Shown here piece after piece: positions 1 to 64,000 of a stretch of 64,000 bases of DNA (its first letter is position 1; the number at the start of each line of letters is the position of its first letter). Made by a program: the position numbers and the translations under genes. The notes under the pieces were generated by a model that did no database searches, was not told the origin of the DNA, and was given only the letters and a program-made list of their open reading frames with translations. Source of the DNA: Halobacteroides halobius DSM 5150 (GTDB taxonomy: Bacteria > Bacillota > Halanaerobiia > Halobacteroidales > Halobacteroidaceae); NCBI RefSeq assembly GCF_000328625.1, contig NC_019978.1, forward strand, positions 1,116,001 to 1,180,000, given 5' to 3'.

Positions 1-327
1 GATTACTTTATCAAAGAAGAAAGTAGCGCAAAGTATATTTATGATTTTGGTGATTACTGGGAGCATCTTATAGAGTTAGAGGAGATTAATTTAGCTAAAA
101 AACAGATCGATTATCCTATTTGTCTAGCTGGTGATAGAGCATGTCCGCCTGAAGATTGTGGTGGTATTCCTGGTTATCAGAGATTAGTAGGGATATTAGA
201 TGATCCTAATCATGAAGAGTATGATTTTATTTTAGAGTGGTTAGGAGGAGCATATAAGCCAGATGATTTTGATAGTTCTAAAGTGAAATTTGATGATCCT
301 CAGAAAAGATTTAATAATTTAGATTAA
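1..327 (+). CDS. pRiA4b ORF-3-like family protein (C-terminal part)
   Basis: The reading frame is open from base 1 and stops at 325-327, so only the last 108 residues are present. The text matches the plasmid pRiA4b ORF-3-like family: YDFGDYWEH near the start, then a Cys/Pro-rich stretch with ACPPEDCGG, a GYQRL segment, and a C-terminal FD-rich tail containing DDFDSSKV. Proteins of this family are small, soluble and without a proven biochemical role; some are linked to mobile elements or fused to SEC-C zinc domains. The gene lies 20 bases upstream of a decayed SNF2 helicase on the same strand, so the two may once have been cotranscribed. Family assignment is by motif memory and fairly firm; function is unknown. 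Confidence 0.8.
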   Translation, partial: DYFIKEESSAKYIYDFGDYWEHLIELEEINLAKKQIDYPICLAGDRACPPEDCGGIPGYQRLVGILDDPNHEEYDFILEWLGGAYKPDDFDSSKVKFDDPQKRFNNLD

Positions 328-347
328 GCTAGATTGAGGTGTAAATA

Positions 348-1141
348 ATGAAATTAATCGATCAATTACAGAATAAAGTAGACAGAAAGATTTATAAGCG
401 AGGGAAGAAGTATTATAAGCAAGGTCGAGTTATTAATTATAACTATTCTTTTGGTGGGCCAAAACAAGTTAATATCAAAGCTCAAGTTATCGGAAGTAAA
501 CACTATGGAATTAGTCTTAGTTTAGAATTAAGTAATAATCAATTAGTTTTTATTGGTCAGTGTAGCTGTCCTTATGATTGGGGGCCAATTTGTAAACATA
601 AGGTAGCAGTTGCTTATAAGTTTTTGAATGAAGACTATTCACAGTTAGATTCTACTTCTTTACAAAAAGCTAATTTTAATAAACTAGTGACATTAAGTAA
701 AGAACTGAGTCAAAAAGAAGTTGATTTAAAGTATTTTGTAAAAGGGCTACTGGCAGATTCAATGGTCAATTTCAAACTCAAGTTAGAATCTAAAGACTTA
801 AGCTTGGCCCAGTTAGAGGAGGTTATAAAAGAAAGGTATTTTTAATCAGTTTAAAAGCTGGAGGTACAGGATTAAATTTAACTGCAGCAGATATTGTAGT
901 TCATGTTGACCCATGGTGGAATCCAATGGTAGAACGTCAGGCTAGTGATAGAGTTCATCGTATTGGTCAAGAGAATAAAGTATTAATTTATAAGTTAATA
1001 ACATCTGGGACAGTAGAAGAGAAGATGTTAAAATTAAAGCAGCGAAAAAAAGATATTTTTGAACAAATAATTGAAGATAATGATAGTCCACTACAAGGTA
1101 TTAGTTGGGAGGATATCAAAGAATTACTAAGCTATCAATAA
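348..1141 (+). pseudogene. SWIM/SNF2 family helicase remnant with internal deletion and frameshift
   Basis: Two fragments of one helicase remain. The first (348-845, 165 aa) has a SWIM zinc-finger with CSCPYDWGPICKH around residues 73-85, the usual N-terminal module of clostridial SNF2 ATPases. The second frame carries the last part of helicase domain 2: [14 protein letters not shown] from about 836, then [17 protein letters not shown] and a short C-terminal tail ending at 1141. The central SNF2 ATPase (Walker A, DEAH, roughly 2 kb or more in relatives) is missing, and the fragments are in different frames with the junction near 825-840. A peptide from 348 would end after RYF at 845; the downstream piece has no Shine-Dalgarno at its first ATG (926). 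I read it as a pseudogene made by an internal deletion rather than two genes. Confidence 0.85.
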
Positions 1142-1168
1142 AAAGGGCCAAGCTTGGCCCTTTTTATA
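1141..1168 (+). terminator. Terminator built from two inverted GGGCCAA motifs
   Basis: Bases 1141-1164 form a perfect 24-base palindrome with no unpaired loop, made of AAAAGGGCCAAG and its inverse complement, followed by more T's. It ends the SNF2 remnant. Both arms contain the heptamer GGGCCAA that recurs throughout the window. Confidence 0.8.
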
Positions 1169-1268
1169 TTTAGTGTAGAAGGAATGAGGATTATTAAAGC
1201 AAGAGATTTATTTTAGAGGTGATTAGTGGTATACTAAGTAAAAAGTAGCATTTGGGGAGGTTTGGCTG

Positions 1269-3806
1269 ATGATTAAGGGACGGATTAATAAAATATACTA
1301 TGATAAAGATAATTTTTATATCTTCTCGATTATAAGAGATAATCACGAACAATTAACCCTTAAGGGGAATTTACCAACTGAGATTACTAAAAAAATAAGA
1401 CCAGGAAATCTAGTTAGTACAACAGGTCAAAAAGTATGGAATGATAAATATAAAAATCATCAGATTACGGTCAATAAGCATAATATCGAGATTGAAGAGA
1501 AGGGAGCTAGTGAAGAAGATTTAGAGGTTTTAGAAGGAGAAGTAACTAGTATAGTTTATAAGGATGATGGGTTTAATGTTTTTAGAATAGATACCGCAGA
1601 AGATTTTACCTGTGTCTCAAGTTCACCCGTCTTTATTGGGACTCAACTTGAATTAAAGGGCTATTTTGAGAAGAATGATTACGGGTTAAATTTTAATGTA
1701 GTACAAAGTAAAGAGTTACCTTTCTCTGATAAACAGGCATTAATTCATTTCTTAAGTTCTAAATTTTTTAAAGGAATTGGTAAACATTTTGCGACTAAAA
1801 TTGTAGATAGATTTGGCTTAGATACGTTAGATGTTTTTAGAGAAACTCCAGAGAAGCTAACTACTATCTCAGGCATTGGTGATAAAAGGGCGGCTACTAT
1901 TATTGAATCTTTTCAAGAAAAAATGAAGATTAAAGAAGTAATTAAGTTTGCAGTTAAGTATGAGATTACTGAAAATATGATTTTTAAGTTATATGAAAAG
2001 TATGGTAAAGAATTAATTAATCTCCTACAACAAAATCCCTACTTGATTACTGAATTAAGAGGGATTGGTTTTAAAAAGGCTGATCAAATAGCTCAAGAGA
2101 TTGGCTTAGAAAAAGACAGTAATTATCGTATTAATAGCTTTTTAACTTATTATTTATCAGCTAAATCAGGGGGACATACTTACTTTAGATTAGAGGAGTT
2201 AATAGAGACTATTGAAGAGGAATTAGAGATAGAACAAGCCTTTAATCAGGTCCTAAAAGCTTACTATCAGTTTGAAGAAATAAGTTATACTATTAAAGAA
2301 AATGGTGAATTAGTAACTAAAAAATTTACTAAGGACTTTGTATTATTTACTGAAGATGATTTGGATCCATTAACTGAGGATAGTAAGCAAGATCTCAGTT
2401 TGTTAGCTAAACAGGAAAAATTATGTGTAGCGACTGAAAAAAGCTATCAACAAGAGGTTGATATTTATGATAAGTTAAAGAGGATTAACTCTAGGTCTGC
2501 TACTGTTAATTTAGCTACAGCAGAAATTAAAGAGTTAATCAAAGAGCAAGAACAAGAGCAAGGTTTTACATATGCTAAGCAACAACGAGAGATACTAGAG
2601 CAATGCCTAAAAGAGAAGTTAGTAGTCTTGACTGGTAAAGCAGGAACCGGTAAATCAACTGTATCTAAAGGGATTATTAATATGTTTACTGAGAATGGAG
2701 ATAAGGTCTTGAACTTGGCCCCAACAGGTAAAGCAGCCAAAAGAATAATTGAAGTAACAGATAAACGGGCTCATACAATCCATAGTGCTTGTTATAACCT
2801 TGAATTTAGTAATTATGATGTAATTATGGTTGATGAAGCAGGAATGTTATCGACTTCTGTAGCGCATATGTTACTGAAGAGATTAAATCAAGATCATACT
2901 TTAGTCTTGATTGGGGATGTTGCTCAAATTCCTCCTGTTCAACCTGGTAATATTTTTAGGGATGTTATTAATATGATTAATAGTGACTTTATAGCCGGAT
3001 TATTTGTAGAGCTTGATGAGATTAAAAGGCAAGATAGTAATAGTCATATAGCAACGGTTTGCAATAAAATAGCGGAAGGAACTAACCCGGGGATAATTGA
3101 CTATCAGGATATTAGATCAGTTAAAAAGGATAATGAGCAGATATTGGATTATATTACAAGGCTAATTAAAGATGAATTAGAAGGTGATGAGGTAGACTTT
3201 AGTAATTTGCAGATTATTAGTCCGCAGTATAATGGGATAGTAGGTATTAATGCTATAAATGAATTAATCCAAGAAGAATTTAATCCTCATGATTATTTAA
3301 TTGAGACTAAATACAAAAAGGTTAAACGTCATGATAAAGTGATGCAGACAATGAATATGAAAGAATTAGATATTGTAAATGGTGATACTTTAGAAGTTTT
3401 AAGAATTGAAAACAGGGCCAAGGAAGATACTGAAATATCTAGAGAAGGAGCAGCAGATAAAGAAGAAATAGTAATTTGTAAATTAGATAATGGTTTAGAA
3501 GAGAGAATGATAGAATATCCTAAGCAGGATTTTATTAAATACACTACTTTAGCTTATTGTTGTTCAGCTCATAAGATGCAGGGCTCTGAATATCCAATAG
3601 TAGTCTATATTTTATCTACTTCTCATTATATCATGCTTAATAGAAATCTTTTGTATACCGGGTTAACTAGAGGAAAAGAAAAGGTTTATCTTGTTGGCCA
3701 GGCTAGAGCTTTTTATATGGCTTTAAATAATGAAGTTAATCAGAGTAGGAATACTGTTTTAGATTTAATTAAGACTCATAAACTAGCCCAAATAAATCAA
3801 GAGTAA
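1269..3806 (+). CDS. recD2: RecD2/RecD-TraA family ATP-dependent 5'-3' DNA helicase
   Basis: The 845-aa product has the layout of RecD2, the RecD-like helicase of bacteria without RecBCD partners: an N-terminal OB-like region (about 1-90), tandem helix-hairpin-helix motifs (SGIGDKRAA and RGIGFKKAD around residues 200-285), and an SF1B motor. Walker A is LTGKAGTGKST near residue 455, Walker B is VDEAGMLS near 521, and the C-terminal UvrD-like motif contains AYCCSAHKMQGSE and TGLTRGKEKV. It unwinds DNA 5'-3' in replication stress and recombination repair. ATG at 1269 follows GGGGAGG with 8 bases spacing. recQ follows after 15 bases, so the two repair helicases are probably cotranscribed. Length is slightly above the usual 740-830 aa. 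Confidence 0.95.
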   Translation: MIKGRINKIYYDKDNFYIFSIIRDNHEQLTLKGNLPTEITKKIRPGNLVSTTGQKVWNDKYKNHQITVNKHNIEIEEKGASEEDLEVLEGEVTSIVYKDDGFNVFRIDTAEDFTCVSSSPVFIGTQLELKGYFEKNDYGLNFNVVQSKELPFSDKQALIHFLSSKFFKGIGKHFATKIVDRFGLDTLDVFRETPEKLTTISGIGDKRAATIIESFQEKMKIKEVIKFAVKYEITENMIFKLYEKYGKELINLLQQNPYLITELRGIGFKKADQIAQEIGLEKDSNYRINSFLTYYLSAKSGGHTYFRLEELIETIEEELEIEQAFNQVLKAYYQFEEISYTIKENGELVTKKFTKDFVLFTEDDLDPLTEDSKQDLSLLAKQEKLCVATEKSYQQEVDIYDKLKRINSRSATVNLATAEIKELIKEQEQEQGFTYAKQQREILEQCLKEKLVVLTGKAGTGKSTVSKGIINMFTENGDKVLNLAPTGKAAKRIIEVTDKRAHTIHSACYNLEFSNYDVIMVDEAGMLSTSVAHMLLKRLNQDHTLVLIGDVAQIPPVQPGNIFRDVINMINSDFIAGLFVELDEIKRQDSNSHIATVCNKIAEGTNPGIIDYQDIRSVKKDNEQILDYITRLIKDELEGDEVDFSNLQIISPQYNGIVGINAINELIQEEFNPHDYLIETKYKKVKRHDKVMQTMNMKELDIVNGDTLEVLRIENRAKEDTEISREGAADKEEIVICKLDNGLEERMIEYPKQDFIKYTTLAYCCSAHKMQGSEYPIVVYILSTSHYIMLNRNLLYTGLTRGKEKVYLVGQARAFYMALNNEVNQSRNTVLDLIKTHKLAQINQE

Positions 3807-3821
3807 ACAGGAGGCAGATAG

Positions 3822-5582
3822 ATGTTAACAGAACCAAAGCAAGTTTTACAGGATTATTTTGGCTATGATTCATTTAGAGCGGGCCAAGAAGAGATTATAA
3901 CTAGTATTTTAACTAAAAATAATACCTTAGGAGTCATGCCTACCGGAGGAGGAAAATCGCTTTGTTTTCAGATTCCAGCTCTTTGTTTAGCAGGGATTAC
4001 GATTGTTTTCTCGCCTTTAATCTCCTTAATGAAAGATCAAATTGATTCATTACAGGCAGTAGGAATTGATGCTACCTTTATTAATAGTTCTTTAAGTAAG
4101 ACAGAAATAGAAACTAGAATTAAGAAGGTTAAAAGTAGAGACTATGATCTGCTTTATATAGCACCAGAGAGGTTACAATCTAATCAATTTCTAAGCTTAT
4201 TAGAAGAAATTGAAGTCTCTTTAGTAGTAGTTGATGAGGCACACTGTATTTCTCAGTGGGGACATGATTTTAGACCGGCTTATCTTTTGATTGCTGATTT
4301 TTTAGAAGAATTACCTAGTAATCCAGTAGTAGCAGCCTTTACTGCTACTGCTACAGAAGATGTACGAGAAGATATTAGTAACATTTTAGCGATTGAAGAT
4401 TCATTCATTACTAGTTTTGATCGGGCCAATCTAACCTTTAAAGTAATTAAAGGTGAAGATAAACGGGATTTTATTAAGGAGTATGTAGCTAAAAATAGTA
4501 CAGAAGCAGGAATTATCTATGCTGGAACAAGAAAAGAAGTAGATAATCTACATAAATTTTTACAACACCAGGACTTGGCAGTAGGTAAGTATCACGCTGG
4601 TTTAAATAAAAGGATAAGAAAAGAAACCCAAGATAAATTTTTGTATGATCAGATTAAAATAGTGGTAGCAACTAATGCTTTTGGGATGGGAATTGATAAA
4701 TCAAATGTAAGATATGTAATCCATCATAATATGCCCCAAGATATAGAGTCATATTATCAAGAAGCAGGTCGAGCTGGTCGAGATGGAGAAGCAAGTGAGT
4801 GTGTTTTATTATTCTCGCCTAGTGATATTAGATTACCTAAATATTTTATTCAACAGTCTAATCTATCTACTAAGCGCAAAGCCTTGGCCCAGCAAAAGTT
4901 GCAACAGATGATTGATTATTGTTATACTGGTCGGTGTCTACGAGGATATATATTAAATTATTTTGGCGAAGAAAATATAGCTGATGATTGTGATAATTGT
5001 AGTAACTGTGCTGATAACCAGCAGTTAGTAGATATTACCGTTGAAGCACAGAAAATTTTATCTTGTATTTATAGAATGAAGGAAAGATATGGTATTTCGA
5101 AAGTAGCTAAGGTTTTAAGAGGTTCAAAAGCTAAAGAGATTTTAGAGTTAGGTTTGGATGAATTATCAACTTATGGAATTATTAAAGATTATACAATTAA
5201 AGAGATTAAGAATCTGATTAAATTCTTAGTAGCAGAAAAGTATATTAAGTTAACTGAAGGAAAATATCAAGTAGCTAAATTGACTAACAAAGCTTATCCA
5301 ATATTACAACAACAGGAGCAAGTATGGCATAAAGTTCGTCAAGAGACTAAACAAATTACTAATAGTAATCAATTATTTGATAATTTACGTAAATTAAGAA
5401 AGAAGATAGCTAGAGAAGAAGGGGTGCCTCCTTTTATTATTTTTCATGATAGTACCCTACGTGATATGGTTGATAAGTTACCAACTAAGGGAGAAGAAAT
5501 GTTAAAAGTTAAGGGAGTAGGTGCCACTAAGTTTAAAAAATATGGTCAACGCTTTTTAGAGAAAATTAATGAGAGGAAGTGA
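3822..5582 (+). CDS. recQ: ATP-dependent DNA helicase RecQ
   Basis: This 586-aa protein is a standard RecQ 3'-5' DNA helicase for recombination and fork repair. Visible motifs are the Q-like FRAGQEE start, Walker A MPTGGGKS (about residues 38-45), DEAH in VVDEAHCISQWGHDFRP (about 137), motif VI with QEAGRAGRDG, a zinc-binding cluster of four cysteines around 366-395 (CYTGRC, CDNCSNC), the RQC winged helix and an HRDC domain over the last ~80 residues. The ATG follows AGGAGG. It sits between recD2 (15-base gap) and a DUF1232 gene (6-base gap), so all three form one unit. Confidence 0.96.
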   Translation: MLTEPKQVLQDYFGYDSFRAGQEEIITSILTKNNTLGVMPTGGGKSLCFQIPALCLAGITIVFSPLISLMKDQIDSLQAVGIDATFINSSLSKTEIETRIKKVKSRDYDLLYIAPERLQSNQFLSLLEEIEVSLVVVDEAHCISQWGHDFRPAYLLIADFLEELPSNPVVAAFTATATEDVREDISNILAIEDSFITSFDRANLTFKVIKGEDKRDFIKEYVAKNSTEAGIIYAGTRKEVDNLHKFLQHQDLAVGKYHAGLNKRIRKETQDKFLYDQIKIVVATNAFGMGIDKSNVRYVIHHNMPQDIESYYQEAGRAGRDGEASECVLLFSPSDIRLPKYFIQQSNLSTKRKALAQQKLQQMIDYCYTGRCLRGYILNYFGEENIADDCDNCSNCADNQQLVDITVEAQKILSCIYRMKERYGISKVAKVLRGSKAKEILELGLDELSTYGIIKDYTIKEIKNLIKFLVAEKYIKLTEGKYQVAKLTNKAYPILQQQEQVWHKVRQETKQITNSNQLFDNLRKLRKKIAREEGVPPFIIFHDSTLRDMVDKLPTKGEEMLKVKGVGATKFKKYGQRFLEKINERK

Positions 5583-5588
5583 TTAGTA

Positions 5589-5996
5589 ATGGATAAATTT
5601 ACTGATGGTGAGATACTAAAATTTTTAGGCAAGTTAGCTAATAAATGGGGCACAGGACATGATAGTATTACTAAAATTTTAAGTAAGGTAGAAACTTTTT
5701 TAGAGAAAAAACAAGGTAAGATTGAATTTCTAGACCAGGTGCGGTTATTAGTTGCTATGTTAAAGGATCATTCAGATCAAAGATATTATATTGATGATGG
5801 TACTTTAGGATTAATTATAGCTTGTTTGGCCTATCTTGTTTTACCGACTGATCTAGTGCCAGATTTTATTCCCATAGCTGGTTTTGCAGATGATGCAGTA
5901 GCTTTTACTATTGTCTTTAATCAAATTTCAGCTGAAATAAAAAGTTATAAAGAGTGGAAAGATGATGGAGAATTGATAATATGCGACAGGTCCTGA
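5589..5996 (+). CDS. DUF1232 (YkvA-like) small membrane-associated protein
   Basis: The 135-aa product carries the DUF1232 signature: a hydrophobic hairpin with ACLAYLVLPTDLVPDFIPIAG (residues about 78-98) followed by FADDAVA. Family members are small membrane proteins of unknown role. It starts 6 bases after the recQ stop and is presumably cotranscribed with the helicases. Directly after the stop another frame reads ATGPDGFCISTVAYDQF and ends at a TAG near 6047, which looks like a leftover of coding sequence but has no start. Confidence 0.8.
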   Translation: MDKFTDGEILKFLGKLANKWGTGHDSITKILSKVETFLEKKQGKIEFLDQVRLLVAMLKDHSDQRYYIDDGTLGLIIACLAYLVLPTDLVPDFIPIAGFADDAVAFTIVFNQISAEIKSYKEWKDDGELIICDRS

Positions 5997-6394
5997 TGGT
6001 TTTTGTATTAGTACGGTTGCTTATGATCAATTTATTACAGAATTGTAGCTAACTTTAATAGTAAATATCTTATCTAGATAATAATATCATAAGAAAAAAT
6101 TATGTAAAAGCATTGATAAAAAAGAAAAAAATAATATAATATATGCAGCTAAAAGCCAATAATATTAATTCAAAGCGAACAAATAATATAAACTAAAGCT
6201 ATATTAAGTAACTATCTTATTGAACAAGGTAGTTACATTGTCTTATTTAAAGTTAAGCTACAACTTTGTTCACAAAAATCAATTGAAAGTAATTATTTTT
6301 CCCTTGATAATATCGTAAAATTATTATATCATAATATCAAGATATATAAATATAAATTTTGGTACACAATATAATATTTAAGGGAGACAGAATT
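5997..6394. other. Gene-poor AT-rich region with nested inverted repeats
   Basis: No credible gene is present in these 398 bases. Bases 6208-6218 (GTAACTATCTT) pair with 6226-6236 (AAGGTAGTTAC) as an 11-bp stem with a 7-base loop. An outer 7-bp pairing, GAACAAA at 6177-6183 with TTTGTTC at 6265-6271, encloses it. The fold could be a structured leader RNA, a weak terminator or a decayed mobile-element end; I recognise no riboswitch class. The AT-rich stretch from 6301 to 6380 probably carries the promoter of the next genes. Confidence 0.4.
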
Positions 6395-6517
6395 ATGTTC
6401 TCTTTGAAAAAGGACCATATGCTTCTTTTGCCAACTGAGGAAACAGGAAGATTATTAGGAGGACAAGCAGGGGATTATTCGATAATTAAGTTAAGAATCA
6501 GACACCCAAAGGAGTGA
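6395..6517 (+). CDS. Small 40-aa ORF upstream of rhodanese
   Basis: An ATG at 6395 preceded by AGGGAGA (6381-6387) opens a 40-residue frame that ends at 6517, five bases before the rhodanese start. The peptide begins MFSLKKDHMLLLPTEETG and is rich in Leu and Lys with a Gly-Gly-Gln-Ala-Gly centre; it has no signal peptide or clear membrane segment. The good Shine-Dalgarno and tight spacing to the next gene support translation. I recognise no family. It could also be a truncated remnant whose C-terminal part has been lost. Confidence 0.45.
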   Translation: MFSLKKDHMLLLPTEETGRLLGGQAGDYSIIKLRIRHPKE

Positions 6518-6521
6518 TAAT

Positions 6522-6845
6522 ATGTTTGACTTTTTATTTGGAAGTAATATAGAGAATATTTCGCCCCGAGAAGTAGAAGGAAAACTAAATGATAAACAGA
6601 TTCAAATTTTAGATGTTAGAACAAAAAGAGAGTATAAGCAAGGCCATATTCCTAAATCCCTGAATATTCCGGTCAGCAAAATAGAAAGTAATTTGAATAA
6701 GATAGATAAGAATAAAGAGATCATTACTGTTTGTGCTTCTGGAATGAGAAGTAAGAAGGCAGCTAAGAAATTAGTTAAGGCCGGATATGAGAAGGTTAAG
6801 AATATGCCTGGCGGTATGAAAGCATGGCAAGGAAAAGTTAATTGA
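6522..6845 (+). CDS. Single-domain rhodanese-like protein
   Basis: The 107-aa product is one rhodanese domain, a carrier or transferase of sulfane sulfur acting in the cytoplasm (no signal peptide). It shows LDVRTKREYKQGHIPKSLNIP at the start of the fold and the active-site loop CASGMRS with catalytic Cys71, then GGMKAW near the end. The CxxGxR loop is typical of PspE/GlpE-like single-domain rhodaneses. The ATG at 6522 follows AAAGGAGTGATAAT. Its 40-aa upstream ORF is probably cotranscribed. The real substrate cannot be told from sequence. Confidence 0.88.
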   Translation: MFDFLFGSNIENISPREVEGKLNDKQIQILDVRTKREYKQGHIPKSLNIPVSKIESNLNKIDKNKEIITVCASGMRSKKAAKKLVKAGYEKVKNMPGGMKAWQGKVN

Positions 6846-6876
6846 CTGATTTACTATAGTTTTGAAATAAAGTTGG

Positions 6877-6902
6877 CCCTGCACTTTAGTGCAGGGTTTT
6901 AT
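6877..6902 (+). terminator. Rho-independent terminator of the rhodanese gene
   Basis: CCCTGCAC (6877-6884) pairs with GTGCAGGG (6889-6896) across a TTTA loop and is followed by TTTT. The upstream arm overlaps a TTGGCCC heptamer at 6873-6879. Confidence 0.85.
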
Positions 6903-6904
6903 AA

Positions 6905-7048
6905 TTTCGCACCTATAAAACATCAATATTAACAGATGATGATATTGAATTAGCTAGACAGTTAAGTCAAGAGATTGGACAATTAATGATTAATAATGAT
7001 CTAGGAATGGCTTTAATAAACAAGATCAAAGAGGAAAAGAGAATTTAA
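6905..7048 (+). pseudogene. IS-end-like sequence plus 3' fragment of an unknown gene
   Basis: Bases 6905-6925 (CGCACCTATAAAACATC region) resemble the right ends of the two ISLre2-type elements in this window, which read TCACCTACAAAAACTTGAC and AACCTATAAAAAATTGATG. An open frame of 42 codons follows, from about 6920 to the TAA at 7046-7048, without start codon or Shine-Dalgarno. It reads LTDDDIELARQLSQEIG, then GMALINKIKEEKRI: a helical C-terminus of some protein I cannot name. I take it as a gene cut off by an IS event. Confidence 0.4.
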
Positions 7049-7128
7049 TCATAAATATAGTTTTAAAGACAATTGTTTGATTGGTAAAATAACTTTTAAG
7101 TATGAACCTATAAAAAATTGATGATAGC
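7049..7128 (+). mobile_element. Relic of an ISLre2-type right end
   Basis: ATAAATATAG (7051-7060) matches 51252-51261 inside the transposase tail of the 49.8-51.4 kb element. Then, after a gap equal to an internal deletion of roughly 27 bases, 7061-7122 matches 51287 onward: TTTAAAGnCAATTGTTTGAT, an AT-rich stretch, then AACCTATAAAAAATTGATG. So this is the deleted 3' end of a third, closely related element with no transposase left. Confidence 0.75.
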
Positions 7129-7279
7129 CTATTTTTTATATTATGGAGGAAGAAAGAGAGTTATAGATAAAAATTATAATAAAGCCTAAAAAATGAGGAG
7201 GAGATAAAGTAAACTTAGAAACATTATATAAATCTACTAGAATCAGAATTCATAGCAGATTAAGAAAGGAAAATAGATA

Positions 7280-8476
7280 ATGTGCAATAAAGAAAAAGGA
7301 TTATTAGTTAGTATAATAGTCTTAAATTTAACTATAGCTCTAACTGGAATACTAATTGCTAAAGATAAAAAGTTGACTGTAGATAATAAGTTAAGGATTC
7401 ACTTTATAGATGTGGGCCAAGGTAATGCTACTTTAATCCAGTTACCTAATCAAGAAGTAATGTTAATAGATGCCGGAAAGAATAATCAAGGGCCAAAAGT
7501 AGTTAATTACATAGAGAAGCAGGGAATAGAAAAAATTGATTATTTAATTGGAACCCATCCCCATGCGGATCATATTGGTGGTTTAGATAGAGTAATTTAT
7601 AACTGTAAGGTTGGTCAAATTTATCTACCTCAAGTTACTCATACAACTGAAACTTATTTAGACTTATTACAAGCAATTAAGTCTAAAAGAAAGCAGATTA
7701 TAGCAACTCAAGTAGGTCTTAAATTAATTGCTAGTTCCAATCTGCAGGCCAGGATAGTTGGCCCAGTAAATAATAATTATCAAGATTTAAATAATTGGTC
7801 TGTTATAACTAAAATTAAATATAAACAAAACTCATTTTTATTTACTGGAGATACCGAAGCAAAAATAGAAGCTGATTTAATAGATACAAATATTAATTTG
7901 CAAGCTGATCTATTGCAAGTGCCTCATCATGGAAGTAATTCTTCTACTACTATCTCTTTCCTAAAGTCTGTCAATCCTAAGTATGCGGTGATTTCTGCAG
8001 GAGATAATAATAGATATGGCCATCCAGCTACTGAAGTTGTGGCTAGACTTAAGCAGAGAGGGATCAATATCTATCGTACTGATAAACAAGGAACTATTAT
8101 TGCTATAAGTGATGGAGAAGATATAACCTTTAATGTTGAGGCTAGAGAAGATACCAGTCTTACAAAATCAACTAGTGTTAAAATAACTTATCTAAGTCTT
8201 GAAGAAGAAGTAGTTGAGATAAGGAATCAAGGAAGTAACAAAGTAGATATTTCTCATTGGAGATTAGTAAGTACTACAGGAGGACAAAATTTTGTTTTTT
8301 CAGCTGGAACAATAATAGAAGAAGAATCTACTATAAAAGTAGTTGCAGGGCCAAATGCTACTGCGGGAGAAGATAAATTAGTCTGGGATGATTGGTATAT
8401 CTGGAATAATGATGGCGATGGGGCTAAATTATATAATTCTAAAGGAGAATTAGTTTCTAAATATCTAAGTTATTAA
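7280..8476 (+). CDS. Exported ComEC-like metallo-beta-lactamase hydrolase with C-terminal lamin-tail domain
   Basis: The 398-aa protein has an N-terminal signal/anchor helix (residues about 8-26, charge then VSIIVLNLTIALTGILI), a metallo-beta-lactamase domain of the ComEC/Rec2 C-terminal type, and an LTD (lamin tail) domain at about 290-398. Metal ligands are visible as THPHADH (His93, His95, Asp97, His98), VDVGQGNA-like FIDVGQGNA (43-50), the FTGDTEA motif and VPHHGSNSS. Such proteins are thought to be extracellular nucleases or phosphodiesterases; the exact substrate is unknown. A DUF3006 gene follows after 30 bases, a partnership often seen for this family. The ATG at 7280 has a weak Shine-Dalgarno (AAGGAAA). 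Confidence 0.85.
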   Translation: MCNKEKGLLVSIIVLNLTIALTGILIAKDKKLTVDNKLRIHFIDVGQGNATLIQLPNQEVMLIDAGKNNQGPKVVNYIEKQGIEKIDYLIGTHPHADHIGGLDRVIYNCKVGQIYLPQVTHTTETYLDLLQAIKSKRKQIIATQVGLKLIASSNLQARIVGPVNNNYQDLNNWSVITKIKYKQNSFLFTGDTEAKIEADLIDTNINLQADLLQVPHHGSNSSTTISFLKSVNPKYAVISAGDNNRYGHPATEVVARLKQRGINIYRTDKQGTIIAISDGEDITFNVEAREDTSLTKSTSVKITYLSLEEEVVEIRNQGSNKVDISHWRLVSTTGGQNFVFSAGTIIEEESTIKVVAGPNATAGEDKLVWDDWYIWNNDGDGAKLYNSKGELVSKYLSY

Positions 8477-8506
8477 TAATAATTTATTTAACAAGGAGGA
8501 ATAAAT

Positions 8507-8698
8507 TTGTTAATAATTGATAGATTTGAAGGAGATAAGGTTATTATTGAGTATAATAATCAAACCTTTAATTTACCTAAGTCAGTACTTCCTAAGCAAG
8601 CTAAAGAAGGAGATGTAGTTAAACTAATAATTGATCAAATAGAGACTAATAATAAAAAACAGAGGGTTAAAGAATTAGCCAATGAGCTATTTGAATAG
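8507..8698 (+). CDS. DUF3006 small protein
   Basis: The 63-aa product begins MLIIDRFEGDKVIIEY and contains LPKSVLPKQAKEGDVVKL, the DUF3006 pattern of a small beta-rich protein. The start is TTG at 8507, chosen because AAGGAGGA lies 6 bases upstream. DUF3006 genes commonly sit beside secreted ComEC-like metallo-beta-lactamases, as here. Molecular role unknown. No clear terminator follows; the promoter of the next gene begins 60 bases on. Confidence 0.8.
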   Translation: MLIIDRFEGDKVIIEYNNQTFNLPKSVLPKQAKEGDVVKLIIDQIETNNKKQRVKELANELFE

Positions 8699-8762
8699 AT
8701 TTATAAATAAGTGAATATTAAATGGTTAATTGTGAGAATCTATTACTAAAGTTTGTTATAAC

Positions 8763-8790
8763 TTGAAAAAACTATAGATAATGATATAAT
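8763..8790 (+). promoter_or_regulatory. Sigma-A-type promoter of the DEAD-box helicase
   Basis: TTGAAA at 8763-8768 and TATAAT at 8785-8790 are 16 bases apart, 38 bases upstream of the helicase ATG. Confidence 0.7.
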
Positions 8791-8828
8791 AAATAAGATG
8801 GTTATTTAAAAAGGGAAGTGAAATTATA

Positions 8829-10412
8829 ATGCAAAAGAAAAAGTTTACAGAATTAAATTTATCTCCAGAGATAAATAAAGCAGTAGAGGATATGGGATTT
8901 GAGGAAGCTACTCCAATTCAATCTCAAGCAATTCCTCATCTGCTAACAGGAAAAGATGTGATCGGACAAGCTCAAACCGGGACAGGAAAGACAGCTGCTT
9001 TTGGGATTCCTGTTTTAGAGAAGGTAGACCCCAATAGTAAAGATGTACAAGCTTTAATCTTATGTCCTACTAGAGAGTTAGCTATTCAAGTATCCGAAGA
9101 ATTAGGGAGATTAGGAAAGTATAAAAATAAGATTACTACTTTACCAATTTATGGTGGTCAATCTATTGGTCGGCAGATTAAAGCCTTAAAAAAGGGAGTT
9201 CAGGTTGTAATTGGTACTCCAGGGCGTTTAATGGATCATATGAGAAGAGGAACTCTAAAGTTTGATAACTTGAAGATGGCTATCTTAGATGAAGCAGATG
9301 AAATGTTAAATATGGGCTTTAGAGATGATATAGAAACGATTTTAGATGGTATTAAAGGAAAAAAACAAACTATTTTCTTTTCTGCTACAATGCCTAAACC
9401 TATTTTAAAATTAAGAAAGAAATATCAACATAATCCTGAAATAGTAAAGGTAGTGCACAAAAAATTAACTGTTCCAAATATTGAACAGGCCTATTTTGAG
9501 GTTAACAGAAGTAATAAGTTAAATGCTTTATCAAGGTTAATTGATATGTATGATCCTAAATTATCATTGGTATTTTGTAATACAAGAAAGCAAGTGGATG
9601 AACTTGTAATTCAGCTACAAGCTAGAGGTTATTTTGTGGATGGATTACATGGGGGATTAAGTCAACCCCAAAGGGATAGAGTAATGAACAAATTTAAAAC
9701 GGCTACTATAGAAATTTTAGTAGCTACAGATGTAGCAGCCCGAGGAATTGATATTAATGATATAGAGATGGTATTTAATTATGATATTCCGCAAGATGAG
9801 GAATATTATGTACACAGAATTGGGAGAACAGGTCGAGCTGGTAGAAAAGGTAAAGCCTTCACCTTTGTATCTGGGAAAGAGATTTATAAGTTAAAATCAA
9901 TTCAAAAGTATACTAAGACTAAAATTAAAAGAAAGAAGATTCCTTCTGCTAGTGATGTAGAAGAAGTTAAGTTAGGGTTGGTTTTAGATAGTGTAGCAGA
10001 TATCATAGAAGCAGATGATTTAACTAAAGAAACTAGGTTAATTGAAGAACAACTTGAAGAGGATTATGTTTCTATTGATATAGCAGCAGCTTTATTAAAG
10101 TTAGTTAGGGAAGAAGAAACGCAAACAGATACAGAAAATGTTGAATACTTTGGTAATACTGGAGCAGAGCCAGGCATGGTTAGGTTATTTATAAATATAG
10201 GAAAAAAACAGCATATAAGCCCAGGAGATATTGTAGGAGCTATTGCTGGAGAGACTAATATCTCTGGTGATTTAGTTGGGTTGATTGATGTTTATGATAG
10301 ATATTCCTTTGTGGAAGTTCCTAAGGAGCATGGGAAAGAAGTATTAAAGATTATGAAAAATACGACAATTAAAGGTAAGTCTATAGATATCGAACCAGCT
10401 AACCCAAAATAA
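8829..10412 (+). CDS. deaD: DEAD-box ATP-dependent RNA helicase with DbpA RNA-binding domain
   Basis: The 527-aa protein has the complete DEAD-box core: Q motif (FEEATPIQSQAI), Walker A AQTGTGKT (about 48-55), PTRELA, GTPGR, DEAD at 154-157, SAT, and HRIGRTGRAG. After a basic linker it ends with a DbpA-type RNA-recognition fold (about 455-527, VRLFINIGKKQHISPGDIVG). This combination matches CshA/DeaD/DbpA-like helicases that remodel rRNA and mRNA. It has its own promoter and terminator, so it is monocistronic. ATG at 8829 is preceded by AGGGAAGTG. Which of the CshA/DeaD/DbpA roles it fills is uncertain, so the symbol is a family-level one. Confidence 0.93.
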   Translation: MQKKKFTELNLSPEINKAVEDMGFEEATPIQSQAIPHLLTGKDVIGQAQTGTGKTAAFGIPVLEKVDPNSKDVQALILCPTRELAIQVSEELGRLGKYKNKITTLPIYGGQSIGRQIKALKKGVQVVIGTPGRLMDHMRRGTLKFDNLKMAILDEADEMLNMGFRDDIETILDGIKGKKQTIFFSATMPKPILKLRKKYQHNPEIVKVVHKKLTVPNIEQAYFEVNRSNKLNALSRLIDMYDPKLSLVFCNTRKQVDELVIQLQARGYFVDGLHGGLSQPQRDRVMNKFKTATIEILVATDVAARGIDINDIEMVFNYDIPQDEEYYVHRIGRTGRAGRKGKAFTFVSGKEIYKLKSIQKYTKTKIKRKKIPSASDVEEVKLGLVLDSVADIIEADDLTKETRLIEEQLEEDYVSIDIAAALLKLVREEETQTDTENVEYFGNTGAEPGMVRLFINIGKKQHISPGDIVGAIAGETNISGDLVGLIDVYDRYSFVEVPKEHGKEVLKIMKNTTIKGKSIDIEPANPK

Positions 10413-10426
10413 AAATAATTTGACTT

Positions 10427-10462
10427 AATAAGAGTTAATCTTTACAGGTTAACTCTTATTTC
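10427..10462 (+). terminator. Terminator of the DEAD-box helicase gene
   Basis: AATAAGAGTTAA (10427-10438) pairs perfectly with TTAACTCTTATT (10449-10460) over a 10-base loop, followed by T-rich sequence. Confidence 0.8.
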
Positions 10463-10557
10463 AATTTTAGGAATCAGTAATTTTTTGCAGGAAAAAATAA
10501 TTATGGAGAGAAGTAACATATCGTACATACCAAATAAACAGATATAAGGGGGATAGT

Positions 10558-10839
10558 ATGTCTAAAAAAGTTAGAAAACGTATTTATTTAAGTGGTAGAG
10601 TACAGGGAGTTGGCTGTCGAGCTTATATTAATCAAAATGCTAATCTACTAGAGATTTCAGGTTGGGTCAAAAATTTAGCTGATGGTCGTGTAGAAGCTGT
10701 TTTTGCTGGTGATAGAGATAAAGTAAAAGAGATGCTTAAAATAGCTAAACAAGGGCCAACTTTTGGTAAAGTAACTGATATTGAAATATCTGATGAAGAA
10801 TACAAGGGAGAATTTAACAAGTTTAGAATTAAATATTAA
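10558..10839 (+). CDS. acyP: Acylphosphatase
   Basis: The 93-aa cytosolic enzyme hydrolyses acyl phosphates. The phosphate-binding loop GRVQGVGCRAY places catalytic Arg at residue 21, and the second catalytic residue is Asn39 in GWVKNLADGRVE. A Cys replaces the usual Phe before the Arg, a conservative oddity seen in some family members. Length is typical (about 90 aa). The ATG at 10558 follows AAGGGGGATAGT. It has its own terminator. Confidence 0.95.
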   Translation: MSKKVRKRIYLSGRVQGVGCRAYINQNANLLEISGWVKNLADGRVEAVFAGDRDKVKEMLKIAKQGPTFGKVTDIEISDEEYKGEFNKFRIKY

Positions 10840-10860
10840 AGGAAAAGTAATTTAGAATCT

Positions 10861-10889
10861 AGTCCCCCTTAAGGGGTGACTTTTCTTTT
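10861..10889 (+). terminator. Terminator of acyP
   Basis: AGTCCCCCTT at 10861-10870 folds back on AAGGGGTGACT (10871-10881) and is followed by a T-rich run. The 217 bases after it are AT-rich leader of the next gene, with no further gene seen. Confidence 0.75.
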
Positions 10890-11106
10890 TGGATTAAGAA
10901 ATTTTTTAATTAGTATAAATAATACTATTATATAAGTAATAAGATTAAATGAATATGCTATGTAATTAAATATATGGAAGTATAGCCACTAATTTCATGA
11001 TATTAAATCAAGCATTAGTGTAAATTTAACAATATTTTTCCAGGATTTACATAAAGTTATCTAGAAATAATAACTAAGAAGAATCCCAAAAGTGGAGGTG
11101 GAGTGA

Positions 11107-12783
11107 GTGAAAAAAAGATTGTCGACAGTGTTTTTAGTCTTGTTGGTATTGTGTTTAGTCTCTTCAGTTGCATTGGCTAAGACAATAGATTTAACTATTT
11201 TCCACACTAATGATACTCATGCTCATGTAGAAGAAGGTAAGTATGCTGGAATGGGATTTGCAAAAATTGCAACTATAGTTAAACAAGCTCGTAAAGAAGT
11301 AACTAATGTATTATTATTAGATGCAGGTGATACTTTTCATGGAACTTCTTTTGCTAATTTAAATGAAGGTAAAAGTATCGCTAAAATCTATAACAAATTA
11401 GGTTATGATGTATTAGTTCCTGGTAACCATGATTTTAATTATGGACATCATAGGTTAGCTAAGTTAAATAAGATGACTGAATTTCCTATTATTTCTGCTA
11501 ATATAGTTAAAGCAGATAATCAAAGGGCTTTTAGATTCCAACCAGGTGAAATTAAAAATATTAATGGAGTTAAGGTGGCTATTTTAGGATTGACTACTCC
11601 AGAAACAACTTATAAAACTCATCCTAAAAATGTAGCTGGGTTAGAGTTTAAAGACCCAATTAAAACTGCAAAAGGGATGGTTAATTTAATCAAGAAAAAG
11701 TCTAACCCAGATTTGATTATAGCACTAACTCATTTAGGTTTAAGTGAGGGTAGTAAATATACTAGTAAGAGATTGGCCCAAGAAGTACCAGGAATTGATT
11801 TAATTGTTGATGGTCATAGTCACACCAAACTAGAAAAAGGTAAGCTTATCAATAATACACCAATTGTAATGGCAGGAGAGTACACAGAAAGTTTAGGTGT
11901 GGTAAATTTAACTATTAAAGATGGTAAGTTAGTGAAGGGAAGAGCAGATTTAATTACTAAAGAAGAGGCAGCTAATGTAAAAAAGGATAAGAAAATGTTA
12001 CAATTGATTGCAGATATTAAAGCTAAGAATAAAGAAATCACTTCTACTGTGATTGGTAAAACAGCAGTTAAGTTAAATGGAGCAAGAGAAGATATTAGAA
12101 CTGGAGAAACTAATTTAGGTGATTTAGTTGCTAATGCTATGCTAGAAGCTGTTGTTGCAGATATAGCAATTACTAATAGTGGTGGAATTAGAGCTTCTAT
12201 TCCACAGGGTAAGATTACTAAAGGAGAAGTGCTTAAAGTACTACCGTTTAATAATTACGTTATAGTTAAGAAGGTAAAGGGTAGGGTTATTTTAGAAGCA
12301 ATAGAACATGGGATTTCAAAATATCCTGCTCATGAAGGATTATTCCCTCAGGTAGCTGGTTTATCTTTTATGTTTAATCCTTCCCAACCAGCAGGCAAAC
12401 GAGGATTAGCATTACAGATTAATGATAATCCAATAGATCCAGATCAGTATTATAAAGTTGCTATTAATGACTTTATGGCAGCTGGTGGTGATGGTTATAG
12501 GATGTTTAAAGAGGCTAAGACTATTCAAGAAGCTGGTAGTTTAGATGAAATTGTGATTGATTATATTAAAGAGCGTGGTGTTGTAGCTTTAGAACAGGAT
12601 GGTAGAATTATTCCTATTGAACGAGAAGGCAACCACTATGAATATACAATTAAATGGGGCGATACTTTATCTGAATTATCATTATGGCTAGAGATTAAGA
12701 TGTCTAAATTAATAAAATTAAATAAAATTAAAAATCCAGATTTAATTTATGCAGGAGATAAGTTAATATTACCAAGCAACTAA
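11107..12783 (+). CDS. Secreted 5'-nucleotidase/2',3'-cyclic phosphodiesterase (UshA-like) with LysM domain
   Basis: The 558-aa protein starts with a signal peptide (MKKRLSTVFLVLLVLCLVSSVALA). The metallophosphatase domain has FHTNDTHAH, DAGDTFHGT, GNHDFNYG and DGHSHT metal-ligand motifs; the 5'-nucleotidase C-terminal domain follows with NSGGIRA and AGGDGYRMF. The last ~45 residues are a LysM peptidoglycan-binding domain (YTIKWGDTLSEL, NPDLIYAGDKLILP), which should hold the enzyme in the cell wall. It likely releases nucleosides and phosphate from external nucleotides. Start is GTG at 11107 after GTGGAGGTGGAG. Monocistronic, with a terminator after it. Confidence 0.93.
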   Translation: MKKRLSTVFLVLLVLCLVSSVALAKTIDLTIFHTNDTHAHVEEGKYAGMGFAKIATIVKQARKEVTNVLLLDAGDTFHGTSFANLNEGKSIAKIYNKLGYDVLVPGNHDFNYGHHRLAKLNKMTEFPIISANIVKADNQRAFRFQPGEIKNINGVKVAILGLTTPETTYKTHPKNVAGLEFKDPIKTAKGMVNLIKKKSNPDLIIALTHLGLSEGSKYTSKRLAQEVPGIDLIVDGHSHTKLEKGKLINNTPIVMAGEYTESLGVVNLTIKDGKLVKGRADLITKEEAANVKKDKKMLQLIADIKAKNKEITSTVIGKTAVKLNGAREDIRTGETNLGDLVANAMLEAVVADIAITNSGGIRASIPQGKITKGEVLKVLPFNNYVIVKKVKGRVILEAIEHGISKYPAHEGLFPQVAGLSFMFNPSQPAGKRGLALQINDNPIDPDQYYKVAINDFMAAGGDGYRMFKEAKTIQEAGSLDEIVIDYIKERGVVALEQDGRIIPIEREGNHYEYTIKWGDTLSELSLWLEIKMSKLIKLNKIKNPDLIYAGDKLILPSN

Positions 12784-12797
12784 ATATATTTAGTTAC

Positions 12798-12833
12798 AGG
12801 GGGTAACTCTAAATAGAGTTATCCCTAATTTTT
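12798..12833 (+). terminator. Terminator of the 5'-nucleotidase gene
   Basis: AGGGGGTAACTCT (12798-12810) pairs with AGAGTTATCCCT (12815-12826) across AAAT, followed by a T-rich run. Confidence 0.85.
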
Positions 12834-12904
12834 ATTTTAGGTTATTTTTTTTCGTTAATCTGAATAGTTTATATTAGTAGCCAGATAAGAAAGGGGGAAA
12901 ATTA

Positions 12905-15625
12905 GTGAAAGGAGAGAATAGACTATATAATTTATCAATCTCAGAATTGAAAAAGGTATTAAATACAGATTTAAATGCAGGTTTAGATTATAAAGAGGTT
13001 GATAATAGACTAGATAGGATAGGATTTAATCAATTACCTAATAAAGGTAGCAATTCTATACTAAGCTTATTATTAGAACAATTTCAAGACTTTATGGTCT
13101 TAGTCTTGATTGCAGCTACAATAATATCTTTTGCCTTAGGAGAAATGGCTGATGCCATTACAATCTTGGCGATTATAGTTTTAAATGCAATTATGGGGTT
13201 TGTACAAGAATTTAGGGCAGAAAAATCATTAGAGTCACTTAAAGAGTTATCAGCTCCTAATGCTAGAGTATTAAGAAATGGTGATATAGAAGATGTGCCT
13301 GCTAAAGAATTAGTACCAGGAGATATAATACTTATAGAAAGAGGAGATAAAATTCCAGCAGATTCTAGAATTATTGAGGGTACTAATTTAGAAGCTAATG
13401 AAGCTTCATTAACTGGAGAATCAGTTCCAGCAACAAAAGAATCTACTGTTTTATCAGGTGAAACTCCAGTAGGGGATAGAAAGAATATGCTGCATATGGG
13501 AACTACAATTACCAAAGGAAGAGGTAAAGCAGTAATAACTTCTACTGGTTTAGGTACAGAGATGGGCCAAATCGCTGATTTATTGCAGCACTCAAGTACT
13601 GATTTAACACCTTTACAAAAAAGACTAAAGGATTTAGGTAAGTGGTTAGTCTTTGTTTGTTTAATTGCTTGTTTAGCTGTAGTAGGCTTAGGGATATTTA
13701 AAGGAGAACCAATTTATAAGATGTTCTTAGCTGGGGTTAGTTTGGCAGTAGCAGCTATTCCAGAAGGCTTACCAGCAATTGTAACTTTATCTTTAGCTAT
13801 TGGTGTCCAAAAGATGATCAAAAGGAATGCTATTATTAGGAAACTGCCTGCTGTTGAGACTTTAGGGTGTGCTACAGTAATTTGTTCAGATAAAACAGGA
13901 ACTTTAACTAAAAATGAAATGATTGTAGAGCAAATATATGCTAATAATAAGGTCTATTATTGCCAAGCGGAAGGTTTTGATCAGCCTAATTTAGAGAAAA
14001 CATTAGAAATAGGGGTAGTCTGTAATAATGCCCAACTTAAGAAGCCAAATTCATTATCTGAGAGAATAAAAGAAATTAAAGATGCTATGTTAAATAATAA
14101 CAAAAAACGTGAGGTTGTTGGTGATCCTACAGAAGGTGCTTTATTATTAGCAGGAGATAAGATTGGATTAGATAAAGCTGATTTAGAAGATGATTTCTCT
14201 GAACGATTAGAGATTCCTTTTAACTCTACAAGAAAAAGAATGTCTGTCATAGCAAAGCAAAGAAATAAGTATCAATTATATATAAAAGGTGCTCCTGATG
14301 TTTTAATTGATCGGTGTACTCATTATTTAGATCAAGGAGAGGTTAAAAGATTAACTAAAAAGAAGAAAAAAGAAATTATGGCAGCTAATCATAACTTAGC
14401 TAGTCAGGCTTTAAGAGTTTTAGCTCTTGGTTACAGAGAAATAAAGGGCAGATTAGATCGGGATAATTTAGAAAAGTATGAAGAAAAGATTATCTTTACA
14501 GGTTTAGTAGGAATGATGGATCCGCCACGTTCTGAGGTTAAAGGTGCTATTTTGCGTTGTAAAAGAGCTGGTATTAGTCCTAAGATGGTAACAGGAGATC
14601 ATAAAGATACAGCAGTAGCTATTGCTAAGAAGTTAAAATTATTACAAAGTGGAGATCGAGTAGTTACAGGTTTAGAATTAGATGAGATGAGTGATGAAAG
14701 CTTGGCCCAGGAAATTGATAATATTGCAGTATTTGCTCGAGTATCTCCTCAAGATAAATTAAGGATAGTTGATATATTACAGGATAAAGGAGATATTGTA
14801 GCTATGACAGGAGATGGAGTAAATGATGCGCCAGCAATTAAAGAAGCAGATATTGGGATTGCAATGGGGGAAAAAGGAACTGATGTAACTCAAGAAGCTT
14901 CTTCATTAGTTTTAGCAGATGATAATTTTGCTACTATTGTGGCTGCTATAGAAGAAGGAAGGGCTATTTATGATAATATTCGTAAGTTTATACGATACTT
15001 ATTATCATGTAATATTGGAGAAATTTTAACCATGTTTATGGCTTCATTATTAAGTCTACCCTTACCATTGGTACCGATTCAAATCTTATGGGTTAATTTA
15101 GTTACTGATGGATTACCTGCTTTAGCTTTAGGAGTAGACCCAGCAGACGATGATATTATGGAACGAACTCCTCGGGATGCAGATGAAAGTGTTTTTGCTC
15201 GTGGACTAAAGTGGAAGATAATGGGCCAAGGTATTTTAATCGGCTTGGGTACTTTATTAGTCTTTTTATTTGGATTAAACTTTAGTGGTTCTTTAGCTAA
15301 GGCAAGAACAATGGCATTTACTAATTTGGTAATGGCTCAATTATTCTTTGTCTTTAGTTGTCGCTCTGAAGAACATAGTCTATTAAGGATGAATCCTTTA
15401 AGTAATCTATACTTATTAGGGGCTGTATTACTTTCTTTTGGTTTGCATTGGATAGTATTATATTTTCCATTCTTCCAGGATTTATTTAAAACTACATTAT
15501 TAAATAAAGGAGAATGGAGTGTAATACTTTTAGTTTCAGGAGGATCTACATTAATAGTAGAGATAGCACAATTTATTACTAATTTAATACAAGGGCAGAT
15601 ATTTATGGTAGGTTATGAAGAATAA
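12905..15625 (+). CDS. P-type cation-transporting ATPase, probably Ca2+ (P2A, PacL/YloB-like)
   Basis: The 906-aa pump has an N-terminal cation-ATPase domain, actuator motif LTGESVPATK, the phosphorylation site DKTGTLT with Asp329, nucleotide-binding KGAPDVL, hinge MTGDGVNDAPAIK and six C-terminal membrane helices. PEGLPA in helix 4 (about 286), NIGEIL in helix 5 and NLVTDGLPA in helix 6 are the Ca2+-binding signatures of SERCA/PMCA-like bacterial pumps, so Ca2+ export is the best guess; Na+ or Mn2+ cannot be excluded. Start is GTG at 12905 after AAGGGGGAAAATTA. It stands alone between two terminators. Confidence 0.93.
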   Translation: MKGENRLYNLSISELKKVLNTDLNAGLDYKEVDNRLDRIGFNQLPNKGSNSILSLLLEQFQDFMVLVLIAATIISFALGEMADAITILAIIVLNAIMGFVQEFRAEKSLESLKELSAPNARVLRNGDIEDVPAKELVPGDIILIERGDKIPADSRIIEGTNLEANEASLTGESVPATKESTVLSGETPVGDRKNMLHMGTTITKGRGKAVITSTGLGTEMGQIADLLQHSSTDLTPLQKRLKDLGKWLVFVCLIACLAVVGLGIFKGEPIYKMFLAGVSLAVAAIPEGLPAIVTLSLAIGVQKMIKRNAIIRKLPAVETLGCATVICSDKTGTLTKNEMIVEQIYANNKVYYCQAEGFDQPNLEKTLEIGVVCNNAQLKKPNSLSERIKEIKDAMLNNNKKREVVGDPTEGALLLAGDKIGLDKADLEDDFSERLEIPFNSTRKRMSVIAKQRNKYQLYIKGAPDVLIDRCTHYLDQGEVKRLTKKKKKEIMAANHNLASQALRVLALGYREIKGRLDRDNLEKYEEKIIFTGLVGMMDPPRSEVKGAILRCKRAGISPKMVTGDHKDTAVAIAKKLKLLQSGDRVVTGLELDEMSDESLAQEIDNIAVFARVSPQDKLRIVDILQDKGDIVAMTGDGVNDAPAIKEADIGIAMGEKGTDVTQEASSLVLADDNFATIVAAIEEGRAIYDNIRKFIRYLLSCNIGEILTMFMASLLSLPLPLVPIQILWVNLVTDGLPALALGVDPADDDIMERTPRDADESVFARGLKWKIMGQGILIGLGTLLVFLFGLNFSGSLAKARTMAFTNLVMAQLFFVFSCRSEEHSLLRMNPLSNLYLLGAVLLSFGLHWIVLYFPFFQDLFKTTLLNKGEWSVILLVSGGSTLIVEIAQFITNLIQGQIFMVGYEE

Positions 15626-15647
15626 ATAAGTTAATCTTTATTTTCTA

Positions 15648-15675
15648 AGAGTCCTTTTTAAAGGGGCTCTTTTTA
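15648..15675 (+). terminator. Terminator of the P-type ATPase gene
   Basis: AGAGTCCTTT (from 15648) pairs with AAGGGGCTCT (15661-15670) and is followed by TTTT. Confidence 0.8.
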
Positions 15676-15758
15676 TTTTAGGAAAAATTGATAATTTAAT
15701 TAATAAATGAATATAGATTGATTAAGGTATTGATTTTTTAGCTAGGAGGTGGTAGAAA

Positions 15759-16025
15759 GTGAATTATTATATTTACGCTACCGATCATGCTATTGAGAGA
15801 TACCAACAGCGCCAAAAAGCAATTAGTCGTCAAAAAGCAATTCATAATATAGTCGAAGGGGTAAAGAGGAGTCGACTAATAGGATTTGCTAATGGAGAAA
15901 GGGAGATTAGGGAGCATCGAGGAGTGATATTTGTTTGTGAACTAGAAGGAACTAAAATGAATGTAATTACTATTTTAAATAGTAAAGCAGAATTGAGGTT
16001 TGTTGAAGACAATAAATCGATATAA
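15759..16025 (+). CDS. Small DUF4258-like hypothetical protein
   Basis: The 88-aa product begins with ATDHAIERYQQR at residues 7-18, followed by EGVKRSRLIGFANG and a beta-rich second half. The layout (H-A-x-x-R-x-x-x-R near the start, then beta strands) resembles DUF4258/RelE-like small folds, but I cannot see catalytic residues that would make it a toxin, and no antitoxin-like neighbour exists. GTG at 15759 is chosen because AGGAGGTGG lies 7 bases upstream. It stands alone, 80 bases before the GH4 gene. Confidence 0.6.
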   Translation: MNYYIYATDHAIERYQQRQKAISRQKAIHNIVEGVKRSRLIGFANGEREIREHRGVIFVCELEGTKMNVITILNSKAELRFVEDNKSI

Positions 16026-16104
16026 TTTTCTATCAATTTAAAAATAATGCAGGGAACTAAGCTTTCATCGAGAAGATAATGATAGTAGATAGGAGGCTAG
16101 AAAT

Positions 16105-17328
16105 ATGGGAATTAAGTTAACAGTTATTGGCGGAAGTGGATTATATACACCTTTATTATTTGATGCTATAATTAATAATGAAGCAGGGATAGATTTTGAT
16201 GAAGTTTGTTTAAATGGTAGAACGAAATCTAAACTAGAAAGAATAGGTCAGCTATCTCAAAATTTAATTGCTAAATCTGATTGTGATTTTGATGTAACTT
16301 ATACAACTGACCGACAAGAGGCACTAACTGGAGCTGATATTGTTCTCTGTCAGATTAGAGTGGGGGGGATGAAGGCTAGAGCAGATGATGAAGAATTCCC
16401 GCTTACTTATGATATTATTGGAGAAGAGACGGTTGGCCCAGGAGGATTTGCTAATGCTTTACGAACAGTACCGGTTATGTTGAATTTAGCTAAAGAAGTG
16501 GAAAAATATGCTCCTGATGCTTTATTTATGAATTTAACTAATCCATGTAGTATAGTACAGCAAGCTCTTGAAGAAAAAACAAATCTTAATATAATAGGAA
16601 TTTGTGATTTACCGGTTGGTATGATACAAAAAATGGCTAATTTATTAGAAGTAGATCCAGCTAAAATAGATGTTGAATATCAGGGATTAAATCATTTAGG
16701 GTGGTATACTGGAGTTTATGTAGATGGAGAGAATAAAATTGAGGAGTTAATAAATAAAGTGGAGAAATTAGAATTAGGGATTGATAGTAATTTAATTAAG
16801 AAATTAAATGCTATTCCACTACCTTATCTTAAATTTTATTATCATCATAAAAAAGAGGTTAACAAGGCTAAAAATAAAGAACAATTACGGGCTAATGAAC
16901 TATTAGCTACCCAAGATGAGATTAATAACTCTTTAGAAAAGGATTTAACTAAAATTCCTGAATTAATTTATCAGCGAGGGGCTATTTGGTATTCTGATGT
17001 AATTGTTCCTTTAATCTCTGCTTTAAATCAACCTCAAGAGAAGAAATTTATAGTTAATCTTCCTAATGATGGACTAATTTCTGGAGTGGATGATGAAGTG
17101 ATTGTAGAAGTTCCAGCAGTAATTAATTCTTCAGGTATTAAACCGTTACAAGTACCAAATGTTTCATTAGAAATTAAGACTATAATCCAACAGTCTGCTA
17201 ATTATCGTAATTTAGCAACTCAAGCTGCTTTAAGTCAAGAAAGTAATGATATTTTACAGGCTTTAGCAGCTAATCCTCAAGTAGTAGATTATGATATTGC
17301 TTGTGAAATTTTAGAGAATAATTTGTAA
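16105..17328 (+). CDS. Glycoside hydrolase family 4 (6-phospho-glycosidase-like)
   Basis: The 407-aa enzyme is a GH4 protein: an N-terminal Rossmann motif (TVIGGSGLYTP) for NAD+, NGRTKSKL, the LCQIRVGGMKAR segment, GEETVGPGG, MNLTNPCSIV, and Cys/His metal ligands in GICDLP and QGLNHLGW. GH4 enzymes cleave (often 6-phosphorylated) glycosides by a redox-elimination mechanism needing NAD+ and Mn2+. The GEETVGPGG form is like bacterial 6-phospho-beta-glucosidases, but the substrate is uncertain and no PTS gene is beside it. ATG at 16105 follows TAGGAGGCTAGAAAT. No obvious terminator follows. Confidence 0.88.
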   Translation: MGIKLTVIGGSGLYTPLLFDAIINNEAGIDFDEVCLNGRTKSKLERIGQLSQNLIAKSDCDFDVTYTTDRQEALTGADIVLCQIRVGGMKARADDEEFPLTYDIIGEETVGPGGFANALRTVPVMLNLAKEVEKYAPDALFMNLTNPCSIVQQALEEKTNLNIIGICDLPVGMIQKMANLLEVDPAKIDVEYQGLNHLGWYTGVYVDGENKIEELINKVEKLELGIDSNLIKKLNAIPLPYLKFYYHHKKEVNKAKNKEQLRANELLATQDEINNSLEKDLTKIPELIYQRGAIWYSDVIVPLISALNQPQEKKFIVNLPNDGLISGVDDEVIVEVPAVINSSGIKPLQVPNVSLEIKTIIQQSANYRNLATQAALSQESNDILQALAANPQVVDYDIACEILENNL

Positions 17329-17404
17329 ATGTATTATTGAAGTTAAATATATTTTATGTTAATATGTAAATGAGTAATGTTATCAAATTTAGAAAGTAGG
17401 GATT

Positions 17405-17689
17405 GTGAAGATAATGACCTTAGAAGAAGCATTGCAAAAAATAAAGAAGACAGATCGAAAAGATTATGAAGCTAGAAATAAAGCAGTTTTACGTGCGATG
17501 TCTTTAGCATTGGAAAAAGGATATGAAGCAGGAATTAGGATGGATTATACCAAGCCAGAGTATCCAGTTGTTTATATTGAGTTGCCAACAGGCCAAGTTA
17601 GTTGGCATTTACCTGAGCATAGAAAAGAGTGGGATGGACATACAACAGAAGAAAAGTATAATCGAATAGAGCAGTATTTAGGTGCCTAA
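17405..17689 (+). CDS. Conserved-looking hypothetical protein
   Basis: The 94-aa product begins with a basic helical half (LEEALQKIKKTDRKDYEA) and ends with a beta/loop half containing PVVYIELPTGQVSWHLP. I recognise no named family with confidence. The start is taken as GTG at 17405; an internal ATG at 17414 is an alternative. Both have a weak Shine-Dalgarno (AAGTAGGGA). Its terminator is the insertion site of the group II intron. Confidence 0.6.
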   Translation: MKIMTLEEALQKIKKTDRKDYEARNKAVLRAMSLALEKGYEAGIRMDYTKPEYPVVYIELPTGQVSWHLPEHRKEWDGHTTEEKYNRIEQYLGA

Positions 17690-17693
17690 GTTT

Positions 17694-17724
17694 CAGCCAT
17701 CCCAGAAGGGGTGGCTGTTAATTT
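17694..17724 (+). terminator. Terminator whose T-tract is interrupted by the group II intron
   Basis: CAGCCATCCC (17694-17703) pairs with GGGGTGGCTG (17708-17717) over an AGAA loop. The T-rich tail TTAATTT stops at 17724, where the intron begins; the tail appears to resume as TTTT at 19831. This is the classical target of group IIC introns. Confidence 0.85.
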
Positions 17725-19830
17725 GTGTGCTCTGTAGTCTATGATGATAGTAGGTGTAAGTCCTGCCTATTCTGGAAGAATGGATAATATGGTTGAGATA
17801 TTGTGGCACTCACAGACGAAATGGGTGAGCAAACGGAGAAAACAAACGTCAACCTAAGTTAATAAAGAACAGGATATGAAGCCAACAGTAACAGGGTGTT
17901 CATCGTGAGATGTAATCTGAAGAGTTTGAGGCGAAAAATCAGTCCGGAACAATATGTGAACCGAAGGTGGCATTCATTAGTGACGACTCACCAAAATAAT
18001 GGGGAAGTCCAAGGCTAACTTATAGACCATAGGAATATGTTAGGCTAATGAGTGTGATTATGGTCGGAATGATTGGAATATAGCATAGGTGACCAGAGGA
18101 TGCTCTAATATGGTCTTTATAGAAATTTATAAAGATAAGTGATGATATAACCTGAATAGGGAAAGTCAAAGCGATGAAATATTAGAGTTCAGAAGCTATC
18201 ATAGTAGTGAAAAAAAAAAATCAATGAAAGTTGATTACAGTGAAGGATAGCCAGGTTATTGAAGTTTAGAATTGAGTGTTGATGGTATTTAAATCAAAAT
18301 GGTTTAAACATTGTTAAAGACAATAAGTCTTAAAAGAAATAGCGGACAGAAAATCATAACTGGAAGCGTGATGAATTTAAGAAAAACCATGACCTAAGTA
18401 GTAGTAAACTAAGAGGTGCGATTGGCGAGAGCTTAGAAGACGTGCTTAGGAATGCTACGAATATAGGGGTTTAGATATTAAGACAGGATAGGAAGAACTG
18501 GTAAGTCGTGAGGTAGGATAGGTGAAAAAAAAAATTAGTTCGCTATATAGTATAAAAGATTTAGTGACTAAGAAAAGACATTTACATTGTGCAGCTCAGA
18601 AAGTTTTGAATAATGGTGGTTGTGGAGGGATTGACGGTGTAGAAGTTGAAGAATTTAGAGAAAATTACACTAAGAATATGAGTGCTTTATATCGCCAGTT
18701 AACAGAAGATAGATATGAGCCACAACCAGTTCTAAGAACGTATATCTCAAAAGGAAATGGAGAACAAAGACCACTAGGTATTCCAGTAATTAAAGACCGA
18801 ATTGCCCAACAAGCAGTGAAACAGATTCTAGAGATACACTTTGAAGAAATATTCTGCGACTGTTCTTATGGTTTTAGACCTAATAGGTCAACCGAAGATG
18901 CAATTAAGAAAGTAGAAGAATATAAAGAACAAGGTTATAATTGGGTATTAGACGCAGATGTCAAATCTTACTTTGATACAATAGACCATGAAATTTTAAT
19001 GGAGCTGATAGCAGAGGAAGTAAGTGATGGTTGGATATTAGATATTATTAGGTCGTGGCTTACTATAGGTGTCATGACTGAGCAAGGAAGAGAAGAAACA
19101 ACGGAGGGAACTCCACAAGGAGGCGTAATTTCTCCACTTTTAGCAAATATCTACCTACATCACTTTGATAAGAAAATGACGCGTCGAGGATATAAGATAG
19201 TTAGATTTGCCGATGACTTTATAATTATGGCTAAGAGTAAAGCTAAAGCAGAACGTGCTTTGGAAGTAACTCGCCAGATTATAGAAAATGAATTAAACTT
19301 AAGACTACATCCTCGGAAAACAGTAATTACGAATTTTGATGATGGGTTTAAATTTCTAGAATTTAGATTTTATAATGGTGATTATAAAATGCCAAAAGAG
19401 AGCTCTATTAAAAGTTTCAAGGATAAAGTAAGAAAGAAAACCAAAAGGAATAGATCAATAGGAGTAGCTGTAATGATTGATGAACTTAATTTAATTATTA
19501 GAGGTTGGGGTAATAGCTTTCTACTAGGAAATGTTAAAGGACTATATAAAAAGTTAGATGGTTGGATAAGAATGAGAGTACGTTGTTTTATAGAAGGAAA
19601 GAAGGCGAAAGGACAGAATTATCGCCTTCCTAATAAAATATTAAGAGATTTAGGACTAGAATCACTGCTTACCGATGTGCTTTAGACAAGAGTAAAATAT
19701 ACATTTGTGGCAACACAAAGACGATAACTTACTCTCTGTTAAGGAGCAACAATGACCGAAAGCTGTATACGGGAGAACCGTACGTGCAGTTTGACAAGAG
19801 GTCCCAGCCGTGAGGCTGGTCCTACTTTAT
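17725..19830 (+). mobile_element. Group II intron (probably class IIC) with its own reverse transcriptase
   Basis: The left boundary is GTGTG at 17725, the standard 5' end of group II introns, directly after a terminator hairpin. About 800 bases of non-coding, GC-richer RNA-domain sequence precede the reverse-transcriptase gene (18522-19685). Domain V is seen at about 19760-19793 as AGCTGTATACGGG, a GAGA-type turn, then CCGTACGTGCAGTTT. Domain VI follows with CCAGCCGTGAGGCTGG (19804-19819) and the intron ends near CCTACTTTAT at 19830. Insertion in a terminator and a maturase without endonuclease both point to class IIC. The right boundary is uncertain by a few bases. No GGGCCAA heptamer is found inside, unlike the host DNA. 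Confidence 0.9.
18522..19685 (+). CDS. ltrA: Group II intron reverse transcriptase/maturase without endonuclease domain
   Basis: The 387-aa protein has RT domains 0-7: GIDGVEVEEF, RPLGIPVIKDRIAQQ, YGFRPNRST, DADVKSYFD with the first catalytic Asp, GTPQGGVISPLLANIYL, and the catalytic RFADDF with Asp231 and Asp232. A short thumb/X domain for splicing follows (RGWGNSFLLGNVKGLY, C-terminal basic residues), and no HNH endonuclease is present. This is the size and shape of class C maturases. Start is GTG at 18522 after GAGGTAGGATA. It enables splicing and retrohoming of the surrounding intron. Confidence 0.93.
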   Translation: MKKKISSLYSIKDLVTKKRHLHCAAQKVLNNGGCGGIDGVEVEEFRENYTKNMSALYRQLTEDRYEPQPVLRTYISKGNGEQRPLGIPVIKDRIAQQAVKQILEIHFEEIFCDCSYGFRPNRSTEDAIKKVEEYKEQGYNWVLDADVKSYFDTIDHEILMELIAEEVSDGWILDIIRSWLTIGVMTEQGREETTEGTPQGGVISPLLANIYLHHFDKKMTRRGYKIVRFADDFIIMAKSKAKAERALEVTRQIIENELNLRLHPRKTVITNFDDGFKFLEFRFYNGDYKMPKESSIKSFKDKVRKKTKRNRSIGVAVMIDELNLIIRGWGNSFLLGNVKGLYKKLDGWIRMRVRCFIEGKKAKGQNYRLPNKILRDLGLESLLTDVL

Positions 19831-19907
19831 TTTTGAAGTAGGCAGGATAATTTTTGAATTTTGTTTAATAATATATATGATAACTATTTTTCGAAAGGAG
19901 TGATAGT

Positions 19908-20984
19908 ATGGCAAAAATATTAACTGCACCAGGAAAGTATATACAAGGGAAAGGAACTTTAAAAGAATTAGGTAAGTATGTAGGGGATTTAGGAAATAAT
20001 GTATTAGCCATTTGTGATGAATTTATCTTAGATTCTTTCTCTAAGCAGATTAAAGTTGGATTAGAGGATGAGCAATTGCGATTAGGAAAATTTAATGGTG
20101 AATGTTCTAGAGCTGAAATAGATAGGTTAAAGGAGTTGGCCCAGGCTGAAGAAGCTGAGGTTATAATTGGGATCGGTGGCGGTAAGACTTTAGATACAGC
20201 TAAAGCTGTTTCCTATTATACTAATTTACCAGTAGCTATTGTACCAACTATTGCAGCTACTGATGCACCTTGTAGTGCTTTATCTGTAATTTATACTGAG
20301 GAAGGTGTATTTGAAGAGTATTTATTTTTACCATCTAACCCTAATTTAGTAATAATGGATACAAAAGTAATAGCTCAAGCCCCAGTAGAGTTTTTAATAG
20401 CAGGAATAGGAGATGCCTTAGCCACTTATTTTGAGGCTGAAGCTTGTAGTGTAACGAGAGTAGATAATATTGCTGGAGGAAGTCAAACTGCTGCAGCTTT
20501 AAACTTGGCCCAATTATGTTATGAAACTCTCTTAGATTATGGAGTAACAGCTAAAAAAGCAGTAGAAGCTGGGGGGGTTACAGAAGCTGTAGAAAAAATT
20601 GTTGAAGCTAATACTTTATTAAGTGGATTAGGTTTTGAGAGTGGTGGCTTAGCAGCTGCTCATGCTATTCATAATGGATTTACTGTATTAGAGAAGACAC
20701 ACAGTAAAACTCATGGTGAAAAAGTAGCGTATTCTACCATTGTACAGCTTGTTTTAGAAGATAGGCCACCTCGAGTAATTGAACAAGTAATTAATTTTTG
20801 TAAAGAGGTTGGTTTACCAACAACTTTAGCTGATTTAGGAATTGAGCAAGCAACTGAAGAAGGTATATTAGAAGTAGCTAAAGCTAGTTGTGTCGAAGAT
20901 GAAACAATCCATAATATGCCCTTTGAAGTAACTCCTGGTCTAGTTAAAGATGCTATCTTAGCAGTTGATAAATTAAGCAGATAA
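19908..20984 (+). CDS. gldA: Glycerol dehydrogenase (NAD+, iron/zinc-type)
   Basis: The 358-aa protein is a GldA-type member of the iron-containing alcohol dehydrogenase superfamily, oxidising glycerol to dihydroxyacetone in the cytoplasm. It has the NAD-binding GIGGGKTLDTAKA loop, the substrate segment TIAATDAPCSALSV, and metal ligands in AGIGDALATYFEAEA (Asp), AAHAIHNG (His) and KTHGEKV (His). ATG at 19908 follows AAAGGAGTGATAGT. The PCC-domain gene follows after 14 bases, so the two may be cotranscribed. Glycerol use would suit an organism living on compatible-solute glycerol, but that is inference. Confidence 0.93.
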   Translation: MAKILTAPGKYIQGKGTLKELGKYVGDLGNNVLAICDEFILDSFSKQIKVGLEDEQLRLGKFNGECSRAEIDRLKELAQAEEAEVIIGIGGGKTLDTAKAVSYYTNLPVAIVPTIAATDAPCSALSVIYTEEGVFEEYLFLPSNPNLVIMDTKVIAQAPVEFLIAGIGDALATYFEAEACSVTRVDNIAGGSQTAAALNLAQLCYETLLDYGVTAKKAVEAGGVTEAVEKIVEANTLLSGLGFESGGLAAAHAIHNGFTVLEKTHSKTHGEKVAYSTIVQLVLEDRPPRVIEQVINFCKEVGLPTTLADLGIEQATEEGILEVAKASCVEDETIHNMPFEVTPGLVKDAILAVDKLSR

Positions 20985-20998
20985 ACAGAGGTGATTTT

Positions 20999-21424
20999 AT
21001 GTTAAGGGAATATAATGTAACTAATATTTATCAAGGGCGATTAGAGACTGGTGATGATTTATTGGCAGAACTAACAAAACTGGTTAAAGAAAAGGGAATT
21101 GAAGCAGGAAAAGTATCTGCTATTGGTGCTGTTAAGCAGGCTACTTTATCGTATTATGACCAAGAAAAACAACAGTATAATGAAAAAGAATTTAATCAAC
21201 CATTAGAAATTATCAGTTTCTTAGGTAATATTTCTTTAAAGGATGGTGAGCCAATAATTCATGCTCATATTTCATTAGGAGATGAAGAAGGAGAATTATA
21301 CGGTGGCCATTTAGCTTCTGAAACTATTGTTTTTGCTTGTGAGTTTATAATTGAAGAGTATGAAGGAAAGCCGTTTAAAAGAGGTTATCATGAAACTACT
21401 GGTTTACCTTTATGGCAAAAATAA
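20999..21424 (+). CDS. PCC/PPC (DUF296) domain protein
   Basis: The 141-aa protein is one complete PPC/PCC domain: AIGAVKQATLSYYD, IISFLGNISLKDGEPIIHAH, then LGGxx-like ELYGGHL and ETTGLPLW at the end. The clustered histidines (IHAHISL, GGHL) are typical; in some prokaryotic members they bind a metal. Such domains form trimers and are often annotated as DNA-binding, with weak experimental support in bacteria. It lies 14 bases after gldA. Confidence 0.85.
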   Translation: MLREYNVTNIYQGRLETGDDLLAELTKLVKEKGIEAGKVSAIGAVKQATLSYYDQEKQQYNEKEFNQPLEIISFLGNISLKDGEPIIHAHISLGDEEGELYGGHLASETIVFACEFIIEEYEGKPFKRGYHETTGLPLWQK

Positions 21425-21492
21425 GAAGCACAGAAAGGCATATTTTTAATTTCATAATAATAATATTCAGTAAATAGGAGGGATATTATATT

Positions 21493-22737
21493 ATGAAATT
21501 GATTAAAAGATGGTTTGATTTAGAACTTCATACTAAAATTTTAATTGGGTTAATTTTAGGTATTATACTAGGTTTTATTTTAGGGCCAACGGCTAAAGCA
21601 CTTAAACCTTTTGGTAGTCTATTTATTAGACTAATTAGAATGGTAATTATTCCTTTAGTCTTTTCTTCTCTAGTGGTTGGAGCTGCTAGTATAGGAGACC
21701 CTAAAAGTCTGGGGCGGATTGGTGGAAAAACAATAGCTTTTTATTTAGTTACTACTGCTTTTGCAGTAATAATCGGGTTATTAATGGGAAATATTCTACA
21801 GCCAGGTGTAAATTTAAATATGGATGTAGGTCAAGTAACAATGCAAGCTAAAGAACCGCCTGCTTTAAGTGAAACTTTATTAAATATTGTTCCTAAAAAT
21901 CCTATTATGGCTTTACAACAAGGAAATATGTTACAAATTATTGTTTTTTCTTTAGTATTAGGGGTTACTCTTACTTTAATTGGAGATAAAGGTAAACCAG
22001 TATTAGAATTTTTTGATTCTTTAGCAGAAACTATGTATAAAATGACAGCAATGGTAATGGAACTTGCTCCTTATGGTGTATTAGCTTTAATTGCTTCGGT
22101 AGTTGGATCTTTTGGGTTATCTGTTTTACTGCCCTTAATAAAGGTTATAATAGCTGTTTATATCGGATGTTTAATCCACTGGTTGATTACTTATGGTGGA
22201 GCAATTAAATTTTTCTCTCAACTAAAAATAACAGAGTTTTTCAAAGGAATTTCTAGTGCTCAAATTTTTGCTTTTAGTACTTGTAGTAGTTCAGGAACTT
22301 TACCAGTTACAACTAAGTGTTGTCGAGAAAATTTGGGAGCATCTGATAAAATTACTAGTTTTGTTTTACCATTAGGTGCTACAGTTAATATGGATGGAAC
22401 TGCTTTATACCAAGGGGTTTGTGCCTTGTTTGTAGCTCAAGTATATGGTTTAGACCTTAGTATAGCCCAGCAATTGGTGGTTGTTTTAACAGCTACTTTA
22501 GCTTCTATTGGTACAGCAGGGGTTCCTTCAGCAGGATTAATCATGTTAACTTTAACTTTAAAGAGTGTGGGATTACCTTTAGAAGGAGTGGCCTTAATTG
22601 CAGGCATTGATCGGATTTTGGATATGGCCAGAACTGTAACTAATATTACAGGAGATAGTGCTGCTACTGTAATTGTAGGTTCTTCTGAAGATGAAATTGA
22701 TTTAGAAGTTGCTAATAATAAGGTGGTTAATACCTAA
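21493..22737 (+). CDS. Dicarboxylate/amino acid:cation symporter (DAACS, GltP/GltT type)
   Basis: The 414-aa membrane protein has the family hallmarks: eight or so transmembrane helices, the serine-rich re-entrant loop STCSSSGTLPVTTKC, the NMDGTALYQG motif in TM7, the second re-entrant loop SIGTAGVPSAGLIM, and DRILDMARTVTNITGD in TM8. It should take up glutamate, aspartate or C4-dicarboxylates with Na+ or H+. ATG at 21493 follows AGGAGGGATATTAT. A terminator follows, shared with the convergent azlCD genes or serving this gene alone. Confidence 0.93.
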   Translation: MKLIKRWFDLELHTKILIGLILGIILGFILGPTAKALKPFGSLFIRLIRMVIIPLVFSSLVVGAASIGDPKSLGRIGGKTIAFYLVTTAFAVIIGLLMGNILQPGVNLNMDVGQVTMQAKEPPALSETLLNIVPKNPIMALQQGNMLQIIVFSLVLGVTLTLIGDKGKPVLEFFDSLAETMYKMTAMVMELAPYGVLALIASVVGSFGLSVLLPLIKVIIAVYIGCLIHWLITYGGAIKFFSQLKITEFFKGISSAQIFAFSTCSSSGTLPVTTKCCRENLGASDKITSFVLPLGATVNMDGTALYQGVCALFVAQVYGLDLSIAQQLVVVLTATLASIGTAGVPSAGLIMLTLTLKSVGLPLEGVALIAGIDRILDMARTVTNITGDSAATVIVGSSEDEIDLEVANNKVVNT

Positions 22738-22741
22738 AGCT

Positions 22742-22770
22742 AATCCTCCCTAGTTGGGGAGGATTTTTTA
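22742..22770 (+). terminator. Terminator between the DAACS symporter and azlD
   Basis: AATCCTCCC (22742-22750) pairs with GGGGAGGATT (22756-22765) and is followed by six T's. Convergent azlD ends just beyond, at 22779. Confidence 0.85.
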
Positions 22771-22778
22771 TTTATTAT

Positions 22779-23078
22779 TTAAATTATCTGCCACAAATAG
22801 ACCCCGAGGATTCCTCCACCTACTATTAGTAATAAGTGAACTTCAAATAGTGCCAATAGGACAGAAATAAGTCCTCCTACAATTGCAGATGTCTGACTAT
22901 TAGTGGAGTTTAAAATACCTGGAAAGATTAGAGCACTCAAAGCAGCGAAAGGGATGAATTCTAGGACCCGCTTTAAAAAAGGTGGTAATTTAATATTTTT
23001 AAGTAGGGCTAAGGGTATCATTCTAGGTAAATAGGTAACAATGCCCATGGCAACTATCAATAATATTAGATAACTCAT
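22779..23078 (-). CDS. azlD: Branched-chain amino acid exporter small subunit AzlD
   Basis: The 99-aa protein is an AzlD/BrnE-type membrane protein with three or four hydrophobic segments: MGIVTYLPRMIPLALL, FIPFAALSALIFPGIL and a C-terminal helix. It partners with AzlC to export branched-chain amino acids. Its ATG overlaps the azlC stop by four bases (ATGA), which implies translational coupling. Confidence 0.9.
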   Translation of the reverse strand: MSYLILLIVAMGIVTYLPRMIPLALLKNIKLPPFLKRVLEFIPFAALSALIFPGILNSTNSQTSAIVGGLISVLLALFEVHLLLIVGGGILGVYLWQII

Positions 23079-23827
23079 TCTCTATCAACTCCTGTAGGAA
23101 AGATAATTGCTCCAATCATTGCTGTAGATAAGGTTGTAATTATAATTGACCAACCAGTGGATATGTTACTAAACAAAGGTATCCAATATAAGCTAGAATT
23201 AATTATAATAGCGATTATAAAAATTCCAAATATTACTTTAGATTTTTTTAGACTAGGAATAAGTAGCCCAATAAACATTACATAAAGGGCAATACCCATA
23301 CTATTTTGAACTACCTCTGGTAAACTTGCCCCTAAAAAGACGCCAATTGCAGTTCCTAAGACCCAAGCACTATAGCTAATTAAATTTAGTCCTAATAAAA
23401 ATTTTGCTGTTAATTCTTTTTCAGGTCGCAAGGATGCTACCGAAAAAGTTTCATCAGTAATTCCAAAAGCCAATATAGCTCGCCATTTTTGTGATACTTC
23501 TTTATTAATCTTCTGAGAAATGGAAGCTGACATTAAAAAATGTCTTAAATTGATAATAAAAGTAGTCATTACAATCTCCCAATAACCAGTCTGTAAGGCT
23601 AATAAATTGACTGCTATAAATTGGCTGGCTCCAGCAAAGACCAGCAAAGACATTAAGATACTAATCGAGTTAGGTATTCCGGCTGACTTAGAAACTAAGC
23701 CAAAGGCTATTGCTATTGGAATATAGCCAAGGGCAATAGGAATTCCTTTTTTAAGTCCTGAGCTAAAGGATAAATTAGTGTCTTCTGCATAGGTTATTTC
23801 TTTTGTAAAAGAATTTTCATTCTTCAT
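23075..23827 (-). CDS. azlC: Branched-chain amino acid exporter large subunit AzlC
   Basis: The 250-aa AzlC/BrnF-type membrane protein has the family motifs GIPIALGYIPIAIAFG, FAGASQFIAVNLL, INLRHFLMSASIS and FGITDETFSV. With AzlD it forms the exporter for leucine, isoleucine, valine or analogues. The ATG at 23827 follows AAAGGAGTATTTAGG on the minus strand. I see no T-box or other known leader in the 180 bases upstream, only an imperfect hairpin at 23877-23933. Confidence 0.92.
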   Translation of the reverse strand: MKNENSFTKEITYAEDTNLSFSSGLKKGIPIALGYIPIAIAFGLVSKSAGIPNSISILMSLLVFAGASQFIAVNLLALQTGYWEIVMTTFIINLRHFLMSASISQKINKEVSQKWRAILAFGITDETFSVASLRPEKELTAKFLLGLNLISYSAWVLGTAIGVFLGASLPEVVQNSMGIALYVMFIGLLIPSLKKSKVIFGIFIIAIIINSSLYWIPLFSNISTGWSIIITTLSTAMIGAIIFPTGVDRE

Positions 23828-23876
23828 TCCTAAATACTCCTTTCTTAGGTGCAGTTATCAGTTATCAGTAAAGTAT

Positions 23877-23933
23877 TAAATCAAAATAATTTTCACTTGC
23901 GTTAATGCATGGCAAAATTAATTCTTTGATTTA
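23877..23933. repeat. Imperfect long inverted repeat upstream of azlC
   Basis: TAAATCAAAATAATTTT (23877-23893) is nearly complementary to AAAATTAATTCTTTGATTTA (23914-23933) around a 20-base loop. Nearby, 23851-23868 holds a short tandem AGTTATC repeat. It could be an mRNA hairpin, an operator or a decayed element; I cannot tell which. Confidence 0.45.
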
Positions 23934-23940
23934 GGATCAT

Positions 23941-23979
23941 AAAAAATTAGTAGGAACACGATAAATCGTATCCCTACTA
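23941..23979 (-). terminator. Terminator of the LL-DAP aminotransferase gene
   Basis: Read on the minus strand, AGTAGGGATACGAT pairs with ATCGTGTTCCTACT (23949-23978 on the + strand), followed by AATTTTTT. It ends the gene at 24009-25250. Confidence 0.8.
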
Positions 23980-24008
23980 GAGTTATTATCTATATAGTTA
24001 TTTTAATC

Positions 24009-25250
24009 TTAAAATACAAATTCTATATCAGATAATCTATCTTTGATTTCTGCAAGAACTCTCTTTTCTTCAGCTTTATCTTCAGCTTCAAAAGTAACTG
24101 AGAAACGAACAAAGTTTCCGGCATCATCCCAAGGTACTGTTGAAATTAATTTTTCTTTAATTAAGAATTGAGAGAAATCTTCAGCAGTTGCAAACTTCTT
24201 ACCACCTTTAGTTCCTTTAGGGATTTCAACATATAAATAGAAAGAACCTTTAGGTTTTTGAGCATCAAATCCGAGTTCTTGTAGGCCATCAGCTAACATT
24301 TCATGGCGTCTAGAATATTTTTGGGCCGTTTTTTCTGTTATTTCTGGATGTTCTAAAGCATAGACTCCTGCTTTTTGAATAGCTCTAAACTGACCTGAAT
24401 CATTATTATCTTTAACAGTAGCAAAAGCTTTAACTACTTTTTCATTACCTGCTACAAAGGCTAATCTCCAACCAGTCATATTAAATGATTTAGATAAAGA
24501 TTGAATCTCAATTCCTACTTCTTTAGCTCCTGGAATTGATAAGAAACTTAGTGGTTCATTATCATCAAATACTAAACCAGCATATGCAGCATCATGAATA
24601 ACTACAATATTATTTTCTTTAGCAAATTCGATCACTTCTTCAAAGAATTCCCGAGTTGCAGATGCACCAGTAGGATTATTAGGATAATTTAAATAAAGTA
24701 ACTTAGCTCTTTCTTTTTGTTCTGTAGTTAAGTCATTTAAGTTAGGAAGGAAATTATTTTCTTTTAATAACGGTAGCTCAACTACTTCTCCTTGATACCA
24801 TTTGGTATGAGTTCCTAAAACTGGATAACCTGGAGTAGTCATAATTGTAATATCTCCTGGATTAATAAAAGCACTAGGAAGCATAGCTAAAGCTGGTTTT
24901 GAACCAATTGAATGATTTACTTCTGTTTCATTATCTAATCCAGTAACTCCAAATACTTCCTCCATATAATTAACTGCAGCATCTTTAAACTGCTGGATGC
25001 CATTATCAGCATAGAACCTATTTTCGGGCTTTTGGGCTTCTTGATATAAGATCTCTACTACTTTATCATCAGCCATCCAATCAGGTTCTCCAACCCCCAT
25101 ATCAATTAATTCCACATCAGGATTTTCTTTCTTTGCTTGTCTTTTGGCCCTCTTAATTTTCTCAAACTTATAAATATCATTGTCTTTTCCGAATTCTTTT
25201 CCTCCGATTCGTTCTGCAAATAAATTTTGAATATAGTTTTCTTGTGACAT
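24009..25250 (-). CDS. dapL: LL-diaminopimelate aminotransferase-like PLP enzyme
   Basis: The 413-aa fold-type I aminotransferase fits the DapL group: DMGVGEPDWMADD near residue 50, YADNGIQQF, TTPGYPVLGTH, LNYPNNPTGA, and the PLP-lysine motif SLSKSFNMTGWRLAF. DapL makes LL-diaminopimelate from tetrahydrodipicolinate and glutamate for lysine and cell-wall synthesis. The N-terminal extension FAERIGGKEFGKDN is typical of DapL-like clostridial enzymes. Related aminotransferases with other substrates exist, so the exact reaction is likely but not certain. ATG at 25250 follows GAAGGGAGAATCTAC; a sigma-A promoter lies 45 bases further upstream. Confidence 0.8.
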   Translation of the reverse strand: MSQENYIQNLFAERIGGKEFGKDNDIYKFEKIKRAKRQAKKENPDVELIDMGVGEPDWMADDKVVEILYQEAQKPENRFYADNGIQQFKDAAVNYMEEVFGVTGLDNETEVNHSIGSKPALAMLPSAFINPGDITIMTTPGYPVLGTHTKWYQGEVVELPLLKENNFLPNLNDLTTEQKERAKLLYLNYPNNPTGASATREFFEEVIEFAKENNIVVIHDAAYAGLVFDDNEPLSFLSIPGAKEVGIEIQSLSKSFNMTGWRLAFVAGNEKVVKAFATVKDNNDSGQFRAIQKAGVYALEHPEITEKTAQKYSRRHEMLADGLQELGFDAQKPKGSFYLYVEIPKGTKGGKKFATAEDFSQFLIKEKLISTVPWDDAGNFVRFSVTFEAEDKAEEKRVLAEIKDRLSDIEFVF

Positions 25251-25292
25251 ATGTAGATTCTCCCTTCTCTAATATCTAGTATTCAATATATA

Positions 25293-25320
25293 ATTATATA
25301 ATATTATTTACATTATTCAA
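25293..25320 (-). promoter_or_regulatory. Sigma-A-type promoter for the dapL-like gene
   Basis: On the minus strand TTGAAT (25320-25315) and TATAAT (25298-25293) are separated by 16 bases, about 43 bases upstream of the ATG. Confidence 0.65.
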
Positions 25321-25443
25321 ATGATTTAGTAGAAATAAAAGATTTTTATTAATAAATTTTAATTATTTGTTTGATTTTGAAGGGAAGATACTATTCCTGT
25401 CGAAGATAATAAGTAGTATCTTATTTGGAAGGGAGGAATTAAT

Positions 25444-26565
25444 ATTTCATATTTTGAATTATTAGTTCAAGATAGTAATTATTTTATACTATCTATTAGT
25501 GGTTTAATAATTATTATGTTGCTAAGTTTGTTATTTAAAAAAGAGGAAGAGGAAGTTGAGTATGATACTTTAATTTCTAAGTTAAGGAGTAATCTTAAAC
25601 AAGGATTGTCATTAGTTGATCAGTTAGAGGATATTCATATAAAACAGAGGTTGCTTTTAGAAGGAAAGAAGGATTTAGAAAAGAAAATTTATTTAAAGGT
25701 AAAAAAAGCAATAATAGAAGGGGATTTTTTTAAACAGCTGTTAGCTAAATCTATCAATTCAGAATGCGAAGTTAAAAAACAGGCAATTTCAATTTTAATG
25801 GAGCATAAAACCCCTCAAACAGTTGATTATTTAATTCCTTTTTTATATGATGATAATCTTGAAATAAAGAATTTAGTGATTGAAGAATTAGCTAAGGTAA
25901 ATAATACTAAAGCAGTTACAACTTTAGTAAATTATTTAGATTATTGTAATGAAGTAGCAACCCAACAAACTTTAAGACAAGCTTTTTATAATTTAGGTTC
26001 TAAATGTGTGCCTAAATTATTAGAGTTAATTGACTCTGAAACAAAACATTTAAATTGGATTGTTAAATTGTTAGGTGAGATTGGAGATGAAGAAATTATA
26101 GATCCCTTATTAGAGCTGTTAGAGAAACATTCTAAGCCTGAAATAAGGGTAGGGGCTACCAAAAGTTTATCTCAGTTTTTAGATTATCCTCGGGTGTTTA
26201 ATAGTTTGTTAGTAGCACTTGAAGATCAAGATTGTCATGTTAGAGCTCAAATAGTTAAGTTATTAAGCAAGATAGATAATTCAGAAATTCTATCTTATAT
26301 TTATTATATGCTTGATGATACTAGTGGAATTGTAAGAAGTAATGCTGCCAGAGCATTATTAGAGTCAGGAAATGAAGGGATTAAGTATCTTATCTTAGGT
26401 GCTGAGAAAAAAGAATCGCCAGAGGTTTTAAGGTGTTTAAAAGAGGTAGATACTTTAAAATTAATTAAGATAATAAAAGAAGATTATCAAACAGATGATT
26501 TTAATGAAAATTCTGCTGTGTTAAGAGTAATAGATGATTCAGATGATGAAAAATTAACAGGATAA
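25444..26565 (+). CDS. HEAT-repeat protein with N-terminal membrane anchor
   Basis: From ATT at 25444 the frame gives 373 aa; from the first ATG (25516) it gives 349 aa. I prefer the ATT because GGGAGG sits exactly 7 bases upstream, the ATG has no Shine-Dalgarno, and the extra 24 residues complete one transmembrane helix (YFILSISGLIIIMLLSLLF). The rest is cytoplasmic alpha-solenoid: repeated HEAT units such as KKQAISILMEH, IKNLVIEELAK, IRVGATKSL, VRAQIVKLL, and VRSNAARALLESG. HEAT proteins bind partners rather than catalyse; the partner is unknown. It faces a convergent 38-aa gene with a shared terminator. Confidence 0.75.
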   Translation: MSYFELLVQDSNYFILSISGLIIIMLLSLLFKKEEEEVEYDTLISKLRSNLKQGLSLVDQLEDIHIKQRLLLEGKKDLEKKIYLKVKKAIIEGDFFKQLLAKSINSECEVKKQAISILMEHKTPQTVDYLIPFLYDDNLEIKNLVIEELAKVNNTKAVTTLVNYLDYCNEVATQQTLRQAFYNLGSKCVPKLLELIDSETKHLNWIVKLLGEIGDEEIIDPLLELLEKHSKPEIRVGATKSLSQFLDYPRVFNSLLVALEDQDCHVRAQIVKLLSKIDNSEILSYIYYMLDDTSGIVRSNAARALLESGNEGIKYLILGAEKKESPEVLRCLKEVDTLKLIKIIKEDYQTDDFNENSAVLRVIDDSDDEKLTG

Positions 26566-26570
26566 AAAAG

Positions 26571-26603
26571 GACTGGAGGGCTAACCTCCAGTCTAATTTT
26601 TTT
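26571..26603. terminator. Bidirectional terminator
   Basis: GACTGGAGG (26571-26579) pairs with CCTCCAGTC (26585-26593) over five bases. T's follow on the + strand and AAAAAAGG precedes it, giving T's on the minus strand, so it can stop both the HEAT gene and the convergent small gene. Confidence 0.85.
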
Positions 26604-26709
26604 GGGAATTGTTTTTTTTAGCTTTTTGTTCTAATTCTGCCTGATGGGCCATTACTTCTTCTTCTAATTGCTTAGACTTTACATAATAAAAGCTATCTTC
26701 ATAGCACAT
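26593..26709 (-). CDS. Small 38-aa charged protein
   Basis: On the minus strand an ATG at 26709, preceded by GAGGTGATCAGT, opens 38 codons: MCYEDSFYYVKSKQ, then a Glu/Lys-rich helix (LEEEVMAHQAELEQKAKK). The helical pattern suggests a short coiled coil. A sigma-A-like promoter is visible upstream (26802-26830) and a bidirectional terminator overlaps the stop codon, which together make a complete gene. Family and role are unknown. Confidence 0.65.
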   Translation of the reverse strand: MCYEDSFYYVKSKQLEEEVMAHQAELEQKAKKNNSQKN

Positions 26710-26801
26710 ACTGATCACCTCACAAGTTTTTGCTTGCTCGGCTACTCAATACTTTAGGTATTTAAGAGAGACCTTCTACTAAATTACTATCTTCTACTTA
26801 T

Positions 26802-26830
26802 ATTATATAAAAATTTAGTTAAATTGTTAA
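26802..26830 (-). promoter_or_regulatory. Promoter of the 38-aa gene
   Basis: On the minus strand TTAACA (26830-26825) and TATAAT (26807-26802) are separated by 17 bases. The predicted leader is about 85 bases. Confidence 0.6.
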
Positions 26831-26898
26831 TAGTTAGATTGATTTATTTTATACTTTGGATGTAAAATAAAATTAAAACTTCCATATCAGGATAATAT

Positions 26899-26927
26899 TT
26901 GACATTTAATGGATAAAGCATTATAAT
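26899..26927 (+). promoter_or_regulatory. Consensus sigma-A promoter of the glg operon
   Basis: TTGACA (26899-26904) and TATAAT (26922-26927) are separated by 17 bases, a perfect consensus, 79 bases upstream of the glgA ATG. Confidence 0.8.
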
Positions 26928-27006
26928 TTAATTGATTTCAAGAAATATATAATGGATTAATTTTAGTTAATACTAATTATATGTTTTTAATGTCTGGAGG
27001 ATAAAC

Positions 27007-28512
27007 ATGAAAAAAAATAAGTTAAAGATTTTATTTGTATCATCTGAAGTAGTTCCTTTTGCTAAAACTGGAGGATTAGCTGATGTTGCAGGTTCTTTAC
27101 CACAAGAAATTAGTCGTATGGGACATGATATTCGAGTAGTAATGCCTGAATATAGTCAAATTGCTGATGAATATTTAAATCAACTAGAACATAAGCTTCA
27201 TTTTAGAACTAAGGTTGGTTGGCGAGATGATTATGTTGGAGTTAATAGTTTAGAGAATAATGGAGTAACGACTTATTTTATTGATAATAAAAATTACTTT
27301 GATTCTCCAACAATGTATGAAGGTAAAGATAAGCATATCAGATTTTCTTTCTTTTGCCGAGCTGTATTGGAGATGTTGCCTAAGATTGATTTTCAACCGG
27401 ATATTATTCACTGCAATGATTGGCAGACTGGCCCATTAAGTATGATGTTAAAAGAGAATTATAAAATCTATGATTTCTATAAGGATATTAAAACAGTATA
27501 TACTATACATAACTTACGCTACCAAGGAATATTTGATAAAAGTATTTTAGAAGATACGTTATCTTTACACTCTAATCATTGGTATTCTGGTGCTATAAGA
27601 CATGATGGTTGCATCAATTATATGAAGATGGGCATTAATATGTCAGATGTTATTAATACAGTTAGTAAGACCTATGCCCAAGAGATTAAAAGTCCTTATT
27701 TTGGAGAAGGACTGGATTATACTATGAGAATGAATGATGATGATTTGTATGGGATAGTTAATGGAATTGATTATGATGATTATAATCCGGCTACTGATGA
27801 GCATATTTATGCTAATTATAATGTAAATGATTTAACAGGAAAAAGAAAGAATAAACTAAAGTTACAAGAGCAAATGGGTTTACCACAATGTGATGATATA
27901 CCAATAATTGGTGTGGTATCTAGATTGGTTGATCAAAAAGGATTAGATTTAATTTCTTGTGTAATTGATGAATTATTACAAGAAGATATACAATTCGTAT
28001 TATTAGGAACTGGGGCAGATAAATATGAACAAAGGTTTAGAGAAATAGGTCAACTTTACCCTAATAAGATGGCAGCTAATATTAAATATGATGCTGCGTT
28101 AGCTCGTAAAATTTATGCGGGGAGTGATATGTTCTTGATGCCCTCTGAGTTTGAACCATGTGGCCTAGGTCAATTAATTAGTTTAAGATATGGAACTATT
28201 CCAGTAGTTAGAGAAACGGGTGGGTTAAATGATACTGTCCAGTCTTATAATGGAGTAACTGGGGCAGGAAATGGCTTTAGTTTCACTAATTATAATGCCC
28301 ATGATATGTTATATACTATCCAAAGAGCAATTTATTTTTATCATAATCAACCTGATGTATGGGCCAAATTAGTTAAAAAGGCTATGAAAGGAGATTATAG
28401 TTGGAAAAACTCCGCTTTAGAATATCTTAATTTATATCGAAAGTTAGAAGCTGGTGATAAGAAAGAAGTAGATTCTTTTTCTGACAGAGAAGAAGTAGAC
28501 TTAAGAGTATAA
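27007..28512 (+). CDS. glgA: Glycogen (starch) synthase, ADP-glucose type
   Basis: The 501-aa GT5 enzyme transfers glucose from ADP-glucose to the growing alpha-1,4-glucan. It has the N-terminal ADP-glucose motif KTGGLADV (residues about 20-27), IHCNDWQTG, YTIHNLRYQG, GVVSRLVDQKGLD and the catalytic EPCGLGQ region near 383. ATG at 27007 follows TCTGGAGGATAAAC. It is the first gene of a glucan operon with DUF4912, GH57 and glgP genes behind it (gaps of 27-42 bases). The donor is presumably supplied by the glgC-like genes at 40-42.8 kb. Confidence 0.96.
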   Translation: MKKNKLKILFVSSEVVPFAKTGGLADVAGSLPQEISRMGHDIRVVMPEYSQIADEYLNQLEHKLHFRTKVGWRDDYVGVNSLENNGVTTYFIDNKNYFDSPTMYEGKDKHIRFSFFCRAVLEMLPKIDFQPDIIHCNDWQTGPLSMMLKENYKIYDFYKDIKTVYTIHNLRYQGIFDKSILEDTLSLHSNHWYSGAIRHDGCINYMKMGINMSDVINTVSKTYAQEIKSPYFGEGLDYTMRMNDDDLYGIVNGIDYDDYNPATDEHIYANYNVNDLTGKRKNKLKLQEQMGLPQCDDIPIIGVVSRLVDQKGLDLISCVIDELLQEDIQFVLLGTGADKYEQRFREIGQLYPNKMAANIKYDAALARKIYAGSDMFLMPSEFEPCGLGQLISLRYGTIPVVRETGGLNDTVQSYNGVTGAGNGFSFTNYNAHDMLYTIQRAIYFYHNQPDVWAKLVKKAMKGDYSWKNSALEYLNLYRKLEAGDKKEVDSFSDREEVDLRV

Positions 28513-28539
28513 GGTTATAATTTAAGGAGGGAGAATTTA

Positions 28540-29208
28540 ATGTCAGAAGTACAAGAAATTAGTATTAATCAATTACAGCAACAAGGAGAGGTAAATAGTA
28601 GTGGAGGACAGAGTAGTCAAACTGTTCAAAAGAAACAACAAGAAGAGAAAAAATTAACAAAAGATATTACTAGTATTTATCAGTTGCCTAATGATTATCA
28701 GGATAATAAATTAGTACTGCAGGTTAAAAATCCTCAAACAGCTTATTTATATTGGAATTATAATCAAGACCAACTAGAGCATATAGCTAAACAGGCTGGA
28801 TATCAAAACTTATCTCAGGTACCATTTACTTTAAAGTTAATTGAGTTAGATACAGCTAATAACTACCATGTTACAGTCGATTTAAAAGCTAAACAATGGT
28901 ATTTAAATGATTTAAATCCTGGTCATACTTATCAAGTTAAATTAGGCTTATTAGATCGACAGGGTAATTTTTATACAGTCATGACATCTAATAGACTCTT
29001 ACAACCTCGTAATACCATCAGCAATATTTTAGATAAAAGATGGATGACTGTAGAAGAAGAAGTAAAACAGATTTATTGGTTATCTGGTGTTTATAGTACT
29101 GAAGACTATAGTTCATCAAAGGTAGCTAATAAACTGAAAGAAGTTGATATTTTAGCATTATCTGAAGCTGAGTTAGAAAAGAATTATAGTTCATTTGAAT
29201 TATACTAA
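28540..29208 (+). CDS. DUF4912 domain protein in glucan operon
   Basis: The 222-aa protein begins with a Gln/Ser-rich low-complexity segment (about 1-45) and then a DUF4912 beta-sandwich: LPNDYQDNKLVLQVKNP, YLYWNYNQD, and LNPGHTYQVKLGLLD. The fold looks like a fibronectin- or carbohydrate-module-like sandwich, and its place between glgA and the branching enzyme suggests that it helps these enzymes bind glucan or each other. That role is inference. ATG at 28540 follows AAGGAGGGAGAATTTA. Confidence 0.82.
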   Translation: MSEVQEISINQLQQQGEVNSSGGQSSQTVQKKQQEEKKLTKDITSIYQLPNDYQDNKLVLQVKNPQTAYLYWNYNQDQLEHIAKQAGYQNLSQVPFTLKLIELDTANNYHVTVDLKAKQWYLNDLNPGHTYQVKLGLLDRQGNFYTVMTSNRLLQPRNTISNILDKRWMTVEEEVKQIYWLSGVYSTEDYSSSKVANKLKEVDILALSEAELEKNYSSFELY

Positions 29209-29250
29209 TCTATTTACTAAAAAATTATGTATTAATTAGGAGTGATAATT

Positions 29251-30903
29251 ATGGGAGAAGAAAAAGGATATTTATCTCTAGTATTACATGCTCATTTACC
29301 ATATGTACGTCATCCAGAACACGAAGAATTTATGGAAGAAAAGTGGCTATTTGAAGCAATTACTGAAACTTATATTCCTTTATTAGATCATTTTGAGAGT
29401 TTACATAAAGATGGAATAGATTATAGATTGACTATGTCTTTGACGCCGCCTTTAATTTCCATGTTAACAGATTCTTTATTACAAAAGAGATATCTAAGGC
29501 ACCTTGATAAATTAATCGAGCTAGCTTATAAAGAGATAACAAGAACTAAAAATCGACCTAAGTTAAATAAAACTGCTTATCATTACTTAAATAGGTTTAA
29601 AAAATCACGAGAAATTTTTACGGATTATTATGATTGTAATTTAGTTAAAGGATTTAAGAAGTTTCAAGACCTAGGTTATTTAGAAATAATAACTTGTGGT
29701 GCTACACATGGTTATTTACCATTAATGCAACAGTATCCAGAGGCTGTTAGAGCACAAATAGAAGTAGCAATAAATACGCATAAAAAACATTTAGGGCAAG
29801 CTCCAAGAGGGATTTGGCTTCCAGAGTGTGCATATTATCCTGGGGTTGATAAAATACTAAAAGAGTATGGAATTAAGTTCTTTGTAGTTGATACCCATGG
29901 TATTTTACATGCTAAACCTAGACCTAAATATGGTGTTTTTTCTCCTATTTATACTGAATCTGGTGTAGCAGCTTTTGCTAGAGATCAAGAATCTTCTCGT
30001 CAAGTCTGGAGTTCTAAGTCAGGCTACCCAGGTGATCATAATTATCGTGAGTTTTATCGTGATATAGGTTTTGATGCTCCGCTAGATTATATTGAACCAT
30101 ATATTAATCCAGATGGAATTAGAATGAACACAGGTATTAAATATTATAAAATCACAGGAGATAAGACTAGTTTAGATAATAAAGAGCCTTATGATTACGA
30201 AGTAGCTCTTGAGAGGACTGCAAATCATGCTGGTGATTTTTTATCTAGAAGAATTGAGCAAATAGAGCATCTAGATAATTTAATGGATCGTAAACCAGTT
30301 ATTTTATCACCATATGATGCTGAATTATTTGGACATTGGTGGTATGAAGGTCCTGATTTCTTAAATTATTTAATTAGAAAGACAGCTTGTGACCAAGATA
30401 AAGTTAAGTTGATTTCACCTGTTGATTATTTAGAGGAATACCCTAAAAATCAGGTATGTCAGCCACCGATGTGTAGTTGGGGGGCTAATGGTTATAATGA
30501 TGTCTGGTTAGATGATAGTAATGATTGGATTTATCGTCATTTGCACCAAGCGACAGAAAAGATGATTGAATTAGCTACAGATATTGATAATCCAGCTCAT
30601 TGTACAGAACGTGCCTTAAATCAAATGGCTCGAGAATTGTTATTGGCCCAAAGTAGTGATTGGGCATTTATAATGATGACAGGAACTACTGTAGAATACG
30701 CTGTATATCGTACTAAAGCACACATTCATCGTTTATCTAAGCTCTATGATCAAATTAAAACGGGAACAGTTGACCAAGATTGGTTAGCTGAGTTGGAGTG
30801 GAAGGACAATATTTTTCCAGAAATCGATTATAAAGTCTATAGCCAAGATCATCAAGTGCAAATTAAGGGGGAGTGTGAAGAAATAGAGATTATAGCTACT
30901 TAA
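29251..30903 (+). CDS. GH57 1,4-alpha-glucan branching enzyme
   Basis: The 550-aa cytosolic enzyme belongs to glycoside hydrolase family 57 with a DUF1957 C-terminus, the type of branching enzyme that adds alpha-1,6 branches to glycogen. The first strand has LVLHAHLPYVRHPE, the nucleophile Glu lies in GIWLPECAYYPG, and the acid/base Asp in SPYDAELFGHWWYEGP. ATG at 29251 is chosen because TTAGGAGTG sits 8 bases upstream; an in-frame GTG at 29242 lies inside that Shine-Dalgarno. It replaces the GH13 GlgB found in many other bacteria. Confidence 0.93.
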   Translation: MGEEKGYLSLVLHAHLPYVRHPEHEEFMEEKWLFEAITETYIPLLDHFESLHKDGIDYRLTMSLTPPLISMLTDSLLQKRYLRHLDKLIELAYKEITRTKNRPKLNKTAYHYLNRFKKSREIFTDYYDCNLVKGFKKFQDLGYLEIITCGATHGYLPLMQQYPEAVRAQIEVAINTHKKHLGQAPRGIWLPECAYYPGVDKILKEYGIKFFVVDTHGILHAKPRPKYGVFSPIYTESGVAAFARDQESSRQVWSSKSGYPGDHNYREFYRDIGFDAPLDYIEPYINPDGIRMNTGIKYYKITGDKTSLDNKEPYDYEVALERTANHAGDFLSRRIEQIEHLDNLMDRKPVILSPYDAELFGHWWYEGPDFLNYLIRKTACDQDKVKLISPVDYLEEYPKNQVCQPPMCSWGANGYNDVWLDDSNDWIYRHLHQATEKMIELATDIDNPAHCTERALNQMARELLLAQSSDWAFIMMTGTTVEYAVYRTKAHIHRLSKLYDQIKTGTVDQDWLAELEWKDNIFPEIDYKVYSQDHQVQIKGECEEIEIIAT

Positions 30904-30947
30904 TATTGAGTAATAGTTTGATAGAATGCTAGAGGTGGGTGATAATA

Positions 30948-33497
30948 ATGGAATTTCACGGTAGTTTTTCAGTAAAATCTAAATTACCTAATAGAATCAA
31001 AAAATTAAAAGAAGTAGCTTATAACTTATGGTGGTGTTGGAACCATAGGGCTGAGCTTTTATTTTCCAAAATTGATGATAAATTGTGGAAGGAGTTTGAC
31101 AGGAATCCTGTTAAACTTCTTTCTAAGGTTGACCAAGAAAGATTAAATAAGTTAGCTAGTGATAATCAATTTCTTGTTGAATATGACCAAGTTATAAGTG
31201 AGTTTAATGATTATTTGACAACTGATGATACTTGGTTTAAAGATGTTAGTCCTCAGTGGTCTGAGGATGAAGTAATTGCTTACTTTTCTACTGAATTTGG
31301 ATTTCATGAATCAATACCTATCTATTCTGGTGGTTTAGGAGTATTAGCAGGAGATCACTGTAAATCAGCTAGTGATTTAGGTCTACCTTTAATTGGAGTA
31401 GGCTTATTATATCATGAGGGCTATTTTAAACAAAGGATCACTGATAAAGGTTGGCAAGAATCATTATATCCTACTTTAGATGAAACCTATTTACCTATAA
31501 CTGCTGTCCAAGATCAAGAAGGAAATGATTTAAAGGTCAGTGTTAAATTAGCGAATAGAGAAGTATTAATTAAAATTTGGAGGTTAAATGTTGGTAGGAT
31601 AAAGGTTTTTTTGTTAGATACTAATATTGCAGAAAATAGTAGCCAAGATAGAGAATTAACTTCACGCTTATACGGTGGAGGTGAGGAAACAAGAATATCG
31701 CAGGAGATTATTTTAGGTATTGGTGGTACAAAAGGATTAGCTGCTTTAGGATATGACCCTGTTGTATGGCATATGAATGAAGGTCATTCAGTTTATTTAG
31801 GATTAGAGAGAATTGAAGAGTTAATGACAGAAGAAAGTTTAAGTTTTACAGAGGCATTAGAGGTTGTAGCAGCGAGTAGTGTATTTACTACTCATACTCC
31901 TGTACCAGCTGGAAATGAAGTTTTTCCCTTTGAATTAAAAGAAAAATATTTTAGTGAATATTGGAAAAGAATAGGCCTAACTAAAGAAGAATTTATGAAC
32001 TTAGGTTGTGTCTATGATATGGAGAAAGATGATGGTTTTTGTTTAACTGTTTTAGCTTTGCGTTTGGCCCGGTTTAATAATGGAGTTAGTAAGTTACATG
32101 GTGAAGTTTCTAGTCAGATGTGGGAAGATATTTGGGAAGGTATCCCCACTGATGAAAATCCTATTGATGCTATTACTAACGGAATTCATACTTTGACTTG
32201 GTTAGCTCCTGCCTGGGAAGAATTATTAGACCAATATTTACCTAGTGATTGGAGAAAAAGGATTGAAGATAAAAAGATGTGGCAGCAAGTTAGAAATATA
32301 CCTAATAAAGAATTTTGGCAAGTGCATAATCAATTAAAGAGTAAATTGATTGATTATGTAAGAGAGAAGGATCTAGCTAGGAGAAAGAGATATAATACCT
32401 TAGCTAAGCTAGATAATAATTTATTAGATAAGGATAAATTAACTATAGGTTTTGCACGTAGATTTGCTACTTATAAACGAGCAACATTAATCTTTGCAGA
32501 TTTAGATAGATTAAATAAGATTTGTAATAAGACAGGAAAAGAAGTTCAATTTATATTTGCTGGGAAAGCACATCCAGCTGATGTACCGGGCCAAGAGTTA
32601 ATTAAAAAAATTCATGAGATTAGCCAAAGTGAAGAATTTAAAGGTAAAGTAATAATCCTAGAAGATTATGATATGAATTTGGCCCGGTACCTAATTCAAG
32701 GTGTGGATATTTGGTTAAATAATCCAAGAAGGCCATTAGAAGCTAGTGGTACTAGTGGTCAAAAAGTAGCTGCTAATGCTGGATTGAATTTTAGTGTACT
32801 TGATGGTTGGTGGTGTGAAGGATATAATAAGAAGAACGGTTGGGCTATTGGTTATGAGATTGAATATGATGATCAAGAAAAACAAGACCAAATAGATAGT
32901 AATTCTTTATATCAAGTATTAGAAGAGGAGATTGTTCCACTTTATTATGATAATATTAGTCAAGGGATTGCTAATGATTGGATTGCAAGTATGAAAGAAG
33001 CAATGATTTCTAATATATCAGTTTATAGTACTGATAGGATGGTACAAGAATATACAAAGAAATTATATCTGCCTGCTGTTAAACGTAAAAATGAAGTAGA
33101 AGCTAATGAGTATGCTTTAGCTAAAGAATTAGTCAATTGGAAAGAAGATTTAAAAGAGAATTGGGAAGAATTGAAGATTAAGGTTCGAAACAAAGAGAAA
33201 AAAGAAGTTTATAAAGTAGAGGATAATATTAATTTTTCTATAGAAGTCGATTTAGCTAGTTTAGAATTAGATGATATAGATGTTGAGTTATATATAGTAG
33301 CTGAAAAATTAGAGCAACCACAAATATTTGTAATGGATTTAGAAGAGAAAGTATCGGATAATATCTATAAATATTCTTTAACATTAGAGTTATCTCAATT
33401 AGTAGGTAGTGGAGATTATAAATATACTTTTAGAGTTATTCCTCAAGATGAACTATTAACTACTAAACATGAATTAGGTTTAATTAAGTGGATCTAA
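30948..33497 (+). CDS. glgP: Alpha-glucan (glycogen/maltodextrin) phosphorylase
   Basis: The 849-aa GT35 enzyme releases glucose-1-phosphate from alpha-glucans. It is of the type with an N-terminal DUF3417 region (LKEVAYNLWWCWNHRAE), followed by YFSTEFGFHESIPIYSGGLGVLAGDH, GGTKGLAALGYDP, HMNEGHS, and the PLP-lysine motif EASGTSGQKVAANAGLN. The usual Met of GTSGMK is Gln here. The last ~110 residues form an extra beta-rich C-terminal extension. ATG at 30948 is chosen over GTG at 30939 because GAGGTG lies 10 bases upstream. It closes the glg operon before a strong terminator. Confidence 0.94.
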   Translation: MEFHGSFSVKSKLPNRIKKLKEVAYNLWWCWNHRAELLFSKIDDKLWKEFDRNPVKLLSKVDQERLNKLASDNQFLVEYDQVISEFNDYLTTDDTWFKDVSPQWSEDEVIAYFSTEFGFHESIPIYSGGLGVLAGDHCKSASDLGLPLIGVGLLYHEGYFKQRITDKGWQESLYPTLDETYLPITAVQDQEGNDLKVSVKLANREVLIKIWRLNVGRIKVFLLDTNIAENSSQDRELTSRLYGGGEETRISQEIILGIGGTKGLAALGYDPVVWHMNEGHSVYLGLERIEELMTEESLSFTEALEVVAASSVFTTHTPVPAGNEVFPFELKEKYFSEYWKRIGLTKEEFMNLGCVYDMEKDDGFCLTVLALRLARFNNGVSKLHGEVSSQMWEDIWEGIPTDENPIDAITNGIHTLTWLAPAWEELLDQYLPSDWRKRIEDKKMWQQVRNIPNKEFWQVHNQLKSKLIDYVREKDLARRKRYNTLAKLDNNLLDKDKLTIGFARRFATYKRATLIFADLDRLNKICNKTGKEVQFIFAGKAHPADVPGQELIKKIHEISQSEEFKGKVIILEDYDMNLARYLIQGVDIWLNNPRRPLEASGTSGQKVAANAGLNFSVLDGWWCEGYNKKNGWAIGYEIEYDDQEKQDQIDSNSLYQVLEEEIVPLYYDNISQGIANDWIASMKEAMISNISVYSTDRMVQEYTKKLYLPAVKRKNEVEANEYALAKELVNWKEDLKENWEELKIKVRNKEKKEVYKVEDNINFSIEVDLASLELDDIDVELYIVAEKLEQPQIFVMDLEEKVSDNIYKYSLTLELSQLVGSGDYKYTFRVIPQDELLTTKHELGLIKWI

Positions 33498-33498
33498 T

Positions 33499-33537
33499 AA
33501 ATAAGTACCGGGATATCCCGGTACTTATTTAATTTTT
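33499..33537 (+). terminator. Terminator of the glg operon
   Basis: Bases 33499-33530 form a perfect 32-base palindrome centred on GGGATATCCC, followed by AATTTTTT. Confidence 0.88.
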
Positions 33538-33611
33538 TGATAATTAATTTTATGAAAATTATGTTATGAAATTTTATAAATTAGGAAAAATAAATCTAAG
33601 GAGGAATTTAA

Positions 33612-34277
33612 ATGAATACATTTTGGAAGACATTATTCATTTATTTTGTAATTTTGCTTGCAATGAGATTAATGGGTAAGAGAGAAGTAGGAGAGTTAAC
33701 ACCTTTTGATTTAGTAGGTTCTATAATGATAGCTGAACTAGGTGTATTAGTTATTGAAACTGAAGATGCATCTATATTAGAAGGCCTAATTCCTATTTTT
33801 ACTTTAGCAGGAATTGAAATTATAATTTCATATTTTACATTAAAAAGTAGTTTTATGCGTGAGTTGATTAATGGTAATCCTTCTATTTTGATAAAAAATG
33901 GTGAAATAATGGTAGAAGAGATGCGTAGTTCACGTTATACAATTCATGATCTGTTAGCTCAGTTAAGAGAGAATGGAATTTTTAATATTTCAGATGTGGA
34001 ATTTGCAGTTTTAGAAAATTCGGGCCAATTAACTGTCTTACCTAAATCACAAAAAAGAGGTGTAACTCCTCAAGATTTAGGAATAGAAACGGAGTATGAA
34101 GGAATTTCTAGAGTTTTAATTGATGATGGAATAATTAATCAAGAAGGTTTGGAAAAATCCAAGTTAGATAAAAAGTGGTTATTAAATGAATTACAGAAGA
34201 GAAATATTAATGATCCCCAAGAAGTTATACTAGCAACTTTAGAAACAGATGGTAATCTTTATATTTCAACTAAATAA
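33612..34277 (+). CDS. DUF421 (YetF-like) membrane protein
   Basis: The 221-aa protein has an N-terminal membrane part of about three helices (FWKTLFIYFVILLAMRLMGK, DLVGSIMIAELGVLVIE, LIPIFTLAGIEIIISYF) and a cytoplasmic DUF421 domain with GNPSILIKNGEIM and DVEFAVLENSGQLTVLP. Family members are often spore- or envelope-associated; function is unknown. A second, more distant paralogue is encoded at 46970-47647 on the other strand. ATG follows AAGGAGGAATTTAA. A 62-aa gene follows after 77 bases. Confidence 0.88.
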   Translation: MNTFWKTLFIYFVILLAMRLMGKREVGELTPFDLVGSIMIAELGVLVIETEDASILEGLIPIFTLAGIEIIISYFTLKSSFMRELINGNPSILIKNGEIMVEEMRSSRYTIHDLLAQLRENGIFNISDVEFAVLENSGQLTVLPKSQKRGVTPQDLGIETEYEGISRVLIDDGIINQEGLEKSKLDKKWLLNELQKRNINDPQEVILATLETDGNLYISTK

Positions 34278-34354
34278 TTAACGGAGACTATTTTTGATAT
34301 TTTTGGACTATAGGGGAATATTAAAATTAGAAACTATATAAGGGAGGTAGATTA

Positions 34355-34543
34355 ATGGGTAAGAAACCAAGAAATAAAAAGGAGCTTAAATGGAGAGATA
34401 AAGAGAGGATTACAGATATTAGTCCAGACGATGTAGAAGCAGGAGAAGCTTTACCAGGCTTAGTAAATGGTACTTTAGGTCAAGTAAAAGATGTTGACCA
34501 ATTCGAAAAAAACCGTGATTTAAATCCTGATGATTTTGAGTAA
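34355..34543 (+). CDS. Small hydrophilic hypothetical protein
   Basis: The 62-aa product is strongly charged, basic at the N-terminus (MGKKPRNKKELKWRDKE) and acidic at the C-terminus (NRDLNPDDFE), and appears disordered. AGGGAGGTAGATTA precedes the ATG. It is followed after 11 bases by a DUF1540 gene. I recognise no family. Confidence 0.65.
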   Translation: MGKKPRNKKELKWRDKERITDISPDDVEAGEALPGLVNGTLGQVKDVDQFEKNRDLNPDDFE

Positions 34544-34554
34544 GGGGTGTTAGG

Positions 34555-34704
34555 ATGGCTAATATTAATTGCATTGTAGATAGTTGTGCTCATAATGCGG
34601 ATGGTATGTGTGGCTTAGATGAGATACAAGTTACAGCAGATGATAATGGTCAATTTGCTAGACGGGCTAAAACTACTAAATGCCAATCTTTTGCTCGAGA
34701 ATAA
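34555..34704 (+). CDS. DUF1540 small cysteine-rich protein
   Basis: The 49-aa product reads MANINCIVDSCAHNADGMCGL and later KCQSFARE; the four cysteines in the pattern CxxxxCxH...C...C are the DUF1540 signature, a probable small metal-binding domain common in spore-forming Clostridia. ATG at 34555 follows GGGGTGTTAGG. It follows the 62-aa gene and ends before a terminator at 34742. Confidence 0.8.
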   Translation: MANINCIVDSCAHNADGMCGLDEIQVTADDNGQFARRAKTTKCQSFARE

Positions 34705-34741
34705 TTTTCCAGGATTTTAAGAGGCTAAAGAGAATATATGT

Positions 34742-34770
34742 ACAGGGGATAATTTTATCCCCTGTTTTAT
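34742..34770 (+). terminator. Terminator before niaR
   Basis: ACAGGGGATAA (34742-34752) pairs with TTATCCCCTGT (34755-34765) and T's follow. It ends the DUF421/62-aa/DUF1540 unit. Confidence 0.8.
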
Positions 34771-34789
34771 GATTTTTATAGAGGTGATA

Positions 34790-35317
34790 ATGATGTCAGC
34801 GGGTAAAAGAAGAAAAAAATTATTAAGTAGGTTGCAAGGAAGCGATCAAGCAATTACTGGATCAACTTTAGCTAAAGAATTTGATGTTAGTCGCCAAGTG
34901 ATTGTACAAGATGTAGCTTTACTTAGGGCCAAGGGCGAACAAATACTAGCTACTTCACAAGGTTATATAATTGAAGATGAAACTAGAAATAATTTACCTC
35001 AGTTAACAATTGCTTGTCAACATGATGATTCAGTAACAGAGATAAAAGAAGAATTAGCAACGATAATTAAGTATGGGGGTAGGATTAAAGATGTAATTAT
35101 TGAACATCCAATTTATGGTCAGTTAAGAGGTTTATTAACAATTCAATCCCAGTCAGATTTAGATTCTTTCTTGCAACAGTACCAAACTAGTAAAGTAAAA
35201 GCTTTGTCTTCTTTAACAAAAGGGATTCATTTACATACTATTGAAGCTTTAAATCAAGAGGTATTAGAGTTGATAAAGGATAAGTTAGAAGAAAGAGGTT
35301 ATTTACTTACTGAATAA
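34790..35317 (+). CDS. niaR: NiaR-type niacin-responsive transcription repressor (3H domain)
   Basis: The 175-aa regulator has an N-terminal winged helix (GSTLAKEFDVSRQVIVQDVALLRAKGEQI) and a C-terminal 3H domain with conserved histidines in EHPIYGQLRG and GIHLHTIEA. Known NiaR/YrxA proteins repress NAD synthesis and niacin uptake genes when niacin is present. It is immediately upstream of nadABC, separated by its own terminator and a promoter region, so it most likely controls that operon. ATG at 34790 (or the adjacent ATG at 34793) is chosen because GAGGTGAT lies just upstream; the longer frame from 34769 has no Shine-Dalgarno. Confidence 0.9.
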   Translation: MMSAGKRRKKLLSRLQGSDQAITGSTLAKEFDVSRQVIVQDVALLRAKGEQILATSQGYIIEDETRNNLPQLTIACQHDDSVTEIKEELATIIKYGGRIKDVIIEHPIYGQLRGLLTIQSQSDLDSFLQQYQTSKVKALSSLTKGIHLHTIEALNQEVLELIKDKLEERGYLLTE

Positions 35318-35341
35318 TAAAGTGGCGTAACGCCACTTTAT
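35317..35341 (+). terminator. Terminator of niaR
   Basis: ATAAAGTGGCG (35317-35327) pairs with CGCCACTTTAT (35331-35341) over TAA, directly after the stop codon. Confidence 0.75.
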
Positions 35342-35386
35342 AGCACTACAGTTCACTTGCAATATAGTCACTTATGAACATTAATT

Positions 35387-35432
35387 AACACCTGTAAAGA
35401 CACTTGACATTACACTAATATAATTGTAAAAT
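35387..35432 (+). promoter_or_regulatory. nad operon promoter with candidate NiaR operator
   Basis: TTGACA (35404-35409) and TAAAAT (35427-35432) with 17-base spacing form a sigma-A promoter. Around the -35 box lies ACACCTGTAAAGACACTTGACA (35388-35409 region), with TGT/ACA half-sites like published NiaR targets. The exact operator is inference. Confidence 0.6.
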
Positions 35433-35465
35433 GAGTAACGAAACTAATTATAAGGAGGCACACAG

Positions 35466-36374
35466 ATGAAGGCCAATTTAATAAATAAAATAAATAAATT
35501 AAAAGAAGAACAAAATGCAATTATATTAGCTCATAATTATCAAATAAATGAAGTGCAAGCAATAGCTGATTATACAGGTGATTCTTTAGGATTAAGTAGA
35601 ACAGCTGCTCAAACTGATGCTGAGGTAATTGTTTTTGCTGGGGTAGATTTTATGGCAGAAAGTGCTGCAATTTTAGCTCCTCATAAGAAGGTATTATTAC
35701 CAGAAAGAAATGCTGCTTGTCCAATGGCTGAGATGATTACTGTAAAAGAATTAAGAAAGAAAAAGAAGCAATATCCTAAAGCAGCTGTGGTATGTTATGT
35801 AAATTCTTCAGCAGCAGTTAAAGCTGAAAGTGATATTTGCTGTACATCTTCTAATGCAGTAGAGATTGTAGAAGCAATTGATAAAGAGCAGATTTTATTT
35901 GTCCCAGACCAAAACTTAGGTCAGTATGTAGCAGATAGGACCACTAAGGAAGTGATTTTATGGGATGGCTATTGTAGAACCCATCATCGAGTAAGACCTA
36001 AGGATATAACAGAAGTTAAGAATGCTCATCCCCAAGTTAAGATTATTGTCCATCCTGAATGTAAACCAGAAGTGGTTAAGTTAGCTGATTATGTAGGTAG
36101 TACTGCTCAAATTTTGGAGTTTGCTAAAGAATCTAATGATGAAAAAATCATTGTAGGGACTGAAATGGGGATCTTATATAATCTTAAGCAAAATAATCCT
36201 GATAAAGATTTTTATTTATTAACCAAAGCATTAATCTGTCAAAATATGAAGATGACTTCTCTTAAGGATATAGTTTGTGCATTAGAGGAGATGAAATATC
36301 AAATAACTGTAGATGATGAGATTAGATTGAAGGCTCAGTCAGCATTAGATAAAATGTTGGAACTTAGTAATTAG
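35466..36374 (+). CDS. nadA: Quinolinate synthase NadA
   Basis: The 302-aa enzyme condenses iminoaspartate with dihydroxyacetone phosphate to quinolinate using a [4Fe-4S] cluster. Cluster cysteines are visible at Cys85 in RNAACPMAE, in the CCTSSNAV region or HPECKPEVV, and in KALICQNMKMTSL. N-terminal ILAHNYQINEVQAIADYTGDSL and VFAGVDFMAESA are the family signatures. ATG at 35466 follows AAGGAGGCACACAG. First gene of nadABC; nadB starts 13 bases later. Confidence 0.96.
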   Translation: MKANLINKINKLKEEQNAIILAHNYQINEVQAIADYTGDSLGLSRTAAQTDAEVIVFAGVDFMAESAAILAPHKKVLLPERNAACPMAEMITVKELRKKKKQYPKAAVVCYVNSSAAVKAESDICCTSSNAVEIVEAIDKEQILFVPDQNLGQYVADRTTKEVILWDGYCRTHHRVRPKDITEVKNAHPQVKIIVHPECKPEVVKLADYVGSTAQILEFAKESNDEKIIVGTEMGILYNLKQNNPDKDFYLLTKALICQNMKMTSLKDIVCALEEMKYQITVDDEIRLKAQSALDKMLELSN

Positions 36375-36387
36375 TGGAGGGGAAATA

Positions 36388-38001
36388 ATGATTCCACGAT
36401 ATCTAGTTAATTTTAATTTAGATAATATAAAGAAAGTAGAGACAGATTTTATAGTTGTAGGGACTGGAATAGCTGGTCTAGTTAGTGCTTTAGAGTTATC
36501 ATCTAAAGGAGAAGTAATGTTATTTACTAAGGGTGATTTAAAAGATTGTAATACAGAAAAAGCACAAGGTGGAATTGCAGCTGCGATTAGTAATTATGAT
36601 ACTGTTAAGTTACATATTGCTGATACATTGCAAGCAGGAGCAGGATTATGTAATCCTAAAGCAGTTAAAGAGCTAGTAACCACAGGAAGAAAAGAAGTTA
36701 AAGAATTAATTAGATCAGGTATGAAGTTTGATCAACAAGCTAAGGAACTGGCTTTAACTAAAGAAGGGGGACATAGTTGCAGAAGAGTTTTACACGCCGG
36801 AGGAGATGCAACGGGAAGAGAGTTAAGAAGTTTTTTAGCCCAAGAGGTCTTAGACCTTGCTAGAGTAAATATAAAAAGGGAAAGATTTGTAATTGATCTA
36901 TTAGTTACTGACGGAGAATGTTATGGGGCTTTAGTTTATGACCAACAAGAAGGATTAACTGCTTATTTAGCTCAAGCAGTTATTTTGGCTACTGGTGGTG
37001 CAGGACAATTATATCCAGCTACTTCTAATCCTAAAGGAGCTACTGGAGATGGAGTTGCTATGGCTTATCGGGCTGGAGCTGAGATGATGGATCTAGAATT
37101 TATTCAGTTTCATCCAACTACTTTACAGTTAGCAGAAGTACCTAATTTTTTAATTTCTGAAGCACTAAGGGGAGAAGGAGCTGTTTTAAGAGATCAATCA
37201 GGAACTCGTTTTATGTCCTACCATCATAAATTGGCTGAATTAGCTCCGCGAGATATTGTAGCTAGAGCTATTTATCAACAAATGCAACAAGATAGTAGTG
37301 ACCATGTTTATTTAGATGCCACAGAATTAGAATCTGGTTTTATTGAAGAAAGATTTCCTACTATTTATCAAACTTGTTTAGAGGCTGGTATTGATATTAC
37401 TAAAGAATATATTCCGGTTGCTCCAGCAGCTCATTATCTAATGGGGGGAATTAAGACTGATTCCAATGGTGAAACTAATTTAGCTAGACTTTTTGCTTGT
37501 GGTGAAACAGCTTGTGTAGGAGTGCATGGTGCTAATAGGTTAGCAAGTAATTCATTACTAGAAGGTTTAGTTTACGGAAGAAGAGCAGCTAAGCAAGCTA
37601 GTCAATATTTAAATAAAATGGTTGATTTAAAAGGTTTAGATTTTTCATTTCAGGCTCAACGAGAGACTAAAAATACAATAAAAGAAGTTAAAGCAGTTTT
37701 AAATAATATAATGATTGATAAAGTAGGGATAGTACGTAATAAAGAGGGACTAAAGCAAGCATCATCACAAATTAAGTTTTTGTTAACTAATCTTAATTAT
37801 AATTTGAGCTCTCCAGCTGATTGGGAAGTACAGAATTTACTTACTATAGCTCAATTAACAATTAAAGCTGCTTTGGTAAGACAAGAGAGTAGAGGCGCTC
37901 ATTATAGAGAGGATATTCCAGATAGTAGACGTGATTGGAAGAAGCATTCTGTTTTCAAGCGAGAACAAGAATGGGAGGAATGGGAACTTGAATTTAAATA
38001 A
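36388..38001 (+). CDS. nadB: L-aspartate oxidase NadB
   Basis: The 537-aa flavoprotein oxidises L-aspartate to iminoaspartate, the substrate of NadA. The FAD site is VVGTGIAGLVSALEL near residue 25; further motifs are EKAQGGIAAA, EGGHSCRRVLHAGGDATGRE, EFIQFHPTTL, SEALRGEGAVL and GANRLASNSLLEGLV. Anaerobes use fumarate or other acceptors instead of oxygen. ATG follows TGGAGGGGAAATA. nadC begins inside its last codons. Confidence 0.96.
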   Translation: MIPRYLVNFNLDNIKKVETDFIVVGTGIAGLVSALELSSKGEVMLFTKGDLKDCNTEKAQGGIAAAISNYDTVKLHIADTLQAGAGLCNPKAVKELVTTGRKEVKELIRSGMKFDQQAKELALTKEGGHSCRRVLHAGGDATGRELRSFLAQEVLDLARVNIKRERFVIDLLVTDGECYGALVYDQQEGLTAYLAQAVILATGGAGQLYPATSNPKGATGDGVAMAYRAGAEMMDLEFIQFHPTTLQLAEVPNFLISEALRGEGAVLRDQSGTRFMSYHHKLAELAPRDIVARAIYQQMQQDSSDHVYLDATELESGFIEERFPTIYQTCLEAGIDITKEYIPVAPAAHYLMGGIKTDSNGETNLARLFACGETACVGVHGANRLASNSLLEGLVYGRRAAKQASQYLNKMVDLKGLDFSFQAQRETKNTIKEVKAVLNNIMIDKVGIVRNKEGLKQASSQIKFLLTNLNYNLSSPADWEVQNLLTIAQLTIKAALVRQESRGAHYREDIPDSRRDWKKHSVFKREQEWEEWELEFK

Positions 38002-38830
38002 AAATAAAGTTATTAAGATAATTAAAGAAGCGTTGGCTGAAGATATAGGAACTGGTGATTTAACGACCCAAAGTACAATTAAAGATAATAAATTAGAAAC
38101 AGGAATTATTTTAGCTAAAGAAAATGGAGTAATTGCTGGATTAGAAGTAGCAAAGTTAGTATTTGACTGTCTTGATAATGATATAAAATTTGAAAAATTA
38201 GTCACTGAGGGGTCTAAAGTGAAGAGACAAACTCCTGTTGTTAAGGTAAGCGGGCCAATAGCTTCATTGTTAAGTGGTGAACGCTTGGCCCTTAATTTTT
38301 TGCAAAGAATGTCAGGAATAGCTACTAAAACTGCTAGATATGTAGAGTTAGTGGCTGATTATGATGTTAGAATTGTTGATACTAGAAAGACTACACCTAA
38401 TTTAAGAAGTTTAGAAAAGTATGCCGTAAGGATAGGAGGAGGATTTAATCACCGCAGTGGATTATATGATGCAGTAATGATTAAGGATAATCATATTCAA
38501 GCTGTGGGCAGTATTACTAAAGCTGTAAAGAGGGCTAGAGAAAATGTAGCTCACACAGTAAAAATTGAAGTAGAAACAGAAGACTTGGCCCAAGTTAAAG
38601 AAGCATTATCAGTTGGTGTAGATATTATTATGCTAGATAATATGTCTTCTCAGTTAATGGCCCAAGCAGTAGAGTTAATAGGAGAACAAGCTATTGTTGA
38701 GGCTTCAGGTGGTATTACTGCTGAGACAATTAGAGAAGTTGCTCAAACAGGAGCAGATGTTATTTCAGTTGGAGAGTTAACTCATACCATTGATTCATTA
38801 GATATTAGTCTGGATATAAAGGAGGATTAA
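37988..38830 (+). CDS. nadC: Nicotinate-nucleotide pyrophosphorylase (carboxylating) NadC
   Basis: The 280-aa enzyme turns quinolinate and PRPP into nicotinate mononucleotide. It has EALAEDIGTGDLTTQ, ERLALNFLQRMSGIAT, VDTRKTTPNLRSLEKYAVRIGGGFNHR, KDNHI, and EASGGI. I choose TTG at 37988 because GGGAGG sits 9 bases upstream and the protein then starts MNLNKNKVIK, right before the conserved domain; the frame is open further upstream to 37931 but without a Shine-Dalgarno. The start overlaps the nadB stop by 14 bases, giving translational coupling. Confidence 0.93.
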   Translation: MNLNKNKVIKIIKEALAEDIGTGDLTTQSTIKDNKLETGIILAKENGVIAGLEVAKLVFDCLDNDIKFEKLVTEGSKVKRQTPVVKVSGPIASLLSGERLALNFLQRMSGIATKTARYVELVADYDVRIVDTRKTTPNLRSLEKYAVRIGGGFNHRSGLYDAVMIKDNHIQAVGSITKAVKRARENVAHTVKIEVETEDLAQVKEALSVGVDIIMLDNMSSQLMAQAVELIGEQAIVEASGGITAETIREVAQTGADVISVGELTHTIDSLDISLDIKED

Positions 38831-38831
38831 T

Positions 38832-39842
38832 ATGGCAGCAGTTAAAGAGTTTTTAGCTAATAAAAATATTAAATTATCTTTAGAGAGATACGGAATTCAG
38901 GCTTTAGGGGCTATGGCAAAAGGATTATTTGCTTCATTAATTGTAGGATTGATTTTAAAAGTATTAGGACAGAGGTTAGATATACCATTATTAGTGGACT
39001 TTAGTAAGACAGCAATGGATATGATGGGGCCAGCGATTGGGGTTGCAGTAGCATATGGCTTAAAAGCACCACCTTTAGTTATTTTTACTTCAGTGGTAAC
39101 AGGAGCGGCTGGAGCTCAATTAGGTGGACCAGTGGGGGCTTTTTTAGCAGCAGTGATTGGAACTGAATGTGGAAAATTAATTTCTAAAGAAACAAAATTA
39201 GATATTGTTTTGACCCCTAGTGTAGTAATTATTACGGGGTTATTGATGGCTAAATTTGTTGGCCCGGGGATTGACCAATTTATGAAAAGTTTAGGGCAGT
39301 TAATTATGACAGCTACTAGATTACAACCAATCCCGATGGGGATTTTAGTTGCTACTCTAATGGGGATGGCTCTAACTTTACCAATTAGTAGTGCAGCAAT
39401 TGGTTTAATGTTGAGTTTAAGTGGTTTAGCTGCTGGAGCTGCAACAGTAGGATGTAGTGCTCAGATGATTGGATTTGCAGTTATGAGTTATCGAGAAAAT
39501 GGTTTTGGGGGATTAATTAGTCAAGGATTAGGGACTTCAATGTTACAGGTACCTAATATTATAAAAAACCCATATATTTGGGTGCCACCAACTTTAAGTG
39601 GGGCTATTTTAGGACCAATAGCAACAACAATTATCCCTCTTAAAAATATCCCAATTGGTTCTGGAATGGGTACAGCTGGCTTGGTGGGGCAATTTGGAAC
39701 TATTGAAGCTATGGGTATGGGAGCGCTTGGCCCGGTTATCTTACTTCATTTTATTTTACCTGCTCTGTTAACTTTGATTATTGCCAAGTTGATGCGTAAG
39801 CAAGGATTAATTAAAGAGAGAGATTTAAAACTAAATTTATAA
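38832..39842 (+). CDS. Stand-alone PTS EIIC-like membrane protein in the nad operon
   Basis: The 336-aa protein is hydrophobic along its length with about eight to ten helices and many glycine-rich turns (AAGAQLGGPVGAFLAAVIGTECGK, GMALTLPISSAAIGLML, GTAGLVGQFG). It fits the PTS_EIIC_2 family, which usually occurs without EIIA/EIIB partners. It starts one base after the nadC stop, with AAAGGAGGATTAAT inside nadC, so it is a member of the nad operon. Family naming implies sugar transport, but the context suggests a role linked to NAD precursors; that is inference. A terminator follows. Confidence 0.78.
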   Translation: MAAVKEFLANKNIKLSLERYGIQALGAMAKGLFASLIVGLILKVLGQRLDIPLLVDFSKTAMDMMGPAIGVAVAYGLKAPPLVIFTSVVTGAAGAQLGGPVGAFLAAVIGTECGKLISKETKLDIVLTPSVVIITGLLMAKFVGPGIDQFMKSLGQLIMTATRLQPIPMGILVATLMGMALTLPISSAAIGLMLSLSGLAAGAATVGCSAQMIGFAVMSYRENGFGGLISQGLGTSMLQVPNIIKNPYIWVPPTLSGAILGPIATTIIPLKNIPIGSGMGTAGLVGQFGTIEAMGMGALGPVILLHFILPALLTLIIAKLMRKQGLIKERDLKLNL

Positions 39843-39850
39843 AAGATTAG

Positions 39851-39886
39851 AGGTTAGTCTGCTTAAAAGTAGGCTGACCTTTTTTA
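39851..39886 (+). terminator. Terminator of the nad operon
   Basis: AGGTTAGTCTGC (39851-39862) pairs with GTAGGCTGACCT (39869-39880) and is followed by six T's. Confidence 0.82.
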
Positions 39887-40064
39887 TTTATTGGCAATAT
39901 ATTTTTTATACATAAATGAATAATATTTCTGAAGAAAATAATACTAATTATAAGAAGTTATTGATTTATTAAATATTAATATTTAGTAATAGTATTGATT
40001 TTAAAGCCATATAATATGCATGGTGGTTATAAATTCAATGTGTAATAGTTTTAGGGGGATGATA

Positions 40065-41351
40065 ATGAAAAATTTAGCATTAATTTTAGCTGGGGGAAGA
40101 GGAACTAGATTGGATATTTTATCTGAACATCGGGCCAAACCAAGTGTACCATTTGCAGGAAAATTTAGACTTGTTGATTTTGCCTTAAGTAATTGTGTTA
40201 ATTCTGGGATTTATAATATTGGTGTATTGACTCAGTACTTACCTATGTCTCTAAACAAACATATCGGAATAGGAAAACCTTGGGATCTTGACCGTAAGAT
40301 GGGTGGCGTAACTTTATTACAACCTTGTATAAGAAAGAATAAACAAGGGGCTTGGTATCAAGGAACTGCTCATGCTGTTTATCAAAATATTAATTTTATT
40401 AAGCAACACAATCCCGATAATGTTGTTATTTTATCTGGAGATCATGTTTATAAGATGGATTATAGCGAAATGATTGCTAAACATGAACAAAACGGAGCTG
40501 ATTTGACAATTGCAGCTCAACGAGTACCTCATGAAGAAGCATCTAGATTTGGAATTTTAGAACCAAATGAAGAGATGCAGATAGTAGATTTTAAAGAAAA
40601 GCCAGCAGATCCACCTAGTAACTTAGCATCAATGGGCATTTATGTATTTAAAACTGAGGCTTTATTAGAAGTATTAGAGAAGTATTGTACTCAAGAAAGC
40701 TCTGATTTTGGTCATCATATTATTCCACCAATGATAGAAAACAACCAAGTTTATTCCTATGAATTTGAAGGTTACTGGAAGGATGTAGGAACATTAGAAT
40801 CATTTTGGGAGGCCAATTTAGCTCTAACTGGTCCACTACCTGAATTTAATTTGTATGATGATAATTGGAAATTACATACAAAAAGTAAAGAAAAGCCACC
40901 TGCTAAATTTGGTAATAAATCTAGAGTAACCCAGAGTATAGTGGCTAATGGCTCAATTATTAATGGTGAAGTAGAGAATTCTGTAATCTCACCAGGGGTA
41001 TTTATTGAAGCAGGGGCAGTAGTTAGAGATTCCATAATCTTTAGTAATACAAGAGTTAAAAAGAATGCAATTATATCTAAGGCAATTATTGATAAGCGGG
41101 TAATAATTGGTGCTAATTGCCATATAGGGTTTGGTACTAATGAAATACCTAATCATCAAAAACCTAATCTGCTTAATAATGGTTTAACAGTAATAGCTAA
41201 AAGAGCTAAGATATCTGCTAATACGCAGATTGGAAGAAATTGTAGGATATTCTCTTATGTTACAGATGAAAACTTTAAGAGTGGAATTATACCTAGCGGT
41301 AGTACTGTTACTCAACTGACAACTAAAGATTTAGTTAGCCTAGCTGAGTGA
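40065..41351 (+). CDS. glgC: Glucose-1-phosphate adenylyltransferase (first copy)
   Basis: The 428-aa protein makes ADP-glucose from glucose-1-phosphate and ATP. The nucleotidyltransferase domain has LALILAGGRGTRLD, RAKPSVPFAGKFRLVDF, WYQGTAHAV, LSGDHVYKMDY and GYWKDVGTLESF; the C-terminal half is a left-handed beta-helix (ISPGVFIEAGAVVRDS). Catalytic and allosteric positions look intact. ATG at 40065 is chosen because TAGGGGGATGATA precedes it; an in-frame upstream GTG at 40020 lacks this. A second, closely similar copy follows after 116 bases. I see no clear terminator between them. Confidence 0.95.
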   Translation: MKNLALILAGGRGTRLDILSEHRAKPSVPFAGKFRLVDFALSNCVNSGIYNIGVLTQYLPMSLNKHIGIGKPWDLDRKMGGVTLLQPCIRKNKQGAWYQGTAHAVYQNINFIKQHNPDNVVILSGDHVYKMDYSEMIAKHEQNGADLTIAAQRVPHEEASRFGILEPNEEMQIVDFKEKPADPPSNLASMGIYVFKTEALLEVLEKYCTQESSDFGHHIIPPMIENNQVYSYEFEGYWKDVGTLESFWEANLALTGPLPEFNLYDDNWKLHTKSKEKPPAKFGNKSRVTQSIVANGSIINGEVENSVISPGVFIEAGAVVRDSIIFSNTRVKKNAIISKAIIDKRVIIGANCHIGFGTNEIPNHQKPNLLNNGLTVIAKRAKISANTQIGRNCRIFSYVTDENFKSGIIPSGSTVTQLTTKDLVSLAE

Positions 41352-41467
41352 TTTTTTGAATTAATTTACATTTTATCAATTATATTCTTGAAATTAAAGA
41401 GAATCTACCTTAAAATAGAAAATGTAATGGAAAATAATTACATATAAAATATGGGGGCGGATAATTT

Positions 41468-42772
41468 ATGAGAAATTTAGCATTGATTTTAGCAGGAGGA
41501 AGAGGAACTCGGTTAGATGTATTATCTGAACATCGGGCTAAACCAAGTGTACCATTTGCAGGAAAGTTTAGGTTGATTGATTTTGCATTGAGTAATTGTG
41601 TTAATTCGGGCATTTATGATATTGGAGTATTAACACAGTACTTACCTATGTCATTAAATGAACATATTGGGATAGGAAAACCATGGGATCTTGATCGAAG
41701 AATAGGTGGTATAACATTACTACAGCCATATACGGGTAAGAGCAAAAAAGGCGGTTGGTATCAGGGAACTGCTCATGCTGTTTATCAAAATATTAATTTT
41801 ATCAAGCAACACAATCCAGACAATGTTGTTATCTTATCTGGAGATCATGTTTATAAGATGGATTATAGTCATATGATAGCTAAACATGAACAAAGCGGAG
41901 CTGATTTAACAATTGCAGCTCAACGAGTACCTTATGAAGAAGCATCTAGATTTGGAATTTTAGAACCGGATGAAGAGATGCAGGTAGTAGATTTTAAAGA
42001 AAAACCAGAGAACCCACCTAGTAATTTAGCATCAATGGGGATTTATGTCTTCAAGACTGAGGCTTTATTAGAAGTATTAGAAGAGGATTGTACGCAAGAA
42101 AGTTCTGATTTTGGCCATCATATTATTCCACCAATGATAGAAAATGATCAAGTTTATTCTTATGAGTTTGAAGGCTACTGGAAGGATGTAGGAACATTAG
42201 AATCATTTTGGAAGACAAATCTTTCTTTAGCAAGTTCAGTGCCAGAATTAAATTTGTATGATGAGGGATGGAAGTTACATACTAGAAGTAAAGAACAACC
42301 ACCGGTGAAGTTTGGAGCTAAGGGTAATGCCGTAGGAAGCATAGTTTCTAATGGTTCAATCATTAATGGGAAAGTAGAAAACTCTGTAATTGCTCCAGGA
42401 GTATTCATTGAAGAAGGTGCAGTAGTTAGAGATTCAATTATTTTTAATAATACGATAATAAAAAAAGACTCTATTGTTTGCAAGTCGATTATTGATAAGC
42501 GGGTAGTAGTTGGTTCTAACTGTCATATTGGCTTTGGTAATGATCTGACCCCTAATCATAAAAAACCACAATTACTTAACAATGGTTTGAATGTAATAGC
42601 TAAAGGAGCAGAAATACCAGCCAATACTCAAGTTGGTCGTAATTGTAGAATTTTCTCTTATGTTACAGAGGAAGATTTTGAAAGTCAAATCATTCCTAGT
42701 GGTAATACAGTTGCTAAACAGAGTGCTTTTGTTAATACTTCTAATGATGAGGTAGCAGTTACTAACGAGTAA
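41468..42772 (+). CDS. glgC: Glucose-1-phosphate adenylyltransferase (second copy)
   Basis: The 434-aa protein is a tandem paralogue of the gene before it. The same motifs are present (AGGRGTRLD, AKPSVPFAGKFRLIDF, WYQGTAHAV, LSGDHVYKMDY, YWKDVGTLESF), with differences concentrated in the beta-helix half and a longer acidic C-terminus (VNTSNDEVAVTNE). Both copies look catalytically complete, so this is not an obvious inactive GlgD, though hetero-oligomers with different regulation are likely. ATG follows GGGGGCGGATAATTT. It would feed the glgA operon at 27-33.5 kb. Confidence 0.93.
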   Translation: MRNLALILAGGRGTRLDVLSEHRAKPSVPFAGKFRLIDFALSNCVNSGIYDIGVLTQYLPMSLNEHIGIGKPWDLDRRIGGITLLQPYTGKSKKGGWYQGTAHAVYQNINFIKQHNPDNVVILSGDHVYKMDYSHMIAKHEQSGADLTIAAQRVPYEEASRFGILEPDEEMQVVDFKEKPENPPSNLASMGIYVFKTEALLEVLEEDCTQESSDFGHHIIPPMIENDQVYSYEFEGYWKDVGTLESFWKTNLSLASSVPELNLYDEGWKLHTRSKEQPPVKFGAKGNAVGSIVSNGSIINGKVENSVIAPGVFIEEGAVVRDSIIFNNTIIKKDSIVCKSIIDKRVVVGSNCHIGFGNDLTPNHKKPQLLNNGLNVIAKGAEIPANTQVGRNCRIFSYVTEEDFESQIIPSGNTVAKQSAFVNTSNDEVAVTNE

Positions 42773-42868
42773 TAATTTAATGTATCCCCAGATTAATATG
42801 TAAAAAATTTCTTTCACACTTTTGAGCTTAAGTCATATTATATAGTGAATTGAAAGGGGGGATACATA

Positions 42869-42970
42869 ATGGGTGACTACGGTGCAGGAAACAATAATAT
42901 GCTTTTAATTATTTTACTTGTGATAATTCTTTTAGGTGGAGACCTAGGTATGGGCGGAGGACAATATTAA
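42869..42970 (+). CDS. Tiny single-helix membrane protein
   Basis: The 33-aa product has MGDYGAGNNN, one hydrophobic helix (MLLIILLVIILL) and a Gly-rich tail GGDLGMGGGQY. AAAGGGGGG lies 8 bases before the ATG and a strong palindromic terminator follows. Size, Gly/Tyr-rich ends and one helix recall YjcZ/SscA-like small spore-coat or membrane proteins, but identity is low. Upstream, CATATTATA at 42834-42842 could be a sporulation-sigma -10 element; this is speculative. Confidence 0.65.
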   Translation: MGDYGAGNNNMLLIILLVIILLGGDLGMGGGQY

Positions 42971-42985
42971 ACTATAAAACTTAGC

Positions 42986-43025
42986 AAAAGAGCCAGAAGG
43001 AATATTCCTTCTGGCTCTTTTGTAA
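42986..43025. terminator. Strong palindromic terminator after the 33-aa gene
   Basis: Bases 42986-43021 are a perfect 36-base palindrome (arms AAAAGAGCCAGAAGGAAT and its complement) followed by T-rich sequence. It may also stop the convergent minus-strand gene ending at 43074. Confidence 0.88.
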
Positions 43026-43073
43026 TTATAATTTATCAAACTTGATAGCCTCTAAAATTAATATATAGTGTGA

Positions 43074-43625
43074 TTAAAATAAAGTTAAATGAATAGCTGC
43101 TAATAAAGCCCCAAGTAGATCAGCAATAAGGTCTAAGTTTGTATCAATTAGACTAAATTGAAATGGGATCTTAGGTTTTAGTACAATATCGAGTAGGTAT
43201 TCAATAATTTCAAAACAGGCACCTAGACTGGTACCTAAAGAAATAAGAAAGATAAAATTATAACTTTGAGAAGATGATTTATTAATTGTTTCAGTTATTA
43301 GTGAATAGAAAAAAAGAGTAAAGGTATAGATCCCAAAAATATGTAATAGAAAATCAAAATAAGATAATTTAATGTATAGTTGAAGATATTTGCCTAAAAA
43401 GTTATGAGCTAAGATAGCTAAAATTATTAGACTACGAATATAATTACCTAAGTATAAATTATATTTTATTTCTATAACGGTGTAGGTTACAAAAAAAGTA
43501 GTAGTAGAGATTACACTACCGATGTAGTGGTACTTATTATTTTTAATTAAAGCAGTTAGGATAGTAAACTGTATAATTAAAAATGAGATAATAAGTATGA
43601 TTCTTACTTTTTTATTGTTAGACAA
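43074..43625 (-). CDS. Integral membrane protein, YjdF/DUF2238-like
   Basis: The 183-aa protein has five or six hydrophobic helices and the acidic signature spacing of the DUF2238/YjdF group: SYFDFLLHIFG, LGACFEIIEYLLD and IDTNLDLIADLLGALLAA. Function is unknown. The start is TTG at 43625 with GAGGAGGT 8 bases upstream on the minus strand. It is convergent with the 33-aa gene and divergent from the aspartate decarboxylase gene. Confidence 0.7.
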   Translation of the reverse strand: MSNNKKVRIILIISFLIIQFTILTALIKNNKYHYIGSVISTTTFFVTYTVIEIKYNLYLGNYIRSLIILAILAHNFLGKYLQLYIKLSYFDFLLHIFGIYTFTLFFYSLITETINKSSSQSYNFIFLISLGTSLGACFEIIEYLLDIVLKPKIPFQFSLIDTNLDLIADLLGALLAAIHLTLF

Positions 43626-43760
43626 TTTAAAACCTCCTCATTAATATTTAATATAACCTGATAGTTATGTACTTATTAATAGTTAACTAATAATTGCCAA
43701 AGATAACTATAAATAAATCTGTATTAAAGTTGGATATAATAGATATGAAGGAGGTATTTT

Positions 43761-45422
43761 ATGCCGAAAAGTGCAGAGAATAAAAAAGAAGTTTTAGCTC
43801 CAGAGTTAACCTATGAGCAAGAATTAAAGTATGAAGATTTAAGTCCTTTTGAAATAACAAAAATTTTGAAGCGGAAAGCAAGTAAAGCAGCAGATAAGCT
43901 TAGTTCCCAAGGAGAATATCAGGTTTTAAATTCTGGTCGAGGAAACCCTAACTTTCTAAATACTATAGTAAGGAAATCGTTTGCTAAAATTGTATTATTT
44001 TCTACAGAGATAGCAAATAAGAATGCTCCTAAAGACGATACTTTAGGGTTTCGTCCTCAAAAAGAAGGAATTGCTAATAAATTAGAAACTTATTTAAACC
44101 AAGATCAATCTAAGGATGCTCAGTTTTTAAAAGATGCTATAATTTATGCAGAGAACAATTATGATTTAACCCCTGATGATTTTATATTTGAATTAGTAGA
44201 TGCTGCTTTAGGAGATTTTTATCCAGAGCCTCCCAGAATTTTACCTAATATAAAAAAAGTTGTAGATGCTTATTTAAAAGAAGTTTTGAGATTAAATGAT
44301 CAACATTCCGGAGAGTTTGATATTTTTGCTACTGAAGGTGCAACAGAAGCAATGGTTTATTCTTTTAATTCACTAAAAGAGAATAAAATTATTAATCCTG
44401 GGGATAAAGTAGCCACTGTAACCCCAATTTTTTCACCTTATTTAGAGATAACAGAGTTAGAGGAATATGAATTAGTAAATATTGAGATTGAAGAAAGTGA
44501 AGAAATGGAATGGCAGATTCCAGAGCAAGAGCTTAAAAAATTAGAAGATGAAAGTATTAAAATACTTTATTTAGTTAATCCAACTAATCCAACTTCGGTA
44601 AGTTTAAAGCGTAAAACTATTGATAAGATTGCTAGTTTAGTACGGACAAAGCGGAAGGATTTAATTATCTTAACGGATACAGTTTACGCTACATTTGTTG
44701 ATGATTTTCATTCATTAGTTGATGTTATACCAGAGAATACTTTATGTATTTATTCATATTCAAAATACTTTGGTGTTACTGGTTGGCGTTTAGGAACAAT
44801 TATGTTATATGAAGATAATGTAATTGATCGCTTAATTAATGAGCATCCTCCTGATATAAAAGAAGAATTAAATCAAAGGTATAGTATTATTTCTACTGAG
44901 CCAGAGGAGATTAAATTTATTGATCGGTTGGAGATGGATAGCCGTGATGTTGCACTAGCACATACTGGGGGATTATCTTGTCCACAACAGTGTATTATGT
45001 GTTTGTTATCATTATTTAATATAATGGATGAAAAGAAAGTTTATAAAGAATCTATAGAGGGAATATTAGATAGACGAATTAAAAATCTATATAGTGCTTT
45101 TCCAGATGGTTATTCGTATTTGAAAGGGGCCAATAAGTCACATTATTATACATTGATAAATATTCTTTCTTTGGCTAAAGAAAAGTATGGGTTAGATTTT
45201 GCTAATTATTTAGAAAATAATTTTTTATCACTTGATTTTATTATCAAATTAGCAGCTGAAAAAGCTATTATATGCTTGCCCGGGGCTGGTTTTGATGGGC
45301 CAAAATGGGCACTACGAGTTTCTTTAGCTAATTTAGAGACTGAAAATTATTTAATTATTAGTCAGGCGATCATTAATCTATTAGAAGAGTATCATACCTA
45401 CTACCAAGAAAATAAAGAGTAA
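43761..45422 (+). CDS. aspD: Aspartate 4-decarboxylase / aspartate aminotransferase (bifunctional PLP enzyme)
   Basis: The 553-aa protein has the size and layout of L-aspartate beta-decarboxylase: an N-terminal extension with LNSGRGNPNF, TEGATEAMVYSF, LVNPTNPTSVSL, the PLP lysine in SYSKYFGVTGWRLG, an AHTGGLSCPQQ segment, and a C-terminal LPGAGFDGPKWALRVSLAN. It converts aspartate to alanine and CO2, and also transaminates. In other bacteria an aspartate/alanine exchanger pairs with it to gain proton motive force. ATG follows GAAGGAGGTATTTT. A palindromic terminator separates it from the transporter behind it. Confidence 0.92.
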   Translation: MPKSAENKKEVLAPELTYEQELKYEDLSPFEITKILKRKASKAADKLSSQGEYQVLNSGRGNPNFLNTIVRKSFAKIVLFSTEIANKNAPKDDTLGFRPQKEGIANKLETYLNQDQSKDAQFLKDAIIYAENNYDLTPDDFIFELVDAALGDFYPEPPRILPNIKKVVDAYLKEVLRLNDQHSGEFDIFATEGATEAMVYSFNSLKENKIINPGDKVATVTPIFSPYLEITELEEYELVNIEIEESEEMEWQIPEQELKKLEDESIKILYLVNPTNPTSVSLKRKTIDKIASLVRTKRKDLIILTDTVYATFVDDFHSLVDVIPENTLCIYSYSKYFGVTGWRLGTIMLYEDNVIDRLINEHPPDIKEELNQRYSIISTEPEEIKFIDRLEMDSRDVALAHTGGLSCPQQCIMCLLSLFNIMDEKKVYKESIEGILDRRIKNLYSAFPDGYSYLKGANKSHYYTLINILSLAKEKYGLDFANYLENNFLSLDFIIKLAAEKAIICLPGAGFDGPKWALRVSLANLETENYLIISQAIINLLEEYHTYYQENKE

Positions 45423-45429
45423 ATTAGTT

Positions 45430-45460
45430 AAGGGGTGAATTTAAATTCACCCCTTATTTT
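45430..45460 (+). terminator. Terminator of aspD
   Basis: Bases 45430-45455 form a perfect 26-base palindrome (AAGGGGTGAATTT and its complement) followed by ATTTT. Confidence 0.85.
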
Positions 45461-45553
45461 CTTTCCAATTGATACCATGATTTTTCACCTCACTAAACTG
45501 TATAACCAAACATAAATTACTACTAAGAGTACAGTTTAAAGGAGGTGGATGAT

Positions 45554-46963
45554 ATGTCAGTTACGCTTAGCGCTTTACATTGGGCGTATTTATCATTTAT
45601 TGTGTTTGTTATTGGATTTATGGTATCTAAACGAGATACGAGTTTGATTTGTATTCTTGGGATCTTTACATTAGGTTTGTTAGCAACGGGTTCCTTGCCC
45701 CAGGCTGTTATAGGAGTCTTTAATAGTTTGATATATGCAATTAAGTCATTGCGTGGTACTATTTTAATTATCTCAATTATTTATGGTATGAGTCAATTAC
45801 TTAAGAAAACAGGAATTAATGAGGTAATGGTTTCACCATTTGCTAAACTGATTAGGACACCTAGTTTGGCTTATTGGGTAATTGGGTTACTGATGATGGT
45901 TACCTCTTGGTTCTTTTGGCCCTCTCCAGCGGTAGCTTTATTAGGTGCTGTATTATTACCTGTAGCTACTGAGGTAGGATTACCAGCTATGGGTGTAGCA
46001 GTGGCTATGAACTTATTTGGCCATGGAATTGCTTTATCTGGAGACTTTGTAATTCAAGGAGCACCAAAATTAACTGCTGATGCAGCTGGGATCCCGGTTT
46101 CTGAAGTAGTAAGTGCTAGTGTGCCATTAGTCTTTGTGATGGGGATTGTAACTACTATAACTGCTTTTTGGTTTTTAAAGCGCGATCTAAAGAAAGGTAA
46201 GTTAACAGTAGATGATGATGTAGAAATTAGTCCTGTAGTAGATGAGTCTAAGGAAGAGGAAAATTTAAAAAATTCATTATCAGCTATGACTAAAAGGATA
46301 TTAGCATTTATAATCCCTATATTATTTGTTATAGATGTAGTAGTTATGATTATGACTAATTTACAAGGTGGAGATGCTACAGCTTTAGTAGGTGGAACAG
46401 CAGTTTTTATTTTAATGGTAATTTCTTTATTAGCTCATAAAAATGAAGGGTTAGAAGAAATAACTGAGTATTTAATTGAAGGATTACAATTTGGTTTTAA
46501 AGTCTTTACTCCAGTTATTCCTATAGCAGCATTTTTTTATATGGGGGATATGGGTTTTGTGTCAGTATTTGGTGAGGTATTACCAGCTGGTTCCAATGGC
46601 TTAGTTAATGATTTAGGGGTTGCTTTAGCAGAAATAGTGCCCCTTAATAAAGTGATTGGCTCTATAACTTTAACAATTGTAGGAACTATTACTGGATTAG
46701 ATGGTTCAGGTTTTTCAGGCATTTCTCTAGCAGGTTCTGTAGCCCGATTATTCTCTATATCTATTGGTACAGGAATAGATACTTTAACAGCTTTAGGCCA
46801 AGTAGCTGGTATTTGGGTAGGTGGTGGTACTTTAGTTCCTTGGGCTCTTCTTCCAGTAGCCGCTATTTGTGATGTAAGTCCATTTAAATTAGCTAAAAGA
46901 AATTTAATCCCAGTTACTGTTGGTCTAGTAGTTACTACGATCGTTGCTATCTTTTTGATTTAA
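45554..46963 (+). CDS. Membrane transporter of the ion-transporter superfamily (anion or amino acid)
   Basis: The 469-aa protein has about 11-12 helices with a cytosolic acidic loop in the middle (VDDDVEISPVVDESKEEE). Conserved-looking re-entrant motifs are FFWPSPAVALLGAVLLP in the first half and GTITGLDGSGFSGISLAGS in the second, the arrangement of IT-superfamily carriers. The substrate is not evident; proximity to aspartate decarboxylase makes an amino-acid or dicarboxylate possible, but it is separately transcribed and not an AspT homologue by eye. ATG at 45554 is chosen since GGAGGTG lies 6 bases upstream. It converges on a DUF421 gene with a 6-base gap. Confidence 0.75.
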   Translation: MSVTLSALHWAYLSFIVFVIGFMVSKRDTSLICILGIFTLGLLATGSLPQAVIGVFNSLIYAIKSLRGTILIISIIYGMSQLLKKTGINEVMVSPFAKLIRTPSLAYWVIGLLMMVTSWFFWPSPAVALLGAVLLPVATEVGLPAMGVAVAMNLFGHGIALSGDFVIQGAPKLTADAAGIPVSEVVSASVPLVFVMGIVTTITAFWFLKRDLKKGKLTVDDDVEISPVVDESKEEENLKNSLSAMTKRILAFIIPILFVIDVVVMIMTNLQGGDATALVGGTAVFILMVISLLAHKNEGLEEITEYLIEGLQFGFKVFTPVIPIAAFFYMGDMGFVSVFGEVLPAGSNGLVNDLGVALAEIVPLNKVIGSITLTIVGTITGLDGSGFSGISLAGSVARLFSISIGTGIDTLTALGQVAGIWVGGGTLVPWALLPVAAICDVSPFKLAKRNLIPVTVGLVVTTIVAIFLI

Positions 46964-46969
46964 AATATT

Positions 46970-47647
46970 TTATTTTTTACTCTTATTGCGTAAATTAAGG
47001 TATACTTTATTACTATGACTATCAATAAAAGCATAAATAACATCTTTGATATTAGTAACGTTTTTTTCTTTTAATTTATTCTTTAACCATCTTTCATCTT
47101 GCTTAACGAGTTTTAGATTCTTTTGTTGAATAGTTCCATCAATTATTAAAGCTAGAGGCAATCCTTCGTATTCACCGTCAATATCTAAATCACTTAAAGT
47201 AGCAGGTCGAGCAGCTGGCCTAGGGATGATACTAATAGAGCCAGTTGGTTCTAGTATAGCAAATTCAATCTCTGTTATTTTGGAATAGCCAGATGTTCTA
47301 AGAATAGAAAGTAGTTGTCTAAGTGAAACATGGGATTTTTCTAAGTTATCTTCTATGATTTCTCCCCGTCTAACAAGAATAGTAGGTGAACCTAGTAATA
47401 ATTTATTGATAGTTTGATGTAAAGATAATTTGGCTAAGATGATATAAAATATTATTACAATAGCTAATCTAAACAAAGCAGGAATAAATTTAGTTGTAAT
47501 TAGTGGTTCAGCTGCTATAGTTGCTATAATAAAGGTGGCTACTAAATCATAGGGGGTTAATTGGACAATACTAGCTTTACCCATCATTCGCATTAAAGCA
47601 ATAGTGGTAATAAACATCATTAAAATTTTTAGTATTATGACAAGCAT
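46970..47647 (-). CDS. DUF421 (YetF-like) membrane protein, second copy
   Basis: The 225-aa protein repeats the DUF421 plan of the gene at 33612: three N-terminal helices (LVIILKILMMFITTIALMRMMGK, YDLVATFIIATIAAEPLI), then LLLGSPTILVRRGEIIEDN and EIEFAILEPTGSISIIP. Sequence is clearly diverged from the first copy. ATG at 47647 follows GAGGAGGTAGCAA on the minus strand. Function unknown. Confidence 0.88.
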   Translation of the reverse strand: MLVIILKILMMFITTIALMRMMGKASIVQLTPYDLVATFIIATIAAEPLITTKFIPALFRLAIVIIFYIILAKLSLHQTINKLLLGSPTILVRRGEIIEDNLEKSHVSLRQLLSILRTSGYSKITEIEFAILEPTGSISIIPRPAARPATLSDLDIDGEYEGLPLALIIDGTIQQKNLKLVKQDERWLKNKLKEKNVTNIKDVIYAFIDSHSNKVYLNLRNKSKK

Positions 47648-47732
47648 TTGCTACCTCCTCATATTCTTTAATTTGTTAAGTTATATAGATATTATTGGTA
47701 AATAGAGAAAGTAAAATTCATTAAATGAAGAG

Positions 47733-47775
47733 GCAAATTAGCCCTAATAGTTTTACTAGGTCTAATTTGTCGATT
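47733..47775. other. Hairpin in the divergent region before the chemoreceptor
   Basis: GCAAATTAGCC (from 47734) pairs with GGTCTAATTTG (to about 47769) across a 13-base loop, followed by GATTTTTG. It has terminator shape on the + strand, although no + strand gene ends directly before it. Confidence 0.45.
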
Positions 47776-47804
47776 TTTGTAAATAAAGATATATTATCTT
47801 AATG

Positions 47805-47833
47805 TTGAATAATGTGGAAATATGTTTTATAAT
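47805..47833 (+). promoter_or_regulatory. Sigma-A-type promoter of the chemoreceptor gene
   Basis: TTGAAT (47805-47810) and TATAAT (47828-47833) are separated by 17 bases, 72 bases upstream of the GTG start. Confidence 0.65.
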
Positions 47834-47905
47834 AATAAAAAAAGGGGGTATTAATAAATATTCATTAAGTTTCGTAATAATTTTATAGAAGAGGGGAGAA
47901 GAGAA

Positions 47906-49756
47906 GTGAAATTACTAAATAGTATAAAAAATAAGATGATGTTAATTGTTGGTAGCTTAATTTTAGTATTAATAGTAGGTAGTTCTGTGGTTACATATAA
48001 TCAATCACAAAATATCTTAGAGCAGACTATTTTTGATGCAGCAGCTAATAGTGCTAAACAAAATGCGGAAATTATTGAACAGCGATTAATGAGCATTAAA
48101 GGTAAAATAAAAATATTGGCTAATACAGAACAAATTAAGAGTATGAACTGGTCGCAACAAAAAGAATTTTTTATGAAAATAAAACAGGGCCAAGAGTACA
48201 TAAAGAATATATTTGTAGCTGATACTACTGGTGACTATAAGATTACTTCGGGGAAGAATGGTAATATTTCTGATAGAGATTATTTTCAACGAGCAATGAA
48301 GACGGGAGAGACTGTGGTTTCAAATGCGGTAATCAGTAAAGCAACTGGAAAGCCAATTATTGTAATTGGTAGTCCTATTATGCGCAATAATCAAACTATA
48401 GGATTGTTAGCAAGCACAGTTAGTCTTAATCATCTACAAAGTCTTGTTAAGGGCATGAAAATAAATAATTATGGCTATGGTTGGATTATTGATAGTAAGT
48501 TAAGAACAATTGCCCATCCAGATAAAAAGTACTTAGGAAATAAGAAGATATTTGCAGGTAATCAGGAATTAAAAGAAACTGCTTTAAAGATGGTAAAAAA
48601 AGAGTCAGGGGTAGCTCATTATAAATTAGATGGAGTTAAAAAAGAACTTGCATTTGCTAGAGTAGGATTAACTGACTGGTCAGTCGCTATGACTGCTAAG
48701 ACTAATGATGTATTAGCTCCTTTAGATGTTATTCAAAGGAGTAGCTTAATTAATGGAATAATTGCTATTTTAATTGGTTTAATTGTTGCTTATTTTGCTG
48801 CAAAAAAGATTTCTGATCCGCTAGTTCAAGCAGCCAATTTAGCAAATAAGTTTGCTAATAAAGATTTAACAGCTGATAAGATAGAAGTTAGTACTAATGA
48901 TGAAATTGGTGATTTGGCTAATGCTTTAAATAGAATGCGCGATAATTTGCGTGGGATTGTGGGTAGTTTATTAGATGCTGTAGAGGATTTATCTGCTTAT
49001 AGTGAGGAGTTATCAGCATCAGCTCAAGAAGGAAATGCTACAATAGAGACAACTAATCAATTGATTGATGGTGTATCAGCTAGTATTCAACAGATCTCTG
49101 CTAGCACAGAAGAAGTAACTGATTTTGCTCAAGAGTCTAATACCAAAACTGAAGAAGGTAGTAAGAATATTAACCAAACAATAGCTAGTATTAAAGAAAT
49201 TAACCAAACTGTTGACCAAACAGAAGAGGTAATTAATGACTTAGACGATAATTCACAGGAAATAGGTCAAATTATTAATCTGATAACTAATATAGCAGAA
49301 CAGACTAATTTATTAGCTTTAAATGCAGCTATTGAAGCTGCTAGGGCTGGAGAAGCGGGCCAAGGTTTTGCAGTAGTAGCAGATGAAATCCGTGAATTAG
49401 CTGAAGAGACTAATCAAGCAACAGAAAAGATAAGTCGATTGATTACTGATACTCAAAATAAATCAGAGGCTAGTTTAGAAGCAATAAACCAAGTGGCTAG
49501 CATAAGTAAGGATAGTCAAACAATTGCAGAAGAAACAGGTCAGGTATTTGACCAAATTGCTCAAGCAAGTACAGAAACTACAGTTCAGATTAAACAGACT
49601 GCTAGTGCAACAGAAGATGTAGCTAAAAAGAGTGATGAGATTATGGATGCTGCAGATGATATTAGTAATATCTCTGATGAGATTACTAATTCATCACAAG
49701 AATTAGCAACTATGGCTCAAGATTTACGACAATTAATTGATGATTTTGAAGTTTAA
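47906..49756 (+). CDS. Methyl-accepting chemotaxis protein with extracellular dCache sensor
   Basis: The 616-aa receptor has an N-terminal helix ([19 protein letters not shown]), a periplasm-type extracellular dCache-like sensor (about 35-280, with [19 protein letters not shown] and [13 protein letters not shown]), a second membrane helix ([16 protein letters not shown]), HAMP, and the coiled-coil signalling domain. The CheA-binding tip is [20 protein letters not shown] followed by [15 protein letters not shown]. The dCache motif is close to amino-acid-binding sensors. Start is GTG at 47906 after GAGGGGAGAAGAG. Monocistronic, with a palindromic terminator. Confidence 0.94.
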
Positions 49757-49759
49757 TTT

Positions 49760-49793
49760 TAAGTGAGAGGGCTTAAGCCCTCTCACTTATTTA
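49760..49793 (+). terminator. Terminator of the chemoreceptor gene
   Basis: Bases 49760-49789 are a perfect 30-base palindrome centred on GGGCTTAAGCCC, followed by T-rich sequence. The IS target duplication begins right behind it. Confidence 0.85.
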
Positions 49794-49846
49794 TTATAGC
49801 CGATAGCGTAAAAAAAGTATAGGTGAATTTATCCAAAAAATTAGAA

Positions 49847-49911
49847 AAGAGCCACTCCTTTTGATAAGGTATTGTTAACCACAACAAAACCAAAGAAAGG
49901 AGATGGCTCTT
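49847..49911 (+). promoter_or_regulatory. Hairpin hiding the Shine-Dalgarno of transposase A
   Basis: AAGAGCCA (49847-49854) and TCCTTT (49856-49861) pair with TGGCTCTT (49904-49911) and AAAGGA (49896-49901). The Shine-Dalgarno GGAG (49899-49902) is inside the stem, so a transcript reading in from outside would fold and block translation. Confidence 0.65.
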
Positions 49912-51306
49912 ATGGACAATATTATACAACAATTTGAGGAAAATATCAGCATTGAATTAGAAAAAATATTAAAAGAGGTGCTATTAGATTCAGGAAGGGA
50001 TATATCAGAAGTAATAAATTTAATCAAAAGTAATCTTGATGAGTTAGGTAGAAAGCTTTCTAAATGGGTTATAGAAATAGTAGATGAAACAATAAAGGAA
50101 AGTACTAAAAGAAAAAAAGAATGGAAGATAGTAAAAAAGAAACAAAGAAAATTAATGACTAAGTTTGGGGAAGTGAAGTATAAAAGAAGATATTATCGTT
50201 CTAAAAGCAGTGATAAGTATAAATATTTAGCAGAAGAAAGATTAGGAATAAAGAAATATCAAAGGATGGATAGTTCGTTAGAAGCTGAATTAGTAGATTT
50301 AGCATCGGAAAATGCTTATAATAAGGTAGGTAAAGAGGCAGTAGACGATTTAGAAATAAGTGACCAAACAGTGATGAATAAGGTAAGAAAGCTAGGGCAA
50401 ATAGAAAACAATGAATTAAATGAAGTAACAGAAAAACGGGAAGTAAACTGTTTGTATATAGAAGCAGATGAAGATCATGTAGCTTTACAAAATGGGAAGA
50501 AATCAATGCCTAGATTAGTTTATATTCATGAAGGAATAAGTGAAGTTGGAGATAAGAGAGAATTAAAGAATAAATACTATTTTTCTGGAGTATATAAAGA
50601 TTCAGAAGAGCTGTGGTTAGAAGTACTGGATTATATAGATGAAAATTATAAGTTAGAGAAAGTGGAAAAGATCTTTTTACTAGGGGATGGAGCACCATGG
50701 ATTAAAAGCGGCTTAAAGTGGCTTCCTAAGTCTAAATACATATTAGATAGATATCATTTAATTAAGTATTTTAGGAGAGCTAGTAGATATGGAAGAAAAG
50801 AAGTTAAAGAAAAACTGTGGAGTGGATTAGAAGAACCAGACCAAGAGTTAGTTAAAGAAGCTTTTAGTGAATTGATATCTAATGAAGAAAATGAGAAAAG
50901 AAAGAGTTTAATTAGAAAATCACGTCATTATATTTACAATAATTGGGATGGAATAGTGAATTATACCCAGGATAAAGATGCAATTGGTTGTAGTGCTGAG
51001 GGACATATAAGCCATATATTGGCAGATAGATTAAGTTCAAGACCAATGGCTTGGTCAAAGACTGGTGTTGATCAAATGTCTAGATTACAAGCATTTAAGT
51101 TTAATGGTGGAAATAAAGAAAAACTGAAAGAATTGTTTTTGAGAAAGGAAGAAAAAATAAAAAAAGAAGAAACTTTAACAGAGATTGAATCTAAAACGAT
51201 AAATAGTAAGTTAAAAAAGAAGTTTGCTCAATCTAAGAAGAATATACCTAGCATAAATATAGGAAGAAGAACAGGTTTAACTAGAGCTTTAAAGGCAATT
51301 GTTTGA
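49912..51306 (+). CDS. ISLre2-type (UPF0236) transposase A
   Basis: The 464-aa protein is a UPF0236/ISLre2 DDE transposase. Candidate catalytic acids are in IEADEDHVAL, LLGDGAPWIK and CSAEGHISHILADRLSSRPM, with the ILDRYHLIKY segment between them. ATG at 49912 is chosen over ATG 49903 because the Shine-Dalgarno AAAGGAG then has proper spacing and the start aligns with copy B (MDNIIQQF against MDTIIQQF). Copies A and B are clearly related but diverged along their length, so they are different elements of one family. Confidence 0.92.
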   Translation: MDNIIQQFEENISIELEKILKEVLLDSGRDISEVINLIKSNLDELGRKLSKWVIEIVDETIKESTKRKKEWKIVKKKQRKLMTKFGEVKYKRRYYRSKSSDKYKYLAEERLGIKKYQRMDSSLEAELVDLASENAYNKVGKEAVDDLEISDQTVMNKVRKLGQIENNELNEVTEKREVNCLYIEADEDHVALQNGKKSMPRLVYIHEGISEVGDKRELKNKYYFSGVYKDSEELWLEVLDYIDENYKLEKVEKIFLLGDGAPWIKSGLKWLPKSKYILDRYHLIKYFRRASRYGRKEVKEKLWSGLEEPDQELVKEAFSELISNEENEKRKSLIRKSRHYIYNNWDGIVNYTQDKDAIGCSAEGHISHILADRLSSRPMAWSKTGVDQMSRLQAFKFNGGNKEKLKELFLRKEEKIKKEETLTEIESKTINSKLKKKFAQSKKNIPSINIGRRTGLTRALKAIV

Positions 51307-51370
51307 TTGGGAAAATAATTTTTAACTATTAACCTATAAAAAATTGATGCTATCATTATAGCCTTTTTTG

Positions 51371-51430
51371 TTGACAAATTAAAGTGATTATTTTATAATT
51401 TTATTAGCACTCGGTGTTGGTGAGTGCTAA
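51371..51430 (+). promoter_or_regulatory. clpB promoter with CIRCE operator (HrcA site)
   Basis: TTGACA (51371-51376), 17 bases, TATAAT (51394-51399) form a perfect sigma-A promoter. Directly after it lies CIRCE: TTAGCACTC (51404-51412), nine bases, GAGTGCTAA (51422-51430). HrcA binding here represses clpB until heat or protein-folding stress. The -35 box is 8 bases outside the IS target duplication. Confidence 0.93.
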
Positions 51431-51486
51431 TAATTTAAAGCTACATAATATATTTTATAAATGATAAATGGAGGTGTTATGAGGTA

Positions 51487-54060
51487 ATGAAGATGGATAA
51501 CTTTACTAGAAAAGCTCAAGAAGGTTTAACGGAAGCACAGTATTTAGCTGATGATAATGGACAACAAGAAGTTTATCCTGCTCATTTATTAATGGCTTTA
51601 CTAGAGAATGAAGGGATAGTTGGCCCTATTTTAGAAAAAAATAATTTAGATATGGTAGAATTAAAAGATGATTTACGAGAAAGTATTAATAGGTTACCTA
51701 AAGTTTATGGAGATGATAATGAATTATATTCTTCTCGAGCTTTAGGACAGGTATTACGCCAAGCTCGTAAAGAAGCTAAAGAGTTGACTGATAAATATAT
51801 ATCGACTGAACATTTATTATTAGCTATTTTAGCTACAGATAATAAAACAAGTAAGCTACTGCAAAATAAAGGAGTTAATAAAGCGAAGCTAAAAAAAGCA
51901 ATAGAGGAGATTAGAGGGGATGAAAAAGTGACTAGTCAGCATGCTGAAAGTCAGTATCAAGCACTAGAGAACTATACTATGGATTTAACTAAGCAAGCTA
52001 AAGAGGGTAAGTTAGATCCAGTTATAGGTCGAGATGAAAAGATTAGACGTTTAATGCAGGTTTTATCAAGAAGAAAGAAGAATAATCCAGTCTTAATTGG
52101 TGAACCTGGAGTAGGAAAAACAGCAATTGTAGAGGGCTTGGCCCAGCGGATTATTAATGGTGATGTTCCAGAGGCATTACGGGATAAAAAAGTTATTTCT
52201 TTAGATATGGGTTTTTTAGTAGCTGGAACTAAATACAGAGGAGAATTTGAAGATCGTTTAAAATCGGTACTTAAAGAAATAAAGAAAGCTAAAGGCCAGA
52301 TAATTTTATTCATTGATGAGATGCATACTCTAGTAGGAGCTGGTGCAACACAAGGTGCTATGGATGCAGCCAATTTATTAAAACCAGCTTTAGCTAGAGG
52401 AGAGTTACATTGTGTTGGAGCGACTACTTTAGAAGAATATAAACAACATATTGAAGAAGATGCTGCTTTAGAAAGAAGGTTCCAACCTGTATTAGTTGAT
52501 GAACCAACTATTAAAGATACAGTTTCTATTTTACGGGGTCTAAAAGAAAGATATGAAATTCACCATGGAGTTAAAATCCAAGATAATGCTTTAGTAGCTG
52601 CTGCTAAATTATCAGATAGGTATTTAACAGAACGTTTTTTACCTGATAAAGCAATTGATTTAATTGATGAAGCAGCTTCAAAACTAAAAATAGAGATTGA
52701 TTCAATGCCTATTGAGTTAGATGAATTAAACAGAAGATTACGGAGATTAGAGATTGAAAAGGAAGCTCTTAAAAAAGAAGATAATGAAGCAGCTAAGGAG
52801 CAGTTGCAAGAGATAGAAGCGAAAATAGCTGATTTAAAAGAAGAGATCAAACCACTAAAGGAGCAGTGGGAGAAAGAAAAGGGAACTATTCAGCAGATAC
52901 AGCAATTAAAAGAAGAGATTGAAGAGACTAAAATTGCTGCTGAACAAGCTGAACGGGAAGCAGATTATGAAAGAGCAGCTAGATTAAAACATGGTAAATT
53001 ACATGAATTACGTAAGAAGCTAGAAGAAGCAAATCAACAAGCTGAGGATTCTAAACCAGAACGTGATTTATTACGAGAAGAGGTTAAAGAAGAAGATATT
53101 GCAGAAGTAGTTGCTTCATGGACAGATATTCCGGTAACTAAAGTAATGGAAGGAGAGAAGGAAAAATTAGTTAATCTAGAAGATGAATTGGCTAAGCGAG
53201 TTGTGGGCCAAGCTAATGCAATCAAAGCAGTTAGTAATGCTATTCGGCGTTCTAGAACCGGATTACAAGATAAAGATCGTCCTCTAGGTTCTTTCCTTTT
53301 TATGGGGCCAACTGGTGTAGGAAAGACAGAATTAGCTAAAACACTTGCAGCTACTTTATTTGATAATCAATCTGCTTTAGTTAGATTAGATATGTCTGAA
53401 TATATGGAACGTCATGCAGTAGCTAAATTAATTGGTTCACCTCCTGGTTATGTTGGATTTGAGGATGGTGGTCAATTAACTGAACAGATTAGACGTAAGC
53501 CTTACTCAGTTATTTTATTGGATGAAATTGAAAAAGCTCATCCTGATGTATTTAATATTTTATTACAGATTTTAGATGATGGTCTTTTAACTGATAGTCA
53601 GGGTAAGGAAGTTGATTTTAGAAATACAGTGATTATTATGACTTCTAATCTGGGGTCTCAATATATTCAGGATATTAGTAATGAAGAAGAGATGAGAGAA
53701 AGGGTATTAGAAGAAGTAAAGAATCACTTTAGACCAGAGTTTATTAATCGGATTGATGAACAGATTATCTTCCATTCTTTATCTAAATCAGATTTAAATC
53801 AAATTATTGAACTTAGATTAGCAGAGTTAGAGAAGAAGCTAGCAGAAAAAGATTTAGAGATTGAATTAACTAAACAAGCTAAAGCTGAGATTAGAGAGTT
53901 AGGTTATGATCCAACTTATGGTGCTCGGCCTTTACAACGAGTAATTCAAAAGTATATTAAAGATGAGTTAGCTATTGAACTACTAGAAGAAAGAATTGGA
54001 GAGGGAGATAAGATAATAGTAGATTATAAAGATGGTCAGTTTAGATTTAAAACACAATAA
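51487..54060 (+). CDS. clpB: ATP-dependent disaggregase ClpB
   Basis: The 857-aa AAA+ protein has the N-domain (FTRKAQEGLTEAQYLAD), first ATPase with GEPGVGKTAIVEG (about residue 205), the ClpB-specific coiled-coil middle domain (about 405-525, rich in EELKKEIEE-type heptads) and second ATPase with GPTGVGKTELAKT (about 607) and GSPPGYVGFEDGGQL. The middle domain separates it from ClpA/ClpC. With DnaK it rescues aggregated proteins. CIRCE control fits a HrcA heat-shock regulon. Either ATG 51487 or 51493 could start it (GGAGGTG and GAGG precede them). Confidence 0.96.
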   Translation: MKMDNFTRKAQEGLTEAQYLADDNGQQEVYPAHLLMALLENEGIVGPILEKNNLDMVELKDDLRESINRLPKVYGDDNELYSSRALGQVLRQARKEAKELTDKYISTEHLLLAILATDNKTSKLLQNKGVNKAKLKKAIEEIRGDEKVTSQHAESQYQALENYTMDLTKQAKEGKLDPVIGRDEKIRRLMQVLSRRKKNNPVLIGEPGVGKTAIVEGLAQRIINGDVPEALRDKKVISLDMGFLVAGTKYRGEFEDRLKSVLKEIKKAKGQIILFIDEMHTLVGAGATQGAMDAANLLKPALARGELHCVGATTLEEYKQHIEEDAALERRFQPVLVDEPTIKDTVSILRGLKERYEIHHGVKIQDNALVAAAKLSDRYLTERFLPDKAIDLIDEAASKLKIEIDSMPIELDELNRRLRRLEIEKEALKKEDNEAAKEQLQEIEAKIADLKEEIKPLKEQWEKEKGTIQQIQQLKEEIEETKIAAEQAEREADYERAARLKHGKLHELRKKLEEANQQAEDSKPERDLLREEVKEEDIAEVVASWTDIPVTKVMEGEKEKLVNLEDELAKRVVGQANAIKAVSNAIRRSRTGLQDKDRPLGSFLFMGPTGVGKTELAKTLAATLFDNQSALVRLDMSEYMERHAVAKLIGSPPGYVGFEDGGQLTEQIRRKPYSVILLDEIEKAHPDVFNILLQILDDGLLTDSQGKEVDFRNTVIIMTSNLGSQYIQDISNEEEMRERVLEEVKNHFRPEFINRIDEQIIFHSLSKSDLNQIIELRLAELEKKLAEKDLEIELTKQAKAEIRELGYDPTYGARPLQRVIQKYIKDELAIELLEERIGEGDKIIVDYKDGQFRFKTQ

Positions 54061-54079
54061 AATTAGGGATTATTATCTA

Positions 54080-54107
54080 AAGTCGGGGTCTTAACCTCGA
54101 CTTTTTT
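54080..54107 (+). terminator. Terminator of clpB
   Basis: AAGTCGGGGT (54080-54089) pairs with ACCTCGACTT (54094-54103) and TTTT follows. Confidence 0.83.
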
Positions 54108-54179
54108 ACTATTTAGTGGATATTTTATAAAGAAATAAAGAATAATAGAAATAAATAATCTTGTAGGGGGGGAATAACA

Positions 54180-54713
54180 ATGCAATTAACAACTAAAGAA
54201 AAAGATAAGATTTTAGATAATTTATCTGCTGAAGAAATTTGTATTCAAAAGTATGAAACATATGCTAATCATACTTCTGACCCGGAGATTAAAAATTTAT
54301 TTAAGAGTCTAGCCCAACAAGAGAAACAACATGCTAAAACACTAACTAATATGTTAAATGGTAACTTTCAAGGGGCACAACAACAGGGCCAAGGTCAACA
54401 AACTCAACAACAGCCACCAAAGCAAGAGGTTGTTATGAGTAATAATAAAAATACAATGGAAGTAGCTAATATGGCCCTGCAAACAACAAATGCTACTGAC
54501 TACAGTAAATTCAGTGACCGACAATTATTACAGGATGCTTTATTATCTGAAAAACATGTATCAAGCGCTTATGATAGTTCTGTTTTAGAATCTGCTAACC
54601 GTCAGATAATGCAGACTTTAGAACATATTCAAAAAGAAGAGCATGAACATGGACAACAACTATTTGAGATGATGAATAAAAAAGGATGGTATACAGTAAA
54701 TCCTGCTAAGTAA
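54180..54713 (+). CDS. CotF-like spore coat / ferritin-like protein
   Basis: The 177-aa protein has two ferritin-like helical halves (EEICIQKYETYANHTSDPEIK and EKHVSSAYDSSVLESANRQIM, HIQKEEHEHGQQLF) joined by a Gln-rich linker (about 65-82). This is the CotF/coat-associated layout common in spore-forming Clostridia. Acidic and His residues that could bind metal are present (EKQHAK, KEEHEHG), but no full di-iron site is obvious. ATG at 54180 follows AGGGGGGGAATAACA. Confidence 0.82.
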   Translation: MQLTTKEKDKILDNLSAEEICIQKYETYANHTSDPEIKNLFKSLAQQEKQHAKTLTNMLNGNFQGAQQQGQGQQTQQQPPKQEVVMSNNKNTMEVANMALQTTNATDYSKFSDRQLLQDALLSEKHVSSAYDSSVLESANRQIMQTLEHIQKEEHEHGQQLFEMMNKKGWYTVNPAK

Positions 54714-54720
54714 GCTATTC

Positions 54721-54755
54721 TTCCGGGCTAATGTTAGATTGGCCCGGAACTTTAT
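54721..54755 (+). terminator. Terminator of the CotF-like gene
   Basis: TTCCGGGC (54721-54728) pairs with GCCCGGAA (54742-54749), followed by CTTTAT. The right arm overlaps a TTGGCCC heptamer. Confidence 0.78.
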
Positions 54756-54800
54756 AAAGACATTTGTGTACTAAGAACAAAAATAAATAAAAAAATTAGT

Positions 54801-54818
54801 TTGTGATACTAATTACAA
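54801..54818. promoter_or_regulatory. Rex-box-like operator before the sulfurtransferase gene
   Basis: TTGTGATACTAATTACAA is TTGTGA-N6-TTACAA, one base off the symmetric Rex consensus TTGTGA-N6-TCACAA. Rex senses NADH/NAD+ in anaerobic Firmicutes. The functional link is inference. Confidence 0.4.
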
Positions 54819-54954
54819 AGTTCAATAAAAAGTATATTATACTAATGTAAGATATTAAATATAATCTGCTTTGTGAAAAATATTTCAATTCTTTTAGCAG
54901 ATACTACAATCTTATGTGAGTAATTTAAAGCAAATAAAAATTAGGAGGGAAAAT

Positions 54955-55932
54955 ATGTTTAACAAAAAAGGAGCTATATTATCATTAACGTTAGTTTTAG
55001 TATTTTCTATTTCATTAGTGGCAGGTGCTTTTTGGGGTTTTGGTGATGATGAACCAACAGGAAATTATATTCCGATTGATGAGAGAGGATATGCTAATCC
55101 GGATGCACTAATTAGTGCTAAAAGATTAAAAGAAATTAAAGATAGGGAAGATGTTGTTGTGGTAGATTTTAGGCATGAGGCTAAGTATTTTACCGGACAT
55201 ATCCCAGGAGCTGTACAAGTTTATAGAAGTGATGAAGAGAATCCAAATGCTAAATATGGAGGAATGAGAGCTACTCCTGAGCAAATGGAAAAAATGTTAG
55301 AAAGTAAAGGAATTAGTAATGGAGATTTAATAGTTATTTATGATGATCGAGCTGATTATGATGCTGCAAGAATGTGGTGGATTTTAAAGATGTATGGTTA
55401 TGATAAAGTGAAGTTACTAGATGGTGGTATTGTTCGTTGGAAAGCATTAGATTATGAAACAAATCTATTAGGTGCTGATGTTAAAAAAGGTAATTTTGAA
55501 TTTGATCAAGCTGAAATTAATAGAGAAAAATGGTTAGCTACTTTAGAAGATGTTAAGCAGGCCATTGATTCTCCTAATACAGTTATTTTAGATACACGTA
55601 CTTGGGCTGAACATACAGGAGAAAAGACATATACTGACCGCCGAGGACATATTCCAACTTCTGTGTGGATTGAATGGAAAGAAGCTGTAAATGGTGGGAA
55701 GTCTAACGGGCCAAGAACTTTTAAGACAGCTAAGGAATTAAGAAAAATTTATCAAGCCAAGGGAGTAACAAAGGATAAGACGATTATTCCTTATTGTCAG
55801 TCAGCGGTTAGATCTTCTCATACTACTTTTGTTTTAACTCAGTTACTAGGTTATGATCATGTTAAAAACTTTGATGGCTCTTGGATTATGTGGAGCGCCC
55901 ATAAAGAATTACCTGTAGAAAAAGGAGAATAA
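54955..55932 (+). CDS. Exported two-domain thiosulfate sulfurtransferase
   Basis: The 325-aa protein starts with a signal peptide (MFNKKGAILSLTLVLVFSISLVAGAFWG) and then two rhodanese domains. The first (about 45-170) has VVVVDFRHEAKYFTGHIPGA but an Asp-containing loop YDDRADYDAAR instead of a catalytic Cys; the second has LDTRTWAEHTG and the active loop PYCQSAVRSSH with catalytic Cys. It likely transfers sulfane sulfur outside the membrane. ATG at 54955 is chosen since TTAGGAGGGAAA precedes it and the signal peptide then starts properly; the frame is open further upstream to 54916. Confidence 0.9.
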   Translation: MFNKKGAILSLTLVLVFSISLVAGAFWGFGDDEPTGNYIPIDERGYANPDALISAKRLKEIKDREDVVVVDFRHEAKYFTGHIPGAVQVYRSDEENPNAKYGGMRATPEQMEKMLESKGISNGDLIVIYDDRADYDAARMWWILKMYGYDKVKLLDGGIVRWKALDYETNLLGADVKKGNFEFDQAEINREKWLATLEDVKQAIDSPNTVILDTRTWAEHTGEKTYTDRRGHIPTSVWIEWKEAVNGGKSNGPRTFKTAKELRKIYQAKGVTKDKTIIPYCQSAVRSSHTTFVLTQLLGYDHVKNFDGSWIMWSAHKELPVEKGE

Positions 55933-55952
55933 AGTTAATATATTGAAGTATG

Positions 55953-55984
55953 AAAAGGGGGATGTTAACATCCCTCTTTTTATT
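55953..55984 (+). terminator. Terminator of the sulfurtransferase gene
   Basis: AAAGGGGGATGTT pairs with AACATCCCTCTTT (about 55954-55979), with a T-rich tail. Confidence 0.83.
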
Positions 55985-56019
55985 ATTGCAGGTGATTTTA
56001 TTATAGGGGGGGATTAGAA

Positions 56020-56694
56020 GTGGTTGATAATCTTGTAGAAAAGAAATCAAAAATTAGTATTATTGGAGCAGGGGAAGTAGGGACTAATTTATTAAAAATA
56101 TTTTTGAAGATGGATTCTATTCAAGTTGAATATATAGCAGATATAAACAGTGATGCTCCAGGCATGATTTTAGCTCAAAAGGAAGGAATTAAGACAACTA
56201 GAGAAATAACTGAGGCAGTCCAAGTTTCAAATTTAGATTTGATTTTAGAAGTTACCAACTCTAAACAAGTATTAGAAACTATTAAAGAAGAAAAAGCAGC
56301 TAGAACAGAATTGATTAGTGGCGAATGTTCTTATTTGATTTATAATATTATTGAGGAGTATAAAGATTTTGAAGATGATTTATTACATACAGTAACTGAT
56401 CATTTAAATGAAATTTATACTGCGATTGAAAGTGATTCAAAGAGTGTTAATAATTTACTAGCAGAGATTGAAGATGTAACTAAGCATCTTAATATCTTAG
56501 CTATTAATGCCTCAATTGAAGCAGCAAGAGCTGGAAAAGAAGGGCAAGGTTTTTCAGTAGTTGCTAATGAGGTAAAGGATTTATCCTCAGAATCAAGTCA
56601 CATAGTACAAAAGATTGAAGAGATAAATAAAAATATAAGTACTTTAAATGAAAGGATTACTGAAGTGATTGATGAACTTAGTTTTAAGAAATAA
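56020..56694 (+). CDS. Soluble fusion of a Rossmann NAD-binding domain and a minimal chemotaxis signalling domain
   Basis: The 224-aa protein has no membrane helix. Residues about 11-120 form a Rossmann domain of the homoserine-dehydrogenase NAD-binding type (ISIIGAGEVGTNLLKIF, EYIADINSDAPGM, LDLILEVTNS). Residues about 125-224 are a short coiled-coil MCP signalling domain whose hairpin tip LNILAINASIEAARAGKEG, GFSVVANEVKDLS matches the CheA/CheW-binding tip of chemoreceptors. It has no HAMP and few heptads. It could be a cytosolic receptor sensing a dinucleotide or redox state. GTG at 56020 follows AGGGGGGGATTAGAA. A nucleoside hydrolase gene follows after 18 bases. Confidence 0.88.
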   Translation: MVDNLVEKKSKISIIGAGEVGTNLLKIFLKMDSIQVEYIADINSDAPGMILAQKEGIKTTREITEAVQVSNLDLILEVTNSKQVLETIKEEKAARTELISGECSYLIYNIIEEYKDFEDDLLHTVTDHLNEIYTAIESDSKSVNNLLAEIEDVTKHLNILAINASIEAARAGKEGQGFSVVANEVKDLSSESSHIVQKIEEINKNISTLNERITEVIDELSFKK

Positions 56695-56712
56695 TCTTAA
56701 GGAGCGGACTAA

Positions 56713-57585
56713 ATGATGAAGAGAATATTATTTGATTGTGATAATACGATGGGATTAGAAAAGAAGGATGTAGATGATGGACTTGTTTTACTTTATTTGT
56801 TAGGAAGAGAAGATATTAGGTTAGAAGGTATTACAACTACTTTTGGTAATGGAACCTTAGAACAAGCCAATCAGGTAACTACTCAGATGTTAAAAGATTT
56901 TGTAATGAGAGAGCTTCCTTTTTATTCTGGGGCTAAGGATAAAGAAGATTTAGATACTGCAGCTGCTAAATTTTTAGTACAAGTTGCTAGAGAAAATAAA
57001 GGAGAACTAACTTTATTAGCAACAGGTCCTCTAACAAATCTTAAGGCGGCTTATAAATTAGATTCTAATTTCTTTAGTTATTTAAAAGAACTAGTGATTA
57101 TGGGTGGGGTTACAAAACCACTTTGTTTTAAGGGTAAGGAAGTAAAAGAGCTAAATTTTTCTTGTGATCCACAAGCAACTAAATTGGTCTTAGAAGCTAA
57201 TCTTCCTGTTATGTTAGCAACAGGCAATTTATGTTTAGAAGCATTTTTTGGCCCTCAAGATTGGGCTAGAGTAGAGTCTATGGAGTCTGATTATATAAAA
57301 AATAAAATCAAGGATTGGTATTTTTATGGAGAAGAGTTAATTAACAGACAAGGTTTTTATATGTGGGATCTTGTCTCAGCTTTATATATTACTCACCCTA
57401 ATATTTTTTCTGATCAGTATTATAGGTTACAATCGAGAGTAGAAGATTTAACGACGGGCCAAGTTTTGCTTAAACCCGCTGATAGAAAAGCTAAGACTGA
57501 AGAAGGTATAATTAATATTCCAAGTACAATCAAAGATATAGATCAATTTAAAGATGCAATCTTTAGAGCCTGGATTGATTTTTAG
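56713..57585 (+). CDS. Inosine-uridine-preferring nucleoside hydrolase
   Basis: The 290-aa enzyme cleaves ribonucleosides to base and ribose. The N-terminal metal motif is FDCDNTMGLEKKDVDDGLVL, slightly longer than the common DxDxxxxDD form; TTFGNGTLEQ, LATGPLTNL, IMGGVTKP and NFSCDPQATKLVL give the remaining family landmarks. The late active-site region MWDLVSALYITHP retains Asp. Cytosolic. ATG follows AAGGAGCGGACTAA. It probably shares an operon with the Rossmann-MCP gene before it and the PucR-type regulator after it. Confidence 0.9.
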   Translation: MMKRILFDCDNTMGLEKKDVDDGLVLLYLLGREDIRLEGITTTFGNGTLEQANQVTTQMLKDFVMRELPFYSGAKDKEDLDTAAAKFLVQVARENKGELTLLATGPLTNLKAAYKLDSNFFSYLKELVIMGGVTKPLCFKGKEVKELNFSCDPQATKLVLEANLPVMLATGNLCLEAFFGPQDWARVESMESDYIKNKIKDWYFYGEELINRQGFYMWDLVSALYITHPNIFSDQYYRLQSRVEDLTTGQVLLKPADRKAKTEEGIINIPSTIKDIDQFKDAIFRAWIDF

Positions 57586-58540
57586 TCAGTTTAATAAAGG
57601 AGCTAAAAAATGGATACCCAAAAATTATTTTCATTACAGAATAAATATCAAGCGATATTACTTGATAATGGTGGGATGAGGACTTTATGTAATACACTAC
57701 AGGAGGATATTAATAATAAGGTCTTTATTTTGGATAAATATAGAGAAAATGTACTTTATATAGATCGTGAATTGCGCCATGAGAACCAGGAATTTTATTC
57801 TTATTTAGACCAAAGAAGCTTAACTAAAAGAAGAATCATCTTTAGTGAGTACAATGTTTGTATAGAAAGGTTAATTTATATTTGGCGAGAGCAGGAAGTA
57901 ACCGAGGTGCAAGTTAAGCTAAGAAATAGTAATAAGACTTTAGGGATTTTATCTATCTTAGAGAAGAATCCGTTAGAGGAAGATCATTTTTTGGTTATTG
58001 CTCAAGCAGTTTATGCCTTATGTTTAAAATTACATCAAAATGATTTAGTACAAAGCTTGGCCCAAAAATGTAGTAATGAATTAATTGAAGAGTTACTACA
58101 GGGTAAGATTAAAAGCAAGCAAGAGTTAATAAAAAGAGGAGAGTTAGCAGGTTGGGATCTGACAGTGCCCTACCAATTATTTGTGTTACGTTTTAACTCT
58201 AAAAAATCACAAGAGGATGATGGCAAGCGGACCTTATATAAATATGAATTAGAAGAGAAAGTAACTCATAGTTTACACCGGATTATTAGGACTAATATTT
58301 CTACTAAATATATTATTTTCTCTTATGATGGTGATATTTTATTATTGATTCATTATCCACAACAGAGTGAAAAAATTAAAAGTGATATTCAAGATATTTA
58401 TCAACAATTGCAAAATCGTTTTTCGGATTTTTCTTTTTCAATTGGGGCAGGTTGTTTTGCTCAGGATTGTTATCAAATCCCAGAAAGTTACCAACATAGT
58501 GTAAAATAAGTGTAGGTTGTTTTAGTTCAAAAACTAGAAA

Positions 58541-58601
58541 AGGGACTCCTCTTTTGATAAAGTGTTAAGTGACTAGCAAAACACAAAAAGGAGGAGCCCC
58601 T
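58541..58601 (+). promoter_or_regulatory. Hairpin hiding the Shine-Dalgarno of transposase B
   Basis: AGGGACTCCTCTTTT (58541-58555) pairs with AAAAAGGAGGAGCCCCT (58585-58601) with one mismatch. The Shine-Dalgarno GGAGGAG lies fully inside the stem, immediately before the ATG. Confidence 0.75.
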
Positions 58602-58602
58602 C

Positions 58603-59994
58603 ATGGATACAATTATACAACAATTTGGAGAAGAAATTAAGGAAAATACAGAAGAATTTTTAGTAAATATTGCTATGGATAATGATGAAAGCATTTCAGA
58701 TTTTATAAGATCGCTTAGAAAAGATATGGATAAGTTAGGAAGAGAGTTGTGCAAGTATTTAATTGAAAGCTTAGATGAAATGATTATGGAGAGTCCAAAT
58801 CGCAGGGAGAAATGGGAGATAGTTAAGAAGAAAGATAGAACATTAATTACTGAGTTTGGTGAAGTTAAGTTTAATCGGAGATACTATAAATCAAAGTTTA
58901 ATGGTGAATATCAACACCTAGCAGATAAGAAATTAGGTATAGGCAAATATCAAAGAATAGACAGAGGATTAGAAGCAGAGATAGTAGATTTAGCAGCAGA
59001 TGAATCCTATGCTAAAACAGGAACTGAAGTAGTAGATAGCTTAGAAATAAGTAAACAAACAGTAATGAATAAGATAAGAAAATTAGATAAAATAGAAAAT
59101 GATGAATTAAATAAGCCAAGTGAAAAGAAAGAAGTAGAATATTTATATGTAGAGGCTGATGAAGACCATGTTGCCTTGCAAAATGGTAATAATTCAATTC
59201 CTAAATTGGTATATGTACATGAAGGAATTAGTAAAGAACAAGGTAGAAATAAATTAAAAAATAGTTATTGTTTTTCAGGTGTATATAGTAAAGCTGAAGA
59301 TCTTTGGTTAGAAGTAATGGATTATATAGATGCTAATTATAAATTAGATAGTATTAAGCAGATTTATTTAGCAGGAGATGGAGCACTTTGGATTAAAGAG
59401 GGTTTAAAATGGTTGCCTAAAAGCAAACAGATATTGGATAGATATCACTTGAATAAATATGTTCTAAAAGCTACAGCACATGCTGAGAAGCTTAGATTTA
59501 AACTTTGGGAAGGAATTAATAGTTTAGATAGAGCTAAGGTCAAAGAAACTTTTAGTGAGTTAATGTCCAAGGCTGAAAAAGAATCAAAGAAGAGAGCTAT
59601 AAGACGCAGCAGAAGTTATATTTATAATAATTGGGAAGGTATAGTGAATTATTATAAGGATGATAATGCTCTTGGATGCAGTGCAGAAGGTCATGTTAGC
59701 CATATATTGTCTGATAGACTAAGCTCACGACCAATGGGTTGGTCTAAACAGGGAGTAGACCAGATGGCAAGATTGAGAGCTTTTAAGTTTAACGGAGGGA
59801 AATTAAAAGATTTACAAAAGATGATATTAGAAAAGGAAAGAGAGAAATATAAAGAAGATAATTTAGTAAAAATAGAATCAAAAGTAGTGAGTAAAAGATT
59901 AAAGAAAAAATATAAGGGAAAACATGAGAATATACCCAGCATAAGTAAAGGCATAAGAAGAGGTTTGTTTAGAGCTGTTAAGTCACTGGTTTAA
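58603..59994 (+). CDS. ISLre2-type (UPF0236) transposase B
   Basis: The 463-aa transposase matches copy A from end to end with many substitutions: VEADEDHVALQNG, YLAGDGALWIKEG, ILDRYHLNKYV and GCSAEGHVSHILSDRLSSRPMGW carry the likely catalytic acids. The frame is intact and the ends are complete, so the element may still move. Compared with A the two proteins differ at perhaps two of five residues, so this is a separate IS, not a recent copy. Confidence 0.92.
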   Translation: MDTIIQQFGEEIKENTEEFLVNIAMDNDESISDFIRSLRKDMDKLGRELCKYLIESLDEMIMESPNRREKWEIVKKKDRTLITEFGEVKFNRRYYKSKFNGEYQHLADKKLGIGKYQRIDRGLEAEIVDLAADESYAKTGTEVVDSLEISKQTVMNKIRKLDKIENDELNKPSEKKEVEYLYVEADEDHVALQNGNNSIPKLVYVHEGISKEQGRNKLKNSYCFSGVYSKAEDLWLEVMDYIDANYKLDSIKQIYLAGDGALWIKEGLKWLPKSKQILDRYHLNKYVLKATAHAEKLRFKLWEGINSLDRAKVKETFSELMSKAEKESKKRAIRRSRSYIYNNWEGIVNYYKDDNALGCSAEGHVSHILSDRLSSRPMGWSKQGVDQMARLRAFKFNGGKLKDLQKMILEKEREKYKEDNLVKIESKVVSKRLKKKYKGKHENIPSISKGIRRGLFRAVKSLV

Positions 59995-60441
59995 TTTATT
60001 GAAAGAGGAATCTTAAATTTTCACCTACAAAAACTTGACACAATCGTTACCAACAAGGATTATACACCTTAGATTTTTTATCCTATACTAAGCAAGTGAA
60101 TGAGGTATTATTTTATGATGAATTAGGAATTTTACGTTTATTATGGCAATTAGATAGTCCTCAGTTACGCCAGTTTACTGATGAGTTTTTATCTAATTTA
60201 ATTAAATATGATCAAAAAAATGATACCGAATGGGTAGAAGCTTTAGGAACTTTCTTACAAGAAGGGGGTAAAACCCAACAAGCTGCTAAAAAATTGCATA
60301 TCCATCCTAACACAATGAGGTATAGAATTAAAAGAATTCAAGAGATATTAAATTTAGATGTGCATGATTTTGAAACCCAATTAAACTTAAGTATTGCTTA
60401 TAAGATCAATAAATTTATACTTGCTAAGCCAAGTGAAAGGG

Positions 60442-61092
60442 GTGAATAATATCAGCAAGCTAGCTTATCGCTTACAACCTAACGTTAAGTGGCAAAGGAA
60501 AATAGGGATTGGATTAGTCTTATTAACTATAATAATAGCTTATCTAGTCTATAATTTATTATCGACTGGTTTAGCCTTTGCTTGGGTTTTTGGTTTATTG
60601 ATTGGATTTACTCTACAACGATCTAAGATATGTTTTACTGCTGCTTTGCGTGATCCTTTATTATTTGGGATGACAGGTGCTACACGGGCAATAATTTTAT
60701 CATTAATAATTACTACTTTAGGTTACGCAGGAATGCAGTATTATCAGTTGGCCCATGGCTTAAATTTAGTTGGGAAGTTTACTCCTCTGGGTTGGCATAT
60801 TCCACTGGGAGCATTTATCTTTGGGATTGGAGCTGCTATTAGCGGAGGATGTGCTTCAGGGACTTTAGTGCGGTTAGGAGAAGGCTTTCAACTGCAAATA
60901 GTTGTGCTAATAGGTTTTATTATTGGTTCGACCCATGGAGCATATGATGGAGCTTGGTGGTATCATTTATTTAGTGAAACTAAAGTACATTTACCTTCAA
61001 TTATAGGGTGGAAATTAGGAATAGGGTTGCAACTTGTAGTTTTAGTATTATTATATGTAGTAGCTTATTTGTGGGAAAAACATAAATTTTAA
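60442..61092 (+). CDS. YeeE/YedE (TsuA-like) half-size transporter, first copy
   Basis: The roughly 216-aa membrane protein has six or so helices and the cysteine motifs of YeeE/YedE sulfur transporters: RSKICFTAALRDPL near residue 65, then GGCASGTLVRLGEG near 135. Full-length TsuA-type thiosulfate transporters have two such halves in one chain of 330-350 aa; here the second half is a separate gene after tusA. The start is uncertain: GTG at 60442 overlaps the regulator stop but lies inside AAAGGGGTG; a non-standard ATC at 60451 would have that sequence at ideal distance. TusA follows after 11 bases. Confidence 0.78.
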   Translation: MNNISKLAYRLQPNVKWQRKIGIGLVLLTIIIAYLVYNLLSTGLAFAWVFGLLIGFTLQRSKICFTAALRDPLLFGMTGATRAIILSLIITTLGYAGMQYYQLAHGLNLVGKFTPLGWHIPLGAFIFGIGAAISGGCASGTLVRLGEGFQLQIVVLIGFIIGSTHGAYDGAWWYHLFSETKVHLPSIIGWKLGIGLQLVVLVLLYVVAYLWEKHKF

Positions 61093-61103
61093 GGAGGATA
61101 TCT

Positions 61104-61325
61104 ATGAAGAAGTTAGATTGTATTGGTGAACCTTGTCCTCTCCCGTTAATGAAAGCAGAAAAAAAGATTAAGGAATTAAAAATAGGAGAAGAATTATGTA
61201 TTGAGATAGATCATACTTGTGCTACGACTAATGTTCCCGAATGGGCTAGAAAGAAAGGCTATCAAGTAGAAATTAAAGAGGTGGTCTTTGGTGAATGGCA
61301 AATTAGAATCACCAAAGCAAAATAA
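61104..61325 (+). CDS. tusA: TusA/SirA-like sulfur carrier protein
   Basis: The 73-aa protein has the TusA signature CIGEPCPLPLMKAEKKI with the persulfide-bearing Cys11 in CPLP, a GEELCIEIDHTCATTNVPEWA middle, and a C-terminal beta strand. It carries sulfane sulfur (or selenium) between proteins in the cytoplasm. YeeE/YedE genes usually have such a partner (TsuB-like), accepting thiosulfate sulfur on the inside. ATG follows AAGGAGGATATCT. The next gene starts within its last codons. Confidence 0.9.
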   Translation: MKKLDCIGEPCPLPLMKAEKKIKELKIGEELCIEIDHTCATTNVPEWARKKGYQVEIKEVVFGEWQIRITKAK

Positions 61326-61839
61326 TGATTGGTGGGTAAAGATAACAAGTAGAGTATTTGAGAGACCTTGGCCCTATTGGGTAGGAGGACTATTATTAGC
61401 TATATTTAATATTATATATATTCTTTTAACTGGTCAGTATTGGGCAATTACAACTGGTTTTGCTCGTTGTGGGGCTTGGTTTTTACAGTTGTGTGGATTA
61501 AATGTAAAAGATTGGGCTGTATGGGATTATTATAGTTATATTCCTCCTTTATTAGACCGGTATACTTATTCTAATTTAGGAATAATAACAGGTAGTTTAA
61601 TAGCTATTTTATTGGCCCGTAAATTCAAATTTAAGCGAGTCAAAAATAAAAAGCAGCTTATAGTAGGGTTAGTTGGTGGTTGGTTGATGGGTTATGGGGC
61701 TCGAGTAGCTATTGGTTGTAATATTGGAGGCTTATATAGTGCTATTTCTTCTTTAGCAATCAATGGATGGTTGTATCTAATATTTTGTATATTAGGGATT
61801 TATTGTGGTAGTAAACTTTTAAGTAAGTGGTTTATCTAG
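61291..61839 (+). CDS. YeeE/YedE (TsuA-like) half-size transporter, second copy
   Basis: The 182-aa membrane protein has four or five helices and the matching second-half motifs: FARCGAWFLQLCGL near residue 57, and GYGARVAIGCNIGGLYSA near 135. It should combine with the first half-size protein. GTG at 61291 (or TTG 61288) is chosen because GAGGTGG ends 6 bases upstream; it overlaps tusA by 35 bases in another frame, which implies tight translational coupling. Confidence 0.8.
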   Translation: MNGKLESPKQNNDWWVKITSRVFERPWPYWVGGLLLAIFNIIYILLTGQYWAITTGFARCGAWFLQLCGLNVKDWAVWDYYSYIPPLLDRYTYSNLGIITGSLIAILLARKFKFKRVKNKKQLIVGLVGGWLMGYGARVAIGCNIGGLYSAISSLAINGWLYLIFCILGIYCGSKLLSKWFI

Positions 61840-61850
61840 GAGGCAGAGAA

Positions 61851-62258
61851 ATGAAGTTAGGGCTTATTAGATGTTTACAGACTGAAGATAATTGTAGTGG
61901 AAGACATTGTTTAGAGTCTATAGCTAATCAAGAAGGAGCATTTAAAGATATTGAAGAAAAGATTGATTTAACAGCTATGGTAACTTGTGGAGGATGTCCT
62001 GCAAGTAAAGTTAAGAGTCGGATTAATGCTATAATAGATGATGTTGACGCTATTGCTTTAGCATCTTGTATAAAATTAGGGACGCCAATAGGTTATCCAT
62101 GTCCCCATGTAGCAACTATAGAAGAAAGTATCAATCAAGTGGATAATAAAGTTATATTTTTTGACTGGACTCATTCTAGTAAGTGGTTAGAAATACTATG
62201 GGGGCGGGTTAAGAGTAATAATTTAGATAAAATTTTTAAAAAAGGAATGAAAGTATAA
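61851..62258 (+). CDS. CGGC-domain protein, first copy
   Basis: The 135-aa protein has the CGGC domain: MKLGLIRCLQTEDNC, RHCLE, VTCGGCPASK, ALASCIKLG and GYPCPHVA. Eight or so conserved cysteines and histidines suggest a metal or iron-sulfur site. Function is unknown. ATG at 61851 is chosen since TAGGAGGCAGAGA precedes it; the longer frame from 61827 lies inside the transporter gene. Its stop overlaps the next ATG (TAATG). Confidence 0.85.
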   Translation: MKLGLIRCLQTEDNCSGRHCLESIANQEGAFKDIEEKIDLTAMVTCGGCPASKVKSRINAIIDDVDAIALASCIKLGTPIGYPCPHVATIEESINQVDNKVIFFDWTHSSKWLEILWGRVKSNNLDKIFKKGMKV

Positions 62259-62578
62259 TGAAATTAGGGTTAATTCGTTGTTTTAATAAAGAAAATCAGT
62301 GTGGAACAATAAACTGTCTAGAGACTATTAAAGAGCGAAAAAGTGAGTTAGAAAATGTGGTTAAAGTAAAGTTAGTAGGAATAACTACTTGTGGAGGATG
62401 CTCAGGAAAAAAGATTGGTTTAAGGGCCAAGCAAATGTTACAAGATGGAGCTGATAAGATAGCTTTATCTTCTTGTATTGTTAATACAGAATCTTCAGAC
62501 TTTAATTGTCCTTATACAGCAGCTATTAAAGATTCGCTTGCTCAAGTTGTAGGTGAGGAGCAGATAATTTATTTGTAA
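62258..62578 (+). CDS. CGGC-domain protein, second copy
   Basis: The 106-aa protein is a shorter paralogue of the gene before it: MKLGLIRCFNKENQCG, TTCGGCSGKK, ALSSCIVN and NCPYTAA keep all the conserved cysteines. The start overlaps the previous stop by one base. Two copies in series may form a heterodimer. It is the last gene of the YedE-TusA operon; a 196-base gap with palindromes follows. Confidence 0.85.
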   Translation: MKLGLIRCFNKENQCGTINCLETIKERKSELENVVKVKLVGITTCGGCSGKKIGLRAKQMLQDGADKIALSSCIVNTESSDFNCPYTAAIKDSLAQVVGEEQIIYL

Positions 62579-62581
62579 ATA

Positions 62582-62593
62582 GTGGTATACCAC
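62582..62593. promoter_or_regulatory. 12-base perfect palindrome after the CGGC operon
   Basis: GTGGTATACCAC is perfectly self-complementary and is followed by seven A's. It is too short for a good terminator on the + strand and could be an operator. Confidence 0.35.
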
Positions 62594-62639
62594 AAAAAAA
62601 TACTTAATTAATAAGCTATAGTTTCTTTTAAATGGTTGC

Positions 62640-62660
62640 TTTTGTGATAAACACACAAAA
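62640..62660. promoter_or_regulatory. TTTTGTG/CACAAAA inverted repeat before the GltD-like gene
   Basis: TTTTGTG (62640-62646) and CACAAAA (62654-62660) are inverted around seven bases. It resembles a Rex site but the half-sites are one base too close, so this is only a candidate operator. Confidence 0.35.
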
Positions 62661-62774
62661 AAAGCGTTAAAACTTATTTCGTGAAGATAAAGACAAACTT
62701 CTAATTGAGAGATATAATAATACTAACAAGTAATATTGTGAAAATTATATCTTATAGAAAGGAAGTGTTTTATC

Positions 62775-64000
62775 TTGTTATCAGAAGAAGTAGTAAGCAA
62801 GATGAATGAAGTTATTGATGATTGTATGGGAGATGCTCCACCTGCTTGTGTAGCAACTTGTCCTTTACATATTGATGCTAAAGGATATGTTGATCTAATT
62901 GGAAAAGGAGAGTATAAGCAAGCTCTTGAATTAATTAGAGACACAACACCTTTTCCAGGAATTTTAGGTCGAGTTTGTGCTCATCCTTGTGAAGAAGAGT
63001 GCAAGCGACAAGATGTGGAGGCGGCTTTATCAATTAAAAATTTAAAAAGATTTGTTGCAGATCATGATAATCCAAGCAATTGGGATTTAACTACTGCTGC
63101 TAAGACAGGGAAAAGTGTAGCAGTTATTGGTGCTGGTCCAGCTGGTGCTTTGGCAGCTTATGACTTACGTAAGAGTGGTCACCAGGTAACTATTTATGAA
63201 AAGCTACCAGTAGTTGGTGGGATGTTACGAGTCGGTATTCCAGCTTATAGACTACCACATGAAGTAATTGACCAAGAGTATAGTATTTTAGAAGACTTAG
63301 GGGTTGAGATTAAATTAAATACTGAAGTAGGTGTAGATCTACCTTTTGAAAAATTAGAAGCAGATTATGATGCAGTATTTATAGCGATTGGTGCTCATGA
63401 GAGTATTATGCTTCCTTTAGATGGTGCTGATTTAGATGGTGTTAAGCCAGGTGTTGATTTACTAAAAAAGGCTGGCTTAGAAAATTATGATGAAATAGAT
63501 TTAGGTGAGAAAGTGACTGTTATTGGTGGCGGTAATGTAGCTATGGATGTAGCTCGAACTGCTTGGAGAACAGGAGCTAAAGAGGTAGAAATAGTTTGTT
63601 TAGAACAAAGAGAAGAAATGCCAGCCCACGAATGGGAAGTTATAGATGCAGAAGAAGAAGGTATTGAAGTGCATTGTGGTTGGGGACCAGAAAAGATTAA
63701 TGGTGATGATAAAGTTGAATCTATCACATTTAAGAAATGTGTTTCTGTTTTTGATGATGATGGTAATTTTAATCCAACTTATGATCAAGATAATTTAAAA
63801 GAGATTAAAACTGATAATGTAATCTTTGCTATTGGTCAGAGTGCTCAATCTGAATTTTTAGAAGAATCTGCTATTGAATTGAATCGTGGTGGTAAAGTTG
63901 ATACTGAGGCTATTACTTTGCAAACAGATAAGGAGCATGTATTTGCTGGTGGAGATGTTGCTGGTAGGCCATTACTAGCTATTGAGGCTATGGCTCATGG
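62775..64000 (+). CDS. GltD-like NAD(P)-dependent iron-sulfur flavoprotein (N-terminal part)
   Basis: The frame runs from TTG at 62775 (AAAGGAAGTG upstream) to the window end, 408 codons without a stop. The N-terminus has the cluster cysteines CVATCPLHIDAKGYVDLI, then CAHPCEEECKR. The FAD site is VIGAGPAGALAAYDLRKSG and the NAD(P) site is IGGGNVAMDVARTA. AGGDVAGRPLLAIEAMAHG near the end is the second FAD motif. This is the architecture of the glutamate synthase small subunit family, shared with NfnB and other redox subunits. With the rest missing, the partner and reaction stay open. Confidence 0.88.
   Translation, partial: MLSEEVVSKMNEVIDDCMGDAPPACVATCPLHIDAKGYVDLIGKGEYKQALELIRDTTPFPGILGRVCAHPCEEECKRQDVEAALSIKNLKRFVADHDNPSNWDLTTAAKTGKSVAVIGAGPAGALAAYDLRKSGHQVTIYEKLPVVGGMLRVGIPAYRLPHEVIDQEYSILEDLGVEIKLNTEVGVDLPFEKLEADYDAVFIAIGAHESIMLPLDGADLDGVKPGVDLLKKAGLENYDEIDLGEKVTVIGGGNVAMDVARTAWRTGAKEVEIVCLEQREEMPAHEWEVIDAEEEGIEVHCGWGPEKINGDDKVESITFKKCVSVFDDDGNFNPTYDQDNLKEIKTDNVIFAIGQSAQSEFLEESAIELNRGGKVDTEAITLQTDKEHVFAGGDVAGRPLLAIEAMAH

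Follow-up and report, generated by a model that had tools for sequence, protein, structure and literature searches.

A soluble Rossmann-MCP protein with a very short signalling hairpin in Halobacteroides halobius, a candidate reader of intracellular metabolic state

Results

The locus

We analysed a window of 64,000 nucleotides (the whole stretch of DNA, positions 1,116,001 to 1,180,000 of contig NC_019978.1) from Halobacteroides halobius DSM 5150, whose genome consists of one contig, 2,649,255 bases long. One of its genes (Table 1) encodes a protein in which an N-terminal Rossmann part is followed by an MCP hairpin. The Pfam family PF00015 (MCPsignal) covers residues 131-219 [E 3.6e-21, 76.2 bits, cut-off 34.6], and two heptad positions are hydrophobic in both hairpin arms. 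The tip between the arms is the region that contacts CheA and CheW in canonical receptors. No membrane helix was found in the window protein, the highest mean over 19 residues on the Kyte-Doolittle scale being 1.09, and HAMP is absent from its Pfam matches up to E 0.1. Thus, a prior reading made from the sequence alone, which had described a soluble fusion of a Rossmann fold with an MCP hairpin and had noted that neither a membrane helix nor HAMP is present, is borne out by the MCPsignal score, by the lack of a membrane-like stretch and by the Rossmann profile match described below. AlphaFold runs on the window sequence alone, with no alignment, gave pLDDT values of 65 and 50 and were not used for fold searches.

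A nucleoside hydrolase gene (PF01156) begins 18 bases downstream, and the two genes could plausibly be cotranscribed in this genome. The gene for a canonical dCache-HAMP-MCP receptor of 616 aa lies 6 kb upstream (47906-49756). On either side of the Rossmann-MCP gene lie two UPF0236-type transposase genes of the same kind (49903-51306 and 58603-59994), about 7 kb apart. The second appears to be inserted in a CdaR/PucR-type regulator gene with GGDEF_2 and PucR HTH parts, which it would split (57610-58509 and 60096-60449), and a short direct repeat, gttaccaac, seen by eye, flanks the insert. Further along, a sulphur-transport protein (PF04143) is encoded by two half-length genes (60394-61092 and 61288-61839).

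Table 1. The Rossmann-MCP gene and its parts, in window positions; short type and long type are the two forms of Rossmann-MCP protein described in the text.
Feature	Position	Strand	Basis and remarks
Rossmann-MCP gene	56020..56694	+	GTG start, 224 aa; open reading frame, Pfam, orthologues
Rossmann (NAD-binding type) sensor domain, about residues 9-104	56044..56331	+	Borders estimated from the alignment and the start of the MCP part
GxGxxG dinucleotide-binding motif GAGEVG, residues 16-21	56065..56082	+	Three glycines invariant in 9/9 short-type proteins
Asp41, end of strand 2	56140..56142	+	Aspartate in 9/9 short-type and 46/46 long-type MCP proteins
Linker into hairpin, about residues 105-120	56332..56379	+	Alignment A2; probably helical
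MCP hairpin N-arm, about residues 121-172	56380..56535	+	Pfam match 131-219; hydrophobics at two heptad positions
MCP tip NILAINASIEAARAGKEGQGFSVVANEVK, residues 158-186	56491..56577	+	20/50 positions of residues 141-190 invariant in the nine short-type proteins
MCP hairpin C-arm, up to the C-terminus	56548..56691	+	51 residues beyond the position matching Tsr 391

Short and long Rossmann-MCP proteins

Nearly full-length matches to the window protein occur in six of the eight genomes of its family, its own counted, and a search with the Rossmann part over 59 genomes of the class added three of the five genomes of the other family in the order. The same build is therefore present in 9 of the 13 genomes searched in the order (own genome counted), the orthologue being missing from G003, G007, G054 and G055. 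These nine proteins, which we call the short type, measure 216-238 aa; the other eight share 45-57% identity with the window protein. The nine genomes represent eight genera and two families, and the matches are free of internal stops. A longer form is found in eight genomes of the other families of the class, seven of the proteins having 280-285 aa and the eighth (L249) reading in two frames. Weak matches to the Rossmann query at three more loci (L054, L055, L059) look like ordinary enzymes.

To describe the wider family we used a profile of 17 family rows (A2), which matched 124 of 299 relatives at E <1e-6. Mostly for the stronger matches, 77 loci were fetched, 60 outside the class and 17 within it, the remainder of the 124 genomes being left out; a Rossmann reading frame is present in every fetched locus (77/77). 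With the window protein this makes 78 proteins: 9 short MCPs, 46 long MCPs, 15 sigma-54 activators (called by a motif test), one protein with a SpoIIE and HATPase output, and seven others. According to Pfam, run on ten representatives of the set, the last group includes a PAS-HTH protein (L223), an HD protein (L221) and a protein with a sigma-54 domain (L219); L222 resembles L223, two members (L231, L232) are short pieces, and the two-frame gene L249 completes the group. The SpoIIE+HATPase protein (L241) comes from the same family as the window genome, and in alignment A2 it too has the linker that leads into the hairpin of the window protein. Because the Rossmann module heads long MCPs, sigma-54 activators, a SpoIIE phosphatase and HD proteins, it behaves as an exchangeable intracellular sensor. 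At its locus (L241:6879-10188), the gene for the Rossmann sensor with SpoIIE phosphatase and HATPase stands in a row with genes for HD and STAS proteins. Eight Rossmann-MCP proteins (L192, L194, L198, L203, L206, L212, L214, L229) are longer, at about 490 aa, because some 200 additional residues separate their two parts, and in L192, the one scanned, this stretch matches no Pfam family at E 0.01. The A2 profile matched nothing at E 0.1 in 80 viral-contig loci fetched with alignment A1 or in L001 and L002; a plasmid search by tblastn covered 4215 records.

In a tree of the MCP part, a branch supported at 99/99 sets the 46 long-type rows apart from a group that unites the nine short-type rows and 30 of the 34 other MCPs. 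A separate origin of the short and long fusions is tempting but not shown: the AU test on the MCP part does not reject short and long as one clade (p 0.086), and on the Rossmann part it is neutral when L241, L249 and L221 are included (p 0.495). An initial Rossmann-part test that did reject one clade (p 2.5e-9) used an unfair grouping, which forced these three proteins out. The Rossmann trees leave out 4 of the 78 rows, which lack the regex motif. The trees, of about 100 columns, do not decide between the trimming of a long-type protein and a second fusion as the route to the short type. In the Rossmann tree L241 nests within the short type, which suggests that the output was swapped within the order; the short type as one clade is not rejected (p 0.215).

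The Rossmann domain and its cofactor motif

As a single sequence, the window protein reaches the cut-off of no curated Rossmann family in Pfam or NCBIfam. Its best Rossmann score in Pfam is CoA_binding [18.4 bits, cut-off 22.3], with NAD_binding_3 at 17.7 bits [cut-off 24]. In NCBIfam the N-terminal part matches the acetaldehyde dehydrogenase PRK08300 [E 1.2e-8, 34.6 bits against a cut-off of 166] and, also below cut-off, an inositol dehydrogenase and, weakly, Rex [E 0.0044]. Some relatives do exceed a Pfam cut-off of 24: L241 with NAD_binding_3 (26.5), and L192 and L186 with GFO_IDH_MocA (33.1 and 26.7). The relationship to Rossmann enzymes is beyond chance because the A2 profile reaches solved structures, namely acetaldehyde dehydrogenases [best E 1.1e-6] and Gfo/Idh/MocA enzymes [E about 4e-4 to 6e-4]. 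By these profile matches both groups are nearer than homoserine dehydrogenase, after which the domain had originally been labelled. The C-terminal catalytic domain of either group is absent from the window protein, where the MCP hairpin comes directly after the Rossmann part.

All three glycines of GxGxxG (G16, G18, G21) and the acid of strand 2 (D41) are invariant in the nine short-type proteins, so that the loss of NAD-binding glycines, named beforehand as a result that would speak against the fusion, did not occur. Other invariant residues include E77-V78-T79, and in total 16 of 96 positions are invariant in the Rossmann part against 20 of 50 around the tip (residues 141-190). Among the 46 long-type MCP proteins, D41 is present in 46 and G16 in 43 of the 44 rows that reach the position; G16S in L207 is the sole glycine exception in the rows reaching it, and two rows are without their start. 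The motif is retained under other outputs as well: the 15 sigma-54 proteins have G16 and G18 in 15, G21 in 14 and D41 in 13, and the seven other-output proteins have G16 and D41 in all seven and G18 and G21 in six. In Gfo/Idh/MocA enzymes an aspartate after strand 2 favours NAD over NADP, and by analogy we take Asp41 to be an acidic residue of the NAD type. The best reading of these motifs and matches is that the N-terminal half is a Rossmann fold of the NAD(P)-binding type that may bind a dinucleotide, and sensing of NAD(H) is compatible with them.

A very short hairpin with a conserved tip

We aligned the tip by positions to which we assign Tsr numbers (N381, E385, R388, 391 and F396). In the window protein 51 residues follow the position that corresponds to Tsr 391. 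By a count that could be off by one, the short type as a whole has 50-68 residues there and the long type 77-89, with a median of 86. The range is 113-273 in the 12 ordinary MCPs of the same genome that could be read. The long-type median fits 12 heptads per arm, that is, 24H, and the short type is therefore about 14H; the hairpin of the window protein has about seven heptads per arm, which agrees with the very short hairpin that had been claimed for it. The methylation region of MCPs lies about 100 residues from the tip and, with 51 residues available, cannot be present. The window protein is thus an MCP-domain protein and not a methyl-accepting one. In the sections of the MiST 3.0 paper used here, the named classes of chemoreceptor run from 24H, the shortest, to 64H (PMC6943060); these have at least 12 heptads per arm, against about seven in the C-arm of the window protein.

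All four tip residues (N381, E385, R388 and F396 in Tsr) are found in the window protein with normal spacing, and the CheA/CheW contact tip reported for it is indeed intact (Asn, Glu, Arg and Gly-Phe). Its orthologues are more varied. E385 is kept in 9/9 short-type proteins and R388 in 6/9, the arginine being replaced by His in two and Lys in one, and a three-residue insertion in the turn occurs in two of nine; overall 5/9 vary, and the Gln-Thr pair that precedes the tip is changed in all nine. R388 and the tip spacing are unchanged in 46/46 proteins of the long type. Tip loss in orthologues, which had been offered as a refutation, is thus seen in part: five of the nine short-type proteins vary at the tip, and the window protein itself keeps both arginine and spacing.

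The turn at the hairpin tip is normally the most conserved part of an MCP. Ordinary MCPs of the same genome (L256, L257, L259, L260, L263 and L265) carry insertions of 4, 5 or 11 residues at this turn. These are half of the 12 that could be read, and among 30 high-scoring MCPs from six relatives there is no such case (0 of 30), a comparison in which 2 of the 14 own-genome loci went unread by the pattern and the sample of relatives is biased to high scorers. We had considered tip insertion as a sign of lost function, and withdrew the idea in view of these six receptors, with their 4-11 residue insertions.

Gene neighbourhoods

The nucleoside hydrolase gene had been taken as a clue to a dinucleotide or base-related signal. 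We found no blastp match to it at E 1e-6 in 17 homologue loci of the class, eight of them with the same protein type, and on this ground we reject it as a clue; it lends no support to a nucleoside signal. No neighbour family is common to more than four of the eight short-type loci. By blastp, the neighbour at 62775-64000 has matches in three homologue loci (31-32%), and the upstream dCache receptor matches MCPs beside the orthologue in L233 (44-52%).

Relatives with non-MCP outputs are worth examining for their neighbours, since regulators of this kind often control adjacent genes. Outside the class, 8 of the 21 non-MCP loci have class I fumarase genes next to them (NCBIfam names the subunits in L201, and the other seven cluster with it by BLAST), and none was found in the 39 long-MCP loci outside the class, in flanks of roughly 3 kb. 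A malic-enzyme gene is present as well at three of the fumarase loci (L218, L222, L223), by clustering in all three and by name in L222 and L223. At some non-MCP loci the neighbours are genes for succinate dehydrogenase, succinyl-CoA ligase, acyl-CoA ligase, or phosphate butyryltransferase and amino-acid dehydrogenase. These neighbours of sister proteins point to fumarase and C4/propionate metabolism, a setting that would suit a redox signal or a C4/propionate metabolite alike.

Association with chemotaxis genes

The window genome has one CheA, two CheW, flagellin matches and 15 MCP frames; the protein thus combines the lack of a membrane segment with CheA and CheW in the cell, as is expected of a soluble chemoreceptor. 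CheW is present in 253 of the 299 relatives and in 49 of the 49 genomes with a read Rossmann-MCP protein [P 1.2e-4 by random draw, kinship ignored], including all nine short-type genomes. G014, the genome with the two-frame gene, was kept out of the 49 and has CheW too; G223, with a PAS/sigma-54 output, is missing from the CheW list. Outside the class, 3 of 39 long-type loci lie beside chemotaxis or flagellar genes: CheB adjoins the gene in L188 and L193, and in L207 one flank holds FlgK, FliS and FlaG, the opposite flank a response regulator, CheR and CheD. No che gene was seen beside the short-type genes, whose neighbours were clustered and in part annotated.

Discussion

The best reading of the window protein retains the central idea of the sequence-only reading, a soluble chemosensory protein that reads an intracellular dinucleotide or metabolite. 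We give about an even chance to the full proposal, that it is a soluble chemoreceptor-like transducer through which NAD(H), or a metabolite bound in the same manner, acts on the single CheA of the cell. The Rossmann domain, freed of a catalytic domain, would be the intracellular sensor, with NAD(H) or a metabolite in the same pocket as its ligand, and a helix would join it to the miniature hairpin. Binding of the ligand, or a change in its redox state, may alter the packing of a Rossmann dimer and of the helical bundle below it; the tip would relay this change through CheW to CheA, and metabolic state could thereby bias swimming. The proposal builds on a two-domain protein that conserves its cofactor motif and most of its tip and shares its sensor with other outputs, in a cell with chemotaxis genes and flagellins. 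Entry into the same array as other receptors is questionable, because the hairpin is so much shorter than those of the 12 readable receptors of the genome.

A close variant keeps the chemoreceptor-like role and supposes that there is no cofactor, or one that merely belongs to the fixed structure, the signal being a small metabolite such as a C4-dicarboxylate, an aldehyde or an acyl-CoA in the Rossmann cleft. The fumarase neighbours of the non-MCP relatives, three of them with malic enzyme, would favour it, and the succinate dehydrogenase, succinyl-CoA ligase, phosphate butyryltransferase and amino-acid dehydrogenase neighbours fit a metabolite as well as they fit redox. However, conservation within the domain is among its highest at the dinucleotide motif and at the strand-2 aspartate, which argues that the cofactor itself is needed, and we regard this variant as rather unlikely.

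The variation at the tip and the changed Gln-Thr pair could also mean that the short type has changed its partner. The hairpin would then no longer feed CheA, and would serve for dimerisation or for docking to a different partner, or would cap and compete with normal receptors. A hairpin below the published classes in length is in keeping with such a role, as are the three tip arginines replaced by His or Lys, the two turn insertions, and the case, in one genome of the same family, of the same sensor joined to SpoIIE and HATPase in a gene cluster that also encodes HD and STAS proteins. Yet the tip is the best conserved part of the short type, E385 is universal in it, insertions in ordinary MCPs of the same genome indicate that they need not mean loss, and CheW occurs in all nine genomes; a role apart from CheA seems to us improbable. 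Least credible, and in our view hardly worth entertaining, is that a larger receptor or dehydrogenase has been truncated or is decaying here. The short hairpin might suggest this, as might the lack of a long-type copy in the same genome, where three weak matches (20-30 bits, frames of 374-438 aa) are all that the profile gives besides the window gene. Against it, the full-length build persists across genera and families with both halves constrained and no internal stops, and the truncated leftover that had been named as a refuting result did not appear.

For the module as a whole we put forward a broader speculation, possible but on balance doubtful: across the phylum it may be a general sensor, hitherto undescribed, of the NAD(H) redox state inside cells or of C4/propionate flux, joined to chemotaxis, sigma-54, partner-switching and HD outputs, with the version in this order driving energy taxis through the smallest chemoreceptor hairpin known. 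A sensing part that resembles the NAD-binding portion of metabolic enzymes, on a receptor free of membrane segments, suggests that swimming may be steered by the metabolic state inside the cell. If true, there would be a direct path from intracellular cofactor state to the flagellar motor, one sensor module would be named for testing over four kinds of output, and a chemoreceptor of about 14 heptads would be at hand for measuring how short a receptor can be and still control the kinase.

Comparison with known systems

No description of a Rossmann-headed chemoreceptor was found in the literature searched, which is not proof of absence. In the parts of the sources used here, the soluble chemoreceptors TlpT of Rhodobacter sphaeroides and TlpD of Helicobacter pylori resemble the window protein in that they have an MCP hairpin but no membrane segments and that CheA and CheW are present in the cell; TlpT, with 567 aa and a classical MCP coiled coil (PMC3964821), is unlike the window protein of 224 aa. 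With the 24H chemoreceptors, as far as they are covered in the sections cited (PMC6943060), the MCP tip is held in common, and the long-type Rossmann-MCPs fit this class, whereas the window protein and its eight short orthologues differ from it in having 50-68 residues beyond the tip.

On the side of the sensor, the GxGxxG glycines are shared with the N-terminal Rossmann domain of acylating acetaldehyde dehydrogenase, the best profile match, and with the Gfo/Idh/MocA oxidoreductases, whose strand-2 aspartate that of the window protein presumably resembles; the window protein runs straight into its hairpin and has the catalytic domain of neither. Rex, the NADH-sensing repressor, is a weak NCBIfam match to the N-terminal part. 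In Rex, too, the Rossmann domain serves signalling and not catalysis, with a DNA-binding output and a domain order unlike that of the window protein. The novelty of the window protein thus rests on its sensor module and on the length of its hairpin.
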